Shown piece by piece: positions 1 to 64,000 of a stretch of DNA of 64,000 bases (the first letter of the stretch is position 1; the number at the start of each line of letters is the position of its first letter). The notes beneath the pieces were generated by a model. It made no database searches and had not been told where the DNA came from. It was given only the letters and a program-made list of their open reading frames with translations. Source of the stretch: Lacinutrix sp. MedPE-SW (GTDB lineage: Bacteria; Bacteroidota; Bacteroidia; Flavobacteriales; Flavobacteriaceae); NCBI RefSeq assembly GCF_001874145.1, contig NZ_MPCX01000001.1, forward strand, positions 310,001 to 374,000, written 5' to 3'. A program made the position numbers and the translations under genes.

Positions 1-1148
1 CTACCGTAAACGCCTTGCATTACTTTTTCGTGAACTGGAATGTTGTCCATCATTTCTTGTCTTGCTTTTGCACTTGCGGTATGCATAGATGCTAGTGTTT
101 CTCCAATATGCTCATCGGTTTTAACACCTAAATGTTCTAAAATTGCTGCGAATTCTTGGTCTGTTCTTGCTTTTAAAGCCACTACATAACCATCGTAATA
201 TTTTAAACGCTCGTCTGTATCACTTTTTAATTTTGCACGATGCGTTTGTAAATTACTACGTAAAGATGTTAATACTTTAATGGTTAAATTATGTTTATGC
301 ACGAAACTGTCTTTTGAAGCGGCTAGTGTTGTGTAAGCGTTTTTAAGTCCTTCTAACTCTTCTACTTTTTGCTCTAAAGTGGTAACTTTTGATAAGGCTT
401 CTGAGTATTCGGCAGATTGTTTATCTACTATTTCTTCTAGTGCTTGACGTGCTTGTTTAAGTAAAGCGTATTGCTCTTCTAGCTTCGCTTCGGTTTCTTT
501 CTTTTTCTCTAAGGCTTTTGTATGGTTTTTAGATGCTTCTACAATAGCGTCTTTAAGTTTTTCTTCTACTTCTTTAATCTCTACTTCACGGTTTTTTAAA
601 CGCGTTACTGCTGCTTGAGATTTGTATGATAACTCGCTTAATAATGTTTGTACATCTGCGCTTTCTATACGCTCTTGAAACATTGCTTTTGCCTTATTGT
701 CTGCTCCTGCTCTAACTTTCTCTGCATCTTTTAATGCTTGTTCTGCTTTTGCGATTTTGCTTTTACGTCCCCAAAGGTTATTCCACCAGGTGTCTGGTTT
801 GTTTTGTGCGTCTTCAAGTTCAACCTTTGCTCGTTCTAATGCTTTTTGTGCATCGTCTATTACTTTTTGTTCGGTTTCGTTTAAAGAAGAAAAACGCTCG
901 AACAATATACCAACCTCATCTTGATAATCTGTTAAGTCTTTAATCGCATCTAAAAGTGTGGTGCGATCTTTTTCTGCCATGTTTACAACATCGTCTAATG
1001 TTGCGTTAAGAATTTTTTGACGGCTTTCTGGATCGTCTTCTTGAGCAAGCTTAGACTTCATGGTATCTATAGCTTTTCCCCAATTAACATCTACTTTTTC
1101 TGTTTTTTCGTTTGAATTTGTTTCTAGTAAGTCAAAATCGTCAGACAT
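1..1148 (-). CDS. Large coiled-coil protein, C-terminus cut by window edge
   Basis: This reading frame starts at the ATG complementary to 1146-1148 (MSDDFDLLETNSNEK) and stays open for 382 codons to the window edge, so the C-terminus is missing. The visible part is acidic and charged. Heptad-rich Lys/Glu/Ala stretches from about residue 90 to 300 strongly suggest a long coiled coil, and a Trp-rich break (DTWWNNLWGRK) near residue 120 interrupts it. There is no signal peptide or membrane segment, so it is probably cytoplasmic. I do not recognise the family with certainty. The size and coiled-coil character recall cytoplasmic proteins found near tellurite or toxic-anion resistance genes, but that is only a resemblance. 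It is transcribed away from the lipoprotein gene at 1326, across a shared 177-base divergent intergenic region. Confidence 0.85.
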   Translation of the reverse strand, partial: MSDDFDLLETNSNEKTEKVDVNWGKAIDTMKSKLAQEDDPESRQKILNATLDDVVNMAEKDRTTLLDAIKDLTDYQDEVGILFERFSSLNETEQKVIDDAQKALERAKVELEDAQNKPDTWWNNLWGRKSKIAKAEQALKDAEKVRAGADNKAKAMFQERIESADVQTLLSELSYKSQAAVTRLKNREVEIKEVEEKLKDAIVEASKNHTKALEKKKETEAKLEEQYALLKQARQALEEIVDKQSAEYSEALSKVTTLEQKVEELEGLKNAYTTLAASKDSFVHKHNLTIKVLTSLRSNLQTHRAKLKSDTDERLKYYDGYVVALKARTDQEFAAILEHLGVKTDEHIGETLASMHTASAKARQEMMDNIPVHEKVMQGVYG

Positions 1149-1325
1149 AAGGTATTTTTAGTTTTAAGGTTGTACATTTTATGCTAAGCAATTTCGTTAA
1201 AAAAATCTATTTTTAAAATAAAATTGCATACTTATATGTATTAACTTTAATTTAAATGTTACAATTTTACTTTCTGAAATAAAGAAATTATCTTTAACAA
1301 ATCTAATAACTCTTATATATACAAA

Positions 1326-2087
1326 ATGAAAAACTACCTAATTCTTGTTTTAGCCATTTGTTTGATGGCTTGTAAAAATGATGCAAAAACAAATAATAAA
1401 GATATTGATGTTGAAGAGATACCTGAATTAAAAATTTCTCCAATAGAACACGCAACAATGGTTTTAGAGTATGACAACAAAACAATATACATTGATCCTA
1501 CTGGTGGAAAGGACGCTTTTGAAACATTTAAGAAGCCAGATTATGTTGTTATTACAGATATTCACAGCGATCACTTACATTTAAACACTCTTGAATCTTT
1601 AGATTTAGGTGATGCCAAAGTAATTGCTCCTGAAGCTGTTTATGAAAATTTGCCAGAACATATAAAAGCTATCACAACTACCATGATTAATGGTGCTAAA
1701 GAAAAATTTGAAACTTTTAATATTGAGGCTATACCTATGTATAATTTAAGGGAAGAAGCTTTACAATTTCACCCAAAAGGTAGAGGAAACGGTTATGTTT
1801 TTACTTTTGGTAAAGAACGTGTTTATATTTCTGGAGATACTGAAGATATTCCTGAAATGCGTGCTTTACAAAATATAGATAAAGCATTTATTTGTATGAA
1901 TTTACCATATACAATGACTGTAGAAAGTGCTGCGGATGCAGTTTTAAGCTTTAAGCCTCTAGAGGTCTTTCCTTACCATTATAGAGGAACAGAAGGCTAT
2001 AGTGACGTAGAACAATTTAAATCTATAGTTAATTCTAAAAATAAAGATATAAAAGTCACTCAATTAGAATGGTACTCAAATAATTAA
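1326..2087 (+). CDS. MBL-fold metallo-hydrolase lipoprotein
   Basis: A 253-residue protein with a lipoprotein signal: a hydrophobic N-terminus ending in LMAC, with Cys16 as the probable lipidation site. It is therefore likely anchored in the cell envelope. The rest has the metallo-beta-lactamase superfamily fold of the UlaG/Lactamase_B_2 type. The metal motif appears as TDIHSDHLH at about residues 77-85, with Asp in place of the first His of the usual HxHxDH. Later family signatures are SGDTEDIPE (about 175) and a C-terminal FPYHYRGTEG stretch supplying a probable ligand His. Enzymes of this branch hydrolyse varied esters, lactones or phosphodiesters, and the substrate cannot be read from sequence. 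It stands alone, divergent from the coiled-coil gene upstream. Confidence 0.85.
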   Translation: MKNYLILVLAICLMACKNDAKTNNKDIDVEEIPELKISPIEHATMVLEYDNKTIYIDPTGGKDAFETFKKPDYVVITDIHSDHLHLNTLESLDLGDAKVIAPEAVYENLPEHIKAITTTMINGAKEKFETFNIEAIPMYNLREEALQFHPKGRGNGYVFTFGKERVYISGDTEDIPEMRALQNIDKAFICMNLPYTMTVESAADAVLSFKPLEVFPYHYRGTEGYSDVEQFKSIVNSKNKDIKVTQLEWYSNN

Positions 2088-2175
2088 AATGAAATAAAAA
2101 TTACCGTTTAACGAAAAAAACATAGTTTTTAAAGATAATTATTATATATTTGAGAAATCAATTCGCTAATTATCA

Positions 2176-2352
2176 ATGACATCCATAATTTTTGACCTAC
2201 AATTTTTTCTTGTCTCTTTTTTTGAGGAAATTTTTTCCAAAAAAATAACTATAGTTTTATCACTAGCCTTATGTGCGGTATTTTTATTATTAATTATTAG
2301 TTTAAGAAATAGAAAAAAACTTAATAAACGAAATAACCAATATGATGATTAG
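2176..2352 (+). CDS. Tiny single-pass membrane protein (58 aa)
   Basis: A 58-codon frame from ATG at 2176 to TAG at 2350-2352 (MTSIIFDLQFFLVSFFEEIF...). It has a hydrophobic, amphipathic-looking start, one clear membrane span at about residues 25-43 (IVLSLALCAVFLLLIISL), then a basic tail (RNRKKLNKRNNQYDD). The hydrophobic-then-basic pattern fits a membrane protein with a cytoplasmic C-terminus. Its last 11 bases overlap the start of the next small gene in another frame, suggesting translational coupling. It has no recognisable family. Short length means chance cannot be excluded, but the matching layout of its neighbour supports it. Confidence 0.5.
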   Translation: MTSIIFDLQFFLVSFFEEIFSKKITIVLSLALCAVFLLLIISLRNRKKLNKRNNQYDD

Positions 2353-2548
2353 CCTCCAAACTAATTCTTCTATACTAATTGGAGTTTTTGTTGTTTTTTT
2401 ATTTTTAATTTTAGGAGTAGCATTACAGAAAATAAAAATTAGAAAACAAAAAAGAAAGCTTGAAAAAGAAAGTAAACGTTTAAATTTACTTAAGAAAAAA
2501 GCTTCTACTAAATACGAAGATTTCACAGACGGACATTTATACCAATAA
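2342..2548 (+). CDS. Small single-pass membrane protein with basic tail (68 aa)
   Basis: A 68-residue protein starting at ATG 2342 (a second ATG follows at 2345). One strong membrane span occupies about residues 11-30 (SILIGVFVVFLFLILGVALQ). A Lys/Arg-rich probable helix or coiled coil follows (about 31-55), and the end is acidic and polar (YEDFTDGHLYQ). It has the same architecture as the 58-residue protein just upstream, which it overlaps by 11 bases, so the two are probably translated together. A strong bidirectional terminator lies directly downstream. The opposite strand also carries a hydrophobic open frame here, but the charge pattern, overlap and terminator favour this one. No function can be assigned. 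Confidence 0.6.
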   Translation: MMISLQTNSSILIGVFVVFLFLILGVALQKIKIRKQKRKLEKESKRLNLLKKKASTKYEDFTDGHLYQ

Positions 2549-2587
2549 AAAAAGAGCAGACTTTATATAAAGCCTGCTCTTTTTTTT
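2547..2587. terminator. Bidirectional intrinsic terminator
   Basis: Stem AGAGCAG/CTGCTCT, extended inward by the self-complementary CTTTATATAAAG. It has an A-run before and eight T's after, so it works on both strands. It separates the small membrane-protein pair from the convergent ettA gene. Confidence 0.85.
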
Positions 2588-2605
2588 GTTGTATTATAAA
2601 TATAA

Positions 2606-4297
2606 TTATCTAATTAGCTTTTTATATTTAATACGTTTTGGCATTAAATCTCCACCAAGACGTTTCTTTTTATTTTCTTCATATTCACTAAATCCACCTT
2701 CAAAGAAATACACTTGACTATCACCTTCGAAAGCTAAAATATGTGTACAAATTCTATCTAAAAACCATCTATCGTGACTAATTACAACTGCACAACCTGC
2801 AAAGTTTTCTAAGCCTTCTTCAAGCGCTCTTAGTGTATTTACATCTAAATCGTTTGTTGGCTCATCTAACAGTAATACGTTTCCTTCTTCTTTAAGCGTC
2901 ATTGCTAAATGTAAACGGTTACGCTCACCACCAGATAATAACTTTACTTTTTTGTTTTGTTCACTTCCGCTGAAATTAAAACGACTTAAGTAAGCACGAG
3001 AATTTACTTGCTTTCCTCCCATCATTACTAACTCTTGCTCGTCACTAAAGTTTTGCCAAATTGTTTTTTCTGAATCTATATTAGAATGCTTTTGGTCAAC
3101 GTAAGCTATTTTAGCTGTTTCACCAACTATAAACTCTCCTTTATCTGGAGTTTCTTCACCCATTATCATTTTAAAAATAGTGGTTTTACCAGCACCATTT
3201 GGACCAATAACACCAACTATTCCTGCTTGTGGTAAATTAAAGTTTAAATCGTCGTATAATAACTTATCGTCATACGCTTTGGCAACATTTTTGGCTTCTA
3301 TAACATTTGTTCCTAAACGTGGTCCATTAGGAATATATATTTCAAGTTTTTCGTCAAGCTGTTTTTGATCTTGACTCATTAACTTGTCGTAATTTTTTAA
3401 ACGCGCCTTTTGTTTTGTTTGTCTTCCTTTTGCGCCTTGTTTAACCCATTCTAGCTCACGCTCTAATGTTTTTTGTCTTTTAGATGCTGTTTTGCTTTCT
3501 TGAGCCATACGTTTAGACTTTTGGTCTAACCAAGATGAGTAGTTTCCTTTCCAAGGGATTCCTTCACCTCTATCTAATTCTAAAATCCATCCTGCAACAT
3601 TATCTAAAAAGTATCTATCGTGCGTTACTGCAATTACAGTTCCTTTATATTGCGCTAAGTGGTGCTCTAACCAGTGTACAGATTCTGCATCTAAGTGGTT
3701 TGTTGGCTCATCTAACAATAATACATCTGGTTCTTGTAATAGTAAACGACATAAAGCTACACGTCTTCTTTCTCCTCCAGATAAAACTGCTATTTTTTTA
3801 TCACCATCTGGAGTACGTAAAGCATCCATTGCAATTTCTAACTTTGTATCTAACTCCCAAGCATTAGCGGCATCAATTTCATCCTGAAGCACTGCTTGCC
3901 TAGCCATAAGCTTTTCCATTTTATCTGCATCGCTATAAACTTCTTCTAAAGCAAATTGATCGTTAATAGAATTATACTCATCTAAAATAGCTACAGTTTC
4001 TGCTGCACCTTCACGAACAACTTCCATTACCGTTTTATTCTCATCAAGCTGTGGTTCTTGTTCTAAATAACCTACAGAGTAATCCTGAGAAAAAACAACG
4101 TCTCCTTGATAGTTTTTATCTACTCCTGCTATAATTTTTAATAAGGTAGATTTACCTGAGCCGTTAAGACCTAGAATACCAATTTTAGCACCATAGAAAA
4201 AACTTAAATAAATGTTTTTAAGAACTGGTGTGTTTGCACTTGGAAATGTCTTGGTTACACCAGACATTGAAAATATTATTTTTTTATCGTCACTCAT
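2606..4297 (-). CDS. ettA: Energy-dependent translational throttle protein EttA (ABC-F ATPase)
   Basis: A 563-residue soluble ABC-F protein with two ATP-binding cassettes and no membrane domain. The first Walker A is GLNGSGKST (43-51), with signature LSGGE (172-176) and Walker B DEPTN (196-200). The second Walker A is GPNGAGKTT (about 365-373), followed by another LSGGE and DEPTND. The N-terminal KNIYLSFFYGAKIGILGLNG and the C-terminal MPKRIKYKKL are characteristic of EttA rather than Uup or other ABC-F members, and the length matches the roughly 555-residue E. coli protein. EttA binds the ribosomal E site and adjusts entry into elongation with the ATP/ADP ratio (known for the family). It starts three bases after the stop of the small membrane protein gene upstream, so the two are surely one transcript. 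Confidence 0.95.
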   Translation of the reverse strand: MSDDKKIIFSMSGVTKTFPSANTPVLKNIYLSFFYGAKIGILGLNGSGKSTLLKIIAGVDKNYQGDVVFSQDYSVGYLEQEPQLDENKTVMEVVREGAAETVAILDEYNSINDQFALEEVYSDADKMEKLMARQAVLQDEIDAANAWELDTKLEIAMDALRTPDGDKKIAVLSGGERRRVALCRLLLQEPDVLLLDEPTNHLDAESVHWLEHHLAQYKGTVIAVTHDRYFLDNVAGWILELDRGEGIPWKGNYSSWLDQKSKRMAQESKTASKRQKTLERELEWVKQGAKGRQTKQKARLKNYDKLMSQDQKQLDEKLEIYIPNGPRLGTNVIEAKNVAKAYDDKLLYDDLNFNLPQAGIVGVIGPNGAGKTTIFKMIMGEETPDKGEFIVGETAKIAYVDQKHSNIDSEKTIWQNFSDEQELVMMGGKQVNSRAYLSRFNFSGSEQNKKVKLLSGGERNRLHLAMTLKEEGNVLLLDEPTNDLDVNTLRALEEGLENFAGCAVVISHDRWFLDRICTHILAFEGDSQVYFFEGGFSEYEENKKKRLGGDLMPKRIKYKKLIR

Positions 4298-4300
4298 AAT

Positions 4301-4483
4301 TTATACTCTTCCTTTTAAAGCGTTAAAAACCCAGGCTATTGCAAAAAAACCAACACCAACTGCCGCGAATCCCCAACCAGCTACTTCTTGATATTTAAAA
4401 GCTCCCATTGCTATTAAACCTAATCCTACTATTATCATTATAGTGGTAGCCCATGCTAACACTGTATTTTTATTCATTGCCAT
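4301..4483 (-). CDS. CAL67264-type small membrane protein
   Basis: A 60-residue protein with two membrane spans, at about residues 8-27 (LAWATTIMIIVGLGLIAMGA) and 34-55 (GWGFAAVGVGFFAIAWVFNAL), joined by a short loop containing KYQEVAG. It ends in KGRV. It resembles the conserved flavobacterial family named after CAL67264, which has no known function (recognition from memory, moderate certainty). Only three bases separate its stop from the ettA start, so it is the first gene of a two-gene operon. A second possible start, MNKN, lies two codons in. Confidence 0.8.
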   Translation of the reverse strand: MAMNKNTVLAWATTIMIIVGLGLIAMGAFKYQEVAGWGFAAVGVGFFAIAWVFNALKGRV

Positions 4484-4571
4484 ATTTTATATTTTAAAGG
4501 GATTACAAATATCGTTTTTTTTATAAAAAAAGCATCGTAATTACTGTGTTTTTAATAGTTAATTACCTTGT

Positions 4572-5288
4572 TTAAAGCATTGGGACTTCAATTAAAAGTA
4601 TTTCTGAATTAGTTTTGGCTGTTATTAAAAAATTATTTGTATTTGAAATTGCTATTGCATCTCTTGAATTTAAGTTTGTGTTACTTATAGATATGCTTCC
4701 GTTTACATTCATTATATATACACCGTGATTTTTTGAAATGGTTTTATACTCTAATGTTTTTTCTTTTGAAATATCTACTCTAGAAATTTTGGCATCTTGA
4801 TGAATTTTTAATCCATCGTCATCATTATCTATTGAGGACACAATGGTTTGAAACTTATCCTTTCGGCCTTCTAAACTAAAATGTTTTTGGTCGTATCTTG
4901 GTGTAACATTTTTTTTATTTGGAATTATCCATATTTGAAATAAATTTAAATGACTTGTAAGACTTCCGTTAATTTCTGAATGCTGTAAACCTGATCCTGC
5001 AGACATTACTTGTACTTCTCCTGGAATAACAGATAACCACTCATTAGCCATAGAGTCTTTATGCTTTAATTCTCCACTTATAGGAATGGTAATTATCTCC
5101 ATATTATCATGAGGATGTGTACCAAACCCCATTTTGGGAGCAATTATATCATCATTTAAAACTCTTAACGCTCCAAAATGTAATTTATCAGGATTATAAT
5201 AATTTGCAAAACTAAACGAGTAATTAGCTTGTAACCATCCATGGTTTGCGTGACCTCGACTATTTGCTTTATGTAGAATTGTTTTCAT
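4572..5288 (-). CDS. Pirin family protein (YhhW-like bicupin)
   Basis: A 238-residue bicupin. The N-terminal cupin carries the pirin metal site: THPHDNMEI with His58 and His60, and LQHSEIN with His103 and Glu105. The C-terminal cupin is more diverged, as usual for the short YhhW/YhaK type. Such proteins bind Fe or a similar metal, and some have quercetin 2,3-dioxygenase activity in vitro. The physiological role is usually tied to redox or electrophile stress. It is the last gene of a minus-strand operon after the FMN reductase and MarR genes, 27 bases downstream of the MarR stop. That supports a regulated redox-stress function (inference). Confidence 0.9.
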   Translation of the reverse strand: MKTILHKANSRGHANHGWLQANYSFSFANYYNPDKLHFGALRVLNDDIIAPKMGFGTHPHDNMEIITIPISGELKHKDSMANEWLSVIPGEVQVMSAGSGLQHSEINGSLTSHLNLFQIWIIPNKKNVTPRYDQKHFSLEGRKDKFQTIVSSIDNDDDGLKIHQDAKISRVDISKEKTLEYKTISKNHGVYIMNVNGSISISNTNLNSRDAIAISNTNNFLITAKTNSEILLIEVPML

Positions 5289-5315
5289 AATAGTCTTTTT
5301 TATTTTTTATAGGTT

Positions 5316-5753
5316 TTATCTTATTTTATCGAGCAAATCACTTAACTGGCCTGCTTCCTCTTCATTTAAATTTTCAAGGAATTTTGGATTCCATTTTTTG
5401 TCTATTTCTGCTAATAAATCTAAACCTAAAGCTGTTATACTTATATTAACAACTCTTCTATCTGTAGTAGAAGATACTCTATCTATTAAATCTTTAGCAA
5501 ATAACTTATCCATTAACCTCGTAACATTTGGCGAACGTTGAACCATTCTACTTTTTACTGTTTGCACTTTTAAAGGTTTCTTTGCTCCTCTTAAAATTCT
5601 TAAAATATTATATTGTTGTGCAGAAATATTATAAGGTTTTAACAACTTTTGTTGTGCACTATTTATCCAACTTGCTGTATATAATATATTTATATAAGCT
5701 TTTAAATCGTTGCTAGGAAATGAAGATTGTATTTCTTTTGAAATATCTCCCAT
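5316..5753 (-). CDS. MarR family transcriptional regulator
   Basis: A 145-residue winged-helix protein of MarR type. The helix-turn-helix region covers about residues 45-105 (QYNILRILRGA, then the recognition helix SPNVTRLMDKLFAKDLI, then the wing DRVSSTTDRRVVNISIT). Helical dimerisation segments lie at both ends. MarR proteins usually repress their own operon and respond to phenolic or electrophilic ligands or Cys oxidation. I see no cysteine here, so ligand binding is more likely than thiol sensing (inference). The ATG shares one base with the stop of the upstream FMN reductase (TAATG), so the genes are translationally coupled. Likely targets are this operon and its own promoter upstream of 6283. 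Confidence 0.9.
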   Translation of the reverse strand: MGDISKEIQSSFPSNDLKAYINILYTASWINSAQQKLLKPYNISAQQYNILRILRGAKKPLKVQTVKSRMVQRSPNVTRLMDKLFAKDLIDRVSSTTDRRVVNISITALGLDLLAEIDKKWNPKFLENLNEEEAGQLSDLLDKIR

Positions 5754-6283
5754 TACATATTATTTTTAAAATTAGTTAATGCGTTTTCTAATTCTGCATT
5801 TAAATTTTGATCTTTTATACCTTCACTTGAAAAGTTTTCGTAAAAAGAAGGCAAAGAAAATGTTTCTATAATTTTTGCGCCATGTCTTGGAAATCTATCA
5901 TTAGCCATAGTTAACACAGATTGTCCACCGCGTTTTCCTGGTGATGTGGCCATTAGTAACATTGGTTTATTATCCCAAAAATTATTTTCAATTCTAGATA
6001 ACCAATCCATAGTATTTTTAAATGCTGTTGTATAAGCACCGTTGTGTTCTGCTAAAGAGATAATTACTCCATCAGACGATTTTATTTCTTTTAAAAACGA
6101 ATGTGCATCTTTTGGAATGCCTTGATCATTTTCTAAATCTATACCATATAACGGTAAATTATAATCGTTTAAATCTAAAATTTTTACTGTTATATCTTCT
6201 AATTTATTAGCTGTATAAGTTGCTAACTGTTTGTTTATAGATGCTTTACTATTACTTCCTGCAAATGCAATTACTTTTTTCAT
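5753..6283 (-). CDS. NAD(P)H-dependent FMN reductase family oxidoreductase
   Basis: A 176-residue flavodoxin-fold protein. The N-terminal AGSNSKASINKQLA (about 8-21) is the FMN phosphate-binding loop. SLAEHNGAYTTAFKNTMDWLSR (about 97-118) is the typical second flavin contact, and SPGKRGGQSVL follows. The family transfers hydride from NAD(P)H through FMN to quinones, azo compounds, chromate or free flavin. As the first gene of an operon with MarR and pirin genes it probably serves in quinone or electrophile detoxification (inference). The promoter should lie in the 128-base divergent gap shared with the carboxylase gene at 6412. Confidence 0.9.
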   Translation of the reverse strand: MKKVIAFAGSNSKASINKQLATYTANKLEDITVKILDLNDYNLPLYGIDLENDQGIPKDAHSFLKEIKSSDGVIISLAEHNGAYTTAFKNTMDWLSRIENNFWDNKPMLLMATSPGKRGGQSVLTMANDRFPRHGAKIIETFSLPSFYENFSSEGIKDQNLNAELENALTNFKNNM

Positions 6284-6411
6284 AAATACTTTTGTTTATC
6301 TCAAATATAATCAATTTAGTTTCCATAGAATATAATGTCGCGGTGTTTAATACTTTATTAACTATTTTTATTGTGATTAAACTTTGTATTTTAGCTTAAA
6401 AATTTAAATAC

Positions 6412-8040
6412 ATGGATATCAACTTCAACAAAAACGAAGATTATAATAAATTACTAGTTTCAGATTTACGTAATCGCTTTGCAAAAGTTAAACTTGGTGG
6501 TGGCCAAAAAAGAATAGATAAGCATCACGAAAAAGGAAAACTAACTGCTAGAGAACGTATTGATTATTTATTAGACAGTAAGCGTAAAAGTATTGAAATT
6601 GGAGCTTTTGTAGGTGATGGTATGTACGAAGAACACGGTGGATGCCCATCTGGTGGTGTTGTTGTAAAAATAGGATATGTAAGTGGTAAGCAATGCATAG
6701 TAGTTGCCAATGATGCTACAGTAAAAGCTGGAGCTTGGTTTCCTATTACTGGTAAAAAGAATTTACGTGCTCAAGAAATTGCAATAGAAAACAAATTACC
6801 TATTATTTATTTAGTAGATAGTGCTGGTGTTTATTTACCATTACAAGATGAAATATTTCCAGATAAAGAACACTTTGGAAGAATTTTTAGAAATAATGCA
6901 GTAATGAGTAGTATGGGCATTACACAAATTGCCGCTGTTATGGGAAGTTGTGTTGCTGGTGGCGCTTACTTACCTATAATGAGTGACGAAGCTTTGATTG
7001 TTGATAAAACAGGAAGTATTTTTCTTGCTGGTAGCTATTTGGTTAAAGCTGCTATTGGAGAAACTATAGATAACGAAACACTTGGTGGTGCTACAACTCA
7101 CTGTGAGATTTCTGGTGTTACAGATTATAAAGCTAAGGATGATAAGGATGCTTTAGATACTATTAAAAGATTAATAGATAAAATTGGAGATCACGATACT
7201 GCAGGTTTTAATAGAGTTGAAGCTAAAAAACCTAAAGAGAATCCTGAAGACATTTACGGTATTTTACCTAAATCAAGAGCCGACCAATATGACATGCTTG
7301 AAATTATTTCAAGATTGGTAGATAATGGCGAATATGATGAATATAAAAAAGGCTATGGTCAAACTATTATTACAGCTTATGCAAGAATAGATGGTTGGGC
7401 AGTTGGTATTGTTGCAAATCAAAGAAAATTAGTAAAAACTAAAAAAGGAGAAATGCAATTTGGTGGTGTTATTTACAACGATAGCGCAGATAAAGCTACT
7501 CGTTTTATTGCTAATTGTAACCAGAAAAAAATTCCATTAGTATTCCTACAAGATGTTACCGGCTTTATGGTTGGTAGTAAAAGTGAACATGGTGGTATTA
7601 TAAAAGATGGTGCCAAAATGGTAAATGCAGTAAGTAATAGTGTGGTACCAAAATTTACAATTGTTGTTGGTAATAGTTACGGTGCAGGAAACTACGCAAT
7701 GTGTGGTAAAGCATACGACCCAAGGTTAATTGCTGCATGGCCAAGTGCAGAATTGGCTGTTATGAGTGGTAATAGTGCTGCAAAGGTTTTATTACAAATT
7801 GAAAAAGCTTCTTTACTAAAAAAAGGCGAAGAAATTACACCTGAAAAGGAAGAAGAGTTATTCTCTAAAATAAAAGATAGATATGACAATCAAGTCTCTC
7901 CATATTATGCTGCTTCACGTTTATGGACAGATGCTATAATAGATCCATTAGATACAAGAACCTGGATTTCTATGGGTATTGAGGCTGCTAATCATGCTCC
8001 TATAGAGAAACCTTTTAATATGGGTGTTTTACAGGTTTAA
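6412..8040 (+). CDS. Acyl-CoA carboxylase beta (carboxyltransferase) subunit, methylcrotonyl-CoA type
   Basis: A 542-residue biotin-dependent carboxyltransferase with both crotonase-like halves. N-terminal signatures are GKLTARERIDYLLD and DSAGVYLPLQDEIFPDKEHFG (about 138-158), and the acyl-CoA/oxyanion glycine region is MGSCVAGGAYLP (about 180-191). The C-terminal half has QDVTGFMVG, GNSYGAGNYAMCG and RLWTDAIIDPLDTR. The sequence from GVYLPLQDEIFPDKEHFG to FLAGSYLVKAAIGE follows the MccB pattern, rather than propionyl-CoA carboxylase. It probably carboxylates 3-methylcrotonyl-CoA in leucine breakdown. No biotin carboxylase/biotin carrier alpha subunit is encoded nearby and must be elsewhere. 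The MFS transporter gene begins four bases after its stop. Confidence 0.88.
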   Translation: MDINFNKNEDYNKLLVSDLRNRFAKVKLGGGQKRIDKHHEKGKLTARERIDYLLDSKRKSIEIGAFVGDGMYEEHGGCPSGGVVVKIGYVSGKQCIVVANDATVKAGAWFPITGKKNLRAQEIAIENKLPIIYLVDSAGVYLPLQDEIFPDKEHFGRIFRNNAVMSSMGITQIAAVMGSCVAGGAYLPIMSDEALIVDKTGSIFLAGSYLVKAAIGETIDNETLGGATTHCEISGVTDYKAKDDKDALDTIKRLIDKIGDHDTAGFNRVEAKKPKENPEDIYGILPKSRADQYDMLEIISRLVDNGEYDEYKKGYGQTIITAYARIDGWAVGIVANQRKLVKTKKGEMQFGGVIYNDSADKATRFIANCNQKKIPLVFLQDVTGFMVGSKSEHGGIIKDGAKMVNAVSNSVVPKFTIVVGNSYGAGNYAMCGKAYDPRLIAAWPSAELAVMSGNSAAKVLLQIEKASLLKKGEEITPEKEEELFSKIKDRYDNQVSPYYAASRLWTDAIIDPLDTRTWISMGIEAANHAPIEKPFNMGVLQV

Positions 8041-8044
8041 TATT

Positions 8045-9307
8045 ATGAAAAAGAAATCTAAATCACCAGTTTTTATAATCTTGTTACTTATACTAGCTGG
8101 TGAGGCAGTTTTTATATTACCTTTTGTTATTGTCAGGATCTTTAGAACAACGTTTCTAGAGGCTTTTAATATAAGTCAAACCGAACTAGGAAGTTGTTTT
8201 TCAGTTTACGGTTTGGTTGCTTTTTTTTCTTATTTATTTGGCGGACCAATTGCAGATAAATTTAAACCACATACACTTATGTCTGTGGCTTTATTACTAA
8301 CAGCACTTGGAGGCTTTTACCTTTCTACATACCCAGATTTAGTTAACCTCCATATTTTATATGGTTTTTGGGGTTTTACTACTATTTTTTTGTTTTGGGC
8401 TGCAATGATTAAAGCTACTAGAATTTGGGGAGGAACACAAAAACAAGGCCTCGCTTTTGGCTTTTTAGATGGTGGACGTGGACTTGTTGCCGCCTTGTTT
8501 GGTTCGGTTGGTGTTTATGTTTTTTCTATGTTTATTTCTACAGATATTGAGATTACTTCTATAACAGAGCGACGCTTAGCGTTTAAACAAGTTATAATTT
8601 ATTTTTCTGTAGCTGTTGTTCTTGTTTCTTTATTAGTGTTTTTTCTATTACGAAAATTACCAAATAACATTTCTAACAAAAACTTTAATCAGCCAACTTT
8701 AAAAAACATTAAACAAGTATTAAAATTTAAAGCCATTTGGCTTTTAATGATTATTATACTTTGTGCTTATTTTAGTTATAAAATGACAGATTTATTTAGT
8801 CAATATGCAGAAGATGTTATGAAATATAATAAAATTGAAGCTGCAAAAGTTGGTACTTACTTATTGTATTTAAGACCTCTAATTGGTGTGATTATAGGCT
8901 TACTTGCCGATAGAACCAGAGCATCTTTATGGATTGTAATTGGTTTTATTATAATGCTATTAACAAGCGCGCTTTTTGCTAGCGGAATAATTAATGAAAA
9001 TCTTACATTACTCTTCGTACTCTCAATTGGCACAATGGCTTTAGGCGTATATTCTGCTAGAGTTTTATATTTTGCTGCTTTTGAAGAAAGTAAAATTCCT
9101 ATTGCAATTACAGGTACTGCCGTTGGTGTCGTTTCTATTATAGGCTACACACCAGATATATTTGCAGGACCATTAATGGGCTATTTTTTAGATAAAAACC
9201 CAGGAGCTTTGGGATTAAGACATGTTTTTGCTATTATGAGTGGTTTTTCGTTGATTGGTACGTTAGCTTCGGTTTTATTTTATAAACATTGTAAAAAAAG
9301 CATTTAA
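8045..9307 (+). CDS. MFS transporter
   Basis: A 420-residue membrane protein with about 12 membrane spans and a short basic N-terminus. The MFS loop 2-3 signature appears as GGPIADKFKPH (about 66-76), with the related GLLADRTRASLW in the second half, which is the usual two-fold repeat. I start it at the ATG at 8045 rather than a TTG seven codons upstream, because the ATG sits four bases after the carboxylase stop and the extra residues would overlap it. The subfamily and substrate are not evident. Co-transcription with the carboxylase suggests a carboxylate or branched-chain metabolite (inference). A terminator overlaps its stop codon. Confidence 0.85.
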   Translation: MKKKSKSPVFIILLLILAGEAVFILPFVIVRIFRTTFLEAFNISQTELGSCFSVYGLVAFFSYLFGGPIADKFKPHTLMSVALLLTALGGFYLSTYPDLVNLHILYGFWGFTTIFLFWAAMIKATRIWGGTQKQGLAFGFLDGGRGLVAALFGSVGVYVFSMFISTDIEITSITERRLAFKQVIIYFSVAVVLVSLLVFFLLRKLPNNISNKNFNQPTLKNIKQVLKFKAIWLLMIIILCAYFSYKMTDLFSQYAEDVMKYNKIEAAKVGTYLLYLRPLIGVIIGLLADRTRASLWIVIGFIIMLLTSALFASGIINENLTLLFVLSIGTMALGVYSARVLYFAAFEESKIPIAITGTAVGVVSIIGYTPDIFAGPLMGYFLDKNPGALGLRHVFAIMSGFSLIGTLASVLFYKHCKKSI

Positions 9308-9325
9308 AAATTAAATGCTTTTTTT
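9293..9325. terminator. Bidirectional intrinsic terminator
   Basis: Stem GCATTTAA/TTAAATGC flanked by seven A's and seven T's. It overlaps the final codons of the MFS gene and serves the convergent vWA gene too. Confidence 0.8.
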
Positions 9326-9336
9326 ACTGTGCCTTT

Positions 9337-11430
9337 TTATATACTTTGAGACGATTTTACTAACCTTATAAACTCTGCTCTATAACCATCTTCATCTTCA
9401 CCTCTACCTTGTTTTGCAAGTTTTATAACAGTGTCTAAATTTGAATTATTATCAAATTGAGATTCTCTTAATTGCATACCAAATAAAGCCACTGCCGATG
9501 CAAACTTCATATCTACTGATGCTTCTGTTGTTTTGTCTGTAGCTACGTGTACCATTTCTATACTAGTATCTTCATCTGGTTTTTTATATCTAAACTTTAC
9601 TGTTAATAATTCATTAGAATATTGCTTCTGCTCTACTGTTTTTGTATATTTTAATTGTGTTTCTCCTTTTATATATTTGCTTTCAACACCAACCGGGATT
9701 ACTTCATATAAAGCAGTAACCTTGTGACCACTACCTAATTCTCCAGCATCTTTAGTATCATCTATAAAATCTTCATTAGCTAATAATCTATTTTCATACC
9801 CTATTAATCTATAAGCCTGAACTTTTGTAGGATTAAATTCTACTTGAATTTTAACGTCTTTTGCTATGGTAAATAGTGTACCACCAAACTCTTTTCCAAA
9901 AATTAATTTAGCTTCTTGCATAGTATCAATATAAGCGTGGTTACCATTACCTTTATCTGCTAAAGTTTCTAATTTATCATCTTTATAATTCCCGTAACCA
10001 AAGCCTAAAACAGATAAAAACACACCAGATTTTCTTTTTTCAACAATTAAATCTTCCATTGCCTGATTACTAGATGCTCCAACATTAAAATCACCATCTG
10101 TAGCTAAAATCACTCTATTATTTCCGTTTTTATTAAAATTTTCTTCAGCTAATTTATAAGCTAGATTTATTCCAGCTCCACCAGCTGTAGAACCGCCAGA
10201 TTGTAATTTATTTAAAGCCTTTAAAATTTTCTTTTTATCTTTTCCTGAGGTTGGCTCTAAAACAACGCCTGCTGCTCCAGCATATACTACAATAGATACT
10301 TTGTCTTTATCTCTTAATTGATCTACTAATAGCTTAAAAGCAGATTTTAATAATTTTAATTCGTGACTCATAGAGCCAGAAACATCTATTAAAAAAGTAA
10401 GGTTTGCAGCTGGAAGCTCTTTATTCTCATAGGTTTTACCTTGTAATCCTATTTTAACAAGTTTGGTTTGGTTGTTCCATGGTGTTTGTGCTACTTCGGT
10501 ATGAATAGCAAAAGGATGTTCATCTTTTGGTTGTGAATAATTATAATTAAAATAATTAATCATTTCTTCAATTTTAACAGCATCTGCCGGAATATGCTGT
10601 GCATTATTTATCATGCGTCTAACATTACTATACGATGCTTTATCAACGTCTATAGAAAATGTAGATAATGCAGATGTGTTTGTTAATTTAAATTTATTTT
10701 CATGAATTTTAGTATATGATTCGTTAGCTATTTTATGCACATCTGGCATGGTATAGTTTCCTTTTTTTGTACTTACTAATATAACACCGTTTGCGCCTCT
10801 ATTTCCATAAATAGCTGTTGCTCCAGCATCTTTTAATATTTTAATTTCTTTTACTTTTTTAGCTTTTAGTTTTCTTAAAGCTTCTTGTGTAGAAGGTTTA
10901 CCATCTATAATAACCATAGGCTCTACATTACCATTTATAGAATTAGTGCCTCTTATAACAATAGAATTAGTATCTTTTTTTTGAGATTTTGAAGCATTTT
11001 GAACGCTTACACCAGACACTTTACCTTGAAGTGTATTAACTACATGGTTATTATTGGCAACTAATTGCGCTGCAGAAGTTGGTTTAGCACGATTTCTTCT
11101 TTTATTAGAATATGCCATAACAACAACTTCATCTAAACTGTTTTTATCTGGTTGCATAGAAAAACTAATTGTAGAATGCTCACCAACAGTACGTTCTTCT
11201 CTTACATAACCAATAAAGCTGTATAACAAAATATTACCTGCTGTTGCATTAATAGTATATTTTCCATCAAAATTTGTTTGTGTACCATTTGTGGTACCTT
11301 TTTCAACTATTGTAACTCCAGGAAGTGGTATACCTGTTTCGTCTGTAATTATACCAGAAATTGTTTTTTGTTGTGCTTGTAATTGTATTACAAAAAAGCT
11401 TACAAATAGAAAGTTTAGAATGTATTTCAT
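9337..11430 (-). CDS. Secreted chimera: carboxypeptidase-regulatory + TonB plug + vWA (YfbK-like)
   Basis: A 697-residue protein. A signal peptide (1-20, ending LQAQ) is followed by a carboxypeptidase D regulatory-like domain (about 22-105, GIITDETGIPLPGVTI, ending in the SusC-type DEVVVMAY). Next is a SusC-like plug (about 110-225, with VNTLQGKVSGVSV, IRGTNSIN, ILKDAGATAIYGNRGANGVI), but the TonB-receptor beta-barrel is absent. Instead there is a YfbK-type N-domain (about 250-300), a von Willebrand A domain with an intact MIDAS motif DVSGSMS (349-355), and the YfbK C-terminal region. It is probably periplasmic or surface-exposed and binds a partner through the metal site. The function is unknown. 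It stands alone, with about 95 bases between its start and the end of menE. Confidence 0.88.
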   Translation of the reverse strand: MKYILNFLFVSFFVIQLQAQQKTISGIITDETGIPLPGVTIVEKGTTNGTQTNFDGKYTINATAGNILLYSFIGYVREERTVGEHSTISFSMQPDKNSLDEVVVMAYSNKRRNRAKPTSAAQLVANNNHVVNTLQGKVSGVSVQNASKSQKKDTNSIVIRGTNSINGNVEPMVIIDGKPSTQEALRKLKAKKVKEIKILKDAGATAIYGNRGANGVILVSTKKGNYTMPDVHKIANESYTKIHENKFKLTNTSALSTFSIDVDKASYSNVRRMINNAQHIPADAVKIEEMINYFNYNYSQPKDEHPFAIHTEVAQTPWNNQTKLVKIGLQGKTYENKELPAANLTFLIDVSGSMSHELKLLKSAFKLLVDQLRDKDKVSIVVYAGAAGVVLEPTSGKDKKKILKALNKLQSGGSTAGGAGINLAYKLAEENFNKNGNNRVILATDGDFNVGASSNQAMEDLIVEKRKSGVFLSVLGFGYGNYKDDKLETLADKGNGNHAYIDTMQEAKLIFGKEFGGTLFTIAKDVKIQVEFNPTKVQAYRLIGYENRLLANEDFIDDTKDAGELGSGHKVTALYEVIPVGVESKYIKGETQLKYTKTVEQKQYSNELLTVKFRYKKPDEDTSIEMVHVATDKTTEASVDMKFASAVALFGMQLRESQFDNNSNLDTVIKLAKQGRGEDEDGYRAEFIRLVKSSQSI

Positions 11431-11524
11431 GATGCTATGGTTTTAAAGTTTAAAATAAAACTATAACCAAAGCTTGTTTTAAAAAATACCCAATGAGTAA
11501 ACGGTTACTTTTAGTGAGTAAACA

Positions 11525-12595
11525 CTACTTTTTTAATAGTTGTAATGTTTTTGACCTTTGAATTTTACCAGAAGTAGTTTCGGCAAAAGCATCTAAATAG
11601 TAAATGTATTTTGGTTTTTTATAAGGTTCTAAATCATTAAACACTGAAGAAATAATAGAATCCTTTTCTCCTTCAACAACTAAAATTATACGGTTTCCTA
11701 ATTTTTCATCTTCTTCTGAAGCTATAAAAAAGCGATTACTAATTTTTTCTTGAAGTGTATTTTCTATTTGTTCTGGAAATACTTTTATTCCGCCAGAATT
11801 TATAACATTGTCAAACCTACCTAACCACTCGAAAGTCTGTTTTGTATGAAGTTTTACTACATCGTTTGTAATTACTTTTTCCGAAGAAAGCAAAGGTGCT
11901 TCAATTTCTAAGCAATTATTTTCATTTTGAGAAATAGTAACTCCTGGTAACGTTTTAAATACGCCCGAAGCCTGTTGCGCTTCAAAATTATTTAATTGCT
12001 TTAAGGCTATATGAGATACCGTTTCTGTCATCCCATAAGTTTCAAAAACAGTTGTTTTTAAATCTTGTAGTGTTCTTGTTAATGCTGTTGATACTTTTGC
12101 TCCACCAACAATTAAGGTTTTTATATTATCTATAGAATTTAAATTGCTTTGCAATTGTAACGGTACCATTGCTGCAAAATTATACGTTTTAGATTTATCT
12201 ATTATTAATTTAGATTTGGGTTCTATACTATCTATTTCTAAACCAATTATTAGTGCTCTAACTAACATCATTTTGCCAGCAATATAATGCGCTGGTAAAC
12301 ATAAAAGTGCTTTATCTCCTGGTTTTAAATTAAAAAAATCTCTAGTAGCAATTGCAGAATTAATCATGCGTTGTTTACTAATAGTTATTGTTTTAGGTTT
12401 TCCTGTAGAGCCTGATGTTTTTAATGCAATTAAGTCTTTATTATCTAACCAGTTTAAAAGAAACGCTCCTATATCTTTTTTATATAAAACATCACCTTTT
12501 AAAAATGTTTCGCTTAGCGTTTTTAATGTTTGGGCATTGTAATGCTTTCCGTTAAGTTTAAAGTTTTCGTGTGTTTTAGTATAATGTGGTACCAC
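11525..12595 (-). CDS. menE: o-Succinylbenzoate-CoA ligase MenE (short form)
   Basis: A 356-residue AMP-forming adenylating enzyme with the P-loop TSGSTGKPK (60-68), the YGMTETVSH motif, a GRFDNVINSGG hinge and the C-terminal catalytic lysine region TTSGKIQRSK. It activates o-succinylbenzoate to its CoA thioester in menaquinone synthesis. It is about 100 residues shorter than E. coli MenE, with a compact N-domain, as I expect for Bacteroidota. The only start that preserves the N-terminus is GTG (complement of 12593-12595). It lies one base after the stop of the CPBP gene, so translation is probably coupled. Last gene of the menB-menA-menC-CPBP-menE block. Confidence 0.9.
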   Translation of the reverse strand: MVPHYTKTHENFKLNGKHYNAQTLKTLSETFLKGDVLYKKDIGAFLLNWLDNKDLIALKTSGSTGKPKTITISKQRMINSAIATRDFFNLKPGDKALLCLPAHYIAGKMMLVRALIIGLEIDSIEPKSKLIIDKSKTYNFAAMVPLQLQSNLNSIDNIKTLIVGGAKVSTALTRTLQDLKTTVFETYGMTETVSHIALKQLNNFEAQQASGVFKTLPGVTISQNENNCLEIEAPLLSSEKVITNDVVKLHTKQTFEWLGRFDNVINSGGIKVFPEQIENTLQEKISNRFFIASEEDEKLGNRIILVVEGEKDSIISSVFNDLEPYKKPKYIYYLDAFAETTSGKIQRSKTLQLLKK

Positions 12596-12596
12596 T

Positions 12597-13553
12597 TTAA
12601 TCTAAAATTTTATAGTTTTCTTTTGGTGGTTCTATTACTTTTCCAAAAAGTTTTTCTTTCCAATTAGTCCATTTATAAAGACGACTAAATATTAGAATTA
12701 AAATTGGAAAAATTATAAATACAGGTAATATTAAATCTAAAAAACCAAGTTCTGGTTCTGCAACATCTTTAAATATAGAATGTGTTTGAAATGCCGTCCA
12801 ATTTGCTGTTACCAATAATGCTGTGAATAAATTATTGGCAGCATGAAAACCTAAAGCAAGCTCCATACCTTCATCCATAAGTGTTATAATACCTAAAAAT
12901 AATCCTGTACCAATGTAGTAGACCATAATAGAGTAACCTAATTTTTCTACCTCAGGATTTGCAATGTGTAACATACCAAATATAACAGAAGTTAAAATTA
13001 ATGGCACCCATTTGTTTTTTGCTATAACACCTAAACCTTGCATTAAATAGCCTCTAAATAAATACTCCTCAAAACTGGTTTGAAAAGGAATTAGTATAAT
13101 TGCGATTACTGCTAAAATTAAAAATCTATTTAACTCAAAATTATTTAAATAACTATCTGGAGATAAAAAGTAATCTAAAAGTACCATTCCAGAAGATAGT
13201 ATTCCCCAAAAAAAGAAAGCAAACCAAATACGTTTCCAATCTATTTTTTTTCTTGCTGTAGTTAGAGATGTTATAGTTTGAGCGTGTAAAAATTTCACAG
13301 CTAATAATAGAAAAATTAATCCGCCAGCAAATGGTAATAAAATAAATACCAGATTTGTATTAGCATCAAAAAGACTTAATAGATAATTAGTATCATCTAA
13401 TCTTGCTAAATCTACGTTTGCTTCCATTTTTTTTACAAAAATGGCTGCTAAATGTGGAAGCGAAAATATAAATACACCAATTACAGCGATAATTATTCCT
13501 AATAAGTAACGCCACCATTCGTGCATTACTTTATATGCTTGAGCTATATACAT
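12597..13553 (-). CDS. CPBP family intramembrane metalloprotease
   Basis: A 318-residue membrane protein with about eight membrane spans. It has the CAAX protease/bacteriocin-processing (Abi) motifs: EEYLFRG at about residue 162, FGMLHIAN at about 191, and FHAANNLF near 235. The family cleaves within or next to the membrane and often handles peptides or prenylated proteins. It lies inside the menaquinone block, three bases after menC and one base before menE. The link may be structural (a prenyl or quinone-related membrane role) or mere co-transcription; the sequence does not say which. Confidence 0.88.
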   Translation of the reverse strand: MYIAQAYKVMHEWWRYLLGIIIAVIGVFIFSLPHLAAIFVKKMEANVDLARLDDTNYLLSLFDANTNLVFILLPFAGGLIFLLLAVKFLHAQTITSLTTARKKIDWKRIWFAFFFWGILSSGMVLLDYFLSPDSYLNNFELNRFLILAVIAIILIPFQTSFEEYLFRGYLMQGLGVIAKNKWVPLILTSVIFGMLHIANPEVEKLGYSIMVYYIGTGLFLGIITLMDEGMELALGFHAANNLFTALLVTANWTAFQTHSIFKDVAEPELGFLDLILPVFIIFPILILIFSRLYKWTNWKEKLFGKVIEPPKENYKILD

Positions 13554-13556
13554 AAA

Positions 13557-14591
13557 TTATAAATTAAAATTCCAAGGTAAATTTGGATTGTATTGCAATG
13601 TACCATTTTTTACTTGTAATGGCGAATCAAAATTATTTGTAAATAAACTGCCAGTACCTAAGCCTTGTGGCATTGTTGTGTTTTTTTTGTAAGTATATTG
13701 TGCTATTGCATTTAAACCTACATTACTTTCAAGAGCACTTGTAATCCACCAATTTATATTATTATTTTCTGCCAATTCAATCCATTGGTCTGTACCGTTA
13801 AAACCACCAATAAAACTAGGTTTTAAAATAATATATTGAGGTTTTATAGTTTGTAATAATTGTTTTTTATCGTGTTTAGAAAATACACCTATTAGCTCTT
13901 CATCTAAAGCAATTGGTAAAGGTGTTTGTTCGCAAAGCGTAGCCATTTCATCAAACTGTTTTACAGCTATTGGTTGCTCTATAGAATGAAGGTTATACTG
14001 TGATAGTTGCTTTAACTTTTCTAATGCTTCGGTTGGTTTAAAAGCACCATTAGCATCTACTCTTAACTCTATATCGCTTTCGCGGAAATGTTTTCTAATA
14101 TCTTTTAATATTTCTAATTCTGTATTAAAATCTATAGCTCCAATTTTAAGCTTAATACAATTAAAACCAGATTCAATTTTGTTTTTAATTTGGTCTTTCA
14201 TAAACGCTTTTGTACCCATCCAAATTAGTCCATTAATGTTTATTGCTGCTTGACCTTGGGTAAAAGCTGAAGGATAAAGTATAAATTTATCTTGAGCCTT
14301 TAAAGATTTAAAAGCCATTTCTAAACCTATTTGTATACTAGGAAATGCTGAGTTTTTTTCTAATAAATACTCTAAACCTTTATCAATATTTTTACAAGTA
14401 TACTCTAATTGTTGCTGGTAGTCTGGCCTATCGTCTATAGATAAACCTCTAAGTATACCACACTCGCCAATACCGGTATTTTCTTCGGTTTTTATTATTA
14501 TAAACCAAGTTTCTTTGGTTTTTAAAATACCTCGTGATGTACCGCTTGGCATTTTAAAATTTAAAATATGTTTATGGTAAACTGCTTTCAT
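13557..14591 (-). CDS. menC: o-Succinylbenzoate synthase MenC
   Basis: A 344-residue enolase-superfamily enzyme. Motifs in order are the second-sphere lysine motif KLKIGAIDF (about 147-155), the metal ligands in RVDANGAF (about 177-184), SIEQP (about 203-207) and ALDEELIG (about 228-235), and the catalytic lysine in LKPSFIGG (about 257-264). It dehydrates SHCHC to o-succinylbenzoate. The ATG is three bases after the menA stop. A GC-rich repeat-like 16-mer (14074-14089) falls inside the gene, encoding HFRESDI. Confidence 0.92.
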   Translation of the reverse strand: MKAVYHKHILNFKMPSGTSRGILKTKETWFIIIKTEENTGIGECGILRGLSIDDRPDYQQQLEYTCKNIDKGLEYLLEKNSAFPSIQIGLEMAFKSLKAQDKFILYPSAFTQGQAAININGLIWMGTKAFMKDQIKNKIESGFNCIKLKIGAIDFNTELEILKDIRKHFRESDIELRVDANGAFKPTEALEKLKQLSQYNLHSIEQPIAVKQFDEMATLCEQTPLPIALDEELIGVFSKHDKKQLLQTIKPQYIILKPSFIGGFNGTDQWIELAENNNINWWITSALESNVGLNAIAQYTYKKNTTMPQGLGTGSLFTNNFDSPLQVKNGTLQYNPNLPWNFNL

Positions 14592-14594
14592 ATT

Positions 14595-15500
14595 TTATAG
14601 TAAATGTCCGGCACCAAGTAAAAGTGCTAATAAAACTGTAGACAGTGCTAGTTTTTTTAGTTCTGGATCAAAATCTACAGGATTTGTAATTGCTTTTACT
14701 CTTTTTAAATGTAAAAACAATGGGATGTATGCTATAAAAAATATTAGATTAAATGGTGAAACATAGTATAACATTCCAAAAAAGAAAGATGCTACTATGC
14801 CGCCTAAAATTAAAAAGTAATGATATTTTTTTGCATTATCAAAACCTAACCTTACAGCTAAAGTGATTTTATTAGATTTTAAATCTCCAATAGCATCTCT
14901 CATATTATTTAAATTTAATACGCCAGCACTTAATAAACCTATTGTAATTGCAGGAAGTATAGTTACATGATCAAACTGTTTTGCAAATAGTACATAACAA
15001 CCAATAACACTTATTAAACCAAAAAATATAAATACATAAATATCTCCAAGCCCTTTATAACCAAAAGCTTTATCTCCCATAGTATATTTCATAGCTGCTC
15101 TAACAGAGAGAAAAGCTAAAAAGAAAAATAAAAGCGATAATAATAAGTGTTTTACACCAAAAGCAGTAAATATTAAAAATATAGTGAGCACTATACATAT
15201 TAAAATATTTAATCTAATAGCATGAAACATTTCATATTGCGTGATGTTTCCACTTTGTATTGCTCTGGTTGGCCCAACTCTATCTTGGTCGTTATCTGTA
15301 CCTTTTTCGAAATCACCATAATCGTTAGCTAAGTTTGATAATATTTGATAACTTAAAGTAGCTGCAATTGCTAGTGTAAATATTAAGCCATCAAAAACAC
15401 CATTATACTCTGCCAAACTACCTGCTACAATTATTCCTGAAATGGATAGTGGTAATGTTCTTAAACGGATTGCAGACAACCAAATTGAAATATTTTTCAT
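14595..15500 (-). CDS. menA: 1,4-Dihydroxy-2-naphthoate polyprenyltransferase MenA
   Basis: A 301-residue UbiA-superfamily membrane enzyme with about eight or nine spans. The first Asp-rich motif is NDYGDFEKGTDNDQD (59-73). The second lies in NNMRDAIGDLKSNKITLAVRLG, around residue 197. Both chelate Mg-prenyl diphosphate. The enzyme attaches the polyprenyl tail to 1,4-dihydroxy-2-naphthoate, giving demethylmenaquinone. It follows menB by 10 bases and precedes menC by 3, so it is in the same transcript. Confidence 0.93.
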   Translation of the reverse strand: MKNISIWLSAIRLRTLPLSISGIIVAGSLAEYNGVFDGLIFTLAIAATLSYQILSNLANDYGDFEKGTDNDQDRVGPTRAIQSGNITQYEMFHAIRLNILICIVLTIFLIFTAFGVKHLLLSLLFFFLAFLSVRAAMKYTMGDKAFGYKGLGDIYVFIFFGLISVIGCYVLFAKQFDHVTILPAITIGLLSAGVLNLNNMRDAIGDLKSNKITLAVRLGFDNAKKYHYFLILGGIVASFFFGMLYYVSPFNLIFFIAYIPLFLHLKRVKAITNPVDFDPELKKLALSTVLLALLLGAGHLL

Positions 15501-15510
15501 TTACTACTTG

Positions 15511-16350
15511 TTATGGAATCCACTGTTTTGGAAAGTTAGGCTTGCGTTTTTCTAAAAACGCATCTCTACCTTCTTTTGCTTCATCTGTCATGTATGCTAA
15601 ACGTGTTGCTTCTCCAGCAAACACTTGTTGTCCTACCATACCATCATCTGTTAAATTCATTGCAAATTTTAGCATTTTAATAGATGTTGGTGATTTTTCT
15701 AAAATCTCCTGAGCCCATTGGTATGCAGTAGTTTCTAACTCATCATGAGGTATTACGGCATTTACCATACCCATTTCGTAAGCTTCTTGAGCGTTATAAT
15801 TTCTTCCTAAGAAAAAGATTTCTCTAGCCTTTTTTTGACCTACCATTTTTGCTAAGTATGCAGACCCATAACCACCATCAAAGCTAGTAACATCTGCATC
15901 TGTTTGCTTAAAAATGGCATGTTCTTTACTTGCTAAAGTTAAATCGCAAACCACATGTAAACTATGACCACCACCAACAGCCCAACCTGGAACAACAGCG
16001 ATTACAGCTTTTGGCATAAAACGAATAAGTCTTTGAACTTCTAATATGTTTAATCTATGGTAACCATCTTCACCAACATAACCTTGATGACCTCGAGCTT
16101 TTTGATCGCCACCAGAACAAAATGAGTATATTCCATCTTTACTTGAAGGACCTTCAGCAGAAAGTAACACTACACCAATACTTGTATCTTCTTGCGCATC
16201 ATAAAAGGCATCGTAAAGTTCTTTTGTAGTTTTTGGTCTAAATGCATTTCTCACATCTGGTCTATTAAATGCTATTCTTGCTACACCATTAGATTTTTTA
16301 TAGGTTATATCTTCATAATCTCTAACCTTTGTCCATGTTATCTCGCTCAT
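15511..16350 (-). CDS. menB: 1,4-Dihydroxy-2-naphthoyl-CoA synthase MenB
   Basis: A 279-residue crotonase-superfamily enzyme, of typical MenB length. Diagnostic parts are INRPDVRNAFRP-like substrate loop (AFNRPDVRNAFRPKT), the flexible loop with YSFCSGGDQKARG, the oxyanion hole VPGWAVGGGHSLH, DADVTSFDGGYGSAYLA, and the C-terminal RKPNFPKQWIP. It closes the second ring of the naphthoquinone from OSB-CoA. It is the first gene of the menB-menA-menC-CPBP-menE block, with its promoter in the 275-base divergent region upstream. Confidence 0.95.
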   Translation of the reverse strand: MSEITWTKVRDYEDITYKKSNGVARIAFNRPDVRNAFRPKTTKELYDAFYDAQEDTSIGVVLLSAEGPSSKDGIYSFCSGGDQKARGHQGYVGEDGYHRLNILEVQRLIRFMPKAVIAVVPGWAVGGGHSLHVVCDLTLASKEHAIFKQTDADVTSFDGGYGSAYLAKMVGQKKAREIFFLGRNYNAQEAYEMGMVNAVIPHDELETTAYQWAQEILEKSPTSIKMLKFAMNLTDDGMVGQQVFAGEATRLAYMTDEAKEGRDAFLEKRKPNFPKQWIP

Positions 16351-16625
16351 ATTTTATTTTGTATTAATCGGCATTAAAAATACATAATTTAGGATGTTCT
16401 GTACTAATTTTAAACTTATAATTATACATTAAAAAATAGAATTATTTAATTTAATTATACATCGCTTTTAATATTACAAAACCAATTGCTTATTAAAACA
16501 TGTATTTTATCGATTATTTAACACCTTTTAACGATGTTTATTGTTTTGGGTTTTTATAAAAACAGAAATAATGATTTGTAAAATACCTTTGTAGAGTTAT
16601 TAATCTATTTTATAAACCCCTCAAG
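16351..16625. other. Divergent intergenic region menB / unknown gene
   Basis: A very AT-rich 275-base gap between two divergent genes. It must hold the menB promoter on the minus strand and the promoter of the 16626 gene on the plus strand. TACCTTTG at 16584-16591 fits the Bacteroidota -7 consensus TAnnTTTG, 35 bases before the plus-strand ATG. I find no well-spaced -33 TTTG. No ORF or RNA gene is visible. Confidence 0.45.
16584..16591 (+). promoter_or_regulatory. Putative -7 box TACCTTTG
   Basis: It matches the TAnnTTTG -7 box used by the primary sigma factor of Bacteroidota. It sits 34 bases upstream of the ATG at 16626. The -33 element is weak or absent. Confidence 0.4.
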
Positions 16626-17048
16626 ATGAGACTAATTGACTCTAGTCTATCGAAATATATTGAAGAAACACACCATTTACCTATTGGTAGTATTTATTTC
16701 TTTGAATATTTTGTAGTTACAGAATTTAACGAAGGAGAACATATTGATTTATCTGCTTCGGAAACATTTATTAATTTATCTAAATCGTTTTTTTCAAGTA
16801 AAAAAGCTTTTGGAATAATTACAAATAGAATTAATAGATTTTCTGTAAACCCTTTAGATATTAAAAAGTATAGTGACAAATTAGAGAATTTAGAATCTTT
16901 TTGCTCTATTACTTATAATAATGAATATGATAATATGAATGTTGAAATAGAAAAACGTTTTACATCAAAACCTTTTTTTATAACTAAAGATTTTAAAGAA
17001 GCTTTTAACTGGACTTTTAAAACAGTTACCAAAAGTTTAATAGAATAA
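16626..17048 (+). CDS. Conserved-looking protein of unknown function (140 aa)
   Basis: A soluble 140-residue protein with no signal or membrane span. The pattern of strands and helices (YFFEYFVVTEF, then AFGIITNRINRFSVNPLDIKKY, then a C-terminal Phe-rich helix KEAFNWTFKTVTKSL) recalls a SpoIIAA/STAS-like alpha-beta fold. I would not claim this without a profile search. It sits alone on the plus strand between menB and cvfB, splitting the two menaquinone blocks, and has its own promoter-like box and a terminator at 17083. The codon use looks like the surroundings. Confidence 0.75.
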   Translation: MRLIDSSLSKYIEETHHLPIGSIYFFEYFVVTEFNEGEHIDLSASETFINLSKSFFSSKKAFGIITNRINRFSVNPLDIKKYSDKLENLESFCSITYNNEYDNMNVEIEKRFTSKPFFITKDFKEAFNWTFKTVTKSLIE

Positions 17049-17082
17049 GTAACCCAATATATTTTTTGCCCTACCTACACTA

Positions 17083-17114
17083 GCTGTTAGATTTTATCTA
17101 GCAGCTTTTTTTTA
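17083..17114. terminator. Intrinsic terminator between convergent genes
   Basis: Stem GCTGTTAGAT/ATCTAGCAGC (one G-U pair), three-T loop, then an eight-T run. It ends the 16626 gene and may also act on the convergent cvfB transcript. Confidence 0.75.
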
Positions 17115-17118
17115 TTTA

Positions 17119-17949
17119 TTAAACTAATTTTATACCATCGTTTTGAATAGTGATTTGCTTTTGCTTATAAAGTGTACCAATGGCCTTTTTAAAATTCTTT
17201 TTACTCATTTCTAGAGTCTCTTTTATTGCTTCTGGAGAAGATTTATCGTGTAATGGTAAAAAACCGCTATTGTCTTCTAAAGTTTCTAATATTTTCTTAG
17301 CATTAGGCTCTATATTTCTATACCCTATTTCTCCTAAGGCAATATCTAGCTTGTTTCCTGGTCTAATTTTTTTAACGATACCTTCTAATCTATCACCTAC
17401 ACTAATTTCCTGAAAAATATTATCCTTATAAATTAATCCTGTGTGTTTACCATTTACAATAACATTCATCCCTATATCACTTGGATGTGAGACTATTAAA
17501 TCTACCTTATCAAACTCTGCTACTGTTAATGTTGTATTATCTAAAAACCTATTAGTCTTACTTGACGCTACAAGCCTTTCTGTTTTTTCGTCTAAATAAC
17601 AATGTACCAAATACCAACCTCCTTTTTTCATTTTAAAGGCTTGTTCTTTAAATGGGCAAAATAATTCTTTTACCATTCCCCAATCTAAAAATGCGCCGTA
17701 ATCGTTAACTGCATTACAACGTAAAACTGCAAAATCACCTCTTGTTATGTATGGCTCATCTGTTACTGCTACTAAGCGCTCATCATTATCTAAGTAAATA
17801 AATACTTCTACATCATCTCCTACTTTAAACACGTCTTCTACATAACGGTTAGGCAGTAACACCTCGTTACCATCTTCGTCTCCAAGAAATAATCCTGGCT
17901 CTGTATCTCTTAGAATTTCTAAAGTATTGTATTCTCCTATATTAATCAT
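17119..17949 (-). CDS. cvfB: CvfB-like S1 RNA-binding protein
   Basis: A 276-residue soluble protein of the CvfB/YitL family. Two or three S1-like OB folds are present: about 1-60 (EYNTLEILRDTEPGLFLGD), about 70-130 (AVNDYGAFLDWGMVKELFCP) and about 145-210 (HPSDIGMNVIVNGKHTGLIYKDN). A C-terminal winged helix follows (about 220-276, LPLHDKSSPEAIKETLEMSKKNFKKAIGTL). The S. aureus homologue binds RNA and affects virulence gene expression. Here the target is unknown. Transcribed from its own region, 125 bases after DUF2853. Confidence 0.9.
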   Translation of the reverse strand: MINIGEYNTLEILRDTEPGLFLGDEDGNEVLLPNRYVEDVFKVGDDVEVFIYLDNDERLVAVTDEPYITRGDFAVLRCNAVNDYGAFLDWGMVKELFCPFKEQAFKMKKGGWYLVHCYLDEKTERLVASSKTNRFLDNTTLTVAEFDKVDLIVSHPSDIGMNVIVNGKHTGLIYKDNIFQEISVGDRLEGIVKKIRPGNKLDIALGEIGYRNIEPNAKKILETLEDNSGFLPLHDKSSPEAIKETLEMSKKNFKKAIGTLYKQKQITIQNDGIKLV

Positions 17950-18020
17950 TTTGCAAAAGTACTAATATTAAAAATCAAATTAGATTTTTTTTAATCTATA
18001 AAATTTGAAATTTAAATATA

Positions 18021-18054
18021 AAAAAAACGCTATAATATGAATTACAGCGTTTTT
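18021..18054. terminator. Intrinsic terminator downstream of DUF2853 gene
   Basis: Stem AACGCT...AGCGTT with inner TAAT/ATTA pairing, A-run on one side, T-run on the other. It lies between the DUF2853 stop and the cvfB start on the minus strand. Confidence 0.7.
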
Positions 18055-18074
18055 AATATTTTATAAAGATAATT

Positions 18075-18416
18075 CTATTTGTAAACAGACTCTTTTTTAA
18101 AATGCTTAGCTAGTAAATAATAAATTACAGCTCTATACTTAGTCTTGTTAGATCGACCGTAAGTTTCTATAACAGAATCAATAGCTTTGTCTAAATCATC
18201 ACTATCACTTAAGCCTAATTTTTTAATTAGAAAGTTGTTTTTAACTGTCGCTAATTCTTTTTCATCAGATCCAGAAACTGTAGCTGCATCTCTGTTATAA
18301 ATTGAAGGACCACAACCAATTGTAACTTTAGTTAAAAAATCCATATCGGGATTTACACCACACTTGTCTTTAAGATCTGCAGCATATTTAGTAATAAGGT
18401 CGTCTCTTTTACTCAT
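18075..18416 (-). CDS. DUF2853 family protein
   Basis: A 113-residue, all-helical, charged soluble protein beginning MSKRDDLITKYAADLKDKCG and ending in a basic helix, KYRAVIYYLLAKHFKKESVYK. It covers the full length of the DUF2853 family, whose function is unknown. The motif TIGCGPSIYNRDAATVSGSD in the middle is the most conserved-looking part. It lies 120 bases downstream of menD, but the terminator behind it and the spacing suggest an independent unit or a read-through gene. Confidence 0.85.
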   Translation of the reverse strand: MSKRDDLITKYAADLKDKCGVNPDMDFLTKVTIGCGPSIYNRDAATVSGSDEKELATVKNNFLIKKLGLSDSDDLDKAIDSVIETYGRSNKTKYRAVIYYLLAKHFKKESVYK

Positions 18417-18536
18417 AATTATAGTTTTAAGTTGTTTTAAATTTCTTTTAAATATACAATTTTTTTAATCTAAAAATTTTAACACAACAATATATTATAA
18501 GTAATATATCGACAAAAAGAAAAAACTTTCGGTAAG

Positions 18537-20285
18537 CTACTTTATTTTACTAAAATAATTAAGGAGAATTTCATCATTAATTTTACTTGGAGTAAACACT
18601 TCTAATAACTTAGGTTTTTCACTTTTTGTATAAAAATGCTGTAAATTTTCAGTTAAGTCTATTTCACTACTAGCTTGGGCGTATTCAAAATTAAACATAC
18701 TACATAATTGCTTAGCTGTTAGATTATGTTTTGTTTCAAAAAACTCATCAAAATTACTGGTGTTTTTATGTCCTGGTAGTATTCTAAAAATACCGCCACC
18801 ACTATTATTAATTACAATAATTCTAAAGTTATTAGGTATATATTTATTCCACAGTGCATTGCTATCGTAAAAAAAACTTAAATCTCCTGTTATAAATACT
18901 GTTTGTTCTTGTGCTATGGCTGCTGTACCTATTGCAGTACTTGTGCTACCATCTATACCACTGGTTCCTCTATTACAAAATACTTTTATAGTCTTATTTA
19001 AGTCGAAAAGCTGCGTGTACCTAATTGCTGAGCTGTTACCAACTTGTAAAATTGAATTATCTGGAATTGTACTTAATAATTGATTAAAAACCTGAAAGTC
19101 TGAAAATGGAATTGCTTCCATATATGTTTTATGATTTTTTCTTCGGTTATTAAATTGTGCTAACCAATATGGATTGAAGTCACTTTTAACTGTGGTTGTA
19201 TTCTCTAAAAAATTAGAAAAAAATGTATTTACCGAAGTTTTAAAAACTTTGTCAAGTACAAAGAAGGTATCGTTTGCATTATGTTCTCCTACATGCCAAT
19301 GGTGTTTGGGTTTAAATTCTCTTAAAAATTTTTTTATTTTTTTTGAGACTATTAAACCTCCAAAAGTAAGTAATATTTCTGGTTGTAATTTTTTAAAATC
19401 ATCTTGATTAAAAGCTCCTATTAACTTATCTATTCCTGGAATAAACTTATGGTGATGAATGTTTGAAGTCGTTTCTGTAAGTACCAAAACACTATCATCT
19501 TCTGCTAAACTATCAAGGTGTTTTTGCGCTACACTGTTTGGTTGATTTACACCTACCAAAACTAATTTTCGTTTTGAAGCTTTCCAAATTGTTTTGAAAG
19601 CTTCTAAATTTTCTATTTCTAAATTACTTTCTTTAATAGGCATTAGCTGTGGTGACACAGTTAGCTCTTCTACAATATCGTATAATGGCTCATTAAACGG
19701 AATATTTACATGTACTGGGCCATTTTTAGATATAGATATATTTAATGCTGTATTAATCTCCTTTTCATTATAATTTTGAATGGTCTCCTGTAATTCTAGA
19801 TATTTTTCTATTTTATTTTCAATACTTTTAATTATTGGTAAGTTATCTTTTTCGAGCTTGTTTTCTTCATTTAAATCCTGCTTTAAATTTGCCGAATATA
19901 AAATATGATTTTTAAAAACATGTTCTTGATTTATAGTTTGCCCATCACCAATGCCTATTAAATGTTTAGGTCTATCGGCACTTAAAACGACTAAAGGAAT
20001 ATTACTATAAAAAGCTTCTGCAACGGCAGGATAATAATTTAAAAGTGCACTACCAGATGTACATACAACTGCAACAGGCTGTTGTATTTGCTGTGCAATA
20101 CCCATAGCAAAAAAAGCGGCACAACGCTCATCTACAACACTATAACATTTAAAAAATGTGTTGTAAGTAAAACCAATAGTTAATGGTGCATTACGGCTAC
20201 CTGGAGATAATACAATATGTTGTATGTTTTTAGCTTTTAAAAGCTGAACAACGGTTTGTGCGAGTGGTATTTTTGGGTATTTCAT
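18537..20285 (-). CDS. menD: 2-Succinyl-5-enolpyruvyl-6-hydroxy-3-cyclohexene-1-carboxylate synthase MenD
   Basis: A 582-residue ThDP-dependent enzyme with the three-domain layout of the family. The N-terminal Pyr domain carries LSPGSRNAPLTIGF and VVDERCAAFFAMG, with the conserved catalytic Glu. The C-terminal PP domain shows GTSGIDGSTSTAIG, then the ThDP-Mg motif beginning GDLSFFYDSNAL and reaching INNSGGGIF. It joins isochorismate and 2-oxoglutarate, the first committed step to menaquinone. It lies 39 bases downstream of menF, in the same transcript. Confidence 0.95.
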   Translation of the reverse strand: MKYPKIPLAQTVVQLLKAKNIQHIVLSPGSRNAPLTIGFTYNTFFKCYSVVDERCAAFFAMGIAQQIQQPVAVVCTSGSALLNYYPAVAEAFYSNIPLVVLSADRPKHLIGIGDGQTINQEHVFKNHILYSANLKQDLNEENKLEKDNLPIIKSIENKIEKYLELQETIQNYNEKEINTALNISISKNGPVHVNIPFNEPLYDIVEELTVSPQLMPIKESNLEIENLEAFKTIWKASKRKLVLVGVNQPNSVAQKHLDSLAEDDSVLVLTETTSNIHHHKFIPGIDKLIGAFNQDDFKKLQPEILLTFGGLIVSKKIKKFLREFKPKHHWHVGEHNANDTFFVLDKVFKTSVNTFFSNFLENTTTVKSDFNPYWLAQFNNRRKNHKTYMEAIPFSDFQVFNQLLSTIPDNSILQVGNSSAIRYTQLFDLNKTIKVFCNRGTSGIDGSTSTAIGTAAIAQEQTVFITGDLSFFYDSNALWNKYIPNNFRIIVINNSGGGIFRILPGHKNTSNFDEFFETKHNLTAKQLCSMFNFEYAQASSEIDLTENLQHFYTKSEKPKLLEVFTPSKINDEILLNYFSKIK

Positions 20286-20324
20286 CTAACTACAAAAATA
20301 CAATATTCACTATTTTAAACCATA

Positions 20325-21440
20325 TTAAAACAGCACCTTTTTCATGGTTTGAGTTTTGTTAACTGTTTCTTCCCATTCTTTTTCTGGAATAGAGTCTTTG
20401 GTAATTCCGCCACCAACATAAATAGTAGCATTTACATCTGTAAGTTGCATACAACGTAAGTTTACAAACAAGTTAGAAACTTTTTTTACAGAGGTATAAG
20501 CATTATTTTCTACGTTACGCCTATTGTTATTTCTTGATTTTTTTTCGGTTATATTTAATTCTCCTAAAAAACCAGTATAAAATTCTCGATTGTAGTTTTC
20601 ATGCTGTAAAATAAATTGCTTTGCTGGTTCTTTTGGTAAACCACAAACTGCTGGAGTTGGATGTAATGCGTTTACAATTGTTTTTAAGTTTGAATTTAAA
20701 ATACCGGAAATTTTAGTTCTTAAATGTAATAAATTTCCTGCCTTAATTGTTTCTACATTAGCTACGCTAAAATTAGTTACAGAAGTTTTTAAATTTTCTA
20801 CTATAAAATTTGTTACCAATTGCTGTTCTTCAATTTCTTTAGCTTCCCATTTTGGGTTTTTATCGCCTTTAAATTTTTGTGTTCCTGCCAAAGCCATTGT
20901 TGTAAATCTATTTCCTGTTACTGTTAACAATGTTTCTGGTGTTGCACCAAGCCACAACCCTATTTTAGGATGATACCAACAGTAAACAAAAGCTTTTGGA
21001 TATGTGTTTAATAATCTTGAAAATAATGTTATTGCATTTTTTTCTTTAAGTGGAATTATTTTTTTTCTTGAAACTACAACTTTTTGTAAAATACCAGATT
21101 CTATACTTTGCAGACTTTTAAAAACTAAATTTTCATGATTGTTTTTTGCTTCATGATCTATAGTATTCTCTAAGTCTTTATTACTAACGTCTTCTTCCTT
21201 TGTTTTAAAATTTGTTTCTAAGGTTTGAGACTTGTTTTCAGGAATTAAAATAGTCTCTTTTTCATTATCAAAAGGAGAAAACACAAAACCACTTTCTAAT
21301 AAATCTATAGACTTATAAATATCATCATTTTCTTGAAAAAGTCCTTTTACTATTGCTGCATTAGGCTTTTTGTACAATACAAATGGTAATGCTTCATTAA
21401 AATGATTTTGGGCTATTTCAAAAAAATCTTTGTCTAACAT
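20325..21440 (-). CDS. menF: Isochorismate synthase MenF
   Basis: A 371-residue chorismate-binding enzyme. Conserved parts include SGILQKVVVSRK (about 125), GATPETLL, TMALAGTQKF, the LHLRTKISG stretch, HPTPAVCGLPK (about 275), ENYNREFYTGFLGE and CMQLTDVNATIYVGGGI. HPTPAVCG and the whole tail are those of isochorismate synthases rather than anthranilate synthases. It converts chorismate to isochorismate. I chose the ATG at 21440 over the in-frame TTG at 21446. Position in front of menD supports the call. A palindrome-like GC-rich element sits just upstream (21458-21474). Confidence 0.92.
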   Translation of the reverse strand: MLDKDFFEIAQNHFNEALPFVLYKKPNAAIVKGLFQENDDIYKSIDLLESGFVFSPFDNEKETILIPENKSQTLETNFKTKEEDVSNKDLENTIDHEAKNNHENLVFKSLQSIESGILQKVVVSRKKIIPLKEKNAITLFSRLLNTYPKAFVYCWYHPKIGLWLGATPETLLTVTGNRFTTMALAGTQKFKGDKNPKWEAKEIEEQQLVTNFIVENLKTSVTNFSVANVETIKAGNLLHLRTKISGILNSNLKTIVNALHPTPAVCGLPKEPAKQFILQHENYNREFYTGFLGELNITEKKSRNNNRRNVENNAYTSVKKVSNLFVNLRCMQLTDVNATIYVGGGITKDSIPEKEWEETVNKTQTMKKVLF

Positions 21441-21457
21441 TTTCAAGAGTTTTTATA

Positions 21458-21474
21458 TTTCCGCGAAAGCGAAA
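21458..21474. repeat. Short GC-rich palindrome-like element
   Basis: TTTCCGCGAAAGCGAAA lies between menI-like and menF. It shares a 16-base core with 14074-14089 (inside menC) on the opposite strand, and an 11-base core with 45663-45673 (inside pabB). Such a string is very unlikely three times by chance in DNA this AT-rich. Confidence 0.5.
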
Positions 21475-21476
21475 AC

Positions 21477-21902
21477 CTACTTTTTTTTAGGCAATGATAT
21501 TGTTGATAATCTACAAATAGATATTAAATTATCGGCTTCATCTGTTACACGAATATCTAACAATTGTGTTGTGCGTCCTTTATGTAAAAAGGTTGCTTTT
21601 GCATAAACAAAACCTTCTTTTATACTTTTTAAGTGATTTGCAGTGATTTCTAAACCACGTACAAACATTTTTTCTGTATCTATAAAAATATGCGACGCAA
21701 AACTACCAACACTTTCTGCTAAAGCTGCTGTTGCTCCACCGTGTAATACGCCGTCTGGTTGATGTACTCGTGGTGTTACTGGCATTCTTGCTATTAAAAA
21801 GTTATCTCCAAAATCTACCATTTCAATGTTTAAAGTTTCCATTAAGGTATTTTTGCTGGCAATGTTTGCTTTTGCTAGTATTTCGTCTTTAGATAAGTTC
21901 AT
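21477..21902 (-). CDS. menI: Hotdog-fold acyl-CoA thioesterase, probable DHNA-CoA thioesterase (MenI-like)
   Basis: A 141-residue single hotdog domain. The core RVHQPDGVLHGGATAALAES (about 44-63) closely follows E. coli MenI/YdiI, where the Glu in this motif is catalytic and the HGG loop binds the thioester. The C-terminal half (ITANHLKSIKEG, then CRLSTISL) matches too. Together with its place 36 bases upstream of menF-menD, this makes 1,4-dihydroxy-2-naphthoyl-CoA hydrolysis the most likely reaction, filling the step between MenB and MenA. A general PaaI-like thioesterase is the alternative. It is the first gene of the menI-menF-menD transcript. Confidence 0.8.
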   Translation of the reverse strand: MNLSKDEILAKANIASKNTLMETLNIEMVDFGDNFLIARMPVTPRVHQPDGVLHGGATAALAESVGSFASHIFIDTEKMFVRGLEITANHLKSIKEGFVYAKATFLHKGRTTQLLDIRVTDEADNLISICRLSTISLPKKK

Positions 21903-21949
21903 CTATTTACTGTATTTTTACAACTCCAAAAATACGAAACATAAGCACA

Positions 21950-22582
21950 ATGCAATCTACCCGAAAGGAAATAATTTACACAACAAAAAAACCATACGCT
22001 ACTTTAAATACATTAACTAATTCTACTAAAAATGTGTGGTTTGTTTGCCACGGTATGGGTTATTTAAGCAAATACTTTATTCGTTATTTTAATGGATTAA
22101 ATGAAAAAGAAAATTATATTATTGCTCCACAAGCTACTAGTTTATACTACCAAAAAGGTTTTAAGCATGTTGGTGCAAGCTGGCTAACAAAAGAAAACAC
22201 TTTAGCCGAAACTGAAAATATAATGGAATATTTTGATGCTATTTTAGCTGAAGAAAATATACCTAGCGATAAAAATATTATTGTTTTTGGGTATTCTCAA
22301 GGTGTGAGTGTTGCAACTAGATATGTGAAAAATCGTGAATTTAATTGTGCGCAATTGGTTTTACATTCTGGTGGTATACCTAAAGAATTAATTGCTGAAG
22401 ACTTTAAACATTTAACTGCTAAAGTATCTTTAATTTATGGTACTGAAGACGAATATTTAAATGAAGAACGAATTGCTCAAGAAACTAAATTCGCTAAAAC
22501 ACTATTTAAAAGCAACTTAAATATTATTCCTTTTAAAGGTAAACATGTTGTTAATGTAGAAATTATTAATAGTCTTGTTTAA
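21950..22582 (+). CDS. Alpha/beta-hydrolase, esterase-like
   Basis: A 210-residue alpha/beta hydrolase of the small carboxylesterase/phospholipase type. The nucleophile elbow is GYSQG at about residues 108-112, an oxyanion region CHGMG sits near residue 34, a probable acid is in YGTEDEY (about 165), and the catalytic His is GKHVV near the end (about 201). It is divergent from menI with only 47 bases between them. The missing menaquinone step (MenH) is also an alpha/beta hydrolase, so it is a positional candidate, but its motifs look more like YpfH-type esterases than MenH. Confidence 0.85.
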   Translation: MQSTRKEIIYTTKKPYATLNTLTNSTKNVWFVCHGMGYLSKYFIRYFNGLNEKENYIIAPQATSLYYQKGFKHVGASWLTKENTLAETENIMEYFDAILAEENIPSDKNIIVFGYSQGVSVATRYVKNREFNCAQLVLHSGGIPKELIAEDFKHLTAKVSLIYGTEDEYLNEERIAQETKFAKTLFKSNLNIIPFKGKHVVNVEIINSLV

Positions 22583-22613
22583 TTTTTTAGCTTTATAGAA
22601 ACTTTTTTATTCT

Positions 22614-23180
22614 ATGATTTTAGAAAACAATAGAGCAAAACTTACTTTACTTACTTTAAATAATTTTAAAGAACTTACGAGCATTGCAAACCAAGAGCAT
22701 ATTATTTTTTATTCTCCAAGCGATATTTCGACTCCTGAAAAGTACAAAGCATATGTAGATATTGCTCTTGCAGAATATGAAAATAAAAAAGCGATACCAT
22801 TTATTATTTACGATAAAAAATTTAAAACTTATGCAGGCTCAACTCGTTTTGGTTTAATAAATTATACTGATAAAGTTTTACATATTGGCTGGACATGGTT
22901 AGGCACAGAATTTCAAGGTACAGGATTAAATAAAAATATTAAATATTTAATGTTAAAGTATGCTTTTGAAAACATGAATTTTGAAAAAGTAGAGTTTAGA
23001 ATAGACGAACGAAATTTAAAATCTAGAAAAGCTGTAGAAAAAATTGGAGGTGTTTTTGAAGGTATTTTGCGTGAAAATAAAATTATGAGTGATGGTTTTA
23101 GACGCAGTACTTGTTGCTATGGTATTTTAAAAAGAGAATGGCATTCGCTTAAAAACGATTTATTTTTAGACTGTAACTAA
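22614..23180 (+). CDS. GNAT family N-acetyltransferase
   Basis: A 188-residue acetyltransferase of RimJ/RimL type. Conserved sections are an N-terminal LTLLTLNNFKEL, the beta-4 stretch HIGWTWLGTEFQGTGLNKNIKYLML (acetyl-CoA pyrophosphate loop with QGTGLN at about 102-107), and FRIDERNLKSRKAVEKIGGVFEG, the typical motif-B end. The substrate is unknown and could be a protein N-terminus or a small amine. It follows the hydrolase by 31 bases, so the two are probably co-transcribed, and it ends seven bases before a convergent small gene. Confidence 0.88.
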   Translation: MILENNRAKLTLLTLNNFKELTSIANQEHIIFYSPSDISTPEKYKAYVDIALAEYENKKAIPFIIYDKKFKTYAGSTRFGLINYTDKVLHIGWTWLGTEFQGTGLNKNIKYLMLKYAFENMNFEKVEFRIDERNLKSRKAVEKIGGVFEGILRENKIMSDGFRRSTCCYGILKREWHSLKNDLFLDCN

Positions 23181-23187
23181 ATAATTA

Positions 23188-23412
23188 TTAATAAGGTAAA
23201 ACATTTATCCATTTTAATACAGATACAGTTATAAAAGTAAAACCTACACTATATAAAATAGCGCCTTGCCAATAAGAAAGTCGTGTTGGCCAATGTCTCC
23301 ATAATTTTGAGCCAAATTCATTTTTGCCATATTCTCGTGTAAGTTTCCAATACAGAAAAATAAATGTTACAAAAATTAATAATGCTGTTATTGCCATCCA
23401 AAAATTATCCAT
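23188..23412 (-). CDS. Small two-TM membrane protein (74 aa)
   Basis: A 74-residue protein from ATG 23412 (a TTG two codons upstream is possible). Spans are at about residues 4-22 (FWMAITALLIFVTFIFLYW) and 52-70 (AILYSVGFTFITVSVLKWI). They are linked by a charged loop with REYGKNEFGSKLWRHWPTRLSYWQG, rich in Trp. No family is recognised. It lies just upstream (on the minus strand, 70 bases apart or so reading from 23188 down) of nothing coding, and downstream of no operon partner; it converges with the GNAT gene. Confidence 0.65.
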   Translation of the reverse strand: MDNFWMAITALLIFVTFIFLYWKLTREYGKNEFGSKLWRHWPTRLSYWQGAILYSVGFTFITVSVLKWINVLPY

Positions 23413-23488
23413 AAACAAAATATTTAAAAACTCACTTATATGCTATAGTATATAAAACTAAGTGTATTCTAATTTACAAAAAAAAAGT

Positions 23489-24760
23489 TTATTTACATTC
23501 AAAACAATGCAATAAGTTTTCTGGTAAATTTAATTTTTCAGAGCCTTTTAAAGCTTCTGTTACCACACCTTTTTCGTCTATTACTTTTTTTAATTCTTTA
23601 GCATAAGCTACTAAATTTGTTCTTCTGGCTTTTATTTTTTCAATAATTTCATTACCATCTATAGCAGTGATTTCTTTAGGCCAAATCTTTAAAGCATTGT
23701 TTAAAACGCTATCTGTAATTTGATTTTGAAGAAATTTTGCTTCGGTTATAAAAAGCGATTCTTTGGTATTAAGTAAAAAATAACGATCAAACGGATAAAC
23801 TAAACCTGGCATGAAGTTAATTTCTTTTTCAAACGATTGTAACTCTGGAACAATATGCTTGTTTGCTAAAATGCTTGGTATTATACCTTCGGTTTTAAAA
23901 AAAGCATTATCACGATCACCTGCTAATGGTATTGCTGTATAATTATTTTCTACTTTTTTAATAACCCAGCCGTATTGTTTGGCATGCCTGTCCCAATCGC
24001 CAATAAGAAAATCAAACAAGCGCACTCTTATTAATGCAGATTTATCTATTGCAACTTTATTTTCTTTTTTAAGTTTTAGCTTTTGTAAATCGTCTGTTTC
24101 AACAATTTCTGTTACACTACTATAATCTGTCCAGTTTTTATGGCTATCGGTCTCATATTCTAATAAGTATAATCTGTTACCAAATTTCTTATTGTATTTT
24201 TTTAATACTTTTTGTTTTGGTACAAATACAATTTTAGGCTGAGTACTTAAAATATTTGCAGATTTTGCAATTTCTGAAGCTAATACAGCACCATATGGAT
24301 GTTGTGCCGAAATACCATCAACAACAATATTTTCTAAACCTAAAGTACGAGCAAAGTCTGGAATTAGTGCTTTTGGATCTTTATTTATACTTCTTAAAGT
24401 ATATTTTACGCCATTTTCACATTGTAATTTTAAAGAGTGTGTTTGTTTTCCTCCACCTTTTTTTATTACTTCCATTCCTCCTTTTAAAGAGTCTAAAAAT
24501 ACAACCGGTACTTTTATTGGTGTTTCCCATGCCTTACGATATTGCTCGCCTTGCATGATTGTTTTTACAGTGTTTGCTTTGTATAATGTACTAGCGCTAA
24601 TAACTACAGAGTCTATAGATTTAAAATTAAATGTTTCTATATTATCTATATTTAATATATCGGCTTTTTCAAAAACTTTATCTGTACTAGACAACGACCA
24701 ATATACTAGTAGTATAAATACTACCAATAATACTATAAAAAACATTCCTATTTTTTTCAT
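23489..24760 (-). CDS. Membrane-anchored kinase-like protein (GDWDRH/GDRDN motifs)
   Basis: A 423-residue protein with an N-terminal membrane anchor (about 5-22), so the rest is likely periplasmic. It has the layout of an atypical kinase: a Gly-rich loop KGGGKQT (101-107), a candidate nucleotide-binding Lys in TLRSINK (121-127), GDWDRHAKQYGW (254-265) resembling the catalytic loop, and AGDRDNAFF (280-288) resembling the metal-binding motif that follows it. Similar motifs occur in HipA, FAM20C and PI3/4-kinase relatives, and I recall comparable domains in larger Bacteroidota phosphoesterase-BamA proteins. Here it stands alone. The assignment rests on motifs only. Isolated gene, flanked by long spacers. 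Confidence 0.7.
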   Translation of the reverse strand: MKKIGMFFIVLLVVFILLVYWSLSSTDKVFEKADILNIDNIETFNFKSIDSVVISASTLYKANTVKTIMQGEQYRKAWETPIKVPVVFLDSLKGGMEVIKKGGGKQTHSLKLQCENGVKYTLRSINKDPKALIPDFARTLGLENIVVDGISAQHPYGAVLASEIAKSANILSTQPKIVFVPKQKVLKKYNKKFGNRLYLLEYETDSHKNWTDYSSVTEIVETDDLQKLKLKKENKVAIDKSALIRVRLFDFLIGDWDRHAKQYGWVIKKVENNYTAIPLAGDRDNAFFKTEGIIPSILANKHIVPELQSFEKEINFMPGLVYPFDRYFLLNTKESLFITEAKFLQNQITDSVLNNALKIWPKEITAIDGNEIIEKIKARRTNLVAYAKELKKVIDEKGVVTEALKGSEKLNLPENLLHCFECK

Positions 24761-24892
24761 TGTCTATTTTAATCGCTAGGCTAAAAATAAAAACTTTGAT
24801 TGAGAAATGATTGTTCTATTTAAAGAGTTTTTAGCTTATTTAAAATTTGTTTTTTTTAAAAAGAAGGTTTAAATAATAAATATAACAAGCTA

Positions 24893-25840
24893 CTATTTTA
24901 CTAAATTGTCTATAATCGCTTTTACTGGTAAAATTTCCTTGGTATGCTCTATACTTGGTCCTGCAACCCAAACTGTTTTATAAGTTGCTTTTTTAGCAGC
25001 GTTTTCGGTAGCTTTCATACCTATTGAAAAACGAATCATTTTAACCCATTTTTTCAATTTTTTATTTTTGTTTAAAATAGATTCAAGCCAAGATTCTTTT
25101 GTTCCTATTTTTTGAACATAAGGTGTATTTATTACTGTACATGGTGTACCAGAAATACGTTGAGTCATTACAATATCTTTAGCGCCATAATCTACACAGG
25201 CTTGTTTGTACTCGTCTGTAACTCCTGCTTCTACTGATGCTATAAACGGACTTCCAACACTAACGCCTTCTGCTCCATAACTAAGCATTTTATCTATATC
25301 TGCTTTGCAACCTACTCCACCAGCAGAAATTACCGGAATAGTTAATGCTTCGCTTAATTGATTTGTTAATTGTTGTGGAGATAAATTCCCTCTATGACCA
25401 CCAGCTTCGTTATTTACAGCAATTGCTGCATCTGCACCTAAACTTTCTACCTTTTGTGCAAAACGTAAATCGGTTACATCACAAATAACTTTAATGCCTA
25501 CTTTGTGTGCTTGTTTTATAGTTTCTTCTGGACTACCAAGAGAAGTAATAATAAAATCGCAACCTTCTTCGCATAAAACTTCTAATTGTCCTTTATATTT
25601 AATATTAGATTTATTTACAATAAGGTTAAACCCAAAAGAGCCACCTTCAACTTTATTTGCTTTTAATTCTCTAATTGCTGCACGTAACTCATCTAAAGTT
25701 CTATAATTAAGAGCTGGAATACAGCCTGCAATACCACCTTTCATAGCTTCTGTAACCATTGCTACATTAGAAACCAGGAACATTGGTGCTTGAATTATTG
25801 GGTATTTTATATTTAAAAGTTGTGTGAGTTTAGTTTGCAT
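24893..25840 (-). CDS. Nitronate monooxygenase family FMN enzyme
   Basis: A 315-residue TIM-barrel flavoprotein of the 2-nitropropane dioxygenase/FabK-like family. Signs are the N-terminal YPIIQAPMFLVSN, the catalytic-site motif NEAGGHRG (144-151), the FMN-phosphate motif SAGGVGCKAD (about 172-181) and GAEGVSVGSPFIAS. It oxidises alkyl nitronates such as propionate 3-nitronate, or acts as an enoyl-reductase-like enzyme in some relatives; the former is the likelier reading. It lies alone downstream of the dnaK terminator. Confidence 0.88.
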   Translation of the reverse strand: MQTKLTQLLNIKYPIIQAPMFLVSNVAMVTEAMKGGIAGCIPALNYRTLDELRAAIRELKANKVEGGSFGFNLIVNKSNIKYKGQLEVLCEEGCDFIITSLGSPEETIKQAHKVGIKVICDVTDLRFAQKVESLGADAAIAVNNEAGGHRGNLSPQQLTNQLSEALTIPVISAGGVGCKADIDKMLSYGAEGVSVGSPFIASVEAGVTDEYKQACVDYGAKDIVMTQRISGTPCTVINTPYVQKIGTKESWLESILNKNKKLKKWVKMIRFSIGMKATENAAKKATYKTVWVAGPSIEHTKEILPVKAIIDNLVK

Positions 25841-25937
25841 TTTGTTGATTTTATTTGAACAAATATAATCAATAATTTATTATGCATGCATAGTTTTTTA
25901 CAAACATTAACGATTAAACTAAATATTGATTTTAACA

Positions 25938-25972
25938 AAAAAACGCAATCAAATTAATGATTGCGTTTTTTA
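25938..25972. terminator. Intrinsic terminator downstream of dnaK
   Basis: Ten-base perfect stem AACGCAATCA/TGATTGCGTT with a six-base loop, with A- and T-runs on the two sides. It lies about 90 bases after the dnaK stop on the minus strand. Confidence 0.85.
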
Positions 25973-25983
25973 ATATTTAATAT

Positions 25984-26045
25984 CTCTTGAAGAGCTACTC
26001 AGTCAATCTGAGCATAAGCGATTCACACAGTTTTGCTAAGCAAAA
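25984..26045. repeat. Three small inverted repeats in the dnaK 3' region
   Basis: CTCTTGAAGAG (25984-25994), CTCAG-TCAAT-CTGAG (25998-26012) and TTTTGC-TAA-GCAAAA (26031-26045) lie side by side between the dnaK stop and its terminator. The segment is richer in G+C than neighbouring spacers. It could be a 3' untranslated RNA structure or a remnant of a short repeat. Confidence 0.5.
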
Positions 26046-26057
26046 TTGGTTCTCTGC

Positions 26058-27977
26058 TTATTTTACTTCTTCAAAATCTACATCTTCTACATCATCTGTA
26101 GAGTCTGCTGCTTGACCTTTTGCTCCAGCGCCTGCATCTGTTGGTCCACCATTAGGTGCTCCACCTTGAGCTTCTTGCTGTGCTTTATACATTTCTTCAC
26201 TTGCTACTTTCCAAGCTTCGTTAATTTTTTCTAACGCTGGCTCGATTACAGCTATATCTTTAGTTTCGTAAGCAGCTTTTAATTCTGTTAAAGCTTCTTC
26301 TATTGGTGCTTTTTTATCTGCAGATAATTTATCACCAAACTCTTCTAATTGTTTTTCCGTTTGGAAAATCATAGAATCTGCTTCATTTAATTTTTTAGCA
26401 TTTTCTGCTGCTTTTGCATCTGCTTCTGCATTGGCTTCAGCATCTGCTTTCATTTTCTGTATTTCTTCTTCAGTTAAACCAGAAGATGCCTCGATACGAA
26501 TATCTTGAGATTTATTTGTTGCTTTATCTGTAGCAGATACTTTAATAATTCCGTTAGCATCAATATCAAACGTTACTTCAATTTGTGGTACACCTCTTTG
26601 TGCTGGTGGAATACCATCTAAGTGAAAACGTCCAATTGTTTTATTATCTCCAGCCATTGCACGTTCACCTTGTAATACGTGAATTTCTACAGATGGTTGA
26701 TTATCTGCTGCTGTAGAGAATACTTGTGACTTTTTAGTAGGAATTGTAGTATTTGCCTCAATAAGTTTTGTCATTACATTACCCATTGTCTCAATACCTA
26801 ATGATAAAGGTGTTACATCTAAAAGTAATACATCTTTAACATCTCCAGTTAAAACTCCACCTTGAATTGCTGCTCCTAAAGAAACAACTTCGTCTGGGTT
26901 TACACCTTTACTTGGCGCTTTTCCAAAGAATTTTTCTACTGCTTGTTGTACTGCTGGAATACGTGTAGATCCACCAACTAATATAATTTCGTCGATATCA
27001 GATTTTGATAATCCTGCAGATTTTAATGCTGTTTGGCAAGGCTCGATCGTTCTTTTTACTAAATCATCGATTAATTGCTCAAATTTAGAACGTGTTAATG
27101 TACGTACTAAGTGTTTTGGTCCGCTTGCAGTAGCAGTAATATATGGTAAATTAATTTCTGTTTGCTCAGAAGATGATAATTCAATCTTAGCTTTTTCTGC
27201 TGCTTCTTTTAAACGTTGTAAAGACATTGGATCATTACGTAAATCCATAGACTCTTCAGCGTTAAACTCATCTGCTAACCAGTTAATGATTTTTTCATCA
27301 ACATCATCACCACCTAAGTGAGTATCACCATCTGTAGATAATACTTCAAAAACACCATCACCTAACTCTAATATAGAAACATCATGTGTTCCTCCACCAA
27401 AATCAAATACTACTATTTTTTGGTCTGTTCCTTTTTTGTCCATACCATAAGCTAAAGCTGCTGCTGTTGGCTCGTTGATAATACGACGTACTTTTAAACC
27501 TGCAATTTCACCAGCTTCTTTTGTAGCTTGACGTTGTGCATCGTTAAAATATGCTGGTACAGTAATAACTGCTTCTCCTACTGAAGTTCCTAAGTAATCT
27601 TCAGCTGTTTTTTTCATTTTTTGTAATACCATTGCAGATAACTCTTGTGGCGTATATAAACGGCCATCAACATCAACACGTGGTGTATCGTTATCTCCTT
27701 TTACAACTTTATATGGTACACGTTCTGCTTCATTTTTAGACTCAGAGTATTTGTTACCCATAAAACGTTTAATAGAATAAACTGTTTTTGTAGGGTTTGT
27801 TACTGCTTGTCTTTTAGCTGGATCTCCAACTTTAATTTCTCCACCTTCAACAAAGGCGATTACTGATGGTGTTGTTCTTTTACCTTCAGCATTTGGGATA
27901 ACTACTGGCTCGTTACCTTCCATTACAGAAACGCAAGAGTTGGTAGTTCCTAAATCGATTCCAATAATCTTACTCAT
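26058..27977 (-). CDS. dnaK: Molecular chaperone DnaK (Hsp70)
   Basis: A 639-residue Hsp70 of standard length. The ATPase domain begins [13 protein letters not shown] and includes [27 protein letters not shown] and the interdomain linker region [16 protein letters not shown] (about 385-400). The substrate-binding beta domain and helical lid follow, with a Gly/Ala-rich tail ending in [10 protein letters not shown]. The family folds and refolds proteins with DnaJ and GrpE; neither of those is adjacent. Upstream there is an inverted repeat (28104-28116) and a TGGCA-N7-TTG sequence resembling a -24/-12 promoter. Downstream is a terminator. Start ATG as in all homologues. Confidence 0.97.
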
Positions 27978-28075
27978 AGTTTTATGTTTTGTTTTTATGT
28001 TTTTTCGCTTTAATGCTGAATGTTTTCAATTTAAAAGCGAAACTTAATTTTATTAATTATTTACGGTAGCATTAA

Positions 28076-28091
28076 GTCAATGATTATGCCA
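28076..28091 (-). promoter_or_regulatory. Sigma-54-like -24/-12 promoter candidate for dnaK
   Basis: Read on the minus strand, TGGCATAATCATTGAC matches TGGCAC-N5-TTGC at the -24 GG and the -12 TTG with correct spacing. The -12 C is replaced by A. It is about 100 bases upstream of the dnaK ATG. This is a pattern match only. Confidence 0.4.
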
Positions 28092-28103
28092 TTGAAAAAA
28101 ATA

Positions 28104-28116
28104 TGACAGGTTGTCA
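28104..28116. promoter_or_regulatory. Inverted repeat TGACA-N3-TGTCA upstream of dnaK
   Basis: TGACAGGTTGTCA is a perfect 5-bp inverted repeat with a 3-base spacer. It lies 13 bases beyond the -24 element of the dnaK promoter candidate and is also within the upstream region of sdaA. It is a plausible operator or activator site. Confidence 0.45.
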
Positions 28117-28167
28117 GAAATTAAAAAAATTGTGAAGTATTTTAAAATACGATAGAAAGCAAAAACC

Positions 28168-28175
28168 TATATTTG
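28168..28175 (+). promoter_or_regulatory. Putative -7 box for sdaA (TATATTTG)
   Basis: It matches TAnnTTTG exactly and lies 27 bases upstream of the sdaA ATG. A clear -33 partner at the usual spacing is not seen. Confidence 0.4.
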
Positions 28176-28201
28176 CGGGATTATAAAAAGGAACATAAAT
28201 T

Positions 28202-29626
28202 ATGGAATGTATTTCGGTTTTTGATATGCTTAAAATTGGTGTTGGACCATCGAGTTCTCACACTTTAGGACCGTGGCGTGCTGCAGAAAGATGGTTGCAC
28301 GAATTAAAACAAGATGATGTTTTTAAGGATATTACACGAATTCAGGTAGATTTATATGGCTCTCTATCATTAACCGGTAAAGGTCATGCCACAGACTTAG
28401 CAGTAATGTTAGGTTTAAGCGGAAGCGATCCAGAATATATACCTACAGATACTATAGATATTATTATTGCCTCTATAGAAAATACAGAAAAACTGGTTTT
28501 AGGAAATGAAAAGATAATAGATTTCGATAAAAACTCTGAAATTATTTTTAACCGTGTGTTTCTTCCGTTTCACTCTAATGCCATTACATTTACTGCTTTT
28601 AGCTTAAATACCGAAATTCATCAATCTACGTTTTATTCTATTGGTGGCGGTTTTGTTATAAAAGAAGAACGTACTGTTGATGCCGAAAATAAAGAATTAA
28701 TAAAAGAATTTCCTTTTCCAAGTCACACCGCAACACAGCTTTTAAACTTTTGTAACACCGAAAACAAATCTATTTCTGAAATTGTTTTAGAAAATGAACG
28801 CTCTCTTAGAGATGATGAAACTATAGATCATGAGCTACAACGCATCTGGCAAACTATGTTAGACTGTATGTTTATTGGTTGCCATACTGAAGGTACTTTA
28901 CCTGGCGGATTAAATGTACGCCGTCGTGCTTTTGATATGCATAAAAAATTAAATATTGAAGTGCCTTATGTTACCTCTAAAGATTGGTTACAATCTATTA
29001 GACAAAGTGAAGTTAAATTTCGTCAAATTTTAAAATGGGTTAGCTGCTTTGCTTTATCTGTAAACGAAGTTAATGCTTCTCTTGGTCGTGTAGTTACTGC
29101 GCCTACAAATGGTAGTGCTGGAGTAATTCCAGCTGTATTAATGTACTATATGGTTATTGAAAACCATAATGCCGATTTTAAACATATTAAACAATTTTTA
29201 TTAGTTGCTGGAGAAATAGGAAGTATCTTTAAAAAAGGAGCCACAATATCTGCCGCCATGGGTGGCTGCCAAGCAGAGATTGGTGTGTCTAGCGCCATGG
29301 CAGCTGGAGCTTTAACAGAAGTACTTGGTGGTACTCCAGAACAAGTAATGATTGCTGCAGAAATTGCAATGGAACACCACTTAGGTTTAACTTGTGACCC
29401 TATTGGTGGTTTAGTTCAAATACCATGTATAGAAAGAAACTCTATGGGCGCAATTAAAGCTATTAATGCTGCAGAACTTGCTTTAGAAACTGACCCTAAG
29501 AATGTAAAAGTGCCTTTAGACAAAGTGGTTGATACTATGTGGGAAACTGCTAAAGACATGAATAACAAATACAAAGAAACTAGTGAAGGTGGCTTGGCTA
29601 TACGTGTGAATATGGCAGATTGTTAA
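28202..29626 (+). CDS. sdaA: L-serine ammonia-lyase, single-chain iron-sulfur type
   Basis: A 474-residue enzyme with beta and alpha domains in one chain. The N-terminal part opens [20 protein letters not shown], characteristic of the family. The C-terminal part has [14 protein letters not shown], the [18 protein letters not shown] cysteine region, and [18 protein letters not shown]. These Cys residues bind the 4Fe-4S cluster. It deaminates L-serine to pyruvate and ammonia in the cytoplasm. The gene stands alone, divergent from dnaK over 224 bases. Confidence 0.95.
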
Positions 29627-29688
29627 TACTAACAGTAAATTTTAGAAATTACGGTATATTATTAATTTTATTTTTTGATATTTATTTT

Positions 29689-30159
29689 TTAGTTACTACA
29701 TCCCTTTTGTCGGCGAGTATCTACTATATAAAATATTTTCCAACCATCACTTGTTTTTATTAATTGAAATGAGTTTACACCGCAATGGCTAAGTTGGCCA
29801 TTAAACCAAAACTCATAATCTGTCCAAACATTTGCCATATTACCATCAATTTTTATGGTATAATTTAAAATTTTCTCATTAAACTCCTGAAATTCTGGTA
29901 TTGACATTATTGACTTTAAAAAATTAGAGTATTTTGTTGTAGACAACTGTACGACTCCATTATTATCTTTATTTATAGTTTGCAACTGTAACTGTTTATA
30001 AATTACAGATTTTAATATTGTAGTGTCTTGCTTATGAAAACCTTCAAAAAAACGTTCTATTACTTGTTTTACTTCTAAATTTGAATTGGACTCTGTTTTA
30101 GATTGAGCCTTGCTACTGGTTATTAAAAAAAAAGCTAAAACTACAGGTAGATATTTCAT
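29689..30159 (-). CDS. Secreted NTF2/SnoaL-like protein
   Basis: A 156-residue protein with a cleavable signal peptide (about 1-18, MKYLPVVLAFFLITSSKA). After a short Ser/Asn-rich linker comes an NTF2-like alpha+beta cone: VKQVIERFFEGFHKQDTTILKSV, then strands with YTIKIDGNMANVWTDYEFWFNG and WKIFYIVDTRRQKGC. Such folds bind small ligands or act as enzymes; nothing here marks a catalytic site. The C-terminal Cys may be incidental. It is a single gene, with 106 bases to the divergent panB gene. Confidence 0.8.
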   Translation of the reverse strand: MKYLPVVLAFFLITSSKAQSKTESNSNLEVKQVIERFFEGFHKQDTTILKSVIYKQLQLQTINKDNNGVVQLSTTKYSNFLKSIMSIPEFQEFNEKILNYTIKIDGNMANVWTDYEFWFNGQLSHCGVNSFQLIKTSDGWKIFYIVDTRRQKGCSN

Positions 30160-30265
30160 AATTATTAAATATATAAATGCAATGTACTGTTTTTCAGAAT
30201 TAAATAAAAATAGCGCTATATATCGTAAATTTAGTATTTTTACAGTCTATCTTAATTTAAATTAA

Positions 30266-31084
30266 ATGTCTGTAGCAAAAAAAGAATACAAAAGAGTTAC
30301 CGTTAAATCTTTAATCGATATGAAAAAACGTGGAGAGAAAATTTCCATGTTAACAGCATACGATTATACCATGGCCAAAATTGTTGATGGCGCTGGTATT
30401 GATGTTATATTAGTAGGAGATTCTGCCAGTAATGTTATGGCAGGACACGAAACCACTTTACCTATAACATTAGATCAAATGATTTACCATGCATCTTCTG
30501 TTATTCGTGCTATAGAACGTGCACTTGTTGTTGTAGATTTACCTTTTGGTAGCTACCAAAGTGACCCTAAAGAAGCTTTACGTTCTGCCATTAGAATCAT
30601 GAAAGAGTCTGGTGGACATGCCGTAAAAATGGAAGGTGGAAAAGAAGTAAAAGAGTCTATAAAACGTATTCTTCATGCTGGAATTCCTGTAATGGGACAT
30701 TTAGGTTTAACGCCACAATCTATTTATAAATTTGGAACCTATACCGTTAGAGCAAAAGAAGAGCAAGAAGCTCAACGCCTTAAAGAAGATGCTTTAATGC
30801 TTGAGAAAGCAGGATGTTTTGCTATTGTTTTAGAAAAAATTCCTGCAAAATTAGCACAAGAAGTTGCCCAAAGTGTTTCTATACCAGTAATTGGTATTGG
30901 TGCTGGAGCTGGTGTAGATGGCCAAGTATTAGTAACACATGATATGGTAGGAATGACGCATGAATTTAATCCGCGTTTTTTACGTCGTTACATGAATTTA
31001 TATGAAGAAATGACCAATGCATTTACACAATATGGTGAAGATGTAAAATCTGGTGATTTCCCTAATGATAGTGAGCAATATTAA
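30266..31084 (+). CDS. panB: 3-Methyl-2-oxobutanoate hydroxymethyltransferase PanB
   Basis: A 272-residue enzyme of standard length. Motifs are [22 protein letters not shown] (about 26-47), [23 protein letters not shown] with metal-binding Asp, a DLPFGSYQ loop, GHLGLTPQ, the catalytic Glu region ([12 protein letters not shown]) and [14 protein letters not shown]. It adds a hydroxymethyl group from methylene-THF to 2-ketoisovalerate to make ketopantoate, the first step to pantothenate and CoA. It is followed after 29 bases by the RluA-type gene, a probable operon of chance partners. Confidence 0.95.
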
Positions 31085-31113
31085 GCAGTTAGCAAATTAT
31101 TATTCTTGTATTT

Positions 31114-31824
31114 GTGACTAAATTTTTAGAAAAAGTACTATCAAATAAAAATAATCTTCAAGTTATTTACGAAGACAACCACATAATTGTGGTTAATAAA
31201 CGTGCGGGCGATATTGTACAAGGTGATAAAACTGGAGATAAGCCTTTAAGCGACGTTGTTAAAGAATATCTTGCAGAAAAATATAATAAGCCAGGAAATG
31301 TCTATTTAGGAACTGTACATAGGCTAGATAGACCAACAACAGGATTAGTAATATTCTCTAAAACCAGTAAGGCTTTACCACGCTTAAACAAATTGTTTGT
31401 ATCAAAAGATATCTCAAAAACCTATTGGGCTTTAGTAAAAAATAAACCAAAAAAGGAAAAGGATACTTTAATACATTGGCTTAAAAAAAATCCTAAAAAC
31501 AATAAGTCTAGAGCACATATAAAAGAAGTTCCAGACAGTAAAAAAGCAATTTTACACTATAAAACCATTAAGGTTTTAGATAACTATATTTTACTTGAAG
31601 TTAACTTAGAAACTGGACGCCATCACCAAATACGTGTGCAACTTTCAAGTATTGGCTCACCAATTAAAGGTGATTTAAAATATGGTTTTGACCGCAGTAA
31701 TAAAGATGCTAGTATAAGTTTACATGCTAGAAACATAAAGTTTATACATCCTGTTTCTAAAATTGATTTAGATATTACCGCGCCATTACCTAACGATGCA
31801 ATTTGGAATGCTTGTATAGATTAG
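31114..31824 (+). CDS. RluA family RNA pseudouridine synthase
   Basis: A 236-residue pseudouridine synthase without an S4 domain. The catalytic motif is HRLDRPTTG (69-77) with Asp72 as nucleophile. Other parts are IIVVNKRAGDIVQ at the start, GRHHQIRVQLSSIGSPIKGD and the C-terminal LHARNIKFIHPV. It isomerises uridine in rRNA or tRNA; the exact site cannot be told. The only start keeping the N-terminal strand is GTG at 31114, since no ATG is in frame nearby. The next gene lies 59 bases on. Confidence 0.9.
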   Translation: MTKFLEKVLSNKNNLQVIYEDNHIIVVNKRAGDIVQGDKTGDKPLSDVVKEYLAEKYNKPGNVYLGTVHRLDRPTTGLVIFSKTSKALPRLNKLFVSKDISKTYWALVKNKPKKEKDTLIHWLKKNPKNNKSRAHIKEVPDSKKAILHYKTIKVLDNYILLEVNLETGRHHQIRVQLSSIGSPIKGDLKYGFDRSNKDASISLHARNIKFIHPVSKIDLDITAPLPNDAIWNACID

Positions 31825-31883
31825 CACTACATAATTTACACCTTATAAAATATTTACTAACTTAGGAGTACTAATTATTTTTT

Positions 31884-33254
31884 ATGATTCCTGAATTACT
31901 CCAATCTCAAAAAAGCTATTTTAAAACCGAAGAAACTAAAAATGTAGCCTTTAGAAAAAAATCTTTAAAACAATTAAAGGCTGAACTTGTAAACCAAGAC
32001 AGTAAAATTATTGAAGCTTTAGCCAAAGACTTTAATAAACCTGCTTTTGAGACAGTTTTAACAGAAACATCTGTAGTACTATCAGAGTTGGACCATATGA
32101 TTAAAAATCTAGAAAAATGGTCTAAACCAAAATGGGTACTTCCTAGTTTAATTAATTTCCCTTCTACAGATATTTTATACTCAGAGCCTTATGGACAAAC
32201 TTTAATTATAGCACCATGGAATTATCCTTACCAATTAGCAATGGCGCCATTAATTGCCGCTATAGCAGCTGGAAATACTGCTATTTTAAAACCCAGCGAA
32301 TTGACTCCGCATACTTCTGCTCTATTAAAACAAATAATATCTAACGTATTTAAACCAGAACATGTTACCGTTGTAGAAGGTGGCGTTGATGTTTCTACAA
32401 CATTATTAAAACAACGTTGGGATTATATTTTTTTTACAGGAAGCGTTAACGTAGGAAAAATTGTAGCCAAAGCTGCTGCCGAGAATCTTACACCGGTTAC
32501 TTTAGAATTAGGCGGGAAAAATCCATGTATAATAGATCAAACAGCAAATATTAAACTCACCGCAAAACGTATTGTTTGGGGTAAATTTTTAAATGCAGGA
32601 CAAACTTGTATTGCTCCAGATTATATATTAATTCACGACAGTGTAAAAGCATCGTTTTATAAAGCAATTAAAATTGAAATTGAAAATGCATATTCAAAAA
32701 ACCCAGAAAACTCTAAAGATTTTTGTCGTATTGTAAATACTAAAAACTTTAAGCGTTTAACTAAAATGTTAGAAAATGAAAACTGCATTATTGGTGGTGA
32801 AGTAAATGAAAAATCGCTTTACATTTCTCCAACAGTAATAGATGAGCCAAATCGTGATAGTGAAGTTATGAAAGATGAAATATTTGGTCCTATTTTACCC
32901 GTAATTTCTTTTAAAGATAAAACCAAAATTGAAACTATAATTACTAGCTATAATAAACCATTATCGCTGTATATATTTACTACAAAAACAAACGATGCTA
33001 AAAAATTAATAGAAAAATTCTCATTTGGTGGTGGTTGTATTAACGACACCGTTGTACATTTTGCAAACCACAGGTTACCTTTTGGAGGTGTTGGTAATAG
33101 TGGTATTGGTGCTTATCATGGTAAACTATCTTTTGATACTTTTTCACATAAAAAACCAGTTGTAAAAAAAGCTAATTGGTTAGATATATCGCTACGCTAC
33201 GCACCGTATAACGGAAAATTAAAAAAAATAAAAAGGTTTTTAAAGTGGTTATAA
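31884..33254 (+). CDS. Aldehyde dehydrogenase
   Basis: A 456-residue NAD(P)-dependent aldehyde dehydrogenase of the class 3/fatty aldehyde type. Motifs are APWNYPYQL (about 110-118), ILKPSELTPHTS, FFTGS, the catalytic Glu208 in LELGGKNP and Cys242 in NAGQTCIAPDY, and EIFGPILPV. The C-terminus has a hydrophobic/basic stretch (LDISLRYAPYNGKLKKIKRFLKWL), which may bind the membrane as in class 3 relatives. It oxidises medium or long-chain aldehydes (inference). Its stop directly abuts the stop of the convergent histidine kinase gene, with no base between. Confidence 0.92.
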   Translation: MIPELLQSQKSYFKTEETKNVAFRKKSLKQLKAELVNQDSKIIEALAKDFNKPAFETVLTETSVVLSELDHMIKNLEKWSKPKWVLPSLINFPSTDILYSEPYGQTLIIAPWNYPYQLAMAPLIAAIAAGNTAILKPSELTPHTSALLKQIISNVFKPEHVTVVEGGVDVSTTLLKQRWDYIFFTGSVNVGKIVAKAAAENLTPVTLELGGKNPCIIDQTANIKLTAKRIVWGKFLNAGQTCIAPDYILIHDSVKASFYKAIKIEIENAYSKNPENSKDFCRIVNTKNFKRLTKMLENENCIIGGEVNEKSLYISPTVIDEPNRDSEVMKDEIFGPILPVISFKDKTKIETIITSYNKPLSLYIFTTKTNDAKKLIEKFSFGGGCINDTVVHFANHRLPFGGVGNSGIGAYHGKLSFDTFSHKKPVVKKANWLDISLRYAPYNGKLKKIKRFLKWL

Positions 33255-34079
33255 TTAATCTACGTGCTCGTAAGGGTATTCAAGACTTAACATTGTGCCT
33301 TCTCCAACTTTAGAGGTTAAATTATAAGTTGTATTTATTAACTCTGCACGACTTTTCATGTTTAGTAATCCTGAACCTTTTTTAATAGTTGACATATCGA
33401 AACCAATGCCATCATCACTAGCAGTAATTATTAGCTTTTCTGGTTTATAATTTAAAATTACGCTAAGGTTTTTAGCTTCAGAATATTTTACTGTATTAGA
33501 AAAGAATTCTTGTAAAATTCTAAATACAATAATTTCATGTTTTTTATTTGCAAACGGAACAACATCTCCTTTAACTTGTAATTCTGCCGAAGCGAATTTC
33601 ATTTTTTTAAGCCTATTTAATTCGTTAGTAATAGACTGTTCAAATCCTATATTTAATATCACCTCATTATTTAAAGATCGTGATAACATACGTACTTCTT
33701 TTAAACTTTCTTTTACCGTACTTGCTGCCTCAGAGAAGTTATCCTTTACCTCTTCACTAATTTGTGTTTTTAAAATATTCATTTGCATACTTGCAGCTGC
33801 CAATAATTGACCTACATTATCATGTAATTCCCAACCAATATTTTTTAAAGTTTGCTCTTGAATTTCGGTTTGTGCATTAGACAACTCTTCTTCAAAAGCT
33901 TGTTGTTGTTTGATTTTATCAATTAATAATTTGTTTTTTCGTTTTTGAAAAACAATAAAAAATAGAATAACTAAAGTGGTTACAATAATTAAAACGCCTA
34001 TCATATAAATTAATAAATAGCGTTCTGCAGCTGTAGAAACTTTAGGTTGTTGAAATAAAATTAATAAAAGGTTATTCAT
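33255..34079 (-). CDS. Sensor histidine kinase (HisKA_3 type) at the end of the 7TM array
   Basis: A 274-residue NarX/DesK-type kinase. One membrane span sits at about 22-44 after a short outside N-terminus, with a coiled linker at 45-78. The phospho-acceptor motif is ELHDNVGQ (His86). The ATPase domain has the N-box EFFSNTVKYS (Asn195 region), DDGIGF (222-227), and KGSGLLNM (234-241). There is no sensory domain of its own, so signal input may come from the 7TM proteins encoded upstream (inference). Its ATG overlaps the TGA of the preceding 7TM gene (ATGA). No response regulator follows. Confidence 0.92.
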   Translation of the reverse strand: MNNLLLILFQQPKVSTAAERYLLIYMIGVLIIVTTLVILFFIVFQKRKNKLLIDKIKQQQAFEEELSNAQTEIQEQTLKNIGWELHDNVGQLLAAASMQMNILKTQISEEVKDNFSEAASTVKESLKEVRMLSRSLNNEVILNIGFEQSITNELNRLKKMKFASAELQVKGDVVPFANKKHEIIVFRILQEFFSNTVKYSEAKNLSVILNYKPEKLIITASDDGIGFDMSTIKKGSGLLNMKSRAELINTTYNLTSKVGEGTMLSLEYPYEHVD

Positions 34080-34780
34080 TTATTTATCTTTGGTTTAGAG
34101 ATAATTAGACCGATAGCAAAACAAGAATACATAAAGATATTGGCAAAAACAAAAATGCGTCGTTTTAAATTTGCAAAATCCCAATCTGCTTCGGTATTAT
34201 AAATATTGAAAAATAGAATTGGAGTTATAATTAACCACCAAATTAATAATGCACTTAAAGCATAAAAGCTAAAAGTGCTAAATGCGTTTAGTAACTTATT
34301 TGAGTTTACAAACTCTAAAAAATATATACTACAAGCGATTAATATTGAAAAAGCTCCTAAAAATTGATATAATGGATGATGTTCTTTTAAAAACACATTA
34401 GGATAAAGCAAAAAATGACTAAGCATTATTACTAAAAACATAACGTTTAAAACTCTAACTATCCATTTGTTTGTATTGTTTTCTAATACTTTTTGAATAT
34501 AATAAAGCACAAATATTACACTTCCAAATAACCAAGCTAAGTTATACCACGCAGTAGAATAAAAGTTTAAACTAATTAAATATTTAGTGATAGGAAATGA
34601 TTTAAAATAAAAAAATGAAATACCCACAAGCTCTACAAACATTACATAAGCTATATAAAAAATAAAAACTCTAGTAGATGTGTATTTAAATTTTTTAAAA
34701 TAAAAAACGGCAACAATTAGGGCAAAAAACTCAAATACATAAGTTATGTAATTGAAATACTTAGTTAAAAAATCTACCAC
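34076..34780 (-). CDS. Seven-TM array protein D
   Basis: A 234-residue membrane protein with about seven spans, paralogous to the three other array proteins. Shared parts are an N-terminal KKFKYTSTRVFIFYIAYVMFVE-like block, WLIITPILFF before a DWDFANLK loop, and the C-terminal span with FANIFMYSCFAIGLIISKP. The tail is only a few residues long, so it has no attached enzyme. It is the most diverged member (NLAWLF replaces the NYWWYQIFW found in B and C). It is coupled to the histidine kinase by an ATGA overlap, suggesting a direct receptor-kinase pair (inference). Confidence 0.85.
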   Translation of the reverse strand: MVDFLTKYFNYITYVFEFFALIVAVFYFKKFKYTSTRVFIFYIAYVMFVELVGISFFYFKSFPITKYLISLNFYSTAWYNLAWLFGSVIFVLYYIQKVLENNTNKWIVRVLNVMFLVIMLSHFLLYPNVFLKEHHPLYQFLGAFSILIACSIYFLEFVNSNKLLNAFSTFSFYALSALLIWWLIITPILFFNIYNTEADWDFANLKRRIFVFANIFMYSCFAIGLIISKPKINK

Positions 34781-34795
34781 TAATTCTTAGTTTAT

Positions 34796-35518
34796 TTATG
34801 TTATTAATTTATTGGGTTTAGATACAATTAATCCAACGGTAAAAGTACTATACATAAATACATTTGCAAAAAACATTATCTGCCATTTTAAAATAATAAA
34901 ATTCCAATCTGAGGTATTAAAGTAGCTTTCAAAAAAAGTTAATGGTGTTATTAAAATTATAAAAATTAAAAAACCACAGCTTATATAAAACGTTAAGTTG
35001 TAATAGAATTTTAAAATTTTTTCTGTGTTTAAAGTTTGAAAAAAATAATTAATAATTAATAAAAGTATTGTAATAAAACTTAATACATCTAAAATTTCAA
35101 TATTATTATTTTTTAGAGTTTGGCTCTTAAAAACAATTAAAAGTATTGAAATTAATAGAAATACATAACCCAATCTGGAAATATTTTTTTTAGCGTTTTT
35201 ATTCTTTTCTATTTTATAATAATAAAAACATAAAAACAATGCTGAACCTGAAACCCAAAATATTTGATACCACCAATAATTTTTTTGAAATATTGTACCA
35301 GCAACTAATTCTTTTATAAAACGTAAACTTTCATACTTATTTATATATATAGTATAAGACCCAATATTTTCAACAAATAAAATATAAATTAAAAAGTATA
35401 TAAAATACCGTTCATGATGACCTTTAAACTTTTTAAAACAAATAATTCCTGTAACAGCAGCAAGAATTTCAAGTGCTTTTATTATTATGGAATAATATGC
35501 TATAAAAAATTCTTTCAA
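34796..35518 (-). CDS. Seven-TM array protein C
   Basis: A 240-residue, seven-span protein of the same family, closest to protein B: EILAAVTGIICFKKFKGHHE, YFLIYILFVENIGSYTIY, NYWWYQIFWVSGS, and C-terminal LKWQIMFFANVFMYSTFTVG followed by LIVSKP. The start is TTG (complement of 35516-35518), which overlaps the TGA of protein B (TTGA). No usable ATG lies downstream, so this is a start-stop overlap with an unusual initiation codon. Gap to protein D is 15 bases. Confidence 0.85.
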   Translation of the reverse strand: MKEFFIAYYSIIIKALEILAAVTGIICFKKFKGHHERYFIYFLIYILFVENIGSYTIYINKYESLRFIKELVAGTIFQKNYWWYQIFWVSGSALFLCFYYYKIEKNKNAKKNISRLGYVFLLISILLIVFKSQTLKNNNIEILDVLSFITILLLIINYFFQTLNTEKILKFYYNLTFYISCGFLIFIILITPLTFFESYFNTSDWNFIILKWQIMFFANVFMYSTFTVGLIVSKPNKLIT

Positions 35519-36258
35519 TATTTTAATTTCTCGTTTGGTTTTATCGCTTTTTCTGGTTTAGAAACAATTAATCCAATGGTGAATATGGTATACATAAATA
35601 GAATTGCAAATAAGAATATTTGCCATTTTAAAATAATAAAGTTCCAATCTGCATCATAGAAATAAACTTCATAAAATGTCATAGGTGTTACTATTAACCA
35701 AAATAATAAAATACCAATGCTTATATATAAGTTTATAAGCTTGTAGAAGTATAATATTTGGTTAGATCTTAAAAGTTCAAAAAAATAGCTAAATACTAAA
35801 AACAATACCACTGCCAAACTAAGCAAGTCTATAATTTTAATAAATCCGTAGTTAAGGGCATTCCATTTAAATATTAATAGTAAAAAAGAAGTAAGTAAAA
35901 AGAAAAAAGCGATTATTTTAATACTTTTTTTTATAACAATATTTTTTGATGTTTTATAAAAATAGAAGGAAAAGAAAAGTGGACTGCCAATAATCCAAAA
36001 AATTTGGTACCACCAATAATTCTTTATAAAAACAGTATCTTTTATGGAGTTTGATAATGAATCAAGATAGTCGTAATTACCAATTAACTTTGTATAGTTT
36101 CCAAAATTTTCAACAAATACTGCATATATCAAAAAATAAATAAAGTAAATCACAGCTGTTCCTTTATATTTTTTTAAACAAAAAATACCAGTAACAGCTG
36201 CAATAATTTCTATTCCTTTTGTAATATTTGTAAAATTATTTTGAATAAATGATTCCAT
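35515..36258 (-). CDS. Seven-TM array protein B
   Basis: A 247-residue, seven-span protein of the array family. It has EIIAAVTGIFCLKKYKGTAV, FVENFGNYTKL, NYWWYQIFWIIGSPLFFSF, WLIVTPMTFYEVY-DADWNFIILK and a final span ending FMYTIFTIGLIVSKP. It starts from ATG seven bases after the stop of small protein B. The C-terminal tail (EKAIKPNEKLKY) is longer and basic, hence probably cytoplasmic. Confidence 0.85.
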   Translation of the reverse strand: MESFIQNNFTNITKGIEIIAAVTGIFCLKKYKGTAVIYFIYFLIYAVFVENFGNYTKLIGNYDYLDSLSNSIKDTVFIKNYWWYQIFWIIGSPLFFSFYFYKTSKNIVIKKSIKIIAFFFLLTSFLLLIFKWNALNYGFIKIIDLLSLAVVLFLVFSYFFELLRSNQILYFYKLINLYISIGILLFWLIVTPMTFYEVYFYDADWNFIILKWQIFLFAILFMYTIFTIGLIVSKPEKAIKPNEKLKY

Positions 36259-36265
36259 CCAAATT

Positions 36266-36757
36266 CTACTGAGGATAATTTGCTCCTGGAGGAGTACCTC
36301 CTTGTCCCATATTTAAAGGATCTGCATCAGGTATATCATTATTTCCTCCTAGTTGTGAACCTCCTTTATCTCCTATTCCTGAAGCTGTAGGCACTAAAAA
36401 CATTGTAGTATACCCAACATCCTCACCTTGAGTAGGGTAAGCACCTAAGTAAACACGAATACCATTCATATCAAAACCTAAATCACTACTTTGGTTTTGT
36501 GCATATACTATATAATTTTGAATATCTTCTAAGGACCACCAGGCCGAACGGTTATCTGCTTTATTAACAATATCTTTACTAATAAGTGCATGTCTAGAGT
36601 TATAAGCTTTGTCTAAAACTCTTGCTTCGCTAGGTGTTATAACACCTGTAGGCTTTGTAACTTCTACAGCACCTTCATCTGTGTTTTTATTGCATATAAA
36701 ATACATAATAAGTGCGCCAATAATTAAGCCTAATAAAAGGGTAATAAAATTTTTCAT
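36266..36757 (-). CDS. Small array protein B, membrane-anchored, ending YPQ
   Basis: A 163-residue protein with an N-terminal membrane span (about 4-21) that gives no clear lipobox, so it is likely an anchored periplasmic or cytoplasmic domain. It shares with small protein A: PTGVITPSEARVL (36-48), DNRSAWWSLEDIQNYI (68-83), NGIRVYLGAYPT (98-109), and TMFLVPT (118-124). A Gly/Pro/Asp-rich low-complexity tail ends in NYPQ. It has no known family. The pairing with an immediately following 7TM gene is repeated in both halves of the array. Confidence 0.8.
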   Translation of the reverse strand: MKNFITLLLGLIIGALIMYFICNKNTDEGAVEVTKPTGVITPSEARVLDKAYNSRHALISKDIVNKADNRSAWWSLEDIQNYIVYAQNQSSDLGFDMNGIRVYLGAYPTQGEDVGYTTMFLVPTASGIGDKGGSQLGGNNDIPDADPLNMGQGGTPPGANYPQ

Positions 36758-36903
36758 TGTGATTTGATTAATTTGTTGGTTATTAAAATTATTATAAATT
36801 ACTTTTTCAAAATCATAAAAGCCTAAAATGTTAAGCTCTTTTTGTAAAGTGTAATTTTAGTTAATAGCGTTTTAAATGTAGTGAAAAAAATCCATTAAAA
36901 AAT
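36758..36903. other. Intergenic gap between the two array modules
   Basis: An AT-rich spacer of 146 bases, the only substantial gap in the array. It probably holds the promoter of the second module (small B to kinase) on the minus strand. No hairpin with a T-run is evident. Confidence 0.5.
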
Positions 36904-37605
36904 TTAATTTTCTGGTTTTGAAACAATTAAACCAATAGAAAAGACAGAATACATAAATATATTTGCAAATATGTATATACTTCTTTTTAGTTGTTTAAAA
37001 TAGATATCTTCTGTTATATAATATTTATCGAAAAATACTACTGGCGTCACAATTAACCACCAAAGAAAAATAGTGATACTCACATAAAAGTATAATGATT
37101 TTGAAAACATTAGCACTTTTTCACTTTGTAAGATTTCTATAAAATATAATGTTGTACACAATAATATAAATATTGCTTCAATTATATAAATTTGAGAATA
37201 TGTACCTATAAATAGGTTTTCAAAATCATTTAAAACAACTACAATAAAAGCAATAATGTAAGTTATACTTAAATATTTAACATACCTTTTATGTTCTTTT
37301 TTAATTAAGATTTTATGGTAAAAAACAGCAAAAAGTAATACAGCTATAAAATCGAAAAATAAGGTATACCACCAATAATTAGCTTCAAACTTAGTACCTG
37401 CTATAAAACTTAAAAAAGAAAAAGAATTACAGTAATATGTATACATAGCAAGCACATCTATAAAAAATAGATACACTAAAATGCTTATAAAAAATGTAGC
37501 TGATGTATTTTTATATTTTTTTATATGAAACACACCTATTACGGCTGCAATAAATTGTAAACCGTGAGTAATTATGTGATTGTTTTTAAATAAAAACTCT
37601 AACAT
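36904..37605 (-). CDS. Seven-TM array protein A
   Basis: A 233-residue, seven-span protein. I start at ATG 37605 (GTG one codon upstream is possible). It has the family pattern: a first span with QFIAAVIGVFHIKKYKNTSA, NYWWYTLFFDFIAVLLF, WLIVTPVVFFDKYYITEDIYFKQLK, and the final FANIFMYSVFSIGLIVSKP. It follows small protein A by six bases. It differs from B-D in replacing the DW-F loop with EDIYFKQLK. Confidence 0.85.
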   Translation of the reverse strand: MLEFLFKNNHIITHGLQFIAAVIGVFHIKKYKNTSATFFISILVYLFFIDVLAMYTYYCNSFSFLSFIAGTKFEANYWWYTLFFDFIAVLLFAVFYHKILIKKEHKRYVKYLSITYIIAFIVVVLNDFENLFIGTYSQIYIIEAIFILLCTTLYFIEILQSEKVLMFSKSLYFYVSITIFLWWLIVTPVVFFDKYYITEDIYFKQLKRSIYIFANIFMYSVFSIGLIVSKPEN

Positions 37606-37611
37606 CACTTA

Positions 37612-37965
37612 CTATTGAGGATAAGATCGACCTCCGCCAACTCCACCTCTATCCATACCACTTGCTTCTGCTATATCTGCGTTTTCTCCATCTTTTTCTT
37701 CAGTTGGAACCATGAAAATAGTAGTTAAACCTTTTGGGTCTGTTTCTGTTGTTTCGACTCCTAAATAGAATCTAATTCCGTTTACATTTGGATTTTCATT
37801 TTTAATTAATTCAATATACTGTTCCATGTCTTCTAAAGAATACCAAGACGATCTATTATCATCTTGTCCTGCAGAGCTTTTATTAGCACTTGCTCTTAGT
37901 CTTGTCCAGTTATCGTTTAATTCTTTTGCTTGTTTTGGAGTAATAATCCCACTTGGATTAGGCAT
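37612..37965 (-). CDS. Small array protein A, soluble, ending YPQ
   Basis: A 117-residue protein with no signal peptide or anchor, so it is probably cytoplasmic, unlike small protein B. Shared motifs are PSGIITPKQAKEL (4-16), DNRSSWYSLEDMEQYI (36-51), NGIRFYLGV (62-70), and TTIFMVPT (81-88). The Gly-rich tail ends SYPQ. It is the first gene of the block, followed six bases later by a 7TM gene. Function unknown. Confidence 0.8.
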   Translation of the reverse strand: MPNPSGIITPKQAKELNDNWTRLRASANKSSAGQDDNRSSWYSLEDMEQYIELIKNENPNVNGIRFYLGVETTETDPKGLTTIFMVPTEEKDGENADIAEASGMDRGGVGGGRSYPQ

Positions 37966-38029
37966 AATATTTAGTTTTGGTTAATAGCGTTATAATTTTT
38001 AAAAATAATAATTTTAATTTAATAGTTGG

Positions 38030-39568
38030 TTAACCTAACCAACCTTCTCTATCCATACTTCTATATTGTATAGCTTCACTTATATGGTTTCCGTTTATAT
38101 TTTGTGCACCTTCTAAATCTGCAATTGTTCTAGAGACTTTTAATATTCTATCATATGCTCTAGCAGATAAATTTAAACGCTCCATAGCTGTTTTTAATAA
38201 TTGCTTAGAATTATTATCTAATTCACAATATTTATTTATTTGTTTTGTGTTCATTTGGGCATTGTAATGAACTGTTGTAAAATCTGCAAACCGCTTAGAT
38301 TGTACTTCTCTTGCTTTAGTAACTCGTTTTCTAATAGTTATTGAAGACTCTCCTTTTCTGCTATCACTTAATTTATCGAAAGGCACGGGAGTGACTTCAA
38401 TATGTATATCTATTCTATCTAGTAATGGTCCAGAAATTTTACTTAAATAGCGCTGCATTTCTGCTGGGCTGGAAGTTATTGGTGAATCTGGATCGTTAAA
38501 ATAGCCACTAGGACTTGGATTCATACTAGCAACAAGCATAAAAGATGATGGATATGTTACTGTAAATTTTGCTCTAGAAATAGTCACCTCTCTATCTTCT
38601 AAAGGTTGTCGCATGACTTCTAAAACTTCACGTTTAAATTCTGGTAATTCATCTAAAAATAAAACACCATTATGACATAATGAAATTTCTCCTGGTTGCG
38701 GATAACTACCGCCGCCAACTAAAGCAACATTTGAAATGGTATGATGTGGACTTCTAAATGGGCGTTGAGCCATTATGCCTGAGTCTGCTTTTACACGACC
38801 AACTACAGAATGTATTTTGGTAGTTTCAAGAGCTTCATCTAAAGTCATTGGAGGTAAAATACTTGGCAGCCGTTTTGCTAACATTGTTTTTCCTGCTCCA
38901 GGTGGACCTATTAAAATTATATTATGTCCTCCAGCAGCTGCGATTTCCATACAACGTTTTATAGACTCTTGACCTTTTACATCACTAAAATCAAATTCAG
39001 GGTAATTTAAGTTTTTTTCAAACTCTTCTTTCGTGTTTATTATAGTTTGTTGAATAGGTTCATTTTTATCAAAAAAATTAATGAGTTGTTTTATATTATC
39101 AACACCATAAACCTCTAATCCCTCAACAATAGCTGCTTCTTTAGCATTTTGAGAAGGTAAAATAAAACCTTTATAACCTTCTGCTAAAGCTTTAACTGCA
39201 ATAGGTAATGCGCCTCGAATTGGTTGCAAACTACCATCGAGAGATAATTCTCCCATAATTAAATAGCGTTCTAAATCTGGTGCTTGTATTTGTTTTGAAG
39301 CTGCTAAAATGCCTATTGCTAATGTTAAATCATAAGCGCTACCTTCTTTTCGTAAATCGGCAGGCGCCATATTAATGGTTATTTTTTTTCCAGGAATTTT
39401 ATAACCATTATTTTGCAATGCTGCAGCAATACGATAATTACTTTCTTTTATAGCATTATCTGGTAGTCCAACTAAATGATAACCAATACCTGAGTCAACA
39501 TTGACTTCAACGGTTATAGTTGTAGCTTCCACGCCAAAAACGGCGCTTCCAAATACTTTTTTTAGCAT
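38030..39568 (-). CDS. comM: YifB/ComM family Mg-chelatase-like AAA+ ATPase
   Basis: A 512-residue hexameric helicase-type protein. The N-terminal Lon-substrate-like ChlI domain (about 20-140) is followed by the AAA domain with Walker A GPPGAGKTM (about 220) and Walker B LFLDELPEF. A C-terminal Mg-chelatase domain follows (about 400-512, NLSARAYDRILKVSRTIADL). ComM promotes branch migration of integrated single-stranded DNA during natural transformation in Vibrio (known). Here it may serve recombination generally. It stands alone, about 65 bases upstream of the array. Confidence 0.93.
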   Translation of the reverse strand: MLKKVFGSAVFGVEATTITVEVNVDSGIGYHLVGLPDNAIKESNYRIAAALQNNGYKIPGKKITINMAPADLRKEGSAYDLTLAIGILAASKQIQAPDLERYLIMGELSLDGSLQPIRGALPIAVKALAEGYKGFILPSQNAKEAAIVEGLEVYGVDNIKQLINFFDKNEPIQQTIINTKEEFEKNLNYPEFDFSDVKGQESIKRCMEIAAAGGHNIILIGPPGAGKTMLAKRLPSILPPMTLDEALETTKIHSVVGRVKADSGIMAQRPFRSPHHTISNVALVGGGSYPQPGEISLCHNGVLFLDELPEFKREVLEVMRQPLEDREVTISRAKFTVTYPSSFMLVASMNPSPSGYFNDPDSPITSSPAEMQRYLSKISGPLLDRIDIHIEVTPVPFDKLSDSRKGESSITIRKRVTKAREVQSKRFADFTTVHYNAQMNTKQINKYCELDNNSKQLLKTAMERLNLSARAYDRILKVSRTIADLEGAQNINGNHISEAIQYRSMDREGWLG

Positions 39569-39678
39569 GGACTGATTAGTTTAGAAACTAAATGTAGGAA
39601 AAATTATATTAAAAAAAAATCTTTATAAATAGGAACAGCTTTAAACTTTATAAAAATAAAATAATTACAAACTAAATT

Positions 39679-41301
39679 TTAGTTTGCTTCTACGGTCACA
39701 AAATTAAAATCACTACCATTAAATAAGCCTTTATCACTTAATTTAAGTGCTGGTATTACTAATAAAGCCATAAATGATAACGACATATATGGTGCGTTTA
39801 GCTTGCTTCCCATTTGTTTTGCCATAGCATCAAGCGTTGCGTATTGTTCACCTATAGTTTCTCCATTTTTATCACTCATTATTCCTGCAACAGGTAATGC
39901 TACTGTTTTTGTTTCAGAATTGTTTACCGCCGAAATTCCTCCTTTTGCTTCAATTATGGCATTTACAGCTTTACAAATAGCGTCATCACTTACACCAACA
40001 GCAATAATATTATGCGAATCGTGACCAACAGAACTGGCGATTGCGCCTTTTTTTAATCCGAAATTTTTTATAAAAGCAACAGCAGGTTTTGCATTATTAT
40101 AACGATTTACAACCGTAATTTTTAAAACATCGGTTTCTGTATTAGAAATTAAATTACCATTATCTATCAAGCTATTTGTTATAACTTGATTGGTGACTAA
40201 CTCGCCATCTAAGCATTCTATAACTCTTATTTTTTTTGCTGAAGATTCGTATCTAAATTCTGAAATTTCTTTTTTGTCACAATTAAAATTATTGAGATTT
40301 TTAAATGCAACATCTTTAATATTTACTTTCCCAAAGTCGTAAACTAACGCCCCATTTATATAGGTTTGAAGTGTTTTAAATTGCTTTAAATCTTCAACAA
40401 CTATAAAATCTGCAGCATCATTTTCTTGTAACAAACCAACATCTAAATTATAATGTTTTACAGGATTTATACATGCGGCTTGCAATACTTTAAACAAGTC
40501 TATTTCTTTTGCAATGGCGCGCACACAAAGTTTATTTATATGATTTAATAATAAATCATCTGGATGTTTATCATCACTACAAAACATTATGTTTTCAAAA
40601 TGTTCTGGTAACAAGTCTATTAAAGCTTCAAAATTTTTAGCGGCACTACCTTCACGAATAATAACTTTCATCCCTTTTTGTAGTTTTTCTAACGCTTCGT
40701 CGTAAGTAAAACATTCGTGATCTGTAGAAATTCCTGCGGCAATATATTTTGAAATATCGTCACCTCGTAAGCCTGGTGCATGCCCATCTACTGGTTTGTT
40801 ATAATGTTTTGCCCAAGCTATTTTTTTTAGTACTTCTTCATCATTAAAAAGTACACCGGGATAGTTCATCATTTCGGCAAGGTATTTTATATCTGGATTT
40901 GCCATTAATGTTTTAATATCGTCACTATCTATAACTGCTCCAGCCGATTCAAAGTTTGTAGCAGGCACACAAGATGGTGCTCCAAAATTAAATTTAAACG
41001 GTGTTTGCTTTCCATTTTCAATCATGAATTCAACACCTTTAACACCAAGTACATTTGCTATTTCGTGAGGATCACTAACTGTAGAAACAGTTCCATGGCG
41101 TACTGCCAATTTAGCAAACTCGCTTGGCACTAACATAGAGCTTTCTATATGAATGTGAGCATCTACAAATCCTGGTAAAATATAATGATTAACGTCATGG
41201 TCTTTTTCTTCTATTGATGCTATTTTACCAGCTTTAATAGTTATTTCTCCTTTGTAAATACGTTTATTTTGGATGTCTACTATTTGACCTTGAATTTTCA
41301 T
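39679..41301 (-). CDS. ade: Adenine deaminase
   Basis: A 540-residue amidohydrolase of the Ade family. The metal site begins in [10 protein letters not shown] (about 48-57), followed by [17 protein letters not shown], a [18 protein letters not shown] stretch with catalytic His, and [10 protein letters not shown]. The C-terminal part has [19 protein letters not shown], which is typical of bacterial adenine deaminases. It converts adenine to hypoxanthine and ammonia in purine salvage, using Mn or Fe. Single gene; the terminator at 41336 isolates it from dsbD. Confidence 0.93.
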
Positions 41302-41335
41302 AATTTATTAGTGTTTTAAGCCGTTATAACGCAGT

Positions 41336-41376
41336 AAAAAAAAAGAATCTTATTACATATTTAAGATTCTTTTTAT
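41336..41376. terminator. Intrinsic terminator of the pabB-tilS-dsbD unit
   Basis: Stem GAATCTTA/TAAGATTC flanked by A- and T-runs. It lies downstream of dsbD on the minus strand. Confidence 0.75.
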
Positions 41377-41413
41377 TTAATTATATAAATAAGATTTTTA
41401 TATACTTAATAAT

Positions 41414-43807
41414 TTATTTCTTCTTAAAATTCTCTAAACCTTTTTTAAGCCATTCTAAATATTCTTCATCATTTGGAGTATAAGCGGTAGTATGGTTTAG
41501 CATTTCCATATCGTGATTTAGTAATACATAAAACGGTTGTGAGTTATTTTGAAATGTTACTGTTTGTAAAGTTGCCCATTTATCGCCAATAGTTTTTATA
41601 CTTTTTAAACTACCATTAGATTTTAAAAATTTAAATTGTTCATTTTCTGGCAATTCCTTTCTATCATCTACATACAGTGAAATAATAATATATTCATCGT
41701 TTAAAATATTATAAATATCGTCTTCACTCCACACTTGTTCTTCCATTTTACGGCAGTTTACACAAGCATAACCTGTAAAATCTAGCATTATAGGTTTATT
41801 GGATGCTTTTGCCGCTGCTACGCCTTCGTTTAAATCTTTATAACAATTTAAACCTAAAGGACATTCAGATTCTTTTTCATAAATACTATACCATAATGGC
41901 GGCGGAAAACCACTTAACATCTTTAAGTTAGCATATTTAGTATTTGTTAAACCTGGAATTAAATATACTGTAAATGCAAAAACTAAAAATATAAAAGACC
42001 AACGCCATTTTGTAGGCTTTTTATATGGACCATCGTGTGGAAATTTTATTTTTCCAAATAGATATAATAGTAAGCCAATACCAACAATTATCCAAAGTCC
42101 AATAAAGACTTCTCTTTTTAATAATCCCCAATGTTTTACAAGATCTGCATTTGATAAAAACTTTAAGGCTAAAGCTATTTCTATAAAACCTAAAACGACT
42201 TTTACTGTTGTTAACCAACCTCCAGATTTTGGTAAAGAATTTAACCATTTTGGAAACATAGCAAATAAAGTAAATGGTAAAGCTAATGCTAGACCAAAAC
42301 CACTCATTCCCATGGTTAATTGTGTTGCGCCACCATCGCTAGTTAAAGAGCTTCCTAATAAAGTTCCTAAAATTGGACCTGTGCATGAAAACGATACTAT
42401 AGCTAAGGTTAGCGCCATAAAAAATACTCCTATTAATCCACCTACACTATTTGCTTTACTATCTAAAGCAGCACTCCACGAATGCGGTAATGTTAACTCA
42501 TAATAACCAAAAAATGAGAATGCAAATGCTATAAATATGACGAAAAATATAATATTTAGAGTCACATTTGTAGATATATTATTTAAAATTTCTGGGTCTA
42601 AAGAGTCTAAAACATGAAATGGTAAGCTTAATAAAAAGTAAATTAAAAAGATGAAAAAACCATACATTACAGAATTTGCAATTCCTTTTTGAGAGTTTCC
42701 TGCACTTTTAGTAAAAAACGAAACTGTTAAAGGAATCATAGGAAAAACACATGGTGTTAACAAGGCTATTAATCCTCCTAAAAACCCTAAAAAGAAAATG
42801 GTAAGGTTACTTTTTTCTTCTACATCTTCTGCTTTTTCAAACTTTTCTTTTCCTTTTATATCTAATGCAAGTGCTTTAGATTGTTCAATATCATAATCGC
42901 TAAGTTGTGTTGCTCCAGAAGATTTTAATAAATCTCCAGAAAGCGATGTTTGAAACTCAAAGGTTTCTGGTGCAAGGCATTTTTCGTTATCACAAACTTG
43001 AAAAAACACTTCTGCTTTTATAACTTTTACTTCTGGATTTAAAAGTTTTATTTTTTGTTTGAATGTTGCTTCTTTTTCAAAATACTTAACATCCATATTA
43101 AAAACGTCTTCAAAAACTTTTTTAGATTTTGATTCTGAAGTTTCTCCTATTACTTCATAGTCTTTAGACTCAGTATCGAATGTAAATTCTGTAGCAATTG
43201 GTCCATCGTCTGCATTATTTTCTTGTGAATAGAAATGCCAATCGCCATCTATTACTGCTTTATATTCTATCTCATATTCTGTATCTGAAAGTTTATTGGC
43301 TTTCGAGGTCCATTTTACAGGCTCTAAAATATTAGATTGATTACCTACAACATTGTTTGGTGTTGGTAATTGAAAGGTTAAAATTTCACTTTCAAAAATA
43401 CATTGTTTATCGTCACAGGCTTGAAAGCTAACCTCTGCTTCTATGGCAATAATATTTTTATTTACCAACTCTATACGTTGCGTGAATGTTGCAGAATCAT
43501 CAAAAAACGTAAGATCCATATCAAAAACCTTATCGTGTTTTGTTATACTTCTACTCTCTTTTGTTTTACCTATTATTTTATAATCTTCACCTTCATTATT
43601 ATATGTAAACGCTGTTGGTAAAGCGCCACCTTCTGGTAACGTTTGTGAGTATAAATGCCATTTCGATTCTATATCTGCATTAAATATTAAGTTATACTCT
43701 GTATCAGATATTTTTTCTACACTTGTGCTCCATTTTACAGGATTAAGTTGTGCTGTTACACTATTTATTGAAAATAAAACTAAGATAAAAGCTATAAATT
43801 GCTTCAT
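41414..43807 (-). CDS. dsbD: DsbD family protein-disulfide reductase with duplicated N-domain
   Basis: A 797-residue protein with a signal peptide (1-19). Two tandem DsbD-alpha-like domains occupy about 20-150 and 165-290. They share VKW(S/T) starts and end in Cys motifs FQACDDKQC and FQVCDNEKC. The membrane domain of about eight spans carries TPCVFPMIPL and SFSCTGPILG, the two redox Cys of the CcdA fold. The C-terminal thioredoxin domain has YACVNCRKME (about 680). It passes electrons from cytoplasmic thioredoxin to periplasmic thiol partners. Its ATG overlaps the tilS TGA by four bases. Confidence 0.92.
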   Translation of the reverse strand: MKQFIAFILVLFSINSVTAQLNPVKWSTSVEKISDTEYNLIFNADIESKWHLYSQTLPEGGALPTAFTYNNEGEDYKIIGKTKESRSITKHDKVFDMDLTFFDDSATFTQRIELVNKNIIAIEAEVSFQACDDKQCIFESEILTFQLPTPNNVVGNQSNILEPVKWTSKANKLSDTEYEIEYKAVIDGDWHFYSQENNADDGPIATEFTFDTESKDYEVIGETSESKSKKVFEDVFNMDVKYFEKEATFKQKIKLLNPEVKVIKAEVFFQVCDNEKCLAPETFEFQTSLSGDLLKSSGATQLSDYDIEQSKALALDIKGKEKFEKAEDVEEKSNLTIFFLGFLGGLIALLTPCVFPMIPLTVSFFTKSAGNSQKGIANSVMYGFFIFLIYFLLSLPFHVLDSLDPEILNNISTNVTLNIIFFVIFIAFAFSFFGYYELTLPHSWSAALDSKANSVGGLIGVFFMALTLAIVSFSCTGPILGTLLGSSLTSDGGATQLTMGMSGFGLALALPFTLFAMFPKWLNSLPKSGGWLTTVKVVLGFIEIALALKFLSNADLVKHWGLLKREVFIGLWIIVGIGLLLYLFGKIKFPHDGPYKKPTKWRWSFIFLVFAFTVYLIPGLTNTKYANLKMLSGFPPPLWYSIYEKESECPLGLNCYKDLNEGVAAAKASNKPIMLDFTGYACVNCRKMEEQVWSEDDIYNILNDEYIIISLYVDDRKELPENEQFKFLKSNGSLKSIKTIGDKWATLQTVTFQNNSQPFYVLLNHDMEMLNHTTAYTPNDEEYLEWLKKGLENFKKK

Positions 43808-45120
43808 TGTTGATATGTGATTTTTAATATGTTATCTGTTTGATTTGTTGCTTTAAACAACGCACTACTTCTATAATTTATAACCCAAACTATGGTATTG
43901 TTTGAGGTTAAAACGAGGCATTTTTCTTTAGCTCGTAACGACAGTTTTTCGTCTTTAAAAAACTTACTTAGTTTCTTTTTTCCTGTCATTCCCAACGGGT
44001 AAAAATAGTCTCCTTTTTCCCATTGTCTTACTTTTAAAGGAAAGTTTAACAGTTTTTGGTCTAAATAAATAGTAGATTTTGTATTTTTCTCTAGTTTTTC
44101 AACGCGTTCTATAGATAATAAACCGTTAGCAATTTCAATACTTTTAGATGGTTTTTCTATTGTAATTTCTTTAAATGCAGTAACAGTTGTGTTTTCTGTT
44201 AAAACTAATGTTTCTCTATTTTTTAACAGTGTATGGGTGTTAGACATTATTTGTTTTCCGCTTTGCGCGTGCAATAAATTTTCAAGTACGTTCCAATCTG
44301 TAAAACCATAGATTTTAAAAACCTCAAATAAATAAGCTTTTGGTTGTTTTAGATTTTTAAATTCTTGTATTTTATAAATTACGGCTTCACTATCGCGTTG
44401 TATAATTGCACGTTTTAAAACTGCACTTACACTTTCTTGAACAATAGCTTTGGTATCTTTTAAATTATCTAGTGTAGTTTCTACATTTTTAAGTAACGTA
44501 GGATTTATTTCTTTTAAAATAGGAATGACATCGTGTCGTAATTTGTTTCTTAAATATTTTGTTGAAGCATTACTACTATCTTCTCGCCATGTTATATTTT
44601 TAGATTTTGCATAGTACTCTAAACTTTCTCTTGAAAACTTAAGTAATGGTCTCACGATATTTTCGTTACGCTCTGGAATACCTGTTAAACCTTCAATTCC
44701 TGTACCACGTGTAAAATTTATTAGTACAGTTTCTAGATTATCATCTGCATGATGTGCTGTTAATATATAGTCGAATTGTAATTGCCTTGCTAAATCAAAA
44801 AACCAATTATAACGTAATGTTCTGGCTGCCATTTGTATTGAGCTTTTTTCTGCTTTAGCATAAGCTTCTGTATTAAAATGTTGTATAAAAACTTCTATAT
44901 CTAATGTTTTTGCTAATTCTAAAACAAAAGCTTCATCGGTATCACTTTCATTTCCGCGTAAATTAAAATTACAATGTGCTAGCGCAATATTTAAATTTAA
45001 CTTTGAACACAAATGAGTTAAAACAACACTATCTAAACCTCCAGAAACCGCAATAAGAATTTTAGCCTTTTTTAAATAAGGCATATTATTCTCTATATTA
45101 TTTTTAAAGGCATTAAACAT
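43804..45120 (-). CDS. tilS: tRNA(Ile)-lysidine synthase TilS
   Basis: A 438-residue N-type ATP pyrophosphatase. The PP-loop is AVSGGLDSVV (24-33). Also present are HCNFNLRGNES (about 49-59), AARTLRYNWF, TAHHADDNLETVLINFTRGTG, and REDSSNASTKYLRNKLRHDVIP. A C-terminal domain is present (FPLKVRQWEKGDYFYPLGM). It converts C34 of tRNA-Ile(CAU) to lysidine, so it is essential in most bacteria. It lies between pabB (13 bases upstream) and dsbD (4-base overlap). Confidence 0.95.
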   Translation of the reverse strand: MFNAFKNNIENNMPYLKKAKILIAVSGGLDSVVLTHLCSKLNLNIALAHCNFNLRGNESDTDEAFVLELAKTLDIEVFIQHFNTEAYAKAEKSSIQMAARTLRYNWFFDLARQLQFDYILTAHHADDNLETVLINFTRGTGIEGLTGIPERNENIVRPLLKFSRESLEYYAKSKNITWREDSSNASTKYLRNKLRHDVIPILKEINPTLLKNVETTLDNLKDTKAIVQESVSAVLKRAIIQRDSEAVIYKIQEFKNLKQPKAYLFEVFKIYGFTDWNVLENLLHAQSGKQIMSNTHTLLKNRETLVLTENTTVTAFKEITIEKPSKSIEIANGLLSIERVEKLEKNTKSTIYLDQKLLNFPLKVRQWEKGDYFYPLGMTGKKKLSKFFKDEKLSLRAKEKCLVLTSNNTIVWVINYRSSALFKATNQTDNILKITYQQ

Positions 45121-45133
45121 GTGTTACTGCTTA

Positions 45134-46432
45134 TTAATTATTGTTTTCTAAAACTGTTCGCATGGCTTTTGCCTTTAATAAACACTCTTCGTATTCGCTA
45201 GTTGGTTCACTTTTTGCAGTAATTGCTCCACCAACAGAATAAGAAACATACTGCTGTGTTTCGTTATATAAAATACTACGAATTATAACATTAAAATCGA
45301 AGTCGTTTTCTGGAGTAATGTAACCTACAGAACCAGAATACAAACCACGTTTAGCGTCTTCTAGAGTTTCAATAATTTTCATTGCTGAAATTTTTGGAGC
45401 TCCAGTCATGCTTCCCATTGGAAATGTAGTTTTTAAAACTTCTATAGGATCTATAGTGTTTTCTACTTGAGAAACTACTGTAGATATCATTTGATGTACT
45501 TGTTTAAAGCTATAAACTTTACAAAGCTCCTCGACTTCAACGCTACCTTTTGTGGCTGTTTGTGATAAATCGTTTCTAACTAAATCTACAATCATAATAT
45601 TTTCACTACGTTCCTTTTGGTCTGTAATTAAATTATGTTTTAATGTATTATCCAATATAGCATCGCTTTCGCGTTTTGCTGTACCTTTTATAGGTTGCGA
45701 AATGATTTTAGTACCTGCTTTTTTTATGTATCGCTCTGGCGAAGCAGAGAGTAAATATTTATCATTTGTTTTAAAAAAAGCTGCAAATGGCGGTTGTGAA
45801 ATTTCGTTAAGTTTATAATAAGTTTCTATTGGGTTTATGGTTGTATTTTCGGCATAAAATTCTTGACAAAAATTAGCTTCGTAAATATCACCTCTATTTA
45901 TATGCCATTGCATTTTTGCTACTTTTTCAAAGTAATCATCTTTACTTGTACGCAGCTTAATTTTTATGTTTGTATTTGCTTGAGTATTAATAGTAGATTT
46001 ATAATTCTCTATGGTTTCTAAATCTATTTCTAACTCATCATCAACAGCATTTAAATATTTTATAGTAACCGTATTACCTTGTACTAAAAAGATTTTTTTA
46101 GGCTGAAAAAAATACAGGTCTGCAAAAGCTAAACCATCGGTATTATTAGATTTTAAGTTTTCGGTATCGTTTTTTAAATCGTAAGTTAAATAACCAAAAA
46201 TCCAATCGTTAGTATTGTTTTGGTATTCTTTAAGTTTACCAAAAGCATCATGATAATCTGTTTGTATTGCTGTAAATGCATCAACCGCTAAAACGGCATC
46301 ATAATTTGAATATTTTTGTGAGTAATTGTTGGAATCAAGCCAAACAACATCATCAAAATGTTGTGCCCAAGAAAGTAGTTTTCTCTTAAATTCCTCAATA
46401 TTAACTATTTGTTTTGTTTTACTTGTTCTCAA
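45134..46432 (-). CDS. pabB: Aminodeoxychorismate synthase component I (PabB-type chorismate-binding enzyme)
   Basis: A 432-residue chorismate-binding enzyme. Conserved segments are NRGDIYEANFCQEF (with the PabB/TrpE pattern), SASPERYI, ISQPIKGTAKRESDAI, the SENIMIVDLVRNDL motif, FPMGSMTGAPK and GLYSGSVGYI. The substitution of a lysine-bearing PIKGTA motif is typical of PabB, which forms an enzyme adduct, and fits folate synthesis; anthranilate synthase I is the alternative. No amidotransferase partner lies beside it. First gene of a pabB-tilS-dsbD unit. It contains a short GC-rich repeat core at 45663-45673. Confidence 0.88.
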   Translation of the reverse strand: MRTSKTKQIVNIEEFKRKLLSWAQHFDDVVWLDSNNYSQKYSNYDAVLAVDAFTAIQTDYHDAFGKLKEYQNNTNDWIFGYLTYDLKNDTENLKSNNTDGLAFADLYFFQPKKIFLVQGNTVTIKYLNAVDDELEIDLETIENYKSTINTQANTNIKIKLRTSKDDYFEKVAKMQWHINRGDIYEANFCQEFYAENTTINPIETYYKLNEISQPPFAAFFKTNDKYLLSASPERYIKKAGTKIISQPIKGTAKRESDAILDNTLKHNLITDQKERSENIMIVDLVRNDLSQTATKGSVEVEELCKVYSFKQVHQMISTVVSQVENTIDPIEVLKTTFPMGSMTGAPKISAMKIIETLEDAKRGLYSGSVGYITPENDFDFNVIIRSILYNETQQYVSYSVGGAITAKSEPTSEYEECLLKAKAMRTVLENNN

Positions 46433-46522
46433 TTAAAGTGCTTATATTAACCTTTTCAAATTTATAAAGAATCTCACTATTTTCTAAGTATAATATATAA
46501 AACGTTTCACTATCCCAATCTT

Positions 46523-49500
46523 ATGACTTTATTTTCTATTAATTTTAAAAAGCATTTACTAACCATTTTGCTTTTATTAATTTTCGGTTTACAATTATCT
46601 GCTCAAGAAAAATCTAAATATTCTTTATTATGGAAAATTGAAGGTAAAGACCAACTTAAACCTTCTTATTTATTTGGCACAATGCATGTTAGCGACGAGC
46701 GCGCGTTTAATTTTAGCGATGCTGTTTTGCCAGCAATTGAAAATACCGAGAAATTTGCATTAGAGATTCAGCCCGATTCTTTAGTGATAAAAATGTTTAC
46801 AAAACCAAAAATTGAGCTTGCTTATTTGCAGTTTAAAAAACTTTTAAATGATGATGAATATAGCAAAATTGCCAAACGGTTTAAGGCTATAAATGGTTAC
46901 GATATTGAAGAATCTACACTTTACGACCCAAGTATTTTAATGTCTATGCTAAGTCCTGATGATGAAAAAGAAACCGATAAAACAACTTTTGTAGACATGC
47001 ACCTTTTAGGTCATGCTAAGACCATGCAAAAAGAAATTGTAGGTTTAGAAGATACAGATTCGCAATTATTTTATTTTGAAAATGCTACAGATGAGAGAAA
47101 ACGCGAACTACTTTTAGAAGAGCTTTTTTACGACATAGAAACTTATGAAACTGAAACTGAAGCCTTAAAAAAGGTATATATAACAGGCGATATTAATGCT
47201 ATAGACGCCATGATTATGTCTTATGATGGTTATGGAGAAGAAATGAAAAGTAGAAACATTGTAATGACTAATAGTATTATAAAACAAATGAAAAATAGTT
47301 CTATTTTTTCGGCTGTTGGTGCAGCACATTTACCAGGAAATGTGGGACTTATAAAAATGCTTCGCGATAAAGGTTATAAAGTTACGCCTGTAGAAGCTAA
47401 ATTTACAGGAGTTGCAAAAAATTATACTATAGATACTTCTAAAATGTCTTGGCATACATTTAATAGTGAAGATTATGGCTACACATTGCAAACACCAGGA
47501 ATTCCTGCTATAGAATCAAATAACGAGGGACTTGATGCTTATATCTACACAGACTTAATTACTGGCACAAACTATTCTTATTTTGCTTTAGATTTTAGAT
47601 CTAAAAATGGAATAGACAAAACCATGTTTTATGAAAAAATGATTGAAGATGCTACTACAAGATATAATGGAGAAATAGTTAGCAAAAAAACCATTACTAT
47701 TGGTGGTACACAAGGTTATGAAATTGACATAAAAATTCCTGAACCAAGTGATCCTAAAAAAGATGGTGTAAAATCTGTTTTTGTATTTAAAAATGGGGTT
47801 TTTTATCAATTTTTAGTCTACGGAAACTATAATTCACTAAACTCTAAAATGGTGTCACGTTTTGTAAACTCTATAAAAATCACAAAACCTAAAGCTATAC
47901 CAACACCAAATTGGTATGAGTTTAAACATAAAAAAGGAGCCTTTACAGTAAAAATGCCAAGCAAACCTTTAGATCGTTCTAAAGAAATTGAAAGTCCGTT
48001 TGAAGACACTACAGAACCTTACATAATTAATATGTTTATGGCCATAGATGCCAAAAACAAATCTAATTATATAATACGATATAACGACCAACCAAACGGC
48101 TATAGAATTGATGATTTAGAGGCATCGTTTAGAGGTATGGCAGAAACATTTACTGGTAAAGCCGAAATTATTGGCACACCAAAAACAATATACCAAAACG
48201 GTTATATTGGTAAAGAATATGAACTTTATATTAAAGGAATTTCTCATTCTATTTGCAGATTGTTTTTTAGAGGCAATAGAACGTATTTACTTCTTGCACA
48301 AAGACTTGAAAAAGGTTTAAAAGCAGACCCAAACAATACGTTTTTTGAATCTTTTAAACTTACAGATTTTGAAGAAGAACCTATTGTTGTTCATGAAAAA
48401 CAAGGTGTAAAATTTAAAGGCTTTAAAAATATTCGTGAAATTTTAGAAGATGAAGATTATGATAATTCTGATACGTATTTTTATAATTCTTATGATTATT
48501 ATACTAAAAACGAACAATCAGGAGATATTTATGCCTTCGGTTTTACAAAATTAAAACCTTATTTTAAAATAGATACCCTAGCTAAATTTTACGATTTAAA
48601 TAAAGAAAACATTACTAATTACACAGATACTATTGTAAGAAGCAAAAAAGTGAAAGTTAATAATAACGAAGCTGTAGAATTTGTTGTTATGCAAAAACAA
48701 GATAGTATTTATAGTAAGTACCTACTTTGGTTAGATAAAGATAAATTTATTTATACGTCGGCTTTTGTAAGCAAAGAAAATATTGACAGTAAAACAACCA
48801 ACAACCTATTGTACGGTTATTTACCCAAAACAAATACTACCTCATTTAATTATTACAGCTCTAAAACAGATTTATTATTAAACAATTTAAAGTCTAAAGA
48901 CTCTTTAGTATTTAAACAAGCTTATGGTGCATTTACATATTATGAATTTAGTAAAGATGATGTACCAAAACTTTATAAAGCCATAGATGCTAAGTATGCA
49001 ACAACAGAAAATAAAGAAAAAGTAATTGAAGCTATAATTAATGAATTTAATAACGTTTCAGATGATAATACAGTTGCTTTTTTAGAAAAAATATACACTA
49101 ATTATAATTTAAACGAAGCTTTAAAAAGAAGCATATTACAAATAATTCCCGAACTAAAAACGCCCAACAATTTAACAACTTATAGAAAGTTACTTTTAAA
49201 TAATACTCCTAAAGCAGCCGAAGATTACAATTACGCTATTTTTTCTCCATATTTTGATTCTATCCCAATGGCAATAGAAGATTATAATGGGTTATTAAAA
49301 CTTATTGACTCAAAAAAATACAGATCACAACTACTAAGTTTATCAGCACAAATATTAAAATCTAGTTATAAAAACAAAAGCAATATTATTTCACTATTTA
49401 ATAACTTAACCATTAATAATACTAAAGATTTAAAAACATTTATTAATCAAAAAGCATCAGAAGACTTTAACTATTCACATCAAACCATAATTTATAATTA

Positions 49501-50053
49501 TCTAAATTATTTTGAGGCATTTCCTAAAAACAAACAAGCACAAACTATAGATAATTTTACAAATCAGTTATTAGATATTAAAAATAACAAGTGGTTAGCG
49601 CTTAGAGCTTCAGAAATTAGAATTCTTCACGATTTAAAACTTGAAAACCAGTTAACAAATACCCTTTTAGATAGTTTAGATACACGCTATAATATTATGA
49701 AAGCATACCATAAGGCAAATAACCTTAAAAAGGTTTCAAAAAAATATTATAATGAAGCAGCGTTTGCAAACTTATCTTTACAACAATATTTAGAAGAAAT
49801 AGACGAATGGCCAGATAAAAGAAATTTACTTGGTACTTTAAAATTAGATAACGTTACTTATTATGCCTATGCATTAATTTACGATTATGATGGCACAGAA
49901 GAGTCTTATTTAGCAGTAGTAAAAGCCGATTTTAAACTCTCACAAAAACATGATTTTAAAACTTATACCACCTTGACAGATTGGAACTATTTAAGTGATA
50001 ATTGGAAAGCGCAATCAGAAAAACTTATTAAAAAGAAAGCCGAAAATTTATAA
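46523..50053 (+). CDS. TraB/GumN-domain protein with a very long C-terminal region
   Basis: A 1176-residue protein with a signal peptide (about 1-27). The TraB/GumN domain covers about 34-290, with SYLFGTMHVSDE (GTMH 52-55) and GAAHLPG (266-272). These motifs carry the Glu/His residues proposed for the protease-like active site. Beyond it lie about 880 residues with no family I can name: two similar beta-rich segments around 310-440 and 465-615 (both start with a W-x-x-F/Y and contain YE.D/YIGKEYEL-like strands), then an all-helical part to the end that looks like repeats. Probably periplasmic or exported. Much longer than the usual ~290-residue TraB proteins. Confidence 0.85.
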   Translation: MTLFSINFKKHLLTILLLLIFGLQLSAQEKSKYSLLWKIEGKDQLKPSYLFGTMHVSDERAFNFSDAVLPAIENTEKFALEIQPDSLVIKMFTKPKIELAYLQFKKLLNDDEYSKIAKRFKAINGYDIEESTLYDPSILMSMLSPDDEKETDKTTFVDMHLLGHAKTMQKEIVGLEDTDSQLFYFENATDERKRELLLEELFYDIETYETETEALKKVYITGDINAIDAMIMSYDGYGEEMKSRNIVMTNSIIKQMKNSSIFSAVGAAHLPGNVGLIKMLRDKGYKVTPVEAKFTGVAKNYTIDTSKMSWHTFNSEDYGYTLQTPGIPAIESNNEGLDAYIYTDLITGTNYSYFALDFRSKNGIDKTMFYEKMIEDATTRYNGEIVSKKTITIGGTQGYEIDIKIPEPSDPKKDGVKSVFVFKNGVFYQFLVYGNYNSLNSKMVSRFVNSIKITKPKAIPTPNWYEFKHKKGAFTVKMPSKPLDRSKEIESPFEDTTEPYIINMFMAIDAKNKSNYIIRYNDQPNGYRIDDLEASFRGMAETFTGKAEIIGTPKTIYQNGYIGKEYELYIKGISHSICRLFFRGNRTYLLLAQRLEKGLKADPNNTFFESFKLTDFEEEPIVVHEKQGVKFKGFKNIREILEDEDYDNSDTYFYNSYDYYTKNEQSGDIYAFGFTKLKPYFKIDTLAKFYDLNKENITNYTDTIVRSKKVKVNNNEAVEFVVMQKQDSIYSKYLLWLDKDKFIYTSAFVSKENIDSKTTNNLLYGYLPKTNTTSFNYYSSKTDLLLNNLKSKDSLVFKQAYGAFTYYEFSKDDVPKLYKAIDAKYATTENKEKVIEAIINEFNNVSDDNTVAFLEKIYTNYNLNEALKRSILQIIPELKTPNNLTTYRKLLLNNTPKAAEDYNYAIFSPYFDSIPMAIEDYNGLLKLIDSKKYRSQLLSLSAQILKSSYKNKSNIISLFNNLTINNTKDLKTFINQKASEDFNYSHQTIIYNYLNYFEAFPKNKQAQTIDNFTNQLLDIKNNKWLALRASEIRILHDLKLENQLTNTLLDSLDTRYNIMKAYHKANNLKKVSKKYYNEAAFANLSLQQYLEEIDEWPDKRNLLGTLKLDNVTYYAYALIYDYDGTEESYLAVVKADFKLSQKHDFKTYTTLTDWNYLSDNWKAQSEKLIKKKAENL

Positions 50054-50090
50054 AAAAAGTCTCACTAAAAACATATTAGTTAAGGTTTAT

Positions 50091-50098
50091 TACATTTG
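50091..50098 (+). promoter_or_regulatory. Putative -7 box TACATTTG
   Basis: It matches TAnnTTTG and lies 48 bases before the epimerase ATG. No confident -33 element was found. Confidence 0.35.
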
Positions 50099-50146
50099 AA
50101 AAACTTTAAATTTTAGTAAGAAACAACGTTGAAAACTAATAAAATC

Positions 50147-51037
50147 ATGTTCGAATTAACTAACAATAATTTAAAAATTAAAGTCCAAACAAAAGGCGCA
50201 GAACTTTGTGAAATTTCAGCAATAAAAAACAAAAATCAATTTATGTGGCATGCAGATCCTGATGTTTGGGGAAGTTTTGCTCCTAATTTATTTCCTATTA
50301 TTGGTGCACTAAAAGAAGACAGTTATACCTATAATGGTAAAACATTTAAGCTTCCTAAACATGGTTTTGTAAGAGAAAATAAAAATATAAAACTTTTGAA
50401 ACAAACTAAAAACAGTCTCGTTTTTAGCTTAATGTATAATGACAATTTATTAAAAATTTACCCTTTTAAATTTCAATTTATAATTACATATACTTTAGAA
50501 GAAAATACCATCCACATTACACACACAGTAAAAAACTTAGACGACAAAGCTATTTACTTTTCCATTGGTGGTCATCCTGCTTTTAAATGTCCATTTTACC
50601 AAAATGAAAGCTATACAGATTATAGTTTAGTTTTTGAAAACGATGAAACTTCTAAAACTCATTTATTAAATATGGAAAATGGTTTAGTAACAGATAAAAC
50701 TGAAACCGTTTTTAAATCTGGAAATAGCATAAAATTAAGACCAGATTTATTTAATGAAGATGCACTAATTTTTAAAGATTTAAAGTCTAGAAAAGTTGCA
50801 TTAGTAAGTAAAACTCATGGCGAAATACTTAATTTAAGCTTTAAAGACTTTAATTATTTAGGCATTTGGGCAAAACCAAATGCACCATACGTTTGCATAG
50901 AACCTTGGTTAGGTGTTGCAGATCATGAAAATACAAATCAAAAAATAGAAGAAAAAGAGGGCATTATTAAATTACCTGAAAGCGAAACTTTTACAGCAAC
51001 CTACAGTATACAAATACATGAGGATCATTTAGGGTAA
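50147..51037 (+). CDS. Aldose 1-epimerase family protein (LacX-like)
   Basis: A 296-residue galactose-mutarotase-fold protein. I start at ATG 50147; a TTG six codons upstream also opens the frame. Features are the early WHADPDVWGSFAPNLFPIIG stretch, PKHGFVREN (catalytic His region, about 75), FSIGGHPAFKCP (second His), and the C-terminal catalytic Glu in CIEPWLGVADHE. It interconverts anomers of a sugar, or acts on a phosphorylated sugar. Substrate unknown. The helicase starts 41 bases after it. Confidence 0.9.
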   Translation: MFELTNNNLKIKVQTKGAELCEISAIKNKNQFMWHADPDVWGSFAPNLFPIIGALKEDSYTYNGKTFKLPKHGFVRENKNIKLLKQTKNSLVFSLMYNDNLLKIYPFKFQFIITYTLEENTIHITHTVKNLDDKAIYFSIGGHPAFKCPFYQNESYTDYSLVFENDETSKTHLLNMENGLVTDKTETVFKSGNSIKLRPDLFNEDALIFKDLKSRKVALVSKTHGEILNLSFKDFNYLGIWAKPNAPYVCIEPWLGVADHENTNQKIEEKEGIIKLPESETFTATYSIQIHEDHLG

Positions 51038-51052
51038 GCAAAATATAAATAG

Positions 51053-51060
51053 TAATTTTG
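51053..51060 (+). promoter_or_regulatory. Putative -7 box TAATTTTG
   Basis: It matches TAnnTTTG, 18 bases before the TTG start of the helicase. The leader would be very short, so this is tentative. Confidence 0.3.
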
Positions 51061-51078
51061 TAGCTTAAATAATTTACT

Positions 51079-52434
51079 TTGACTTTTAGAGACTTAAACT
51101 TAAACACACCATTATATAATGCCCTAGACGATTTGGGCTACACTACACCAACACCAATACAAGCAGAAGCTTTTAATGTGGTTGCAAGTGGAAAAGATAT
51201 GGTTGGTATAGCACAAACAGGAACAGGTAAAACTTTTGCCTATATGCTACCTGTGCTTAGAAATCTTCCGTTTTCTAAACAAGAAAACCCAAGAGTATTA
51301 GTTTTAGTACCTACAAGAGAACTTGTTGTACAAGTTGTTGAAGAGATTGAAAAACTCTCTAAATACATTAACAATCGTGTTTTGGGTGTTTATGGTGGCA
51401 CAAATATTAATACACAAAAACAAGCTATTGCTCAAGGCATAGATATTTTAGTTGCTACTCCAGGACGTTTATACGATTTGGCTTTAAGTAGAGTTTTACA
51501 ATTAAAATCTATTCAAAAATTAATTATCGATGAAGTCGATGTTATGCTAGATTTAGGTTTTAGACATCAACTTATTAATATTTTCGATTTATTACCTACG
51601 CGTAGACAAAACATTATGTTTTCTGCTACAATGACAAAAGATGTAGACGATTTAATTGTAGATTTCTTTAAATCTCCAGAAAAAGTATCTATTGCTACTT
51701 CTGGTACACCACTAGAAAATATAAAACAAACACGCTACAAAGCGCCTAATTTTTACACAAAACTAAACTTACTTAAGTATTTATTGCAAGATGAAGAAAC
51801 CTATAATAAGGTGCTTATTTTTGTGGCTTATAAAAAAATGGCCGATCGTTTATTTGAAGCTTTAGACGAAGAATATAACGAAGAGCTTTGTGTAATACAC
51901 TCTAATAAAACTCAAAATTATAGATTACGTAGTATTGAACAATTTCGCGAAGGCGTTAATAGAATATTAGTAGCTACAGATGTTATGGCTCGTGGTTTAG
52001 ATATAGATAATGTGTCGCACGTTATAAACTTTGACACACCAGAATATCCAGAAAACTACATGCACAGAATTGGTAGAACAGGTCGTGCAGAACGCGAAGG
52101 TCATGCTTTGGTGTTTACTACAGAAAAAGAAAAACAAGCCATAGAAGATATTGAAGCATTAATGAATATGACTATTAATGTAGAAGAAATTCCAGATACC
52201 GTTGAAATTTCTACAGAACTTATAGAAGAAGAAAGACCACAAATTAAAGAACGTAATAACCCTAATAAACGCAGAAAAGATGAAGACGCTCCTGGACCAG
52301 CATTTCATGAGAAGTCTGAAAAAAATTCTAAAGAAAATTTAGGTGGTTCGTACAAGTTTAAAATTGCCGCTAAGTATAAAAAACCTAAAACGCGTGGTGA
52401 CAAAAATTACAACAAGCGCAATAAAAGAAAATAG
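51079..52434 (+). CDS. DEAD-box-family RNA helicase (RhlE-like) with DEVD motif and TTG start
   Basis: A 451-residue ATP-dependent RNA helicase. The Q motif begins TFRDLNLNTPLYNALDDLGYTT before PTPIQ; motif I is AQTGTGKT (45-52), motif II is DEVD (151-154) rather than DEAD, motif III is SAT (182-184), and motif VI is HRIGRTGR. The tail is basic and low in complexity (RNNPNKRRKDED, KKPKTRGDKNYNKRNKRK), typical of RhlE-like proteins. The start must be TTG at 51079, because the next ATG would delete the Q motif. It remodels structured RNA in ribosome assembly or cold adaptation (family role). Confidence 0.92.
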   Translation: MTFRDLNLNTPLYNALDDLGYTTPTPIQAEAFNVVASGKDMVGIAQTGTGKTFAYMLPVLRNLPFSKQENPRVLVLVPTRELVVQVVEEIEKLSKYINNRVLGVYGGTNINTQKQAIAQGIDILVATPGRLYDLALSRVLQLKSIQKLIIDEVDVMLDLGFRHQLINIFDLLPTRRQNIMFSATMTKDVDDLIVDFFKSPEKVSIATSGTPLENIKQTRYKAPNFYTKLNLLKYLLQDEETYNKVLIFVAYKKMADRLFEALDEEYNEELCVIHSNKTQNYRLRSIEQFREGVNRILVATDVMARGLDIDNVSHVINFDTPEYPENYMHRIGRTGRAEREGHALVFTTEKEKQAIEDIEALMNMTINVEEIPDTVEISTELIEEERPQIKERNNPNKRRKDEDAPGPAFHEKSEKNSKENLGGSYKFKIAAKYKKPKTRGDKNYNKRNKRK

Positions 52435-52530
52435 CTTAGTTATAAATTTACAATAAAACACTCAAAATTATACGTTTATCGAAAAAATCACGTTTTGTTT
52501 TTAACAATACAGTGTATTTTTTACATTTAA

Positions 52531-53127
52531 ATGATGAGTGAAATCCCTAAACTTTTATTTGATGCCGATAATTCATTTTATCACGATAACATCGTGAGCA
52601 TTCTTGTAAACCAGAATTGGCTTTTAGTAAATAAAATAAAAGAAGAAAAAACAACTTATGTTTTTTCTAAGGATAATGTTTTAACAAGAACTACTAATGG
52701 TACAATATCTAAAGCTAAATGGCATTATGTAAATGAAAATTATATTCGTATTACTGGTGAAGATGGGAGTATTAATGTAATTAAAATGACGTTTAGAAAT
52801 GAAGACATTTTAACCTTAGATATTGATAGAAAATCTAACGAACTTGCTGTTTTTATAAACGAAACTAAAAGTGATAAAATTTTAAATACTTATGATGATA
52901 TTACCACTTATTTACACGCAAAGTATTTAAGCAAAGCAAAAAATATTATACAGAATCATTTGTATTATTTTATAAATAAATCTGAAGAATTTGGGCCTTT
53001 TACTGCAAAAGAATTAATAAATAAAGTAAAAAAAGGAATTCTAAGTAGCCAATGTTTTATTAGAGAAACTAACGAAAGTAACTATAATAAAAGGCTTAGA
53101 ATAAAAGATTTAATTAGCGTAATTTAA
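52531..53127 (+). CDS. Hypothetical protein with C-terminal GYF_2-like domain
   Basis: A 198-residue soluble protein. Residues 15-115 form a beta-rich domain of unknown type (WLLVNKIKEEKTTYVFSKDN, TNGTISKAKWHYVNENYIRI, with an IMTF-like strand region). Residues 145-185 match the GYF_2 pattern: YYFINKSEEFGPFTAKELINK then a gap and CFIRE, where the GPFT turn is diagnostic. GYF_2 domains usually follow or precede membrane regions in this phylum; none is present here. Possible protein-binding module. It lies just 2 bases from the convergent methyltransferase stop. Confidence 0.75.
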   Translation: MMSEIPKLLFDADNSFYHDNIVSILVNQNWLLVNKIKEEKTTYVFSKDNVLTRTTNGTISKAKWHYVNENYIRITGEDGSINVIKMTFRNEDILTLDIDRKSNELAVFINETKSDKILNTYDDITTYLHAKYLSKAKNIIQNHLYYFINKSEEFGPFTAKELINKVKKGILSSQCFIRETNESNYNKRLRIKDLISVI

Positions 53128-53129
53128 AC

Positions 53130-53867
53130 CTACTTCTTACCTATTACTATTGTAGACAGTCCTATTTTATTTGCAATAAGTTTATCTATAATTTTAAATA
53201 TTGGTACTAAAGTATTGTATAATTTCATTTGTCCGCCAGGAATACTTTCTTTTTTTAAAATACTTCCTGTTACATACCAACCTAAAATACCAATAAAATT
53301 AAAATTCTGCTTATGTATAATTTTAAAATTATTTAATTTAAAAATGTTTGAAAGAGACGTTTTAGTATACCGCCTGTAATGCCCTAATTCTTTATCAAAT
53401 TTATTATAAAGCGTTTGGTATGATGGTACTAATATTATTAAATGCCCATTTTCTTTTAGCAGTTTTTTACAATTTTTAATTGCTAAAACATCATCTTTTA
53501 TATGTTCTACTACATTTAAAGCAAAAACAGTATCATATTCACCTAAATGTTTTTCAAACTTTTTATCAAAATCCTCATCGGTTAGGTTCATGATTTCAGA
53601 ACCTAAAAAATTTGAATACTGATTAAAGTTTTGGTTTAGTTTTTCAAAATAATTTTGTCTTATATCTGTTAAAACCATCTCAAAATCATCTTCAAGAAAA
53701 AATGTTGATATATTACCAATACCGCTACCTATTTCTAAAGTTTTCCCTTTACAATAAGGTTTAATGGTTTGGTACATCCATCTATTAAATTTATCGGCTT
53801 TTGCAATTACATCTAAGGTTGCTTCACCAATAACATCGTTTTCTTCAAATTTAATTTCTTGAGACAT
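53130..53867 (-). CDS. Class I SAM-dependent methyltransferase
   Basis: A 245-residue Rossmann methyltransferase. Motif I is LEIGSGIGNISTF (about 45-57), with acidic LTDIRQNY (about 70) and FALNVVEHIKDD (about 115-126), all typical of the Methyltransf_11/23 class. LIILVPSYQTLYNKFDKELG and HYRRYTK resemble methyltransferases acting on glycans, lipids or quinone-like substrates. The C-terminal part is hydrophobic. The substrate is unknown. It lies downstream of the lpdA terminator. Confidence 0.88.
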   Translation of the reverse strand: MSQEIKFEENDVIGEATLDVIAKADKFNRWMYQTIKPYCKGKTLEIGSGIGNISTFFLEDDFEMVLTDIRQNYFEKLNQNFNQYSNFLGSEIMNLTDEDFDKKFEKHLGEYDTVFALNVVEHIKDDVLAIKNCKKLLKENGHLIILVPSYQTLYNKFDKELGHYRRYTKTSLSNIFKLNNFKIIHKQNFNFIGILGWYVTGSILKKESIPGGQMKLYNTLVPIFKIIDKLIANKIGLSTIVIGKK

Positions 53868-53890
53868 CTATTTTTTTGAGTTTACAATTT

Positions 53891-53921
53891 AAAAAAAGCG
53901 AACCATTAGGTTCGCTTTTTT
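53891..53921. terminator. Intrinsic terminator downstream of lpdA
   Basis: Stem GCGAACC/GGTTCGC with a four-base loop, A-run before and T-run after. It ends the minus-strand lpdA transcript. Confidence 0.85.
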
Positions 53922-53947
53922 ATTTAACTTTTTAAAAAGTTATTGTT

Positions 53948-55348
53948 TTATACGTGTAAAGCACGATCATCTGTAGCTGCTAAAGCGGCTTCTTTTACTG
54001 CTTCAGCAAATGTTGGATGTGCGTGAGACATACGTGAAATATCTTCGGCACTAGCTCTAAACTCCATAGCTACTACTGCTTCTGCAATTAAATCTGCACA
54101 ACGTGCACCAACCATGTGTACTCCTAATACTTCATCTGTATTTTTGTCTGCAAGAATTTTTACAAAACCATCAATATCTCCACTTGCTCTAGCACGACCT
54201 AAAGCTCTAAATGGAAATTGTCCTACTTTATATTCTGCTCCAGCTTCTTTTAATTCTTCTTCGGTTTTACCAACTGCTGCAACTTCTGGCCATGTGTATA
54301 CTACACCTGGAATTAAGTTATAATCTATGTGTGGTTTTTGTCCTGCTAAAGTTTCGGCTACAAAGGTTCCTTCTTCTTCAGCTTTATGTGCTAACATTGC
54401 TCCTTTTACAACATCTCCTATTGCATAAATATTGCTAACGTTTGTTTGTAAATGTTCGTTTACTTCTATTTGGCCTCTTTCTGTAAGTTTTACTCCTGCT
54501 GCTTCAGCATTTAAACCCTCTGTAAAAGGTTTACGTCCTACAGATACTAAGCAGTAATCTCCTTTTACTTCTACAATTTCTCCTTTTTTGTTTTCGGCTT
54601 TTACAATAACTTCATCTCCATTGCGCTCTACAGATTGTACTTTGTGAGACACCATCATTTTAAATTTAGCCTTTTTAAAGACTTTATTTAATTCTTTAGA
54701 TAGAGAACCATCCATTGTTGGTAAAATTCTATCCATGTATTCTATTACAGTAACTTCTGCTCCTAATCGTTTATATACTTGACCAAGCTCTAAACCTATT
54801 ACGCCTCCACCAATAACAATCATGTGTTTTGGTATTTCTTTAAGTTTTAAAGCTTCGGTAGATGTAATTATTCGTTCTTTATCAAGTGTTATGAATGGTA
54901 AGTTTGAAGGTTTACTTCCTGTTGCAATAATGGTGTTTTTTGCTTCAATTTCTGTTGTTTTTTCTCCTTCAATTTTAATATGTGTAGCATCTATAAAACT
55001 ACCAACACCTGTAAATACATCGATGTTGTTTTTTTTCATTAAAAAATCTATACCTCCAGTTGTTTGGTCTACAACGGCTTGTTTACGACCAATCATTTTT
55101 TCTAAATTAACTTTAATTTCACCTGGAATTTCTATTCCATGCTCTTCAAAATGTTTAGTAGCTTCTTCGTAATGATGAGATGAACTTAGTAAGGCTTTAC
55201 TAGGTATACAACCTACATTAAGACAAGTACCTCCAAGTGTAGAATATTTTTCGATTATTGCAGTTTTCATACCTAGTTGTGCACAACGTATTGCTGCTAC
55301 ATATCCTCCAGGTCCTGAGCCTATTATGGCTACATCGTATTTACTCAT
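53948..55348 (-). CDS. lpdA: Dihydrolipoyl dehydrogenase
   Basis: A 466-residue flavoprotein disulfide reductase. The FAD motif is IIGSGPGGYVAAI (8-20), the redox disulfide is GGTCLNVGCIPSK (Cys42 and Cys47), and the NAD motif is IVIGGGVIGLELG. YAIGDVVKGAMLAHKAEEEG and the C-terminal HAHPTFAEAVKEA, containing the His-Glu dyad, complete the family set. It reoxidises dihydrolipoamide in 2-oxoacid dehydrogenase and glycine cleavage complexes. No E1 or E2 gene is nearby. Single gene with its own terminator. Confidence 0.96.
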   Translation of the reverse strand: MSKYDVAIIGSGPGGYVAAIRCAQLGMKTAIIEKYSTLGGTCLNVGCIPSKALLSSSHHYEEATKHFEEHGIEIPGEIKVNLEKMIGRKQAVVDQTTGGIDFLMKKNNIDVFTGVGSFIDATHIKIEGEKTTEIEAKNTIIATGSKPSNLPFITLDKERIITSTEALKLKEIPKHMIVIGGGVIGLELGQVYKRLGAEVTVIEYMDRILPTMDGSLSKELNKVFKKAKFKMMVSHKVQSVERNGDEVIVKAENKKGEIVEVKGDYCLVSVGRKPFTEGLNAEAAGVKLTERGQIEVNEHLQTNVSNIYAIGDVVKGAMLAHKAEEEGTFVAETLAGQKPHIDYNLIPGVVYTWPEVAAVGKTEEELKEAGAEYKVGQFPFRALGRARASGDIDGFVKILADKNTDEVLGVHMVGARCADLIAEAVVAMEFRASAEDISRMSHAHPTFAEAVKEAALAATDDRALHV

Positions 55349-55644
55349 AAGTAATATTTAGAATGAATTTTATCTTGTATTAAGACTATCTTATTGATTA
55401 TTATAGCAAAAATACAATTTTGTAATTTTATTTACGAATGTACAATGATGTATTTTTTACTAAAATAATGAGAGGCTTATTTTTTAAATTTACCGCAAAG
55501 AAAAAACAGCTCTATCTTTAAAAAAGAGTAATTCTCTTTTATTAGATTAGAACTGTTTTAGTATTAGAATTGATTAATAGCACTGTAAAAATCACTATTA
55601 TATTAAGTATACACAATACTCAATTTGAGTATTTTTTTAATTAG
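55349..55644. other. Intergenic region between lpdA and the PAS-LuxR gene
   Basis: About 296 AT-rich bases upstream of lpdA and downstream of the PAS-LuxR gene. Its only clear feature is the nested hairpin at 55500-55560. The lpdA promoter must lie between that hairpin and 55348 on the minus strand. No ORF is supported. Confidence 0.5.
55500..55560 (-). terminator. Nested (double) terminator-like hairpin
   Basis: On the minus strand an inner hairpin AAAAGAG-AATTA-CTCTTTT with a T-run lies inside an outer imperfect 11-bp stem, AAACAGTTCTA/TAGAGCTGTTT, which is followed by its own T-run. It lies downstream of the PAS-LuxR gene. Confidence 0.65.
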
Positions 55645-56415
55645 CTATAATAAAGTCATATCCATTTTTAACATACCTACTAATTCTCCAGTTGAAGATA
55701 TTTTTAATTTTTTTAAAATATTTCTTCGGTGTGTGTCTACCGTATGCGGACTTATATTTAGTTTTTCGGAAATTTCTTTACTAGTAAAATTTAGTATTAG
55801 TAGACGTATTACATCGCGTTCTCTATTGCTTATTCCTGCATGTAATAATTTTTGAGAAAAGTTATTATAATATACAGTTTCGTACTCATTTTTATTATTT
55901 AATAACTTTGCCGTTGCGGTTATTGGCAAGTTTAATTCAATATTTAAAACGGTATAATGCGCTAGACCAATTATAGGTTTCATTTCACTATCAAAAGCCA
56001 ATGGTGTAGTGTTTTGTATAATGTTTACGTACTTATCGCTAGCATTTTTTATTCTATAATTCCATGTATAATTAGCAAGTTCTCTTTTGTTTTCGGGTAT
56101 TTCGGCCAAAGTAAACTCCATTAAACTATTTAAAGCGCCTAACCAGATTTCTATGTCTTCTGGATGAATTCTACTCCAAAAGTATTTCATTCCTTTTACT
56201 TTTAAATCTGTAGCATCTAAACCTAAACAAGAGGTAAAGTTTTTGCTTATATATTCAAAAGTAAGCTCTTGGGTATTTGTTAAACAGAAAAAAGTAGAAC
56301 TGTATGGCAAATACGTATCTAGCTCAATAATTTTTTTAATATGTGTTTCTAGCGATGGTTTAGTGTAAGATTCAAAAATAGATTTATAAACCTCTTTTAT
56401 TTCTTGGTGTTTCAT
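55645..56415 (-). CDS. PAS-domain LuxR-type transcriptional regulator
   Basis: A 256-residue cytoplasmic regulator. The middle part (about 45-160) has a PAS-like fold (FEYISKNFTSCLGLDATDLKVKG, then WSRIHPEDIEIW, then YRIKNASDKYVNIIQNTTPL). The C-terminus is a LuxR/NarL helix-turn-helix at about 190-250 (RERDVIRLLILNFTSKEISE, LNISPHTVDTHRRNILKKL). There is no REC domain or phospho-acceptor Asp, so it should sense a ligand or redox state by the PAS domain. It lies 54 bases downstream of the CPBP gene and may be co-transcribed. Confidence 0.88.
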   Translation of the reverse strand: MKHQEIKEVYKSIFESYTKPSLETHIKKIIELDTYLPYSSTFFCLTNTQELTFEYISKNFTSCLGLDATDLKVKGMKYFWSRIHPEDIEIWLGALNSLMEFTLAEIPENKRELANYTWNYRIKNASDKYVNIIQNTTPLAFDSEMKPIIGLAHYTVLNIELNLPITATAKLLNNKNEYETVYYNNFSQKLLHAGISNRERDVIRLLILNFTSKEISEKLNISPHTVDTHRRNILKKLKISSTGELVGMLKMDMTLL

Positions 56416-56469
56416 TAATTAGTTGTTAATAGCGATACCAAAATAATAAAATTTAATTTTTAAAAAAAA

Positions 56470-57099
56470 TTAAGAAGGAAAACCTAGCATCTCTCCCATT
56501 CCAACGGTAAACAACCAACTACCATAAATAGCATGCTCTATTGAAACTAATAGTGTTGATTTGGTTTTATTATAAGTAAATGCAAATAATAAACCACCTA
56601 AAAAGGTTAATAAAATAACTAATGTATTTCTAAAAAAAATATGTGCTAGAGAAAATACAATGGCATTTATAAATATAAAAAGATGCTCGCTCTTAAATAG
56701 ATTTTTATAACGCTGAAAATAAAAAGTTCTATAAATTAACTCTTGAGGATATACCGAAAAAGCAGAGTACACAAACAGTATTACCAACCACAATAATGGT
56801 TTATTTAATACTACTTTAAATAAACTTGCTTGATTAGAAATTAAAACAAAAGTTATAGTTATTACTGCAATTAGTATAAGTTTAAAAAAAGTGGCTTTAA
56901 AAAAACGACTCCAATTTAAGTTAGCAGCAATTTTAAATTTATTTTTTTCAATTCTAAGTAAGTAATAAACTATATATATAAAACCTGTTATTGCAATTAT
57001 AGCTTTAATCCATAATGCAAAATCTATTGTAAAACTTATTGGAATTATTATGAAAATAATAAAAAACTCTATAAGCTTATAGATAGTAGATTGCATCAT
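56470..57099 (-). CDS. CPBP family intramembrane protease (second copy)
   Basis: A 209-residue membrane protein with about six spans. The catalytic motif appears as PQELIYRTFYFQRY (about 116-129), with the second motif in NAIVFSLAHIFFRN and a third near IEHAIYGSW. These fit the Abi/CAAX protease family, with RTFYF replacing the commoner RGxL-type variant. It follows the Lrp regulator by five bases and is likely in the same transcript, so it may belong to that regulon (inference). Confidence 0.85.
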   Translation of the reverse strand: MMQSTIYKLIEFFIIFIIIPISFTIDFALWIKAIIAITGFIYIVYYLLRIEKNKFKIAANLNWSRFFKATFFKLILIAVITITFVLISNQASLFKVVLNKPLLWLVILFVYSAFSVYPQELIYRTFYFQRYKNLFKSEHLFIFINAIVFSLAHIFFRNTLVILLTFLGGLLFAFTYNKTKSTLLVSIEHAIYGSWLFTVGMGEMLGFPS

Positions 57100-57104
57100 A
57101 TTTT

Positions 57105-57563
57105 CTAAACTGTTATTACGGTAGTATGTTTAACTTCATTAATCATAAACGTACTATGTGTACTACCAATATGATCTAGTTTTGTTAATTTATTTACCAT
57201 AAAATTACGAAAAGCCTTCATATCTTTTACTAATACTTTTAATAAATAATCGTAATCTCCACTAATATGGTAGCACTCCAAAACTTCTTCTAAATTAGTT
57301 ACATCTTTTTCAAATTTAAAAACATAATCTTGAGAATGTTTCACTAATTTAATGTTACAAAATGCTACAAAAGATTTTTGAACAACTTCTTTATTTATTA
57401 AAGTAACATATTTATTAATTACGCCATTGTTTTCAAGTTTTTTAATGCGCTCGTATACTGCAGTAACAGAGAGATTCAACTTATTAGAAAGTTCTTTATT
57501 TGTTTGCTTACTATCTTCTTGTAATAGTTTTATAAGCTTAGTATCTATAGCATCAAAAGTCAT
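57105..57563 (-). CDS. Lrp/AsnC family transcriptional regulator
   Basis: A 152-residue regulator. The N-terminal HTH is at about 5-50 (IDTKLIKLLQEDSKQTNKELS, then LNLSVTAVYERIKKLENNGVI). The C-terminal RAM domain follows (YVFKFEKDVTNLEEVLECYHISGDYDYLLKV...), with the GDYD ligand-sensing turn at about 103-106. It is divergent from the PLP enzyme at 57728. The classic Lrp arrangement suggests it controls that gene in response to an amino acid such as methionine (inference). Confidence 0.92.
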   Translation of the reverse strand: MTFDAIDTKLIKLLQEDSKQTNKELSNKLNLSVTAVYERIKKLENNGVINKYVTLINKEVVQKSFVAFCNIKLVKHSQDYVFKFEKDVTNLEEVLECYHISGDYDYLLKVLVKDMKAFRNFMVNKLTKLDHIGSTHSTFMINEVKHTTVITV

Positions 57564-57727
57564 TATCGAAAAATTTTCTGTTTACACATTTAATTTATTA
57601 TTTTTTCAGAATTTAAAACACTTAAATCAAAAATAAATAGATTTAAAGTCTAAAATTTAAACAATATATTGATTAATAATCTAAAATAAATGACTTTTAC
57701 TAAAAATTAAACTTAAAAAATTAAATT

Positions 57728-58942
57728 ATGGCTTTTAAACCTGCTAATAATATACAAGACTTACAATATTTTGGTGAGTTTGGTGGTGTTAATCCTTCAA
57801 TTTCAGACTCTTCAACATACACTTTTCTTTCTGCTAAAACCATGTTTGATACTTTTGAAGGTAATGCAGATGGTTGTTATTTATATTCAAGACATTCTAC
57901 GCCTTCAAATTTATATTTAGGAGAAGCGCTTGCTGCTATGGAAGGTACAGAAACAGCAAATGTAACAGCTTCTGGAATGGGTGCAATTACACCTGTTATT
58001 ATGCAGCTTTGTGGTGCTGGTGATCATGTTGTTTCTAGTAGAACGATTTACGGTGGCACTTACGCTTTTTTAAAAAACTTTGCACCGCGGTTTAATGTAT
58101 CTACATCGTTTGTAGATATTACAAAACTAGATGTTGTTGAAGCTGCAATTACGCCTCACACAAAAGTATTGTATTGCGAATCTGTTAGCAATCCATTATT
58201 AGAGGTTGCAGATATTGCTGGTTTAGCCAAATTAGCAAAACAATATAATTTAAAATTAGTGGTAGATAATACATTTTCACCTTTATCTATTTCTCCTGCA
58301 CAATTAGGTGCAGATGTTGTAATACATAGCTTAACTAAATTTATAAACGGATCGTCTGATACTGTTGGAGGCGTTATATGTGGTACTCAAGAATTTATTA
58401 ATGACCTAAGAAATGTAAACGATGGTGCTTGTATGTTATTAGGTTCTACTATGGATAGTCTCCGTGCAGCTTCAATTTTAAAAAACTTAAGAACATTACA
58501 CATTAGAATGCAGCAGCACAGTGTAAATGCTACTTATTTAGCTGAAAAATTTCAGGAACTTGGTTTAAAAACAGTGTATCCTGGTTTAGCATCACATCCA
58601 TCACACACGCTATTTAAAAACATGATGAATGATAAGTATGGCTTTGGTGGTATGCTAACTATAGATGTTGGTTCTTTAGATAAAGCCAACGCTTTAATGG
58701 AACTAATGCAAGAGAAAAACTTGGGCTACTTAGCTGTGAGTTTAGGCTTTTATAAAACCTTATTTTCTGCACCTGGAAGCTCAACATCTTCAGAAATTCC
58801 TGAAGAAGAACAAGCAGAAATGGGACTAAGCGATGGATTAATACGTTTTTCTATAGGTTTAGATGCCGATATTGAGCGCACTTTTAAACTAATGAAAGCC
58901 TGCATGATTGATTTAGAAATACTTAAGCCAGAATTGGTTTAA
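57728..58942 (+). CDS. Cys/Met metabolism PLP enzyme, probable methionine gamma-lyase
   Basis: A 404-residue PLP enzyme of the cystathionine gamma-synthase family. PLP-binding parts are SGMGAITPVI (about 78-87), VVDNTFSPL with the Asp that binds PLP N1 (about 178-186), and HSLTKFINGSSD with Lys at about residue 203. The roughly 400-residue length and the position beside a divergent Lrp gene fit a methionine gamma-lyase. Cystathionine gamma-synthase, O-acetylhomoserine sulfhydrylase and cystathionine beta-lyase cannot be excluded from motifs alone. Terminator follows at 58968. Confidence 0.9.
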   Translation: MAFKPANNIQDLQYFGEFGGVNPSISDSSTYTFLSAKTMFDTFEGNADGCYLYSRHSTPSNLYLGEALAAMEGTETANVTASGMGAITPVIMQLCGAGDHVVSSRTIYGGTYAFLKNFAPRFNVSTSFVDITKLDVVEAAITPHTKVLYCESVSNPLLEVADIAGLAKLAKQYNLKLVVDNTFSPLSISPAQLGADVVIHSLTKFINGSSDTVGGVICGTQEFINDLRNVNDGACMLLGSTMDSLRAASILKNLRTLHIRMQQHSVNATYLAEKFQELGLKTVYPGLASHPSHTLFKNMMNDKYGFGGMLTIDVGSLDKANALMELMQEKNLGYLAVSLGFYKTLFSAPGSSTSSEIPEEEQAEMGLSDGLIRFSIGLDADIERTFKLMKACMIDLEILKPELV

Positions 58943-58967
58943 AAAAATAAATCCCTAATTAAAAAAT

Positions 58968-58997
58968 AAAAGGTTTGATGTATTTCAAGCCTTTTTT
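58968..58997 (+). terminator. Intrinsic terminator downstream of the PLP enzyme gene
   Basis: Stem AAGGTTTGA/TCAAGCCTT (one G-U pair), six-base loop, six-T run. Confidence 0.8.
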
Positions 58998-59066
58998 CTA
59001 TTTGCATAACATCGTACAAAATCGTAACATTACATTCAAATAAAATTAAACTAATAGTAATACTAA

Positions 59067-60551
59067 ATGGAAAGCCAAAACATTAAACCATCAGTACCTC
59101 AAGACGAAAATATTATTGAAAACAAAGAACTAAATATTTGGGAAGCATTAATTCCTGTAATTGCATTAGTTATTATGTTATTTTATAATGTATTTTTCGT
59201 GTATGGAGATGATGCTTTAAGTGGAAGTAATCAATTTATACTACTTTTAGGAGCTGCAGTTGCAGCTGTTGTTGGCTTTTACAACAAGGTTTCTTATAAA
59301 CAAATGATAGATGAAGTTGCCGAGAATGTAAAATCTACCTCTGGCGCGCTATTAATTCTACTTATGGTTGGCGCTTTAGCAGGAACCTGGCTTATTAGTG
59401 GCATTATACCTACTATGATTTATTACGGATTACAAATTTTAAATCCCACTATATTTCTCGCAGCATCTGTAATAATTTGTGCTATAATTTCTATTGCAAC
59501 TGGTAGTTCCTGGACGACTTCTGCAACTGTTGGTATTGCATTAATTGGTATAGGCGAAACACTTGGCATATCTTTAGGTATGACAGCAGGAGCTGTTTTA
59601 TCTGGTGCATATTTTGGTGATAAAATGTCTCCACTTAGTGATACTACAAACCTTGCTCCTGCAATGGCTGGAGCAGATTTGTTCTCACACATTAAATACA
59701 TGGCATATACAACAGTGCCTACAATTACTGTAACTTTAATTGTTTTTATAGTTATTGGCTTAAATATAGATACTACAGGTACACCAGATATATCTGATAA
59801 GTTAAATGCTATAAACGGTGCATTTAATATTACTCCTTGGTTATTTATAGTTCCAATAGTTGTTATCTTTTTAATTATAAAAAAAACACCGCCATTAGTT
59901 GCCTTATTAGTGGGTACGCTATTAGGCGGAATTGCTGCAGTAATTGCTCAACCAGAAATAGTAACTACAATTGCTGGAGCAGAAAGTTTAACCTTTCAAT
60001 CTGCATATAAAGGTGTAATGAATGCTATGACTGTAGATGTTGCTGTAGAAACCTCTAGTACAGAATTAAACGATTTATTTTCTGCAGGTGGTATGTCTGG
60101 AATGCTTGGTACCATTTGGTTAATTATTTGTGCTATGGTATTTGGTGGCGTTATGGATGCTATTGGTGCATTATCTAGAATTAGTAGAGCATTATTAAGT
60201 TTAGCCTCTACAACCTTTGGTTTATTTGCAAGTACAGTAGCCAGTTGTTTAGCTTTAAATGTAACAGCATCAGACCAATATTTAGCATTAGTTGTACCTG
60301 GAAAAATGTTTAAAAAAGCATACGAAGAAAAAAACCTTGCTCCAGAAAATCTAAGTAGAACCTTAGAAGACTCAGGAACTGTAACCTCGGTATTAGTACC
60401 ATGGAATACTTGTGGTGCTTATCAATCTGGTGTTTTAGGTGTTCCGGTTGTAGACTATTTCTTCTTTGCTATATTTAATTGGTTAAGTCCGTTTATGACA
60501 CTTTTATTCGCTGCATTTTCAATTAAAATAAAAGAACTCTCTAAGAAATAA
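59067..60551 (+). CDS. nhaC: Na+/H+ antiporter NhaC family
   Basis: A 494-residue membrane protein with about 12 spans. It has family features such as GTWLISGIIPTMIYYGLQIL (about 110), SIATGSSWTTSATVGIALIGIG (about 146-168), GAYFGDKMSPLSDTTNLAP (about 185-203) and DSGTVTSVLVPWNTCGAYQSG (about 434-454). It most likely exports Na+ in exchange for H+, which suits a marine cell; some NhaC homologues exchange malate/lactate instead. Single gene between two terminators. Confidence 0.92.
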   Translation: MESQNIKPSVPQDENIIENKELNIWEALIPVIALVIMLFYNVFFVYGDDALSGSNQFILLLGAAVAAVVGFYNKVSYKQMIDEVAENVKSTSGALLILLMVGALAGTWLISGIIPTMIYYGLQILNPTIFLAASVIICAIISIATGSSWTTSATVGIALIGIGETLGISLGMTAGAVLSGAYFGDKMSPLSDTTNLAPAMAGADLFSHIKYMAYTTVPTITVTLIVFIVIGLNIDTTGTPDISDKLNAINGAFNITPWLFIVPIVVIFLIIKKTPPLVALLVGTLLGGIAAVIAQPEIVTTIAGAESLTFQSAYKGVMNAMTVDVAVETSSTELNDLFSAGGMSGMLGTIWLIICAMVFGGVMDAIGALSRISRALLSLASTTFGLFASTVASCLALNVTASDQYLALVVPGKMFKKAYEEKNLAPENLSRTLEDSGTVTSVLVPWNTCGAYQSGVLGVPVVDYFFFAIFNWLSPFMTLLFAAFSIKIKELSKK

Positions 60552-60594
60552 CTTAAAACTATTCCTTTTTAAATTTTCAATAGTAAAAATTTAT

Positions 60595-60633
60595 AGCCCA
60601 ATAAGATTTAAAAATTTTATTGGGCTTGTTTTT
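60595..60633 (+). terminator. Intrinsic terminator downstream of nhaC
   Basis: Perfect ten-base stem AGCCCAATAA/TTATTGGGCT followed by TG and a T-run. The T-run overlaps the -33 region of the peroxiredoxin promoter candidate. Confidence 0.8.
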
Positions 60634-60655
60634 TTAAAGTTGTACAGTACTTTTG
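60626..60655 (+). promoter_or_regulatory. Promoter of the peroxiredoxin operon
   Basis: TTG at 60626-60628, a 19-base spacer, then TACTTTTG (60648-60655), which matches the Bacteroidota -33/-7 consensus TTG-N19-TAnnTTTG. It lies 40 bases before the peroxiredoxin ATG. It is the best-spaced promoter I found in the window. Confidence 0.6.
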
Positions 60656-60694
60656 CGCACTTAAAATATAAACACAAACTTTAAAAATTTACAA

Positions 60695-61339
60695 ATGGCA
60701 ATAGTAGGAAAACAATTTCCAGATTTAACAGTAGACGCAATGAACGAAATGGGTGATACCTTTAAATTAAACGTTCTTGAAGAAGCAAAAAATAATAAAA
60801 AGAAAGTAGTATTATTTTGGTACCCAAAAGATTTTACTTTTGTTTGCCCAACAGAATTACATGCTTTTGAAGCTGCAAAAGAAGAATTTGCAAAAAGAAA
60901 TACAATTGTAATTGGTGCCTCTTGTGATACTCCAGAAGTACACTTCGCTTGGTTAAATACACCAAAAGATAATGGTGGAATAGAAGGTGTAACATACCCA
61001 ATATTAGCAGATTCTAACCGTAACCTTGCTTCTACTTTAGGGATTTTAGATATTACTAACGAAAAATACAACGAAGAAACTGGTGTTGTAACTGTAGAAG
61101 GTGATAACGTAACTTATAGAGCAACTTACGTAATTGATGAAGATGGTATTGTACAACACGAAGGTGTAAACAACATGCCAATTGGTAGAAACGTAAACGA
61201 ATTTTTACGTATTATCGATGCTTTAACTCACGTACAAGAAAAAGGTGAAGTTTGTCCTGCAAACTGGGAAGAAGGAAAAGACGCAATGAGCGCAAATAGA
61301 TTAGGTACTGCAGAGTATTTAGCAAACCACGTAAACTAA
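60695..61339 (+). CDS. 2-Cys peroxiredoxin
   Basis: A 214-residue AhpC/Prx1-type peroxiredoxin. The peroxidatic Cys51 is in DFTFVCPTE, and the resolving Cys187 is in GEVCPANW, both typical of the AhpC/TSA class. It reduces hydrogen peroxide and organic peroxides and is recycled by thioredoxin. The thioredoxin gene starts just six bases after its stop. Together with the small protein at 61730 they form a probable operon under the promoter at 60626. Confidence 0.94.
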   Translation: MAIVGKQFPDLTVDAMNEMGDTFKLNVLEEAKNNKKKVVLFWYPKDFTFVCPTELHAFEAAKEEFAKRNTIVIGASCDTPEVHFAWLNTPKDNGGIEGVTYPILADSNRNLASTLGILDITNEKYNEETGVVTVEGDNVTYRATYVIDEDGIVQHEGVNNMPIGRNVNEFLRIIDALTHVQEKGEVCPANWEEGKDAMSANRLGTAEYLANHVN

Positions 61340-61345
61340 GCAATT

Positions 61346-61654
61346 ATGGTTCAAGAATTAAGTCAAGATAATTTAAACGAAATTATTGCAAGTAACGATA
61401 CTGTTGTTGTGCAATATTCTGCAACTTGGTGTGGTAACTGTCGTATTATGAAACCAAAAGTTAAGAAATTAGCTGGTGAGTTAGAAAATATAACATTTGT
61501 TATAGCAGATGCAGAAAAATTTCCAGAATCAAGACAATTAGCAACTGTAGATAATCTACCAACATTTGCAACTTTTAAAGGTGGAAAATTTGTAAACCAA
61601 ACACAGACTAACAAATTTGACGTTTTAAAAGACTTAGTAAACGAAGTAGCTTAA
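61346..61654 (+). CDS. Thioredoxin-family protein (CGNC active site)
   Basis: A 102-residue single thioredoxin domain with the non-canonical redox motif WCGNC (Cys29, Cys32) in place of WCGPC. The cis-Pro motif is NLPTFATFKGG. The motif difference should shift its redox potential, and the location six bases behind the peroxiredoxin gene marks it as that enzyme's probable reductant (inference). A cytoplasmic protein. An 11-bp hairpin follows at 61673, before the next gene. Confidence 0.9.
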   Translation: MVQELSQDNLNEIIASNDTVVVQYSATWCGNCRIMKPKVKKLAGELENITFVIADAEKFPESRQLATVDNLPTFATFKGGKFVNQTQTNKFDVLKDLVNEVA

Positions 61655-61672
61655 AAATAACACTTGGTTAAG

Positions 61673-61701
61673 CGCAGTTTAAATGCAAGATTTAAACTGC
61701 G
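61673..61701 (+). repeat. Perfect 11-bp hairpin between thioredoxin and the next gene
   Basis: CGCAGTTTAAA/TTTAAACTGCG around a seven-base loop (TGCAAGA). No T-run follows, so it is not a standard terminator; it could be a processing site or an mRNA stabiliser. Confidence 0.6.
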
Positions 61702-61729
61702 TAAAACCTAATAAAGAAAAAATTTATCA

Positions 61730-61987
61730 ATGAAATTACCTGTAATAAAACACTTAGCTCAATTTATAGAAGATAACGACGAAGATTACGTTAATGAAAC
61801 TATAGAAACACTTGAAGCTTTAACCGAAGTACCATCACTAAAAGATGAAGAACTTGACGTTATTGGAGAATTAATCTCTAATATGTATGGTGCTATTGAA
61901 GTTAATAAAATGATTAAAGATGGTACACCTAAAAAAGAGGCTGTAAATAACTTTATGAAACGTGTTTTAGGTTCTATTGATAAGTAA
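61730..61987 (+). CDS. Small acidic protein of the peroxiredoxin-thioredoxin cluster (DUF6952-like)
   Basis: An 85-residue, helical, acidic protein (KLPVIKHLAQFIEDNDEDYV, then an ALTEVPSLKDEELDVIGELI core, then a basic end MKRVLGSIDK). I recall it as the DUF6952 family, found next to thioredoxin and peroxiredoxin genes in this phylum, but I am not certain of the number. Function unknown; a partner or chaperone for the redox pair is plausible. A terminator closes the cluster at 62015. Confidence 0.8.
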   Translation: MKLPVIKHLAQFIEDNDEDYVNETIETLEALTEVPSLKDEELDVIGELISNMYGAIEVNKMIKDGTPKKEAVNNFMKRVLGSIDK

Positions 61988-62014
61988 ACCTAAGAAAAAG
62001 AAAAATTCATTATT

Positions 62015-62047
62015 AAAACCACTTTGCTCTAGCAAGGTGGTTTTTTT
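62015..62047 (+). terminator. Intrinsic terminator of the peroxiredoxin cluster
   Basis: Stem ACCACTTTGC/GCAAGGTGGT (one G-U pair), four-base loop, seven-T run. Confidence 0.85.
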
Positions 62048-62132
62048 ATAACCAATCAACTGGTTAACCAATTTTCATTTAACTTAGATACTTTATAAAA
62101 CGAATTAATTGCAATTAATCTTTAAACTAAAA

Positions 62133-63230
62133 ATGATTAAAAAACTTACCAAACTACAGTTTCCACTATTTTTATTTTGTATTTTTTTTTCTTTAAACAG
62201 TTGTAAAACCGATACCCAAAAAAATACTACAACACAACAAACCAAGACAGCTAAGACCGTTTATGCAAGTGATGTTATTCCCTTTTTCGACCATTGGAAA
62301 TTAATTTTAGACGATGGCTCTAACGCTGGAATTGCAAATAATTTTGAAAACAAAGATTACTTTTACACCACAAACGATGGTAAAGATAATTGGGTAGTTT
62401 TTAAAACACCAAATGGAGGAGATACTCATGGAACTTCAAATAACACAAGAACCGAATTAGCTCAAACAAAAAAATGGTATCCAAAAACAGCGAACGATAA
62501 ACTTACAGCAACACTTAAAGTAATGAATGTTTCTGCAACTGGAGACGCTCGAGTAGCTGCAACACACGCAGTAGTTGTTGGACAAATACACAGTGCTGAT
62601 GCTTTTTAAAACGAACCATTAAAAATATTCTACAAAAAATTTCCTGGTCATACTAAAGGTTCTGTGTTTTGGCATTACGAGATTAATACTGCTGGAAATA
62701 ACAATGCTAAACGTTGGGATTACTCTCATGCTGTTTGGGGAGATGATTTTTCTGTAGTTGGTCTAGATGCAAACACATATCCAGAAGAGCCAAAAGATGG
62801 GATTGCTTTAGGTGAAGAATTTAGTTATGAAATTGAAGTAAAAGATGGCATTATGAATTTAACTTTTACAAGCGAAGGACACGAAACTAAAACCTTTACT
62901 AAAAACTTAATCGAATCTGAATACATAACAAAAGGAGATATACCAGAACAAACACAAAAACTATTTTTTCCAATTGGTCAAGATGGCGTAGAGCGTGCAG
63001 AAGCTTACACAGGAGAAGGCTGCTTTTTTAAACTTGGTTGTTACAACCAAACTAATGGTAAATCGCCTGAAGAGAATAAAAACTGGTGCTCTGGTGCAGA
63101 AACTCATGATGGCGATTTAAGTAAACAATATGCAGATGGCAACTATGCTGAAGTTTGGTTTAAAACGGCAAGTATACAAGTAAGTGAAGCTGCTGTTTCT
63201 AACGAAGGTTATTTTACCAAAAATGATTAA
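62133..63230 (+). pseudogene. PL7 alginate lyase lipoprotein, split by an in-frame TAA
   Basis: Read through one stop, 365 residue positions cover a full PL7 lyase. The start is ATG 62133. A lipoprotein signal ends LNSC with Cys24, so export to the outer membrane is expected. Conserved PL7 motifs lie on both sides of the stop: TRTEL (105-109) and GQIHS (150-154) before it, CFFKLGCYNQ (297-306) after it. The stop is TAA at 62607-62609 (position 159), in HSADAF-stop-NEPLKIFYKK, where relatives usually have Lys. A single A-to-T change in AAA would explain it. The frame is otherwise intact, so the loss is recent, or it is a sequencing error, or the 3' part is translated separately. Confidence 0.82.
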
Positions 63231-63250
63231 AAAATATTAGAATAATTTAA

Positions 63251-63285
63251 AAACCACTTTGTAATTACAAAGTGGTTTTTTTATA
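63251..63285. terminator. Bidirectional intrinsic terminator
   Basis: Perfect 14-base palindromic half AAACCACTTTGTAA with its complement, followed by seven T's. It serves the alginate lyase gene and the convergent ankyrin gene. Confidence 0.85.
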
Positions 63286-63295
63286 AATGAATTTT

Positions 63296-63766
63296 TTACT
63301 TTAAAAGCGCAATAATCTCATTAAAGCCTTTTGCTTCAGCATAATCTAAAGCTGTTTTTCCTACATTATCTTTTATAGTTGTATCTGCTCCATGTTGTAG
63401 TAATAATTTTACAACCTCTACTTTATCATATTGCGTAGCAAAAGCCAATGCAGTGGTTCCATTATTATTTACTTCATTTAAATTAGCTCCGTTTTCAATT
63501 AAAAATGTTGCAAATTCAACATTTCCTTTAAAACTCACACCTATTAAAGCTGTATTTCCAGAAGCATCTTTATCGTTTATTGGAGCATTGTGTTTTACCA
63601 AAGTTTTGGTCGCTGCTTCATTATCAAAATACGTTGCTAATATTAATGGTGTAAAACCACGTTGATCTTTAGCTTCCGCTAATTTTGGATTTTCGGTTAA
63701 AAGTGTATTTAATGTTGCGTTATCTTTATTTCTAATACTATTAAATACTTTATCTATATTATCCAT
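63296..63766 (-). CDS. Ankyrin-repeat protein
   Basis: A 156-residue protein of about four ankyrin repeats, with consensus-like units such as GFTPLILATYFDNEAATKTLVK, GNTALIGVSFKGNVEFATFLIENGA and GTTALAFATQYDKVEVVKLLLQHGA, and a last one with GKTALDYAEAKGFNEIIALL. No signal peptide, so cytoplasmic. It lies 107 bases downstream of katG on the same strand. Ankyrin proteins next to catalase genes are common (AnkB of Pseudomonas supports KatA), so a role with KatG is plausible (inference). Confidence 0.9.
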   Translation of the reverse strand: MDNIDKVFNSIRNKDNATLNTLLTENPKLAEAKDQRGFTPLILATYFDNEAATKTLVKHNAPINDKDASGNTALIGVSFKGNVEFATFLIENGANLNEVNNNGTTALAFATQYDKVEVVKLLLQHGADTTIKDNVGKTALDYAEAKGFNEIIALLK

Positions 63767-63822
63767 TTTACTTGTGTTTAAACTTATATAAACTTTATTT
63801 TTTTATTCGTGATTTTAAATAA

Positions 63823-63854
63823 AAAAGGAATGGATTTTAAAATCCATTCCTTTT
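63823..63854. terminator. Terminator downstream of katG
   Basis: Perfect palindrome GGAATGGATTTTAAAATCCATTCC flanked by A's and T's. It lies 20 bases after the katG stop on the minus strand, and before the ankyrin gene. Confidence 0.75.
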
Positions 63855-63873
63855 AATTATAAATTAATGATAT

Positions 63874-64000
<127 letters not shown>

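Follow-up and report, generated by a model that had tools for sequence, protein, structure and literature searches.

A duplicated array of small and seven-helix proteins beside a single-span histidine kinase in Lacinutrix, a probable expanded signalling cassette of Bacteroidota

Sugar-phosphate sensing in enterobacteria relies on a polytopic sensor, UhpC, encoded together with the HisKA_3 kinase UhpB and the NarL-type regulator UhpA; UhpC is a transporter homologue, and UhpB has many membrane spans. Sensory rhodopsins with a separate transducer, as well as the outline of G protein-coupled receptors (GPCRs), are also among the systems closest to the seven-helix proteins described here. In BtsS, a LytS-type kinase, the kinase part and a seven-helix part whose N terminus is periplasmic form one chain (PMC10653868). 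Within the open-licence literature we found no published description of a cassette that joins a small protein (hereafter S), a separately encoded seven-helix protein (T) and a kinase (K). In this study we analyzed such a locus in Lacinutrix sp. MedPE-SW, which is probably an enlarged version of a signalling cassette found in many Bacteroidota, S-T-K with or without a response regulator (R), where S partners T and T drives a kinase devoid of a sensor. The cassette looks like an undescribed mode of sensing via a separate seven-helix protein.

The locus occupies positions 33255-37965 of a 64,000-nucleotide stretch of contig NZ_MPCX01000001.1 (the window), where seven minus-strand genes lie in the place and order given by a first-pass annotation made from the sequence alone, i.e. 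small1, 7TM-a, small2, 7TM-b, 7TM-c, 7TM-d and a single-span HisKA_3 kinase. The first S, small1 (37612..37965, 117 aa), carries neither a signal peptide nor a membrane segment and ends in YPQ, and immediately behind it lies 7TM-a (36904..37608, 234 aa, GTG start). The second, small2 (36266..36757, 163 aa), is built from an N-terminal membrane anchor, a linker, a conserved core and a GTPPGANYPQ tail, and precedes 7TM-b (35515..36258, 247 aa, mean prediction pLDDT 93), 7TM-c (34796..35518, 240 aa, TTG start), 7TM-d (34076..34780, 234 aa, GTG start) and the kinase (33255..34079). Gaps of 6 to 16 bases had been claimed for the array, and these are corrected by the gene coordinates: small1 and 7TM-a are 3 bases apart (6 if the second codon, ATG, is the start of 7TM-a), 7TM-a and small2 146, small2 and 7TM-b 7, and 7TM-c and 7TM-d 15; the 4-base overlaps described alongside them, TTGA between 7TM-b and 7TM-c and ATGA between 7TM-d and the kinase, are present. 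With these spacings the array resolves into two S-T units, two further T genes and the kinase. Since its own genome holds the S genes at this locus only, bar one match at E=0.02, and since the arrangement recurs in other genera, the array goes beyond chance. Plain tandem-duplication noise is rejected: in several cases a T type clusters with its counterparts in other species and not with the other T of one genome.

Both S genes are preceded by a shared minus-strand DNA element, AACGCTATTAACYAAAA in the copy at 37975..37991, ~10 bases ahead of small1, with a second copy of the same element at 36855..36871, ~98 bases ahead of small2. The two copies are the sole matches in the window at up to 2 mismatches, and two or more matches also turned up in 2 of 100 shuffles. 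Among 247 loci, the exact 12-base core is confined to own-genome loci and L123, and the element may thus be a trace of duplication. Folding of copy 2, the copy chosen for this, gave no DNA hairpin.

The four T are paralogous, as first proposed: 42 columns do not vary, among them T191-P192, F221-M222-Y223 and S233-K234-P235, and identity to 7TM-b is 52, 31 and 36% in the other three; the C-terminal FMYS pattern ascribed to all of them does not extend to 7TM-b, which has FMYT. Their predicted topology places the N terminus outside and the C terminus inside, which the loop charges fit, and the predicted outline is rhodopsin/GPCR-like, a resemblance of uncertain weight. The kinase-proximal T of six of nine loci form one clade (support 100/100), 7TM-d grouping with those of five other loci, and in the remaining three (L063, L071 and L117) this T belongs to another type; the T paralogues thus represent partly stable types. 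Profiles of near and far T match at 99.9% probability (hhalign).

The paralogy of small1 and small2 is likewise borne out, with 42% identity across their shared part and with DNRSxWxSLED, NGIRxYLG and the YPQ end in place. Ahead of its ATG, the small1 frame stays open for just 5 codons, which rules out a missed upstream start as the cause of a cytosolic S in this protein, the one checked. No described family of unrelated function accounts for S or T: neither reaches the cut-off of any Pfam or NCBIfam family, none of the families scanned against their relatives was matched by more than two members, and a PADLOC search gave no family match. S has diverged strongly; what it retains is a core resembling GIRxYFG and, at the C terminus, a tail that reads PPxxYP in relatives and CPxxC at greater distance, and lipoprotein-like as well as anchored forms occur. 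G151, G154, Y161 and P162 of the tail are kept in 90% or more of the 56 sequences compared, the core is conserved too, and a variable stretch separates the two. The tail is conserved despite its low predicted order, as expected of a docking peptide.

In the window kinase, Pfam detects HisKA_3 (PF07730, 42.2 bits, cut-off 24) and HATPase_c (PF02518, 35.3 bits, cut-off 26.4) and no sensor domain, of the extracellular or PAS/GAF kind that such kinases usually, though not obligatorily, carry; the lack of a sensor and the lone N-terminal span had been noted earlier. With a HisKA_3 dimerisation/phospho-acceptor domain plus HATPase_c it is a HisKA_3-type kinase, and its match to the NCBIfam UhpB model (87.4 bits) falls far under the 408-bit cut-off. 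At non-redundant T-kinase junctions, one span precedes the H-box in 141 of 146 kinases and the genes overlap in 132 of 146; PAS domains are present in some kinases of set D. The kinases behind S-T comprise HisKA_3, LytS-type and PAS-HisKA proteins (the latter at L307, L309 and L315), and a HisKA_2 kinase follows T alone. At L085 the S-T pair is followed by a LytS-type kinase, in which only 56 residues precede the kinase domain, with a LytTR regulator. A NarL-type regulator lies right behind K in 23/56 (set A), 0/50 (set B), 27/35 (set C) and 12/13 (set D) cases, with receiver and GerE domains confirmed in one of these cassette regulators (L106). In the window, K has no regulator beside it, and the best own-genome regulators reach 26-27% identity to a cassette R.

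Across 120 genomes of the family, S and T do not occur independently of each other, an outcome that the first-pass annotation had named as refuting: 94 of 99 S matches are accompanied within 1.5 kb by a T on the same strand, and an S is near 107 of 119 T matches. The neighbourhoods retrieved repeat the order S-T(1-4)-kinase, often followed by a NarL-type regulator. S lies upstream of 65 of 69 T runs in set A and of 46 of 48 in set B (with 2 edges, and leaving out 9 loci already present in set A); in set C, S or its motif stands ahead of 31/39 runs, and in set D ahead of 13/22, and no recognisable S is seen at 8/39 and 9/22 of these distant T runs, respectively. In 295 genomes of the class, a plain S profile finds S in 12 and a T profile finds T in 44. 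The strict S core is nonetheless present in 9 of 21 unrecognised genes ahead of T vs 9 of 978 non-redundant neighbours, and recognised S align with 8 short unrecognised ones at 94.7% (hhalign). An adjacent kinase is the usual case, but T runs at L119-L121, L203, L224, L322 and L323 have no same-strand kinase next to them. That a kinase usually adjoins T, and that its class changes under the S-T pair, supports seven-helix proteins feeding the kinase.

The first-pass annotation had suggested that S might be a ligand, adaptor or accessory subunit and T the receptor. We propose that T would be a separately encoded seven-helix receptor or transducer, with its N terminus outside and C terminus inside, and that S, a small core that bears a membrane or lipid anchor in some forms and none in others, would be its dedicated partner. 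The conserved tail at the C terminus of S (GxPPxxYP or CPxxC) would most likely dock on T itself or on the complex of T and K. Binding of S, or of whatever S binds, would alter T, which would then act on K, a sensor-less kinase, through the one membrane helix of K. K would in turn phosphorylate a NarL/LuxR-type response regulator, in line with the gene adjacency seen in many other lineages, and the extra S-T units and T paralogues of the window could bring several inputs into one kinase. Parsimony on the T tree (145 rows) requires at least 25 changes between exported and non-exported S, which a single docking side for S does not account for. A bolder reading, which we hold to be unlikely, is that pairs of a protein ligand and a 7TM receptor make up a large, undescribed class in Bacteroidota, in which S is an agonist and T a plug-in receptor; a fast-diverging S, tethered or soluble, would insert its conserved tail into T, T would have been adopted by different histidine kinase classes, and in lineages such as that of the window several pairs would have been assembled around a single kinase.

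Other functions can be imagined for the same genes. T may be a transport-type or scaffolding membrane protein that S helps to fold or assemble, the kinase just sharing the operon or watching transport; transporter-like sensors feeding HisKA_3 kinases exist (UhpC-UhpB), some T have no neighbouring kinase, and any ligand site in T is putative. We regard this as improbable given that T has seven helices in a receptor-like, though not significantly so, outline, and that the kinases behind it, which come from several classes, usually adjoin T, have a single span and are encoded by genes that overlap that of T. The CPxxC-type tail, found in 16/21 unrecognised genes ahead of T vs 4/978 other neighbours (non-redundant, set C) and in 12/22 genes ahead of T in set D, would fit S as a redox or metal sensor whose state is relayed by T, with Flavobacteriaceae forms having lost the cysteines and sensing something else. 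This appears quite improbable, as these cysteines are absent from both window S and present in just 6/134 recognised S, and yet the neighbours are unchanged.

It is very unlikely that S serves as a peptide-signal precursor, with the cassette serving quorum sensing through a tail that is cleaved, exported and sensed by T. Such a role would agree with a conserved tail set apart from the core by a variable stretch, with its position outside in the lipoprotein-like and anchored forms, and with S usually being ahead of its T. However, the tail is conserved and not hypervariable, the core is conserved too, an export signal is missing in 45/145 non-redundant proteins upstream of T (by a rough classifier), and, apart from R and syntenic neighbours, the neighbourhood lists reveal no other gene family retained alongside the cassette.

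The preferred cassette of S, T and K, built on two uncatalogued families with a widespread partnership, would offer a testable input for Bacteroidota kinases that now seem sensor-less. It would also provide a naturally occurring example of a receptor module transferred from one kinase class to another, and a small system for asking how a separate seven-helix protein signals to a single kinase helix. As in UhpC-UhpB-UhpA, a HisKA_3 kinase and a NarL-type regulator are encoded with a polytopic membrane protein that is separate from the kinase and is the putative sensor, but T is 7-helical, K is single-span, and Uhp has no counterpart to S. 7TMR-DISM (PF07695) and HisKA_7TM (PF16927) resemble T as bacterial seven-helix modules ahead of signalling domains; these modules sit inside larger proteins (open frames of 452-813 and 591-1039 aa), whereas T is free-standing. 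Profile tests do not join T to either one, with hhalign giving 2.9% for 7TMR-DISM and 1.9% for HisKA_7TM (6.8% with a larger T set), and a Pfam scan of 77 T yielding a 7TMR-DISM match in one T only (E 0.042) and no HisKA_7TM match. The retinal-binding lysine of helix 7 of type 1 rhodopsins (PF01036) is not a feature of T, where Lys within residues 213-229 occurs in 12/191 proteins (at most 5 in any one column) and Lys at position 211, at the outer end, in 67/191; hhalign gives 0.1% for T vs PF01036, against just 5 closely related sequences. GPCRs couple to G proteins, whereas the neighbours of T are histidine kinases. BtsS resembles T-K as predicted here in that seven helices, with the N terminus in the periplasm, feed a histidine kinase, but it does so in a single chain, while the window cassette divides these parts between two genes and adds a third partner, S (PMC10653868).

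Between 37965 and 33255, the minus strand of the window encodes, in order, a small protein of 117 residues (small1), a seven-helix protein, a second small protein of 163 residues (small2), three further seven-helix proteins and a histidine kinase, which bears out the order small-7TM then small-7TM-7TM-7TM-kinase proposed in the first-pass annotation. Because the intergenic spacings are, in order, 3, 146, 7, -4, 15 and -4 bases, we read the array as two units of a small (S) and a seven-helix (T) gene, two further T genes and the kinase (K). All four T proteins (7TM-a to 7TM-d) share 42 invariant columns, small1 and small2 are 42% identical, and K carries HisKA_3 and HATPase_c domains (Pfam). 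No Pfam or NCBIfam family matched the window's S and T proteins above cut-off, and in individual scans of 77 T and 64 S relatives each family was matched by at most two members.

S and T are linked across genomes. The survey that the annotation had suggested was run on 120 genomes of the window's own family, presumably Flavobacteriaceae, its own genome included, and the two genes mostly co-occur: S was present in 71 and T in 75, with both in 67, S alone in four and T alone in eight. A same-strand T lay within 1.5 kb of 94 of the 99 S matches, downstream in 92 of those 94, and 107 of 119 T matches had an S within 5 kb. Some unpaired matches are contig edges or profile misses, and an improved profile recovered S beside T in G018 (L121) and G026 (L122), and T beside S in G071 (L085), all first missed. 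Three S-T pairs without an adjoining kinase (L119, L120 and L121) stand beside a gene whose start reads, by eye, like transcription terminator Rho.

Neighbourhoods were then read gene by gene in four sets. Set A, 60 loci chosen from the family-genome matches plus the window itself, held 69 T runs, with S before 65, K after 56 and another S after eight. Set B comprised 52 loci from named genomes (e.g. Lacinutrix, Bizionia, Olleya, Algibacter), all found by the T profile; its 58 T runs fell to 48 once nine loci repeating set A, with an identical T, were dropped, and S preceded 46 (the other two being edges), with K after 42, another S after five and an edge after one. Set C, 38 loci from a class search, had 39 T runs (L214 yielded no T gene in gene calling), with a recognised S before 14, K after 35, and before 17 an S-like motif loose enough to match about 7% of other genes (73/978), so that chance may account for a few of these calls. 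Set D, 20 loci picked from a phylum search with a deep T profile and mostly weaker, more distant matches, had 22 T runs (none in L310), with S before four, the same motif before nine and, by a HisKA_3-type profile, K after 13. That search, within the phylum, matched at E 1e-5 in 84 of 395 genomes, eight of them outside the class, and neighbourhoods were read for the set D loci.

Several kinase classes follow T. Four set D genes after T that the kinase profile missed were all kinases when checked individually. A PAS-HisKA kinase follows T in L307, L309 and L315 (the last also with a receiver), a HisKA_2 kinase follows T in L317, where no S was recognisable, and in L085 of set A a LytS-type kinase stands after S-T, together with a LytTR regulator. 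The classes behind S-T are therefore HisKA_3, LytS-type and PAS-HisKA, with HisKA_2 behind T alone. Among the non-redundant kinases immediately behind T, exactly one span precedes the H-box in 141 of 146 (148/154 with repeats), and the T-K junction overlaps in 132 of 146 pairs (140/154), a figure exaggerated by setting start codons as far upstream as possible.

A NarL-type regulator (R) comes directly after K in 23 of 56 cases in set A, 27 of 35 in set C and 12 of 13 in set D, in none of 50 in set B, and none lies beside K in the window. The two best regulators of the window's genome share 26-27% identity with a cassette R, had no adjoining kinase by eye in the stretches read, and either could be the partner of the window K. 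One possible partner, on contig C21 (L238, 3540-4163, minus strand), is a response regulator of NarL type that has no visible kinase neighbour; dnaG-like and nadE-like genes flank it, with a gldB-like lipoprotein near (names by eye). The window also encodes, at 55645-56415 (minus strand), a protein of 256 residues in which a GerE DNA-binding domain is combined with an N-terminal region that is PAS-like by eye. On contig C19 of the same genome (L240, 1483-2760), a seven-helix 7TMR-DISM region is in-frame with a LuxR-type (GerE) DNA-binding domain, and the product looks like a membrane-bound receptor-regulator.

Judged by sequence, S diverges strongly across loci. Across 295 class genomes the plain S profile picked up S in just 12 and the T profile T in 44, some weakly, a shortfall that counts against S remaining recognisable beside T. 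In set C the S profile missed 21 genes directly before T; CPx(1-3)C occurs in the last 45 residues of 16 of these versus 4 of 978 other non-redundant neighbours, and the strict core pattern in 9 of 21 versus 9 of 978, both patterns having been composed after inspecting set C. In set D, fetched afterwards, the tail was present in 12 of 22 genes before T. Aligning 118 recognised S with eight short unrecognised S, hhalign gave 94.7% over the core. The window's small2 has the tail GTPPGANYPQ and small1 retains YPQ only; each of G151, G154, Y161 and P162 is kept in 90% or more of a closer set of 56 S, and the predicted S model has a pLDDT of about 49 in the tail.

A simple hydropathy classifier divided 145 non-redundant genes before T into 67 anchored, 45 without a signal and 33 lipoprotein-like. 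In anchored S the net charge is +1.6 ahead of the hydrophobic run and -0.9 behind it, in lipoprotein-like S +1.9 and -1.5, and the core of both should therefore face outward. On a tree of 145 T rows, with three misread S corrected, the form of S switched at least 31 times, and between exported and not at least 25 times. How a single partner could work from both sides of the membrane is where any docking model is weakest.

Among nine chosen loci carrying two S each, the kinase-proximal T of six form a single clade (support 100/100), and those of L063, L071 and L117 belong to another type. T adjoining a small1-like S fall into two clades, one of six rows (100/99) and part of one of nine rows (98/99), the latter also holding the window's 7TM-b, which adjoins small2; the S tree resolved little. 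These clades run across loci, and several T copies are therefore old, distinct types. Just before the kinase of L063 (G091:C1:2562573-2562689), a fragment that aligns to the end of T and contains a stop is perhaps what is left of a kinase-proximal T in this locus, which comes from the nearest of the relatives searched. In helix 7 (residues 219-223, 7TM-b numbering), 136 of 191 T have both N219 and Y223, with I219 in 7TM-b; the N-x-x-x-Y spacing resembles that of the GPCR NPxxY motif, but without the proline, and the likeness may be coincidence.

The S-T-K-R cassette lies divergent beside a contractile injection (eCIS-type) cluster in 4 of 153 neighbourhoods, repeats included (L106, L108, L110 and L115). 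Pvc16_N and sheath (Pfam) occur in L106 and L110, a tail tube in L110 by Pfam and in L106 and L115 by sequence match, and in L108 the likeness is limited to a tube-like gene and an unnamed shared one.

We propose that T would serve as a receptor with S as its dedicated input partner, that T would couple to K helix to helix, and that K would signal to the NarL regulator by phosphotransfer. To our knowledge, neither UhpC-UhpB-UhpA nor BtsS has a counterpart of S. By description, UhpC-UhpB-UhpA would be the closest likeness to the cassette in function. BtsS, as described, has the kind of seven-helix, N-out input that is predicted for T (PMC10653868).
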